From a virus: a DNA stretch of 23,323 bases. The stretch is taken from the IMG/VR virus record IMGVR_UViG_3300033149_000677, positions 1 to 23,323 of that record; one strand, 5' to 3'. The translations under genes and the position numbers were made by a program. Numbering within the stretch: the stretch's first letter is position 1; every line of letters starts with the position of its first letter. The notes beneath the pieces were generated by a model. That model saw only the letters and a program-made list of their open reading frames with translations. It searched no databases and was not told the origin of the DNA. Positions 1 through 23,323 of this stretch are shown one piece after another.

Positions 1-462
1 GACGCAGTTATCGCAAAGATGTCACAGGTACAGCCGCGTGCATCCTATCCGCTAGTCGGATGGGGCAAGAAAAGTTTCATCGAAGCCAGCATTAAAAAGA
101 AAGCCGGAAACCGAATTGTGTTTGAGGTGTTTGCCGAGACCACATTCAATACAGCGCCCACCGATCCCGAACTTGGGTACACAAAGGATGAGGCTCAGAT
201 GTTCAAAGGCGTAACTATTACCAACAACGAAGAACAGACAAACTCCAGCGGTCACCTATCGTCAATGGGTGAGATGTTGGAATACACGGACTTCGTAAAT
301 CGTTTCATTTCAGATGAAGCGACCCGTGTCACCTTGGGTCTAATTTTTGATAACATGGCAGAGCAGATGAAGTGCAGTGACGAAATGCTCGAACGTGTAA
401 ACAAAGCGTGGACAAGCCGTGCAACGAATGCACAAGAATTATTTTACGTACCGTACCATTAA
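1..462 (+). CDS. Unknown phage protein, 5' end outside window (partial)
   Basis: The frame is open from base 1 to a TAA at 460-462. The first ATG is at 19 (147 aa from there), but the 18 bases before it hold no Shine-Dalgarno sequence and all read as sense codons (D-A-V-I-A-K). The gene therefore more likely starts upstream of the window. The visible part is soluble and mixed, with a basic stretch near residue 25 (IEASIKKKAG) and a helical C-terminal half; no signal peptide or membrane segment is seen. I do not recognise the family. Its stop is followed without a gap by the ATG of the histidine-phosphatase gene (TAAATG), so the two are probably translated from one transcript. Confidence 0.6.
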   Translation, partial: DAVIAKMSQVQPRASYPLVGWGKKSFIEASIKKKAGNRIVFEVFAETTFNTAPTDPELGYTKDEAQMFKGVTITNNEEQTNSSGHLSSMGEMLEYTDFVNRFISDEATRVTLGLIFDNMAEQMKCSDEMLERVNKAWTSRATNAQELFYVPYH

Positions 463-1035
463 ATGCTAGTACTAATCAGACACGCCGAATGCGTTGCAAA
501 TACCGAGAACCGAAAGGTTGGGCACACGCAATCACCCCTAACTCCCCACGGAATCGTGCAGGCTAAAGAGTTAAAGGATGATATGGGTGGCTACAAATAT
601 GATGCAGTCTTCACCAGCGACCTTGAGCGCTGTCAGGACACGACTTCGTATGCGTTAGGGCACACGCACCCGCGAGAGACTTGGACGCTCTCAGAAGAAC
701 TCAGGGAGCGCTCAGGCGGTCTTCTGGAGGGAATGACCTACCAAGACATCCGAAAGCAGTTTGCTCCCAAGTATTACAAGCTGTGGCAGCGTGATTACTT
801 TGAAGCGCCACCGCAGGGAGAATCCTTCCGTGATGTTGAAGACAGGGTGATTCCGTTCTTCCGCGAGTACGTGGTACCGCTGGTGAATGAGGGCAAGAAT
901 GTTTGGCTCTGTTCTCACACGATTCCGATGAAAATTCTCATTGGTTACATCAAGGGAATGGAAGAAGCTGCCATTATGAAATTGCCAATCGACAACGCAA
1001 TGCCTTACGTGCTTTATGGAAACATCCGAACCTAA
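463..1035 (+). CDS. Histidine-phosphatase superfamily protein (phosphoglycerate-mutase-like)
   Basis: This 190-aa protein carries the family signature. An RHAE motif at residues 6-9 supplies the phospho-accepting His7 (usual form RHGE). PLTPHG and QAKEL follow at 25-37, SDLERCQDT with Arg56 at 52-60, an acidic GGLLEG segment at 85-90, PQGESFRDVEDR at 117-128, and the second histidine in CSHTIPMK (His152; usually SHG). The family's catalytic residues appear intact, so a phosphomonoesterase or mutase acting on a small phosphorylated substrate is likely; the substrate cannot be read from sequence. The ATG follows the upstream TAA directly, and the 3' end overlaps the next ORF by 20 bases. Phage members of this superfamily are known but mostly uncharacterised; a role in nucleotide or sugar-phosphate metabolism is inference. 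Confidence 0.85.
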   Translation: MLVLIRHAECVANTENRKVGHTQSPLTPHGIVQAKELKDDMGGYKYDAVFTSDLERCQDTTSYALGHTHPRETWTLSEELRERSGGLLEGMTYQDIRKQFAPKYYKLWQRDYFEAPPQGESFRDVEDRVIPFFREYVVPLVNEGKNVWLCSHTIPMKILIGYIKGMEEAAIMKLPIDNAMPYVLYGNIRT

Positions 1036-1255
1036 ATTCTACTACATTATCAGGGAATCCGACGGTACCATCGCTGGTTATCATACGCGCAACGGACCCA
1101 ACCATGAGCTTACTGCCCTTGGTTACAAACTTGAGCCCTCCACGCAAGCCATAATCGAAACGTTGCACGCGTTTGGTATGGGTATAAAACGCGTCCCCCT
1201 GTTCGATGATAGCGCCTCAAACAAAGAATTCTTCATGGTTACCCCCGACTCTTAA
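1016..1255 (+). CDS. Small unknown protein, 79 aa
   Basis: The ATG at 1016 lies inside the end of the histidine-phosphatase gene (20-base overlap, different frame) and the ORF ends at a TAA at 1253-1255, just before the tail-tube promoter region. The protein is soluble. Its N-terminal half (FYYIIRESDGTIAGYHTRNG) looks like a short beta-hairpin unit, and the remainder is amphipathic. No motif is recognised. Support comes from fit: it fills the space between two real genes, overlaps in an operon-like way, and no better ORF exists there. The antisense ORF over the same bases looks like a shadow. Confidence 0.6.
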   Translation: METSEPKFYYIIRESDGTIAGYHTRNGPNHELTALGYKLEPSTQAIIETLHAFGMGIKRVPLFDDSASNKEFFMVTPDS

Positions 1256-1274
1256 ATCATATTGTCTCCGAACC

Positions 1275-1299
1275 CTAAATAGCTACATCAGGGTAAATA
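1275..1299 (+). promoter_or_regulatory. Tandem T4-type late promoters for the tail-tube gene
   Basis: Two late-promoter-like boxes, CTAAATA (1275-1281) and GTAAATA (1293-1299), stand 46 and 28 bases before the gp19 start at 1328. The T4 late promoter is TATAAATA at -10 with no -35. The downstream box is followed, after 10 bases, by ACATAGGAAAC and then the ATG; the same leader is found before the 338-aa gene at 5162. The two boxes are embedded in an ACCCT...AGGGT inverted repeat (1273-1294 region), so the upstream box could instead be part of a weak hairpin. Confidence 0.7.
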
Positions 1300-1327
1300 A
1301 TCCCATAGTACATAGGAAACAATAACA

Positions 1328-2092
1328 ATGACTGTCAACTCGCTTTCAAACTTTGGTGTACCGGGACTGAACGGTGACCGTTCGGCTCAGCTTCAACCAA
1401 TCTTATCCAACCGCTTCCGTGCGTTGTTTTTCAACTTCGGAACACCGGGTGAAGTAGCACCGTATGACCTGACACGCCAGATGCGTCGCATGGGTCGTCC
1501 GAACCTCGAATTCGAAACACAAACACTTTACTCCTACGTGTCTACTGTCTACATCGGTACTCGTGGTGAATGGGGAACAGTGGACGTTGTTTTCGTAGAC
1601 GACATCACCAACTCCGTACAGCAACGCGTACAAGAGCAGGTTGCCAAGCAACAGAACTTCTTCGACCAGACCATGTCTCGTGCCGGTGAGAACTACAAGT
1701 TCGAAATCGACCTAGACGTACTTGCTGGTGGGCAGTCTGCTGGTGGTTCTGCATCTGATCCAAACATCATTCAAAAGTGGTGCTTCGCTGGTTGCCAAAT
1801 TACCAACATGAACAATAACGAGCTATCTTATGAGGAAGCAACCGCGATGGAAATCACGTTGACTCTACGTTATGACAATGTTATCGGTTTCAACCAAGAT
1901 GGTTTCCGTATGGGTGTCTTCTCCCACGCTCCACAGATTGGTGCCCAACAGGGTGTTATCTCTACTGGTGCCGGTTCTGCCGGTGGTGGCGTTAGTACTT
2001 CGGGTGCTTCGGTTAGTATCGGTGTTTCTGGCTCGACTTCAATCGGTGGTGTTTCAATCGGTGGTAGTGCTGGTGGTTCATTCGGACTATAA
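1328..2092 (+). CDS. gp19: Tail tube protein, T4 gp19-like
   Basis: The 254-aa product is the major subunit of the inner tube of a contractile tail. It has the gp19-type pattern: an N-terminal region with LSNRFRALFFNFG and RQMRRMGRPNLEFE, a beta-rich core (LYSYVSTVYIGTRGEWGTVDVVFVDD split across residues 68-94), a helix rich in Gln (VQQRVQEQVAKQQNFFDQ), then QKWCFAGCQITNMNNNELSYEEA and the terminal strand MEITLTLRYDNV. The last 50 residues (about 205-254) are a Gly/Ser-rich tail absent from the 163-aa T4 gp19. The start is set by AGGAAA 8 bases before the ATG, downstream of late promoter boxes. A rho-independent terminator follows. Confidence in the tube fold is high; one-to-one orthology with gp19 is by pattern. 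Confidence 0.85.
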   Translation: MTVNSLSNFGVPGLNGDRSAQLQPILSNRFRALFFNFGTPGEVAPYDLTRQMRRMGRPNLEFETQTLYSYVSTVYIGTRGEWGTVDVVFVDDITNSVQQRVQEQVAKQQNFFDQTMSRAGENYKFEIDLDVLAGGQSAGGSASDPNIIQKWCFAGCQITNMNNNELSYEEATAMEITLTLRYDNVIGFNQDGFRMGVFSHAPQIGAQQGVISTGAGSAGGGVSTSGASVSIGVSGSTSIGGVSIGGSAGGSFGL

Positions 2093-2111
2093 GAACCAAA
2101 GGTAAGAATTG

Positions 2112-2137
2112 AAAAAGGGGCGTTAAGCCCCTTTTTT
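2112..2137. terminator. Bidirectional rho-independent terminator
   Basis: AAAAAGGGGC (2112-2121), loop GTTAA (2122-2126), GCCCCTTTTT (2127-2136) form a perfect 10-bp stem. There is a T-tract on the plus strand and, by symmetry, one on the minus strand. It sits between the convergent ends of gp19 (+, stop at 2092) and bS21 (-, stop codon 2136-2138) and can serve both transcripts. The bS21 stop codon overlaps the T-tract edge. Confidence 0.92.
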
Positions 2138-2357
2138 ATTTGCGTCGTAAACGTGCAGCTTCATGCTTAGCGCGTTCTTTTTCCAGATTCTTTCTGGTGC
2201 GGTTGACAGCCTCCTTATGTTTTTTGCGGCGAGTATCCGATGGCTTCTCATAATAACGCCTATCCATAGCGTCCCTGATTGATCCATCATCGAACAATTT
2301 CTTCTTGAGAATCTTTAATGCTTTATCAACATTCCCGTTACGTACATCAATGCGCAT
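2136..2357 (-). CDS. rpsU: Phage-encoded ribosomal protein bS21
   Basis: This 73-aa, strongly basic protein matches the small-subunit protein bS21. It has the N-terminal strand (RIDVRNGNVDKAL), a helix with KILKKKLFDDGSIRDAMDRR, and the diagnostic RRYYEKPSDTRRKK (33-46; bacterial form REFYEKPTxxRKR), followed by a Lys/Arg-rich helical C-terminus. Length equals the cellular protein (about 70 aa). A strong SD, GGAGAA, lies 3 to 8 bases before the ATG on the minus strand. bS21 binds the 30S platform near the anti-SD end of 16S rRNA and assists initiation. Phage bS21 genes are known (for example in pelagiphages and huge phages) and are thought to bias host ribosomes. Here it is the only minus-strand gene within a plus-strand late block. 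Confidence 0.95.
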   Translation of the reverse strand: MRIDVRNGNVDKALKILKKKLFDDGSIRDAMDRRYYEKPSDTRRKKHKEAVNRTRKNLEKERAKHEAARLRRK

Positions 2358-2388
2358 GCTTTCTCCGTTATTAGGTTGTGGTCTGCGG

Positions 2389-2395
2389 GTAAATA
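2389..2395 (+). promoter_or_regulatory. T4-type late promoter box for the gp48/54-like gene
   Basis: GTAAATA on the plus strand lies 21 bases before the chosen ATG (2417) and just ahead of the SD AGGAG (2404-2408). It matches the core shared with the other late boxes in the window. Confidence 0.7.
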
Positions 2396-2427
2396 TACTT
2401 ATTAGGAGTATTGAATATGGCAGTCAA
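2392..2427 (-). promoter_or_regulatory. Possible sigma70-type promoter for bS21 (weak)
   Basis: On the minus strand, TATATT (plus bases 2392-2397) is a 5/6 match to a -10 box, and TTGACT (plus 2422-2427) is a good -35 hexamer, but their spacing is 24, too long for a standard pair. TTGACT pairs at 17 bases only with a poor TAATAA. Some promoter must lie here, because bS21 is transcribed away from its plus-strand neighbour. The exact elements are uncertain. The -10 candidate overlaps the plus-strand late box. Confidence 0.3.
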
Positions 2428-3994
2428 TAAGCGCGACTTGAACACATTAACCGATGAAACGGGTTGGCCGTTTGTAAACTATGCTCAGGAAGAGCGTAAT
2501 TTACAGTCGGCTCCGGGCAATATTGCCTCGGCGTTAAGTATCCCCCGATTCAAGTTTACATGGGCAGTCGAATTCCAATTCAGTCCGCGAGCATTAGATA
2601 ATCCAATAACTAATTTGGCTGATTTTATCAATGACCGTGGGCGGTTATACGTACACCTGATATCCATCAATCACCCATCATCCACAATCAAGACAGAAAA
2701 ATTACGGTCGTACAACAAATGGATTAATGTACCAACGCAAGTTGAACATCCGTCAGCCAGTATGACATTCCATGATGACTCGACTTCCGTCGTTCAAGCT
2801 CTCTGGAAGGAAAATCTGAATTTCTATACACATCAAGCAACCATTGGTGACACACTATCTGGTAATCGTAGGACAAATTTAAGTTGGACTGACGAAAGTA
2901 ACTCGTATCAATTCACCGATGACTTGACTTCGACAGATGGCGGCGAAATGCGTTCCGCGATGGGGCGGAGACCTTCGTTGGGTATGAGATTAAAACCCAA
3001 TGACGGAAGACACTTTTTTGAATCCATAAAGATTATTGACCTCGGTACCGAACCGGACGGTCTTAACGTATATTGGTATCATCGTCCGATTATAACCGGA
3101 TGGGATATTGACGCACTCGACAAAGAAGATCGTACCGGAAACGTCAGAGTCACTGCCTCATTTGATTATGAGTCAACTTATTTCACCATCGGTCAATATC
3201 GTGGTCGTTTCGCGGGCGACGGTGAGACGGACGATAACGGACGCTTGTTTGCAGGGCGTGGTGCGCGTAAAGCGGGTATCGCTCGTGATGGATTGGAAGG
3301 ACGTGTCAACCGTCCCGTAGAACTCACAGAGGGTATAGTAGCCCCTGCTACTATCAGAGCAGCGGCAGAAGCAAAACGAGCGGCAGAAGTAGCAGCGGCA
3401 AACGAATTTATACACGACTTCGATGGTGTATTTGAACCGGCTCTTGAGAGTGAATTGAAACCAACTATACCGGAGAGTCTGGAAGGTAAGCAACAAGATT
3501 TGGAACAAGTTGAAGCAGAACGTGCAGCAATATTTGAGGATGCTCTCGAAAATGAAGACGCCGATTTAGAGAGACTGTCCGAACTTAATAAACGAGATAA
3601 TGAACTGACCGAGGCAATCAAGGAACAGAAAGCAACCGAGGCAGCAAGTGCCTTCCCCAACGAACCCGAACGTTCCGCATTACTTAATACCCAAGATGCA
3701 GCTAATATTGGTACATCAGATATCAGCACCACTTCGGTGCCCGACCCCGCTAACCAACAACTAGCAGACGATTTCCAATCTAACGCTGACTTCGCACAAA
3801 GGTCGGCTGATTTTGCTAATGCGAGTGCGGAGAGTCAGGAAAAGACCGCACAAGATATAGTTGAGTCCAACCCCAAACTGTCCCGCGAGTTGTCCGAAAA
3901 CGCCGCTGAACTTAGAGGGCTAGCAAAAGAGCAACAACGAACCGCTGATATATTTCAAGAGTCTGCCGATGCAACTAGACCCTTAAACCAATAA
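2417..3994 (+). CDS. Baseplate tail-tube cap/initiator-like protein (gp48/gp54 type) with long helical C-terminus
   Basis: The product is 525 aa. Residues 42-255 show the tube-fold pattern of T4-type baseplate proteins gp48/gp54, which seed and cap tail-tube assembly. IPRFKFTWAVEFQF is followed by TIKTEKLRSYNKWINVPTQVE, then PSASMTFHDDSTSVVQALW. FFESIKIIDLG and HRPIITGWDIDALD lead to a last strand VTASFDYEST. Residues about 256-525 are an Ala/Glu/Gln-rich, charged, largely helical extension (probable coiled coils near 310-430 and 450-520) with no counterpart in T4. A TTG at 2411 would extend the frame by two codons, but AGGAG (2404-2408) is 8 bases from ATG 2417 and only 2 from the TTG, so the ATG is chosen. 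The stop overlaps the gp4 start (TAATG). gp48 and gp54 cannot be told apart here. Confidence 0.7.
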   Translation: MAVNKRDLNTLTDETGWPFVNYAQEERNLQSAPGNIASALSIPRFKFTWAVEFQFSPRALDNPITNLADFINDRGRLYVHLISINHPSSTIKTEKLRSYNKWINVPTQVEHPSASMTFHDDSTSVVQALWKENLNFYTHQATIGDTLSGNRRTNLSWTDESNSYQFTDDLTSTDGGEMRSAMGRRPSLGMRLKPNDGRHFFESIKIIDLGTEPDGLNVYWYHRPIITGWDIDALDKEDRTGNVRVTASFDYESTYFTIGQYRGRFAGDGETDDNGRLFAGRGARKAGIARDGLEGRVNRPVELTEGIVAPATIRAAAEAKRAAEVAAANEFIHDFDGVFEPALESELKPTIPESLEGKQQDLEQVEAERAAIFEDALENEDADLERLSELNKRDNELTEAIKEQKATEAASAFPNEPERSALLNTQDAANIGTSDISTTSVPDPANQQLADDFQSNADFAQRSADFANASAESQEKTAQDIVESNPKLSRELSENAAELRGLAKEQQRTADIFQESADATRPLNQ

Positions 3995-4635
3995 TGGCTC
4001 GCTCAACTAACAAAGGCGCATTCAATCCCCAGTATCCACAGAAGTATACGGGGGATTATCCGATTATATATCGCAGTTCGTGGGAGTTGGAGTTCATGCG
4101 CTATTGTGATTTACATCCGGGTGTTATGGAATGGGCTTCAGAGCCGCAAAAAATTCCTTACCAGAATCCACTGAACGGAAAGCAAACGGTTTATGTTCCA
4201 GACTTTCTCGTGACATACATGAAAGCGGGTGGTGGCACAAGTACCAAACTCATCGAAATCAAACCACTCCACGAAGCATCCGCAGCGCACGCAACCAATA
4301 GGATGGACGTAGCCCTCAGAATCAAAAATGAATCCAAGTGGGGTGCAGCAGCACAATGGGCAGCACGTCGCGGCATTGACTTCATCGTATTGACCGAAGC
4401 TGAGTTGTATAGTAACCACGCAAATCGCAAGGGTCGTGCTCACCCAATCAAAGCTGTGGGTAAGGAACAAGTACGGTCTAATAAGCCATCCACTAAGGGC
4501 AAAACGAAGAAACAAACGGCATCAAACCTTGGCACAGCGAGCAGAGCGGCTAGATCACAATCCAAGGCTAGGTTGGGTAATTCGGTAAGTAGAGTAGGTA
4601 AGGTACAAAAAGCTAAGAGGTCAACCAAACGATGA
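3994..4635 (+). CDS. gp4: Head completion protein, T4 gp4-like nuclease fold
   Basis: This 213-aa protein matches T4 gp4 (150 aa), the head-completion protein that acts on packaged DNA ends and head closure. It keeps the YRSSWELEFMRYCD block (26-39), the aspartate of VPDFLV (Asp70) and the IEIKP motif (87-91). Together these form an E...D...ExK arrangement like restriction-endonuclease and TnsA folds. AAQWAARRGIDFIVLTE follows at about 122-138. After residue 146 comes a roughly 65-residue Lys/Arg/Ser-rich tail, much longer than in T4 and probably DNA-binding. The ATG overlaps the upstream TAA by one base, and the stop overlaps the gp16 ATG (ATGA). Position before the terminase genes fits a head/packaging operon. 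Confidence 0.85.
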   Translation: MARSTNKGAFNPQYPQKYTGDYPIIYRSSWELEFMRYCDLHPGVMEWASEPQKIPYQNPLNGKQTVYVPDFLVTYMKAGGGTSTKLIEIKPLHEASAAHATNRMDVALRIKNESKWGAAAQWAARRGIDFIVLTEAELYSNHANRKGRAHPIKAVGKEQVRSNKPSTKGKTKKQTASNLGTASRAARSQSKARLGNSVSRVGKVQKAKRSTKR

Positions 4636-5132
4636 ATCAACGTTTAAATCCCAACATTGCCGCAGCGCTAGACATGGACCTTCCTGACGAAGTTCCGGTG
4701 GAAGAAAGTGCTCCCGTGATCATTGTTGAACCTCATGAGATAGTAGCAGTAGCGAATGCAGATTTGCCAGACATGACCGACCTCGAAGTCAAAGTAGTAC
4801 AAGGTGAGAAACAATTAGAACAGATTATCACCAAGGGTATGGGTATGTTCACAGAGTTATATGATGAACTCTCCGGCATTGACCCGAAGTACCGCAATCG
4901 CCATTTAGAAACCACAGCCCTCGTTATGGGACACACTCTGGATGCCATCAAGCACAAGACTGGTCACCAACTAAAACGCAAAAAGCAGCGTATGGAAGAA
5001 GCTGAATTTGGCAAAGACGAGAGCAAAACTAATATAGGAACAGCCAACTTTTACGGCTCGCGTGAAGACCTCATCAAAATGATGAACGATGCCCAAACTG
5101 TGGATGTCCCACCAGAAAGCGAAACTCAGTAA
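4632..5132 (+). CDS. gp16: Small terminase subunit, T4 gp16-like
   Basis: The length of 166 aa compares with 164 for T4 gp16. There is an acidic N-terminus (residues 1-45), a central pair of helices from DLEVKVVQGEKQLEQ through the RHLETTALVMGHTLDAIKHK region (about 50-110), and a C-terminal segment TANFYGSREDLIKMM that parallels T4 gp16 ATVFMGSPTELMDEI. gp16 forms a ring that recognises concatemer DNA and stimulates the gp17 ATPase. The gene overlaps gp4 by 4 bases. One gene separates it from gp17, whereas T4 has 16 and 17 adjacent. The TAA stop is part of the next late-promoter box. Confidence 0.82.
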   Translation: MNQRLNPNIAAALDMDLPDEVPVEESAPVIIVEPHEIVAVANADLPDMTDLEVKVVQGEKQLEQIITKGMGMFTELYDELSGIDPKYRNRHLETTALVMGHTLDAIKHKTGHQLKRKKQRMEEAEFGKDESKTNIGTANFYGSREDLIKMMNDAQTVDVPPESETQ

Positions 5133-5135
5133 ATA
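5129..5135 (+). promoter_or_regulatory. T4-type late promoter box overlapping the gp16 stop
   Basis: GTAAATA includes the gp16 TAA (5130-5132). After 9 bases comes ACATAGGAAAC (5145-5155), then the start at 5162. The arrangement nearly duplicates the promoter-leader unit before gp19. Confidence 0.72.
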
Positions 5136-5161
5136 TGTTTGATAACATAGGAAACTCAACA

Positions 5162-6178
5162 ATGTCCAAGTCATTCCGAGCGCATCTTGCGGAACAAGAC
5201 GCTGAATACGTCTACCACATTAAGTCAACGCGGCATTTGCACGATGATGAAATCTTCGGCAACTTGCAAATTGGACTGTTGGGCTATGACCTACGTTCGC
5301 TAGAACGCATCTCGTATCACCCACTTGCGGCTGTTGAGCCAATGTTTGCCCCGAGCAATGATGAGCCGGGACTGGATAAGATTTTTCATGTCCGCGTCGT
5401 TCTAGGAACTGACGTTGACAACGGTGTTCTTCGTCAGAAGATCGCCATGTTCACTGCAATAAATTGGAAGTATCTCGTAGTCCATAAGGACGGCGAGAAA
5501 ATGGAAGACGATGAAACAATCGATCTCCATCCTTCAATGACCGGTGGCACATACAAGAGCCTTGCGAAGCATGCCAAGAATTGGGATGCAACCGTAGATG
5601 CTGATAACATCGACAACAAGGCACAAACCCTCGTGGGCTTAGACCGTATTGACGCTTTCATGCGAGAGCTAGATACGGACAGAAAGGCACGCGAACAAGA
5701 GGTAGAAGGGCGGAACGTCCAACCAAACTTGACGGAATCATTCGTCACAACACACTTGGCCCTCTGCGACGTGTTCGGAACAAATTCTCCAAAGGGCTTC
5801 TACCTAGTAGAACGTCACGAAGACGAACCGAGCATGATGCACATAGAGGGACCGTTCAAGCAACAGCCGACGAACTATGAATTCGTCCCCGACCTAAAGG
5901 TCAGGGGCTCAGGGACATTTGAAGTCCTCAGTGAAAGTCAGGTTCGATTGGTAGAGCATGATCGTGATTTTAGGTTCACGCGCCCATTGGTTGAGCGTAT
6001 GGTACCAAAACCATTTGAGGTTACCGTTCAGGATCAGGACACAGGAAAAACATATGATGTCCTCGTCAAAGCGCTTTCAGAGACCGATGCCAGAGAGGCA
6101 GGGGTTGAAACCGTAGCAAGTCAAGAACAGTTAGACCCTGAGAGGTTAGTCGCGATTGAGCCAATTATGGTCAATTAA
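5162..6178 (+). CDS. Unknown late phage protein between terminase subunits, 338 aa
   Basis: I do not recognise a function. The N-terminal region (MSKSFRAHLAEQDAEYVYHIKS) resembles the start of many uncharacterised phage proteins that open with MSKF..FL.E...EY.YRIK, a recollection rather than a search. About 100 residues of alpha/beta character follow (FHVRVVLGTDVDNGVLRQKIA). The middle is helical and charged (TLVGLDRIDAFMRELDTDRK), and the C-terminal half is beta-rich, ending in an acidic stretch. An in-frame ATG at 5135 would add nine codons but sits inside the promoter box and lacks an SD. ATG 5162 has AGGAAA 7 bases upstream in the same leader as gp19, so 5162 is chosen. The late promoter suggests a virion or packaging role. 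Its stop (TAA) abuts the gp17 ATG. Confidence 0.75.
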   Translation: MSKSFRAHLAEQDAEYVYHIKSTRHLHDDEIFGNLQIGLLGYDLRSLERISYHPLAAVEPMFAPSNDEPGLDKIFHVRVVLGTDVDNGVLRQKIAMFTAINWKYLVVHKDGEKMEDDETIDLHPSMTGGTYKSLAKHAKNWDATVDADNIDNKAQTLVGLDRIDAFMRELDTDRKAREQEVEGRNVQPNLTESFVTTHLALCDVFGTNSPKGFYLVERHEDEPSMMHIEGPFKQQPTNYEFVPDLKVRGSGTFEVLSESQVRLVEHDRDFRFTRPLVERMVPKPFEVTVQDQDTGKTYDVLVKALSETDAREAGVETVASQEQLDPERLVAIEPIMVN

Positions 6179-7972
6179 ATGCCTTCACTATCCGAAGCAC
6201 AAGGCGGCAAGATAAAACCTGCCGGTCATAAACAAACATTCGAACCATGGCAAATTAACGAGATTCTGAAATGTCAGAATGATGCCATCTATTTCTCTCG
6301 TAATTATGTCATGATTCAAAACCCCGTCCTCGGGGCAATGAAGTTCGATCTCTACGATTACCAAGAAAGTCTAATCGATGTCTACCAAGACAACAGATTG
6401 ACTATCGCTATGCTCTCCCGTCAGTGTGGTAAGACGCAAACCGCTGCCGCATTTCTATTGTGGTGGGCTATCTTCAAAAAAGACCAACGTATACTCATCG
6501 CATCGAAAGATGCTGAAGGTGCAACGGATATCATGGAACGCCTATGGTATGCTTACGAAGAATTGCCGTGGTGGCTCAAGCCCGGAGCAGAAACCAACAT
6601 CGTAACTCGAAAGAAGTTCGACAACGGTTCCAGCATCTTCGCTTCAGCTACAACTGCTACCAGTGGTCGTGGTAAAGCCAACTCCCTAATTTATCTCGAC
6701 GAGTTCGCATTCGTGCGTCCGGGTATTGCTGATAAATTCTGGACATCAATCTACCCAACAATCGCTACCGGTGGTAAATGTATCATCACCAGTACTCCCA
6801 ACTCAGACGAAGACAAGTTCGCTAAAATCTGGTTCAACTCTAAAATGGCTGCATCTTCTGATCCGTGGGTGGATGTATATGCCGCACGTCAAAAGGATGC
6901 CGGTTCAATAGACGAACAAGAAGATGATGAAGAGTGGCAAATTCTGTACGAGAACGATGAAGCGAGACTTGATTTTGAGGCTAAGGAAGACGAGGACTTG
7001 TTCGAAGGCGAAGAAGAACTGGAAGGATTTGCAGGATTTCACGCACACTGGACTACGATTCCTGATGGCGTCGGTGGCTTCCGTGGACAAAAATTCAAGA
7101 ACCAAATTATCAGGGCTGGTCTGTCAGAAGCAGAATGGCTGAGCGAATTCGAATGCGCATTCGTATCTGGTGATTCCACTCTGATTGCTGCTACTAAGCT
7201 GGCAGGATTGAAGGGCGTCGTCAAGAAACCAAGGTTCATTGACAAGTGGGGAATGCGCTGGTACTCCGAAATCAAGCCGAATCAAATCTACGGTGTGGTA
7301 CTAGACCCGTCCGAGGGTGTTGGTGCAGACGATGCGTGCATCCAAGTTTGGGAAATCCCACAGATGCGACAAGTAGCTGAGTGGAATAACAACTGGGCGG
7401 ATCAGGTCGAGCAAACCAAGATGCTCCGAAGAACTCTGAAGCGAATCTACATGATTCAAATGAATGACACGGAACACACGACGGGATGCCAGACTTATTA
7501 CTCTGTGGAACGTAACGGACTCGGAATCGGTATACTCAATTCCATTGATTATGAGAACGAGCAAACATTCCCGGGCTACCTAATCGACTCAACCATGACA
7601 TCGGTCAACGCACGCGGTGACGGAATGAACACTGGTTCTCCGAACAAATGGAGAGGACTCCTGACCAATGTCACGTCCAAGCGTCGATACAGTGTGGAAC
7701 TGAAAAACCTCATCGAGAGAAATCTGTTCATCCCCCGTTCCAAGCACTTAGCTTCACAGTTGAAGACATTCGTCCGGTCTGGTGCTAGCTACGCTGCGAA
7801 GGAAGGAGCCAAGGACGATATCGTAATGTCCTGCGTGTTAATGGCTATGCTGATTGATGAAGTCAGATTCCATGAACCGGACTTGGATGACCTAATACGT
7901 CCTGACATGGACGACTACGACGCGGATGACTTCGACCATCCTGACAATATGGCCATGCTTCCCATGCTCTGA
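6179..7972 (+). CDS. gp17: Large terminase subunit (packaging ATPase-nuclease), T4 gp17-like
   Basis: The 597-aa packaging motor has both gp17 domains. The ATPase has an adenine-binding region around residues 56-65, Walker A SRQCGKT (80-86), Walker B LIYLDEF (170-176) and coupling motif TSTPN (204-208). The RNase-H-fold nuclease has acidic residues in VVLDPSEG (Asp376), SVERNGLG (Glu444) and AKDDIVMS (Asp546/547), corresponding to T4 D401, E458 and D542. Between the coupling motif and the FHAHWTTIPD segment lies a highly acidic insertion (about 240-283). The C-terminus is also acidic (568-590). The ATG directly follows the upstream stop (TAAATG) with no clear SD, suggesting coupled translation. 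The enzyme cuts concatemers and pumps DNA through the portal. Confidence 0.97.
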   Translation: MPSLSEAQGGKIKPAGHKQTFEPWQINEILKCQNDAIYFSRNYVMIQNPVLGAMKFDLYDYQESLIDVYQDNRLTIAMLSRQCGKTQTAAAFLLWWAIFKKDQRILIASKDAEGATDIMERLWYAYEELPWWLKPGAETNIVTRKKFDNGSSIFASATTATSGRGKANSLIYLDEFAFVRPGIADKFWTSIYPTIATGGKCIITSTPNSDEDKFAKIWFNSKMAASSDPWVDVYAARQKDAGSIDEQEDDEEWQILYENDEARLDFEAKEDEDLFEGEEELEGFAGFHAHWTTIPDGVGGFRGQKFKNQIIRAGLSEAEWLSEFECAFVSGDSTLIAATKLAGLKGVVKKPRFIDKWGMRWYSEIKPNQIYGVVLDPSEGVGADDACIQVWEIPQMRQVAEWNNNWADQVEQTKMLRRTLKRIYMIQMNDTEHTTGCQTYYSVERNGLGIGILNSIDYENEQTFPGYLIDSTMTSVNARGDGMNTGSPNKWRGLLTNVTSKRRYSVELKNLIERNLFIPRSKHLASQLKTFVRSGASYAAKEGAKDDIVMSCVLMAMLIDEVRFHEPDLDDLIRPDMDDYDADDFDHPDNMAMLPML

Positions 7973-7990
7973 CTTGACTTTCTCTTTGGT

Positions 7991-8015
7991 CGGTATCATC
8001 TTGATTATGATACTG
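7991..8015. promoter_or_regulatory. Perfect dyad before dut (operator or hairpin)
   Basis: GTATCAT (7993-7999), 7-base spacer, ATGATAC (8007-8013) form a perfect inverted repeat, extendable by C7991-G8015 and a G-T pair. The 63-base gap between gp17 and dut also holds TTGACT (7974-7979) and -10-like TATGAT (8006-8011), which lies in the right arm. The spacing between them is not standard. There is no T-tract, so it is not a typical terminator. A repressor operator over an early promoter or an mRNA hairpin near the dut start are the options. Confidence 0.45.
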
Positions 8016-8035
8016 ACAATTACTAAGAGAAAACC

Positions 8036-8626
8036 ATGGCATCGGACCGTAAATTTGAGAAGGCTTTTACTGAACAGGACATGTTAGATTCCATTGCTTC
8101 CGATTTTGGTGGTGGTGAATCCGCAGTGGATACTGCCCTCCCTACCCCAGAGCGGGTGGACGAAGCAGCACACATTCCACGCGTTCGTGTGAAGGTTAAA
8201 AAGCTCCCCCATTTCGACGGACTCTCCGAACTCGCCATGGCTACAATTGGTAGCGTCGGTATCGATCTTTACTGTGCGGTCAATAAGTCGGTTTGCCTAA
8301 ATAACATGGGTGCGAGGGAAATAATTCCTACGGGAATTTCCATCGAACTACCGATTGGTTTCGAAGCTCAAATTCGACCACGGTCTGGATTGGCAGCAAA
8401 ATACGGGATCACCGTTCTCAATACACCGGGAACAATAGATTCTGATTATCGGGGCGAGATAGGCGTCATCTTGGTGAACCTATCTACAAAGAAATTCTTC
8501 GTTGAACGAGGAATGAGAATAGCCCAGATGGTTGTCAAACCTACTATCATACCGGTTCTCGACTATGTTGAAGAACTGGACTTGACAGGACGTGGTGAAG
8601 GCGGATTCGGATCAACCGGACAATAA
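8036..8626 (+). CDS. dut: Deoxyuridine 5'-triphosphate nucleotidohydrolase (dUTPase)
   Basis: The enzyme hydrolyses dUTP to dUMP and pyrophosphate, keeping uracil out of phage DNA and feeding dTMP synthesis. All five motifs of the trimeric dUTPase family are present: GSVGIDLYC (72-80), RPRSGLAAKYG (114-124), NTPGTIDSDYRGEIG (129-143), RGMRIAQMVV (158-167) and GRGEGGFGSTG (185-195). The aspartate of motif 3 is retained. At 196 aa it is longer than the usual 150 or so because of an N-terminal extension of about 46 residues (acidic, Gly/Glu-rich, low complexity) before the canonical start near IPRVRVKVKKL. The ATG at 8036 has a weak AAGAGA upstream. A later start inside the extension is possible but no better RBS was seen. 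Confidence 0.96.
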   Translation: MASDRKFEKAFTEQDMLDSIASDFGGGESAVDTALPTPERVDEAAHIPRVRVKVKKLPHFDGLSELAMATIGSVGIDLYCAVNKSVCLNNMGAREIIPTGISIELPIGFEAQIRPRSGLAAKYGITVLNTPGTIDSDYRGEIGVILVNLSTKKFFVERGMRIAQMVVKPTIIPVLDYVEELDLTGRGEGGFGSTGQ

Positions 8627-8704
8627 CTTAATAGAACTGTATAAAACTGTAATAAATTTGTAGATTCAATAAAGAACTGCATATAACTTAAGAGGAATAG
8701 TCTA
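8627..8704 (+). promoter_or_regulatory. AT-rich gp32 leader, candidate autogenous translational operator
   Basis: The 78 bases between dut and gp32 have 19 G/C by hand count (about 24%) against roughly half in the flanks. They contain repeated AACTG-plus-A/T units (near 8634, 8645 and 8675). The leader ends in AAGAGGAA, 8 bases before the gp32 ATG. T4 gp32 represses its own translation by binding an unstructured AU-rich leader next to a pseudoknot; this leader is a plausible equivalent. A TTGTAG-18-TATAAC pair (8658-8687) could be a promoter but would start transcription inside the SD. Confidence 0.5.
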
Positions 8705-9886
8705 ATGACTACAATGCTAGAACGCATGCGTGCCCGCGTGCAAGAACGTGCCCCACAATTCGAAAAAGATTACTCAATCTACGCATTCTGGAACCTTAAA
8801 TTTGGTGGATCAAGTACCTTCCGCCTGTTGCCATTCAACGACCCGTATACCGGTGGTTTCTGGACCGAAAAGGTCATGCTGCCAATGCAATTCACCGATC
8901 CCAGTGATCCTGAAAAGGTTGTTAAGTTCATGGCTCCGTGTCGTGAAATGTATGATCACGCCAACAAATGCCCTATCCTCGTACCCGTGCGCGAACTGTA
9001 CGACGAAGAAAAGGAACTGCGGAACTCTGGTAACACCAAGGAAGCCGACAAGCTGAAGAAGATCGCCGGTTTTCACTGGAAGAAGCCTACCTTCTACTAC
9101 CAAGGATTTGTTAACAAGTCCGGCATGGCGGAAGAAGAAACTCCAGAAAATCCGATTCGTGTCTTTCCGTTCAACAAGAAGATTCATCAGATCATCTATA
9201 ACTCGATCTTCCATTCCGACGAAGACCCGTATGAAACTCTACCATGTGGTGAGTTCACTCAGGAAGACGTTGAAGCGCTTCTCGGTGACGGCGATGTAGA
9301 TATGTCGATTTTCGACGGCTACAACTTCATCGTCAAGAAGGGACAACAGGGCGAATACGCCGACTGGACAACTTCGTCTGGCTGGTCCAAGTCCCAGAGC
9401 CCACTTACTGATGAGCAACTGGCTGCTATCGCGGAGTACAAACTCCACGACCTGACCAAGCGTCTGCCTGACCGTCCAAGCGAAGAGATGTATGAAGTGC
9501 TGGCTGAGATGATGACTCTCTCCGTTCAGCGCCAACTTACTGGCGAAGTCGCGGTATGGAACACCGAATGGGAAGCACTTGGTTTCAAGCCTTTCCGTCA
9601 GCGTGGTGACAAGTCCCAAGCTGGAGATGCAACTAAATCTTCCGCTCCGGCTTCCACTGAAGAAGGCGCAGGTGCCGGTAGTGCACTCGACCGTCTGAAA
9701 GCTGCACGCGGTAAGACCGCTGAAGCTCCAGCCGAAACCGAAGCCGAATCACCAGCCGAGGTTGCAGCCGCAGCCGACACTGATGTCAAGGTTGAAGAAG
9801 TTGCTGTTCCTGAAGAAGCGGGTGAGACTCAGGTCTCCGATCTTGCAGCTAAGATCAAAGCTCGTGTAGGTAAGAAATCGGCGTAA
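8705..9886 (+). CDS. gp32: Single-stranded DNA-binding protein, T4 gp32-like
   Basis: The product is 393 aa, against 301 in T4. It has the gp32 layout: a basic N-terminal segment for cooperative binding (MLERMRARVQERAP), an OB-type core opening with YAFWNLKFGGSSTFRLLPF (26-44), a KFMAPC...CP segment corresponding to the zinc-binding strand, HWKKPTFYYQGFV, and NPIRVFPFNKKIHQIIYN (146-163). From about residue 310 it becomes an Ala/Glu/Pro-rich acidic low-complexity tail, the partner-binding region in T4. It ends, unusually, in a basic helix DLAAKIKARVGKKSA. Cys79-X9-Cys89 keeps the T4 C77/C87 spacing, but the third cysteine (T4 C90) is replaced by Leu in CPIL and no histidine matches H64. The protein coats ssDNA in replication and recombination with UvsX and the UvsY-like protein downstream. 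Confidence 0.9.
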   Translation: MTTMLERMRARVQERAPQFEKDYSIYAFWNLKFGGSSTFRLLPFNDPYTGGFWTEKVMLPMQFTDPSDPEKVVKFMAPCREMYDHANKCPILVPVRELYDEEKELRNSGNTKEADKLKKIAGFHWKKPTFYYQGFVNKSGMAEEETPENPIRVFPFNKKIHQIIYNSIFHSDEDPYETLPCGEFTQEDVEALLGDGDVDMSIFDGYNFIVKKGQQGEYADWTTSSGWSKSQSPLTDEQLAAIAEYKLHDLTKRLPDRPSEEMYEVLAEMMTLSVQRQLTGEVAVWNTEWEALGFKPFRQRGDKSQAGDATKSSAPASTEEGAGAGSALDRLKAARGKTAEAPAETEAESPAEVAAAADTDVKVEEVAVPEEAGETQVSDLAAKIKARVGKKSA

Positions 9887-9895
9887 GCTGATGTG

Positions 9896-9946
9896 CCCGA
9901 CCCTGCTGAACGATTACCTCCTTTTAGTTCGCGGGGTCGGGTTTTT
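9896..9946 (+). terminator. Long terminator-type hairpin after gp32 with anti-SD-like loop
   Basis: CCCGACCC (9896-9903) pairs with GGGTCGGG (9934-9941), followed by TTTTT (9942-9946). The stem continues inward by T-G, G-C and C-G pairs, one bulged T9907, and GAAC/GTTC (9908-9911, 9927-9930), giving 15 pairs. The 15-base loop (9912-9926) reads GATTACCTCCTTTTA, close to the 3' end of bacterial 16S rRNA. It lies between gp32 and uvsX and would separate their transcripts at least partly. Confidence 0.8.
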
Positions 9947-9969
9947 GCCTAAACTGAGAGGAAACAATT

Positions 9970-11157
9970 ATGGCTAGTAAATTCACAAAGAAGCGCCAGA
10001 AGGCGTTCTCAACTCTAAAATCTGAGACGATTAAAGCAGGGTTTTCCAACATCGACATGTGGGTTGATATGGGAAATTTCTCAATGAATCGTATCATGTC
10101 CGGCAAGTTCAATGAAGGACTGCTGTTCGGACGACAGTATGTATATTACGGCGAGTCTGGTTCGGGCAAATCCCTACAGACAGCTTATGCATGCGCTAAT
10201 GCACAAAAGGCACATAACGCGTTTGTCCTATGGATCGACGTGGAAAAGGCAACCGATGATGTCGCTGGTCAGCAATGGCTTGAACGTGTCGGTGTCGATC
10301 TTGACGAAGATAATTTTCAGTACATGACTGGCGCTACGCTCAGCGATTGTAAGAAGACTGTCTCAGAAATGTGCAAGATGTACCGTGAAGCATACGAGGC
10401 TGGCGACTTTGACAGACCAATGGTCATCGTTGTTGATTCGTGGTCTGCGGCTATGACCGAAAAGCAATGGGAAGAAGCTCAGGCTGGTACCATTGTTGGT
10501 GACATGGGACAGAAGGCTAAACAGACCGGTGACGTGGTTCAGTCCATCACCCATCTGTGCAGCCACTTACCTGTCATGGTATTGGGTGTCGGTCACATCA
10601 TGGACAATCAGGAAAAGTACGGAGCGAAGCACAAGACTACCGGCGGTCATAAGATGTTTTATATGGCATCGGGTTGTCTCATGTTGACCAAGGTGGCACT
10701 CAAGGAGAACGATAAAAATCGTGCTATTGAGGATAAAGAAGTCGCGAAGTATTGGGCGGACATGAAGGCAGGCATGACTGCGGATCACAAGAAGCGTAGT
10801 CAGATTATTGGTCACGTTTGTGTCATTGATAATCTCAAGTCCCGCGCATCCAAGCCCGGACAGCGCATCGAAATTCAAGTGCCGTTCAACACTGGTATGG
10901 ACGCGTATTCTGGTCTGTTCGATCTGCTCATGTACGAAGGTGCCATCACGGTTCCGTCAATAGGTTGGTATCAAATCGGTAAAGGGGACACACTCCAGAA
11001 ATTCCGCAAAGGGGATTTCCGAAAGCATGCTGATGCTGCGATGATATGGGCTGATGATCTGAATCCGAGTGGTGTCTCGCGCCCGCTTACCGATGAAGAA
11101 GTCAAAGCAGAACTTGCTGCGGCGGATGCTGAGGAAGACGAGGCTACTGATGAGTAA
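9970..11157 (+). CDS. uvsX: UvsX RecA-like recombinase
   Basis: The 395-aa product (T4 UvsX 391) is the strand-exchange recombinase that drives recombination-dependent replication. Walker A GESGSGKS is at 61-68, ALWID-type beta strand FVLWIDVEKATD at 85-96, Walker B MVIVVDSWS at 151-159. VMVLGVGHIMDNQEKYG and the KTTGGHKMFYMASG DNA-binding loop region follow, then the UvsX-type C-terminal pattern FNTGMDAYSGLFDLLMYEGAI and an acidic end. In KTTGGHKMFYMASG the GG matches the GGGTGPMYSAD region of T4 UvsX. AGAGGAAA lies 5 bases before the ATG. The stop overlaps the next gene by 8 bases, so UvsX and the UvsY-like partner are translationally linked. Confidence 0.93.
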   Translation: MASKFTKKRQKAFSTLKSETIKAGFSNIDMWVDMGNFSMNRIMSGKFNEGLLFGRQYVYYGESGSGKSLQTAYACANAQKAHNAFVLWIDVEKATDDVAGQQWLERVGVDLDEDNFQYMTGATLSDCKKTVSEMCKMYREAYEAGDFDRPMVIVVDSWSAAMTEKQWEEAQAGTIVGDMGQKAKQTGDVVQSITHLCSHLPVMVLGVGHIMDNQEKYGAKHKTTGGHKMFYMASGCLMLTKVALKENDKNRAIEDKEVAKYWADMKAGMTADHKKRSQIIGHVCVIDNLKSRASKPGQRIEIQVPFNTGMDAYSGLFDLLMYEGAITVPSIGWYQIGKGDTLQKFRKGDFRKHADAAMIWADDLNPSGVSRPLTDEEVKAELAAADAEEDEATDE

Positions 11158-11710
11158 GTCGCGCAGAGCGCAGAGATGGTTCGACACGGTTCGTGACGCA
11201 TATGATGACCTCGATGATGATGACAAGAAGGACACATTCATCAACGCGGTCATTGGTGCGTCGGAGTACTTTCTTAAAGTGGAAAAAGATTCCACCGACG
11301 AGCTTTTGATTGTCGGTAGACTTGAGAGCATGTTGCAAGAAAATACTGCACTCGGTTATTTCTACAACAGCGTTCACACTGACGCCCTCCAGATACGAAA
11401 GTATCTAGAAACGGTATTATCAGATTATGAATACAAGAAGTATGTTTGGTATCAAACCACATCTGATGGCAAAGCACTACTCGGCACCAAACCAACAGCG
11501 ACCGATCTCAAAAATCACATCAAGGCGGAAGATGTGGTTACCTTGCTAAACGACTGCATCCGGCTTATTGCCGACCGCCAACATGTATTGGAAGACCTTC
11601 GGGAAGGATTCATCACCCGTGGATTCACTCTGAAGACCATTACCGATATCCGAATAGCAAAACTTGAAGAGGTATGGATCGATGGGACACGCGAAACAGA
11701 TAACTCCTGA
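11150..11710 (+). CDS. uvsY: UvsY-like recombination mediator (probable)
   Basis: The reading frame runs back to 11069 inside uvsX, but ATG 11150 (ATGAGTAAG) with GAGGAAG 12 bases upstream, overlapping the uvsX stop, is the likely start; this gives 186 aa. The C-terminal 70 residues parallel T4 UvsY (137 aa). TDLKNHIKAEDVVTLLNDC corresponds to SEMKTVLSADKDVLKVDTS, and ITRGFTLKTITDIRIAKLE (155-173) to IKSRGFAIKHIQDMRAFEA. The upstream helix with YLETVLSDYEYKKYVWYQ also fits. UvsY loads UvsX onto gp32-coated ssDNA. The flanking genes are gp32, uvsX and uvsW, exactly its partners. The similarity is by eye and weak in the N-terminal half, which has an acidic DDLDDDDKKD stretch not found in T4. 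Confidence 0.65.
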   Translation: MSKSRRAQRWFDTVRDAYDDLDDDDKKDTFINAVIGASEYFLKVEKDSTDELLIVGRLESMLQENTALGYFYNSVHTDALQIRKYLETVLSDYEYKKYVWYQTTSDGKALLGTKPTATDLKNHIKAEDVVTLLNDCIRLIADRQHVLEDLREGFITRGFTLKTITDIRIAKLEEVWIDGTRETDNS

Positions 11711-12380
11711 GCCGACTAAACCCGGTACGCTGATTGATATTGAAGGTGAAAGACATATTTTCAATGGCCTATTTTGGCAACCGTTACGCGGTCGTGAGCT
11801 AAACAACTCGTTGCAGACATACGGTGGCAGTTTTGTATGGCCGCTAGACCCTTATGCTGACGAAATTGACTATCTCTCGGTGGCTCACGGACTCGCATGT
11901 GAGATGCGTTACGGCAATCAATCACCATATCCGCTTCCGGTTGCTTGGCATTCGGTAGCATTAAGCCATGTGGTGCCCCAGAAGTACGCTCAGACGGCGT
12001 TAATTCATGACGCAGCCGAAGCCTACCTCAAGGACATGCCGCGCCCTATACGTCGTCAGGAGCCGTTCAAGAGCATCTATGATGCGATTGAAGACAAGCT
12101 ACTGAGGACTTGCTTCGAATACTTTGGTGTTGACTATTCACTCATGGACGATGAGTTCCTGTATTACGACATCAAAATGAGTTGGTGCGAGATGACCGTA
12201 TGGGCTCGTACCAGTCCTGTATTCGAAGCGAAGCTGAATGCATTACATATATCATCCCCCGAACGCATTGAAGATTCTCTCGACGAGGACTACATTAAAT
12301 GGGTGGAGAGATGTCCGCGCCATGAAATGTGGCAAAGCGCTGAGAAGGCGTGGCTAGAGCGGTACGATGAATTATTCTGA
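11682..12380 (+). CDS. HD-domain metal-dependent phosphohydrolase
   Basis: The frame opens with a TTG at 11664, but ATG 11682 with AGAGG 9 bases upstream is the better start (232 aa), overlapping the previous gene by 29 bases. HD-family signatures are visible: the first histidine in VAWHSVALSH, then ALIHDAAEAYLKDMPRPIRR (HD pair followed by EAY.KD.P.P), typical of the YfbR/5'-nucleotidase-like branch that dephosphorylates dNMPs using divalent metal. Later aspartates (LYYDIKMSW) could complete the site. N-terminal to this are about 70 residues of unclear fold (IDIEGERHIFNGLFWQPLRG). In context it may recycle host nucleotides or adjust dNTP pools; substrate is inference. The stop overlaps the uvsW start (TGATG). 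Confidence 0.85.
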   Translation: MGHAKQITPEPTKPGTLIDIEGERHIFNGLFWQPLRGRELNNSLQTYGGSFVWPLDPYADEIDYLSVAHGLACEMRYGNQSPYPLPVAWHSVALSHVVPQKYAQTALIHDAAEAYLKDMPRPIRRQEPFKSIYDAIEDKLLRTCFEYFGVDYSLMDDEFLYYDIKMSWCEMTVWARTSPVFEAKLNALHISSPERIEDSLDEDYIKWVERCPRHEMWQSAEKAWLERYDELF

Positions 12381-13831
12381 TGCCAACAGCAAAGATAGTT
12401 ATACATGATGAAGTCAATGTAGAATTCCGTGGGGTAGACCCTGACACCCTCTATGAGTGTCAGGAAGAATTAACCTACTACGTCCCGGGCTACATACACA
12501 TGGCGAAGGTAAAACTTGGCTGGTGGGACGGGCGAATCAAACTAATGAAAGCCTCGGGGTACACCAGCTTCAACCTGATTGAATACATCGACCCCATCCT
12601 AGTACAAGCGGGATATAATTTCGAAATTATTGACGAACGCTCTTGGGTCGATAATGTTTCCGACAAGCTACAATACATCGACGACTCTTATCTTAACGGT
12701 TTCTTAGATCGTGAGGGTAATCCGATCACGTTATGGAAGCACCAAGTCACCGCCGTCAACACAGCAATTGAGCGTGGGCAGGGTGTATTGGAACTCGCTA
12801 CCGGTGCAGGTAAAACTATCATCTGCGGCATCATGGCTAAGGTGTGGGCTCCTCACGGGCGCGTCGTAATTATTGTTCCTAGCATCGACCTCATTCTCCA
12901 AACACATTATGAGTTTCAACAGCGGATGGGATTGGATGCCGGTATCTGGTATGGTGAACGCAAAGAACGTAAGCAAGTTACCATAGCTACATTGCAGAGC
13001 TTGGATCACTTTCCTGAACTGTTCAATGAAGTTATCTGTGTCATCGTGGACGAAGTACACCAAGCCAAGGCACAGGTACTAGGTGAGATGCTGTCCGGTC
13101 CCGCTGCTAATGTTCCATTCCGATTTGGTTGCACGGGAACGCTTCCAAAAGAAGACCTATTCCGAAAGCAAATCGAAGCTACGATTGGTAAGCACATTTA
13201 CGTGGTTCGCTCGAAGCATCTACAAGACCTTGGCGTGCTCGCAAAGGCGGAGGTCTACCAAATGAAGTTGGGAGACTCGAAGAATCCTACATGGGAGAAA
13301 GCATCAGCCCACCATGAACTCTGGAAGGACGAATTGGATTGGATGTTTTCCGATGAATTCCGCATGATGTATTTGGCTGTCACCATCGAAGAGATTGTCG
13401 AAGAGTTCGGCAATACGTTGGTGTTGGTTCAGTACCGTGAACACGGAAAGAAGTTGGCAGCATTATTACCTGATGCCATATCGCTTGATGGTAGAGACAA
13501 GAATCGCCGAGACCACTACGAGACGTTTAACAATAACGACAACGGTTTGCTTATTTGTACATACGGCATTGCATCCACCGGTATCGACATACCCAGAATT
13601 TTCAATCTCGTCATAATTGAGCCGGGGAAAAAGTTTGAAAAAGTTATGCAGACTCTCGGTCGTGGTTTTAGAATAGCCGAGGACAAGGACCATGTTAACA
13701 TCTTCGATATATTCGGAGACTCTGGCTTGAGTAAAAAACATGCCGCGTCCAGAAGAACGTTTTATAAAGATGCCCAACAACCATTACAAATAATCGAGGT
13801 GGAGTACTACGATGTTAATACTAACGGCTGA
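12380..13831 (+). CDS. uvsW: UvsW-type SF2 helicase
   Basis: The length of 483 aa compares with 503 for T4 UvsW, a helicase that remodels branched DNA and R-loops and switches origin to recombination-dependent replication. The N-terminal about 110 residues (GWWDGRIKLM, dsDNA-binding module) precede helicase motifs: LWKHQ Q-like region, Walker A ATGAGKT (140-146), IVPSIDL, DEVH (224-227; DEAH-type), CTGTLPKE motif III, CTYGIASTGIDIP (motif V) and QTLGRGFR (motif VI, arginine finger). The start overlaps the HD gene stop by 1 base, and the end overlaps the following gene by 20 bases. All catalytic motifs are intact. Confidence 0.95.
   Translation: MPTAKIVIHDEVNVEFRGVDPDTLYECQEELTYYVPGYIHMAKVKLGWWDGRIKLMKASGYTSFNLIEYIDPILVQAGYNFEIIDERSWVDNVSDKLQYIDDSYLNGFLDREGNPITLWKHQVTAVNTAIERGQGVLELATGAGKTIICGIMAKVWAPHGRVVIIVPSIDLILQTHYEFQQRMGLDAGIWYGERKERKQVTIATLQSLDHFPELFNEVICVIVDEVHQAKAQVLGEMLSGPAANVPFRFGCTGTLPKEDLFRKQIEATIGKHIYVVRSKHLQDLGVLAKAEVYQMKLGDSKNPTWEKASAHHELWKDELDWMFSDEFRMMYLAVTIEEIVEEFGNTLVLVQYREHGKKLAALLPDAISLDGRDKNRRDHYETFNNNDNGLLICTYGIASTGIDIPRIFNLVIIEPGKKFEKVMQTLGRGFRIAEDKDHVNIFDIFGDSGLSKKHAASRRTFYKDAQQPLQIIEVEYYDVNTNG

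Positions 13832-23323: not shown

Follow-up and report, generated by a model that had tools for sequence, protein, structure and literature searches.

A phage bS21 gene placed antisense in the virion block of a T4-like phage group, with a proposed symmetric late promoter shared with a tail-tube-like gene

The DNA analysed here (the window) is a 23,323-base IMG/VR virus record (IMGVR_UViG_3300033149_000677) and matches part of a 31.6-kb contig at 99.96% identity. On its minus strand it carried an intact gene for the 30S ribosomal protein S21 (bS21; 2136-2357), encoding 73 amino acids from an ATG start to a TAA stop. The predicted protein exceeded the curated cut-offs of both PF01165 (1.9e-16; 59.9 bits, cut-off 27) and the TIGR00030 equivalog (9.9e-16; 57.3 bits, cut-off 28.95), covered the full domain (residues 2-53 aligned with positions 2-54 of the 55 in the PF01165 profile), contained the RRYYEKPS residues and also matched the PHROG family 'ribosomal protein S21' (4.3e-13). 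A Shine-Dalgarno (SD) motif, GGAG (2363-2366, minus strand), lay 5 bases 5' of the ATG, and a purine-rich ribosome-binding site was kept at this place among the relatives (GGAG, GGGG or GAGG). The dN/dS of bS21 against its relatives was about 0.06-0.09, as under purifying selection, and the antisense placement was retained in those relatives that carry the gene, which together argue against a chance open reading frame. The sequence-only reading, a full-length bS21 with the RRYYEKPS signature and a strong ribosome-binding site, lying antisense in the structural block, was thus borne out, the virion genes on both sides (1328-2092 and 2417-3994) being on the plus strand.

The convergent neighbour of bS21 encodes the tail tube protein (1328-2092, plus strand; phrog_4542, 1.7e-38). 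The divergent partner (2417-3994, plus strand) is separated from bS21 by 59 bp and encodes 525 amino acids from the ATG at 2417, with a predicted tail-tube or tail-completion fold in the N-terminal 260 residues or so (phrog_4542, 8.1e-07; Foldseek). Its AlphaFold model matched T4 neck and tail-tube proteins and contractile-injection tube proteins in Foldseek; since the confidence of the model was modest (mean pLDDT 57, core strands 60-83), these matches were read only as indicating a putative tail-tube-like virion protein. A TTG start at 2411 was rejected in favour of ATG 2417 on comparison with the relatives. In the lineages compared, bS21 and the partner were divergent. On its 3' side, the partner was followed by a head-closure gene and then by the gene for the large terminase subunit (TerL), five genes downstream of bS21. 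The head-closure homologue (3994-4635) also matched the N-terminal domain of a TnsA-like endonuclease (PF08722, 3.5e-19). Elsewhere in the window, a histidine-phosphatase-superfamily gene (463-1035) is kept in the virion block across this phage group, and a 760-aa tail-fibre gene contains, at 19513-19956, two 285-bp stretches that are 81% identical and lie about 160 bp apart in register.

The whole window was colinear with a 360-kb virus contig (G001), at protein identities of 31-85%. The nearest TerL proteins of cultivated phages (36-42% identity) belonged to the jumbo phages Atu_ph07, Phosso and the PA5oct group, and G001 encoded T4-like replication genes and 42 predicted tRNAs. The window is probably a fragment of a jumbo T4-like myophage of 360 kb or more. 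The tRNA arrays of G001 (L039-L041, L051-L053) included one CTA (amber) anticodon and one predicted four-base CTTA anticodon. Genes were SD-led, with an SD motif at 62 of 147 first-ATG open reading frames against 13 of 147 control positions.

G001 also encoded a gp55-like late sigma factor (phrog_12791, 3.9e-30), in a genome region outside the 23-kb window. This gene (141703-143187 of G001; L046:1703-3187) matched T4 gp55 in two pieces, with roughly 330 unrelated residues between them in one frame, an insert that is probably an intein. The top 7-mer upstream of G001 genes was GTAAATA (28 observed in 80-nt upstream regions, 2.8 expected), and TAAATA occurred 48 times at -52 to -22 of genes, against 3.0 expected and 9 for the reverse-complement control. 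Genes with this motif included those for the major head protein, tail sheath, head-tail adaptor, baseplate hub and tail tube, as well as homing endonucleases and many proteins of unknown function; two HNH homing endonuclease genes with the core were located at 67460-69331 and 190279-191430. In the window, six of the eight TAAATA occurrences lay at -52 to -27 of five virion-block genes. Besides the core of the bS21 partner, these comprised two cores (1276 and 1294; 1276-1299, plus strand) upstream of the tail tube gene and, on the minus strand, single cores at -42 of a tail-fibre gene (core 18372-18377; gene 16479-18335), at -38 of the gene at 21108-21467 (core 21500-21505) and at -32 of the gene at 21509-22003 (core 22030-22035), while the replication block (8036-16482) had no upstream TAAATA. 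The T4-family late consensus is TATAAATA, with CTAAATA in Aeh1 (PMC1524935), and by sequence and position TAAATA is the T4-family late -10 core in this phage group. As in T4-family late promoters (gp55/gp33/gp45), the core stands 20-50 nt 5' of virion genes and a gp55 homologue is encoded in G001; the bS21 junction differs in having its two cores joined head to head, forming what is proposed to be a bidirectional element.

This element is the 14-bp sequence GTAAATATACTTAT (2389-2402), proposed from comparison with relatives as the core of a bidirectional late promoter. Its plus-strand half is the late -10 core TAAATA of the divergent partner (2390-2395, at -27), and its minus-strand half, directed towards bS21, is TAAGTA (2396-2401, at -44 from the bS21 ATG), one mismatch from TAAATA. 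At the same junction, L004, L005, L018, L023, L030 and L032 carried the perfect palindrome GTAAATATATTTAC. Nine of 11 lineages, all but the window and L027 (TGAATA), had an exact bS21-directed TAAATA at -39 to -44, although the bS21 proteins of these lineages are only 43-82% identical to that of the window; because of the kinship among the lineages, which is close for L023, L030 and L032, the nine do not represent nine independent events. Both half-sites persisted even where their spacing had changed, with 1 bp added in L009 and in interrupted form in L029. In the latter, the tail-tube gene has been relocated, but bS21 and the partner remain divergent; use of the partner's core is uncertain there, because the core lies about 165 nt from the partner's start.

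Within G001, a head-to-head TAAATA pair with a 0-1 bp spacer was found at the bS21 junction only, with 0.03 expected if cores were placed independently. More loosely spaced head-to-head pairs occurred four times in T4, as did the backwards control, so that such pairs mean little and only the 0-1 bp spacing was used as evidence. TAAGTA was not clearly enriched as a promoter variant in G001 (3 observed, 1.3 expected). Since its own half-site is TAAGTA, bS21 transcription in the window may be weak or start from elsewhere. A second palindrome, TAAATATATTTA, was present in a longer contig belonging to the phage that the window comes from (G007, 30942-30953; L163), between a GIY-YIG-like homing endonuclease fragment on the minus strand and a plus-strand gene; a symmetric promoter is accordingly not unique to bS21. 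Symmetric -10 elements drive transcription both ways in bacteria, according to Warman 2021 as cited in PMC10268837. The bacterial promoters resemble the junction in their symmetric -10 and in divergent transcription, which is proposed here, and differ in that the phage element would be read by a late sigma rather than by sigma-70 and is conserved between two coding genes.

At the other end of bS21, between the convergent gene ends, a GC-rich hairpin (AAAAAGGGGC-GTTAA-GCCCCTTTTT; 2112-2136) is proposed to be a bidirectional terminator. The hairpin between the tail tube gene and bS21 was kept in relatives, with compensatory changes in 5 of 8 pairs. A distant relative, L037, had the tail tube gene, the hairpin, a one-way TAAATA and a gp3/tail-tube-like gene in this order, without bS21 between them. 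As L037 is distant (32% tail-tube identity), an insertion of bS21 in the other lineages, rather than its loss from L037, is only inferred.

Taken together, a likely account of the locus is an antisense insertion of bS21 between a terminator and a late promoter, the latter then turning bidirectional, and this would couple the output of bS21 to that of the virion genes; promoter activity in both directions and the order of events are what we infer from the comparison. The ancestral junction would have consisted of the tail tube gene, the terminator, the late promoter and the gp3/tail-tube-like gene, and the bS21 gene would have entered on the opposite strand, between the terminator and the promoter. 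The TAAATA core would then have become symmetric, allowing a gp55-type late sigma to fire in both directions, so that bS21 would be transcribed one way and the tail gene the other from the shared promoter, with the hairpin at the far end of bS21 stopping both convergent transcripts. Made late and in step with the virion genes, phage bS21 would swap with host bS21 on 30S subunits and could help or bias initiation on the abundant late phage mRNAs.

The reverse orientation of bS21 had suggested a separate, possibly earlier, timing of its expression; the conserved late core points instead to late timing, in common with the divergent virion gene. The most economical prediction from these sequences is that bS21 is expressed late and coupled to its partner; this prediction is least secure in the lineage of the window, given the TAAGTA half-site there. 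In other jumbo phages with an antisense bS21, those of Bacteroidetes, metatranscriptomes showed bS21 expressed late with the virion genes, at transcript levels resembling those of the opposite-strand neighbour (PMC9723584). That bS21 is early or dependent on a host sigma factor, and merely located in the late block, appears very unlikely. It would fit the reverse orientation and the position of bS21 outside the virion blocks in the cultivated phages HTVC008M, Mosig, Melnitz, SCTP-2, Phosso and Atu_ph07, where its neighbours are replication, tRNA, Clp or heat-shock genes; yet no sigma-70 promoter upstream of bS21 scored better than shuffles in any of 11 lineages, and an early sigma-70 promoter was rejected on this ground, whereas a late core is conserved at the right distance from bS21 and the analogous published phages express the gene late (PMC9723584). 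The palindrome might also be a protein-binding operator, or the by-product of a strong one-way tail-gene promoter, with bS21 transcribed elsewhere or hardly at all. Operators can be perfect 14-bp palindromes and the bS21 half-site of the window is degenerate, but the half-site is identical to the genome-wide late core, the other strict palindrome likewise lies between divergent genes, and the retention of both cores in interrupted form (L029) or with 1 bp added (L009) would be unusual for a dimer operator; this explanation is held to be quite unlikely.

The sequence-only reading had looked to a comparison with host bS21 to name the host; the comparison gave only a type, and a tree of 60-70 aligned residues would resolve little. 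At a threshold of 1e-6, the window bS21 had matches in 267 of 289 Alphaproteobacteria genomes and in 5 of 60 Bacilli genomes, and by sequence it is clearly alphaproteobacterial in type. The closest bacterial bS21 in class-level searches was only about 50% identical, and a genome scan for bacterial bS21 near that of the window gave none closer than 46%. A small contig in an alphaproteobacterial genome (L192) encoded a bS21, possibly phage-derived, that shares about 50% identity with that of the window; the genome has another bS21 as well. With a bacterial gene on a metagenome contig, a host rpsU could have been put into a phage contig by cellular contamination or misassembly, but the chance of this is negligible: it is already refuted by the many independent assemblies, and the 360-kb phage contig, in which bS21 is placed identically, and the best bacterial bS21 is only about 50% identical.

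As to the function of the protein, the bS21 of HTVC008M enters 70S ribosomes in E. coli, the resulting ribosomes supporting in vitro GFP translation at only about 5% (PMC6375957). By analogy, the window bS21 is probably able to enter host ribosomes, and exchange of phage bS21 into them is likely; any preference for late phage mRNA is hypothetical. The drop to about 5% could, by the same analogy, reflect inhibition, and would then favour a phage bS21 that acts outside the ribosome, or that inhibits translation to shut off host synthesis, over a replacement that favours the phage. We regard this as unlikely, given that the bS21 family residues are kept under purifying selection, that the same HTVC008M study found incorporation into 70S ribosomes (PMC6375957), and that late timing suits virion production better than early shut-off. 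The fuller proposal, that a late promoter was made palindromic and bidirectional for a captured bS21 and that late bS21 yields ribosomes dedicated to virion mRNAs, is put forward only tentatively.

Phage bS21 genes, called rare in the sequence-only reading, are not rare: one scan of IMG/VR confirmed at least 443 relatives, about 900 phages with bS21 have already been published (PMC9723584), and bS21 made up 88% of the ribosomal proteins found in uncultivated viruses (PMC6375957). The antisense placement is no general rule, since among the best 80 phage bS21 loci of one scan only four had bS21 opposite to both neighbours, all of them in the window's group. The Bacteroidetes jumbo phages (Chen et al. 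2022, PMC9723584; L168-L187) share with this group a reverse-strand bS21 in the virion block, its conserved placement and a jumbo myophage type. Their bS21 adjoins the genes for TerL, portal, protease and major capsid protein (MCP), whereas here it adjoins the tail tube and tail-tube-like genes and the MCP gene of G001 (167.6 kb) is about 35 kb from bS21 (202.5 kb). Their GC content is 31-34%, against 47% here, and their bS21 is Bacteroidetes-like, while that of the window is alphaproteobacterial in type and has Asn52 in place of the aromatic residue at F. johnsoniae Tyr54 (ungapped by-eye alignment). Lacking this anti-SD-blocking aromatic residue, it should not be assumed to share the Bacteroidetes-specific mechanism. 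The TAAATA palindrome was absent from the Bacteroidetes-type bS21 intergenic regions; these phages have a 105-110-bp gap upstream of the antisense bS21, in which a stretch resembling TATTTATTATCAT is conserved and many also carry the inverted repeat AGTCAA-AAC-TTGACT; their promoter design is a different one. HTVC008M (Pelagibacter) and Melnitz (Methylophilales) are likewise T4-like phages with a bS21 related to alphaproteobacterial sequences, but theirs is co-directional with its neighbours, lies outside the virion block and is 37-40% identical to the window's.

An antisense, late bS21 in jumbo phages was already known (published 2022); what is new is a further phage group with other neighbours, a candidate mechanism of coupling and a bS21-free outgroup. 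In the open-licence literature, no paper joining phage bS21 with a late promoter was found. To the question of how the timing and dosage of ribosomal proteins are set by phages, the locus offers a testable answer at the sequence level, namely one symmetric late promoter shared by two genes. The Bacteroidetes phages with late antisense bS21 are thereby joined by a group that is apparently independent, has a bS21 of alphaproteobacterial type and makes normal use of SD motifs; late bS21 may thus be a convergent strategy that does not depend on the SD-independent initiation seen in Bacteroidetes.
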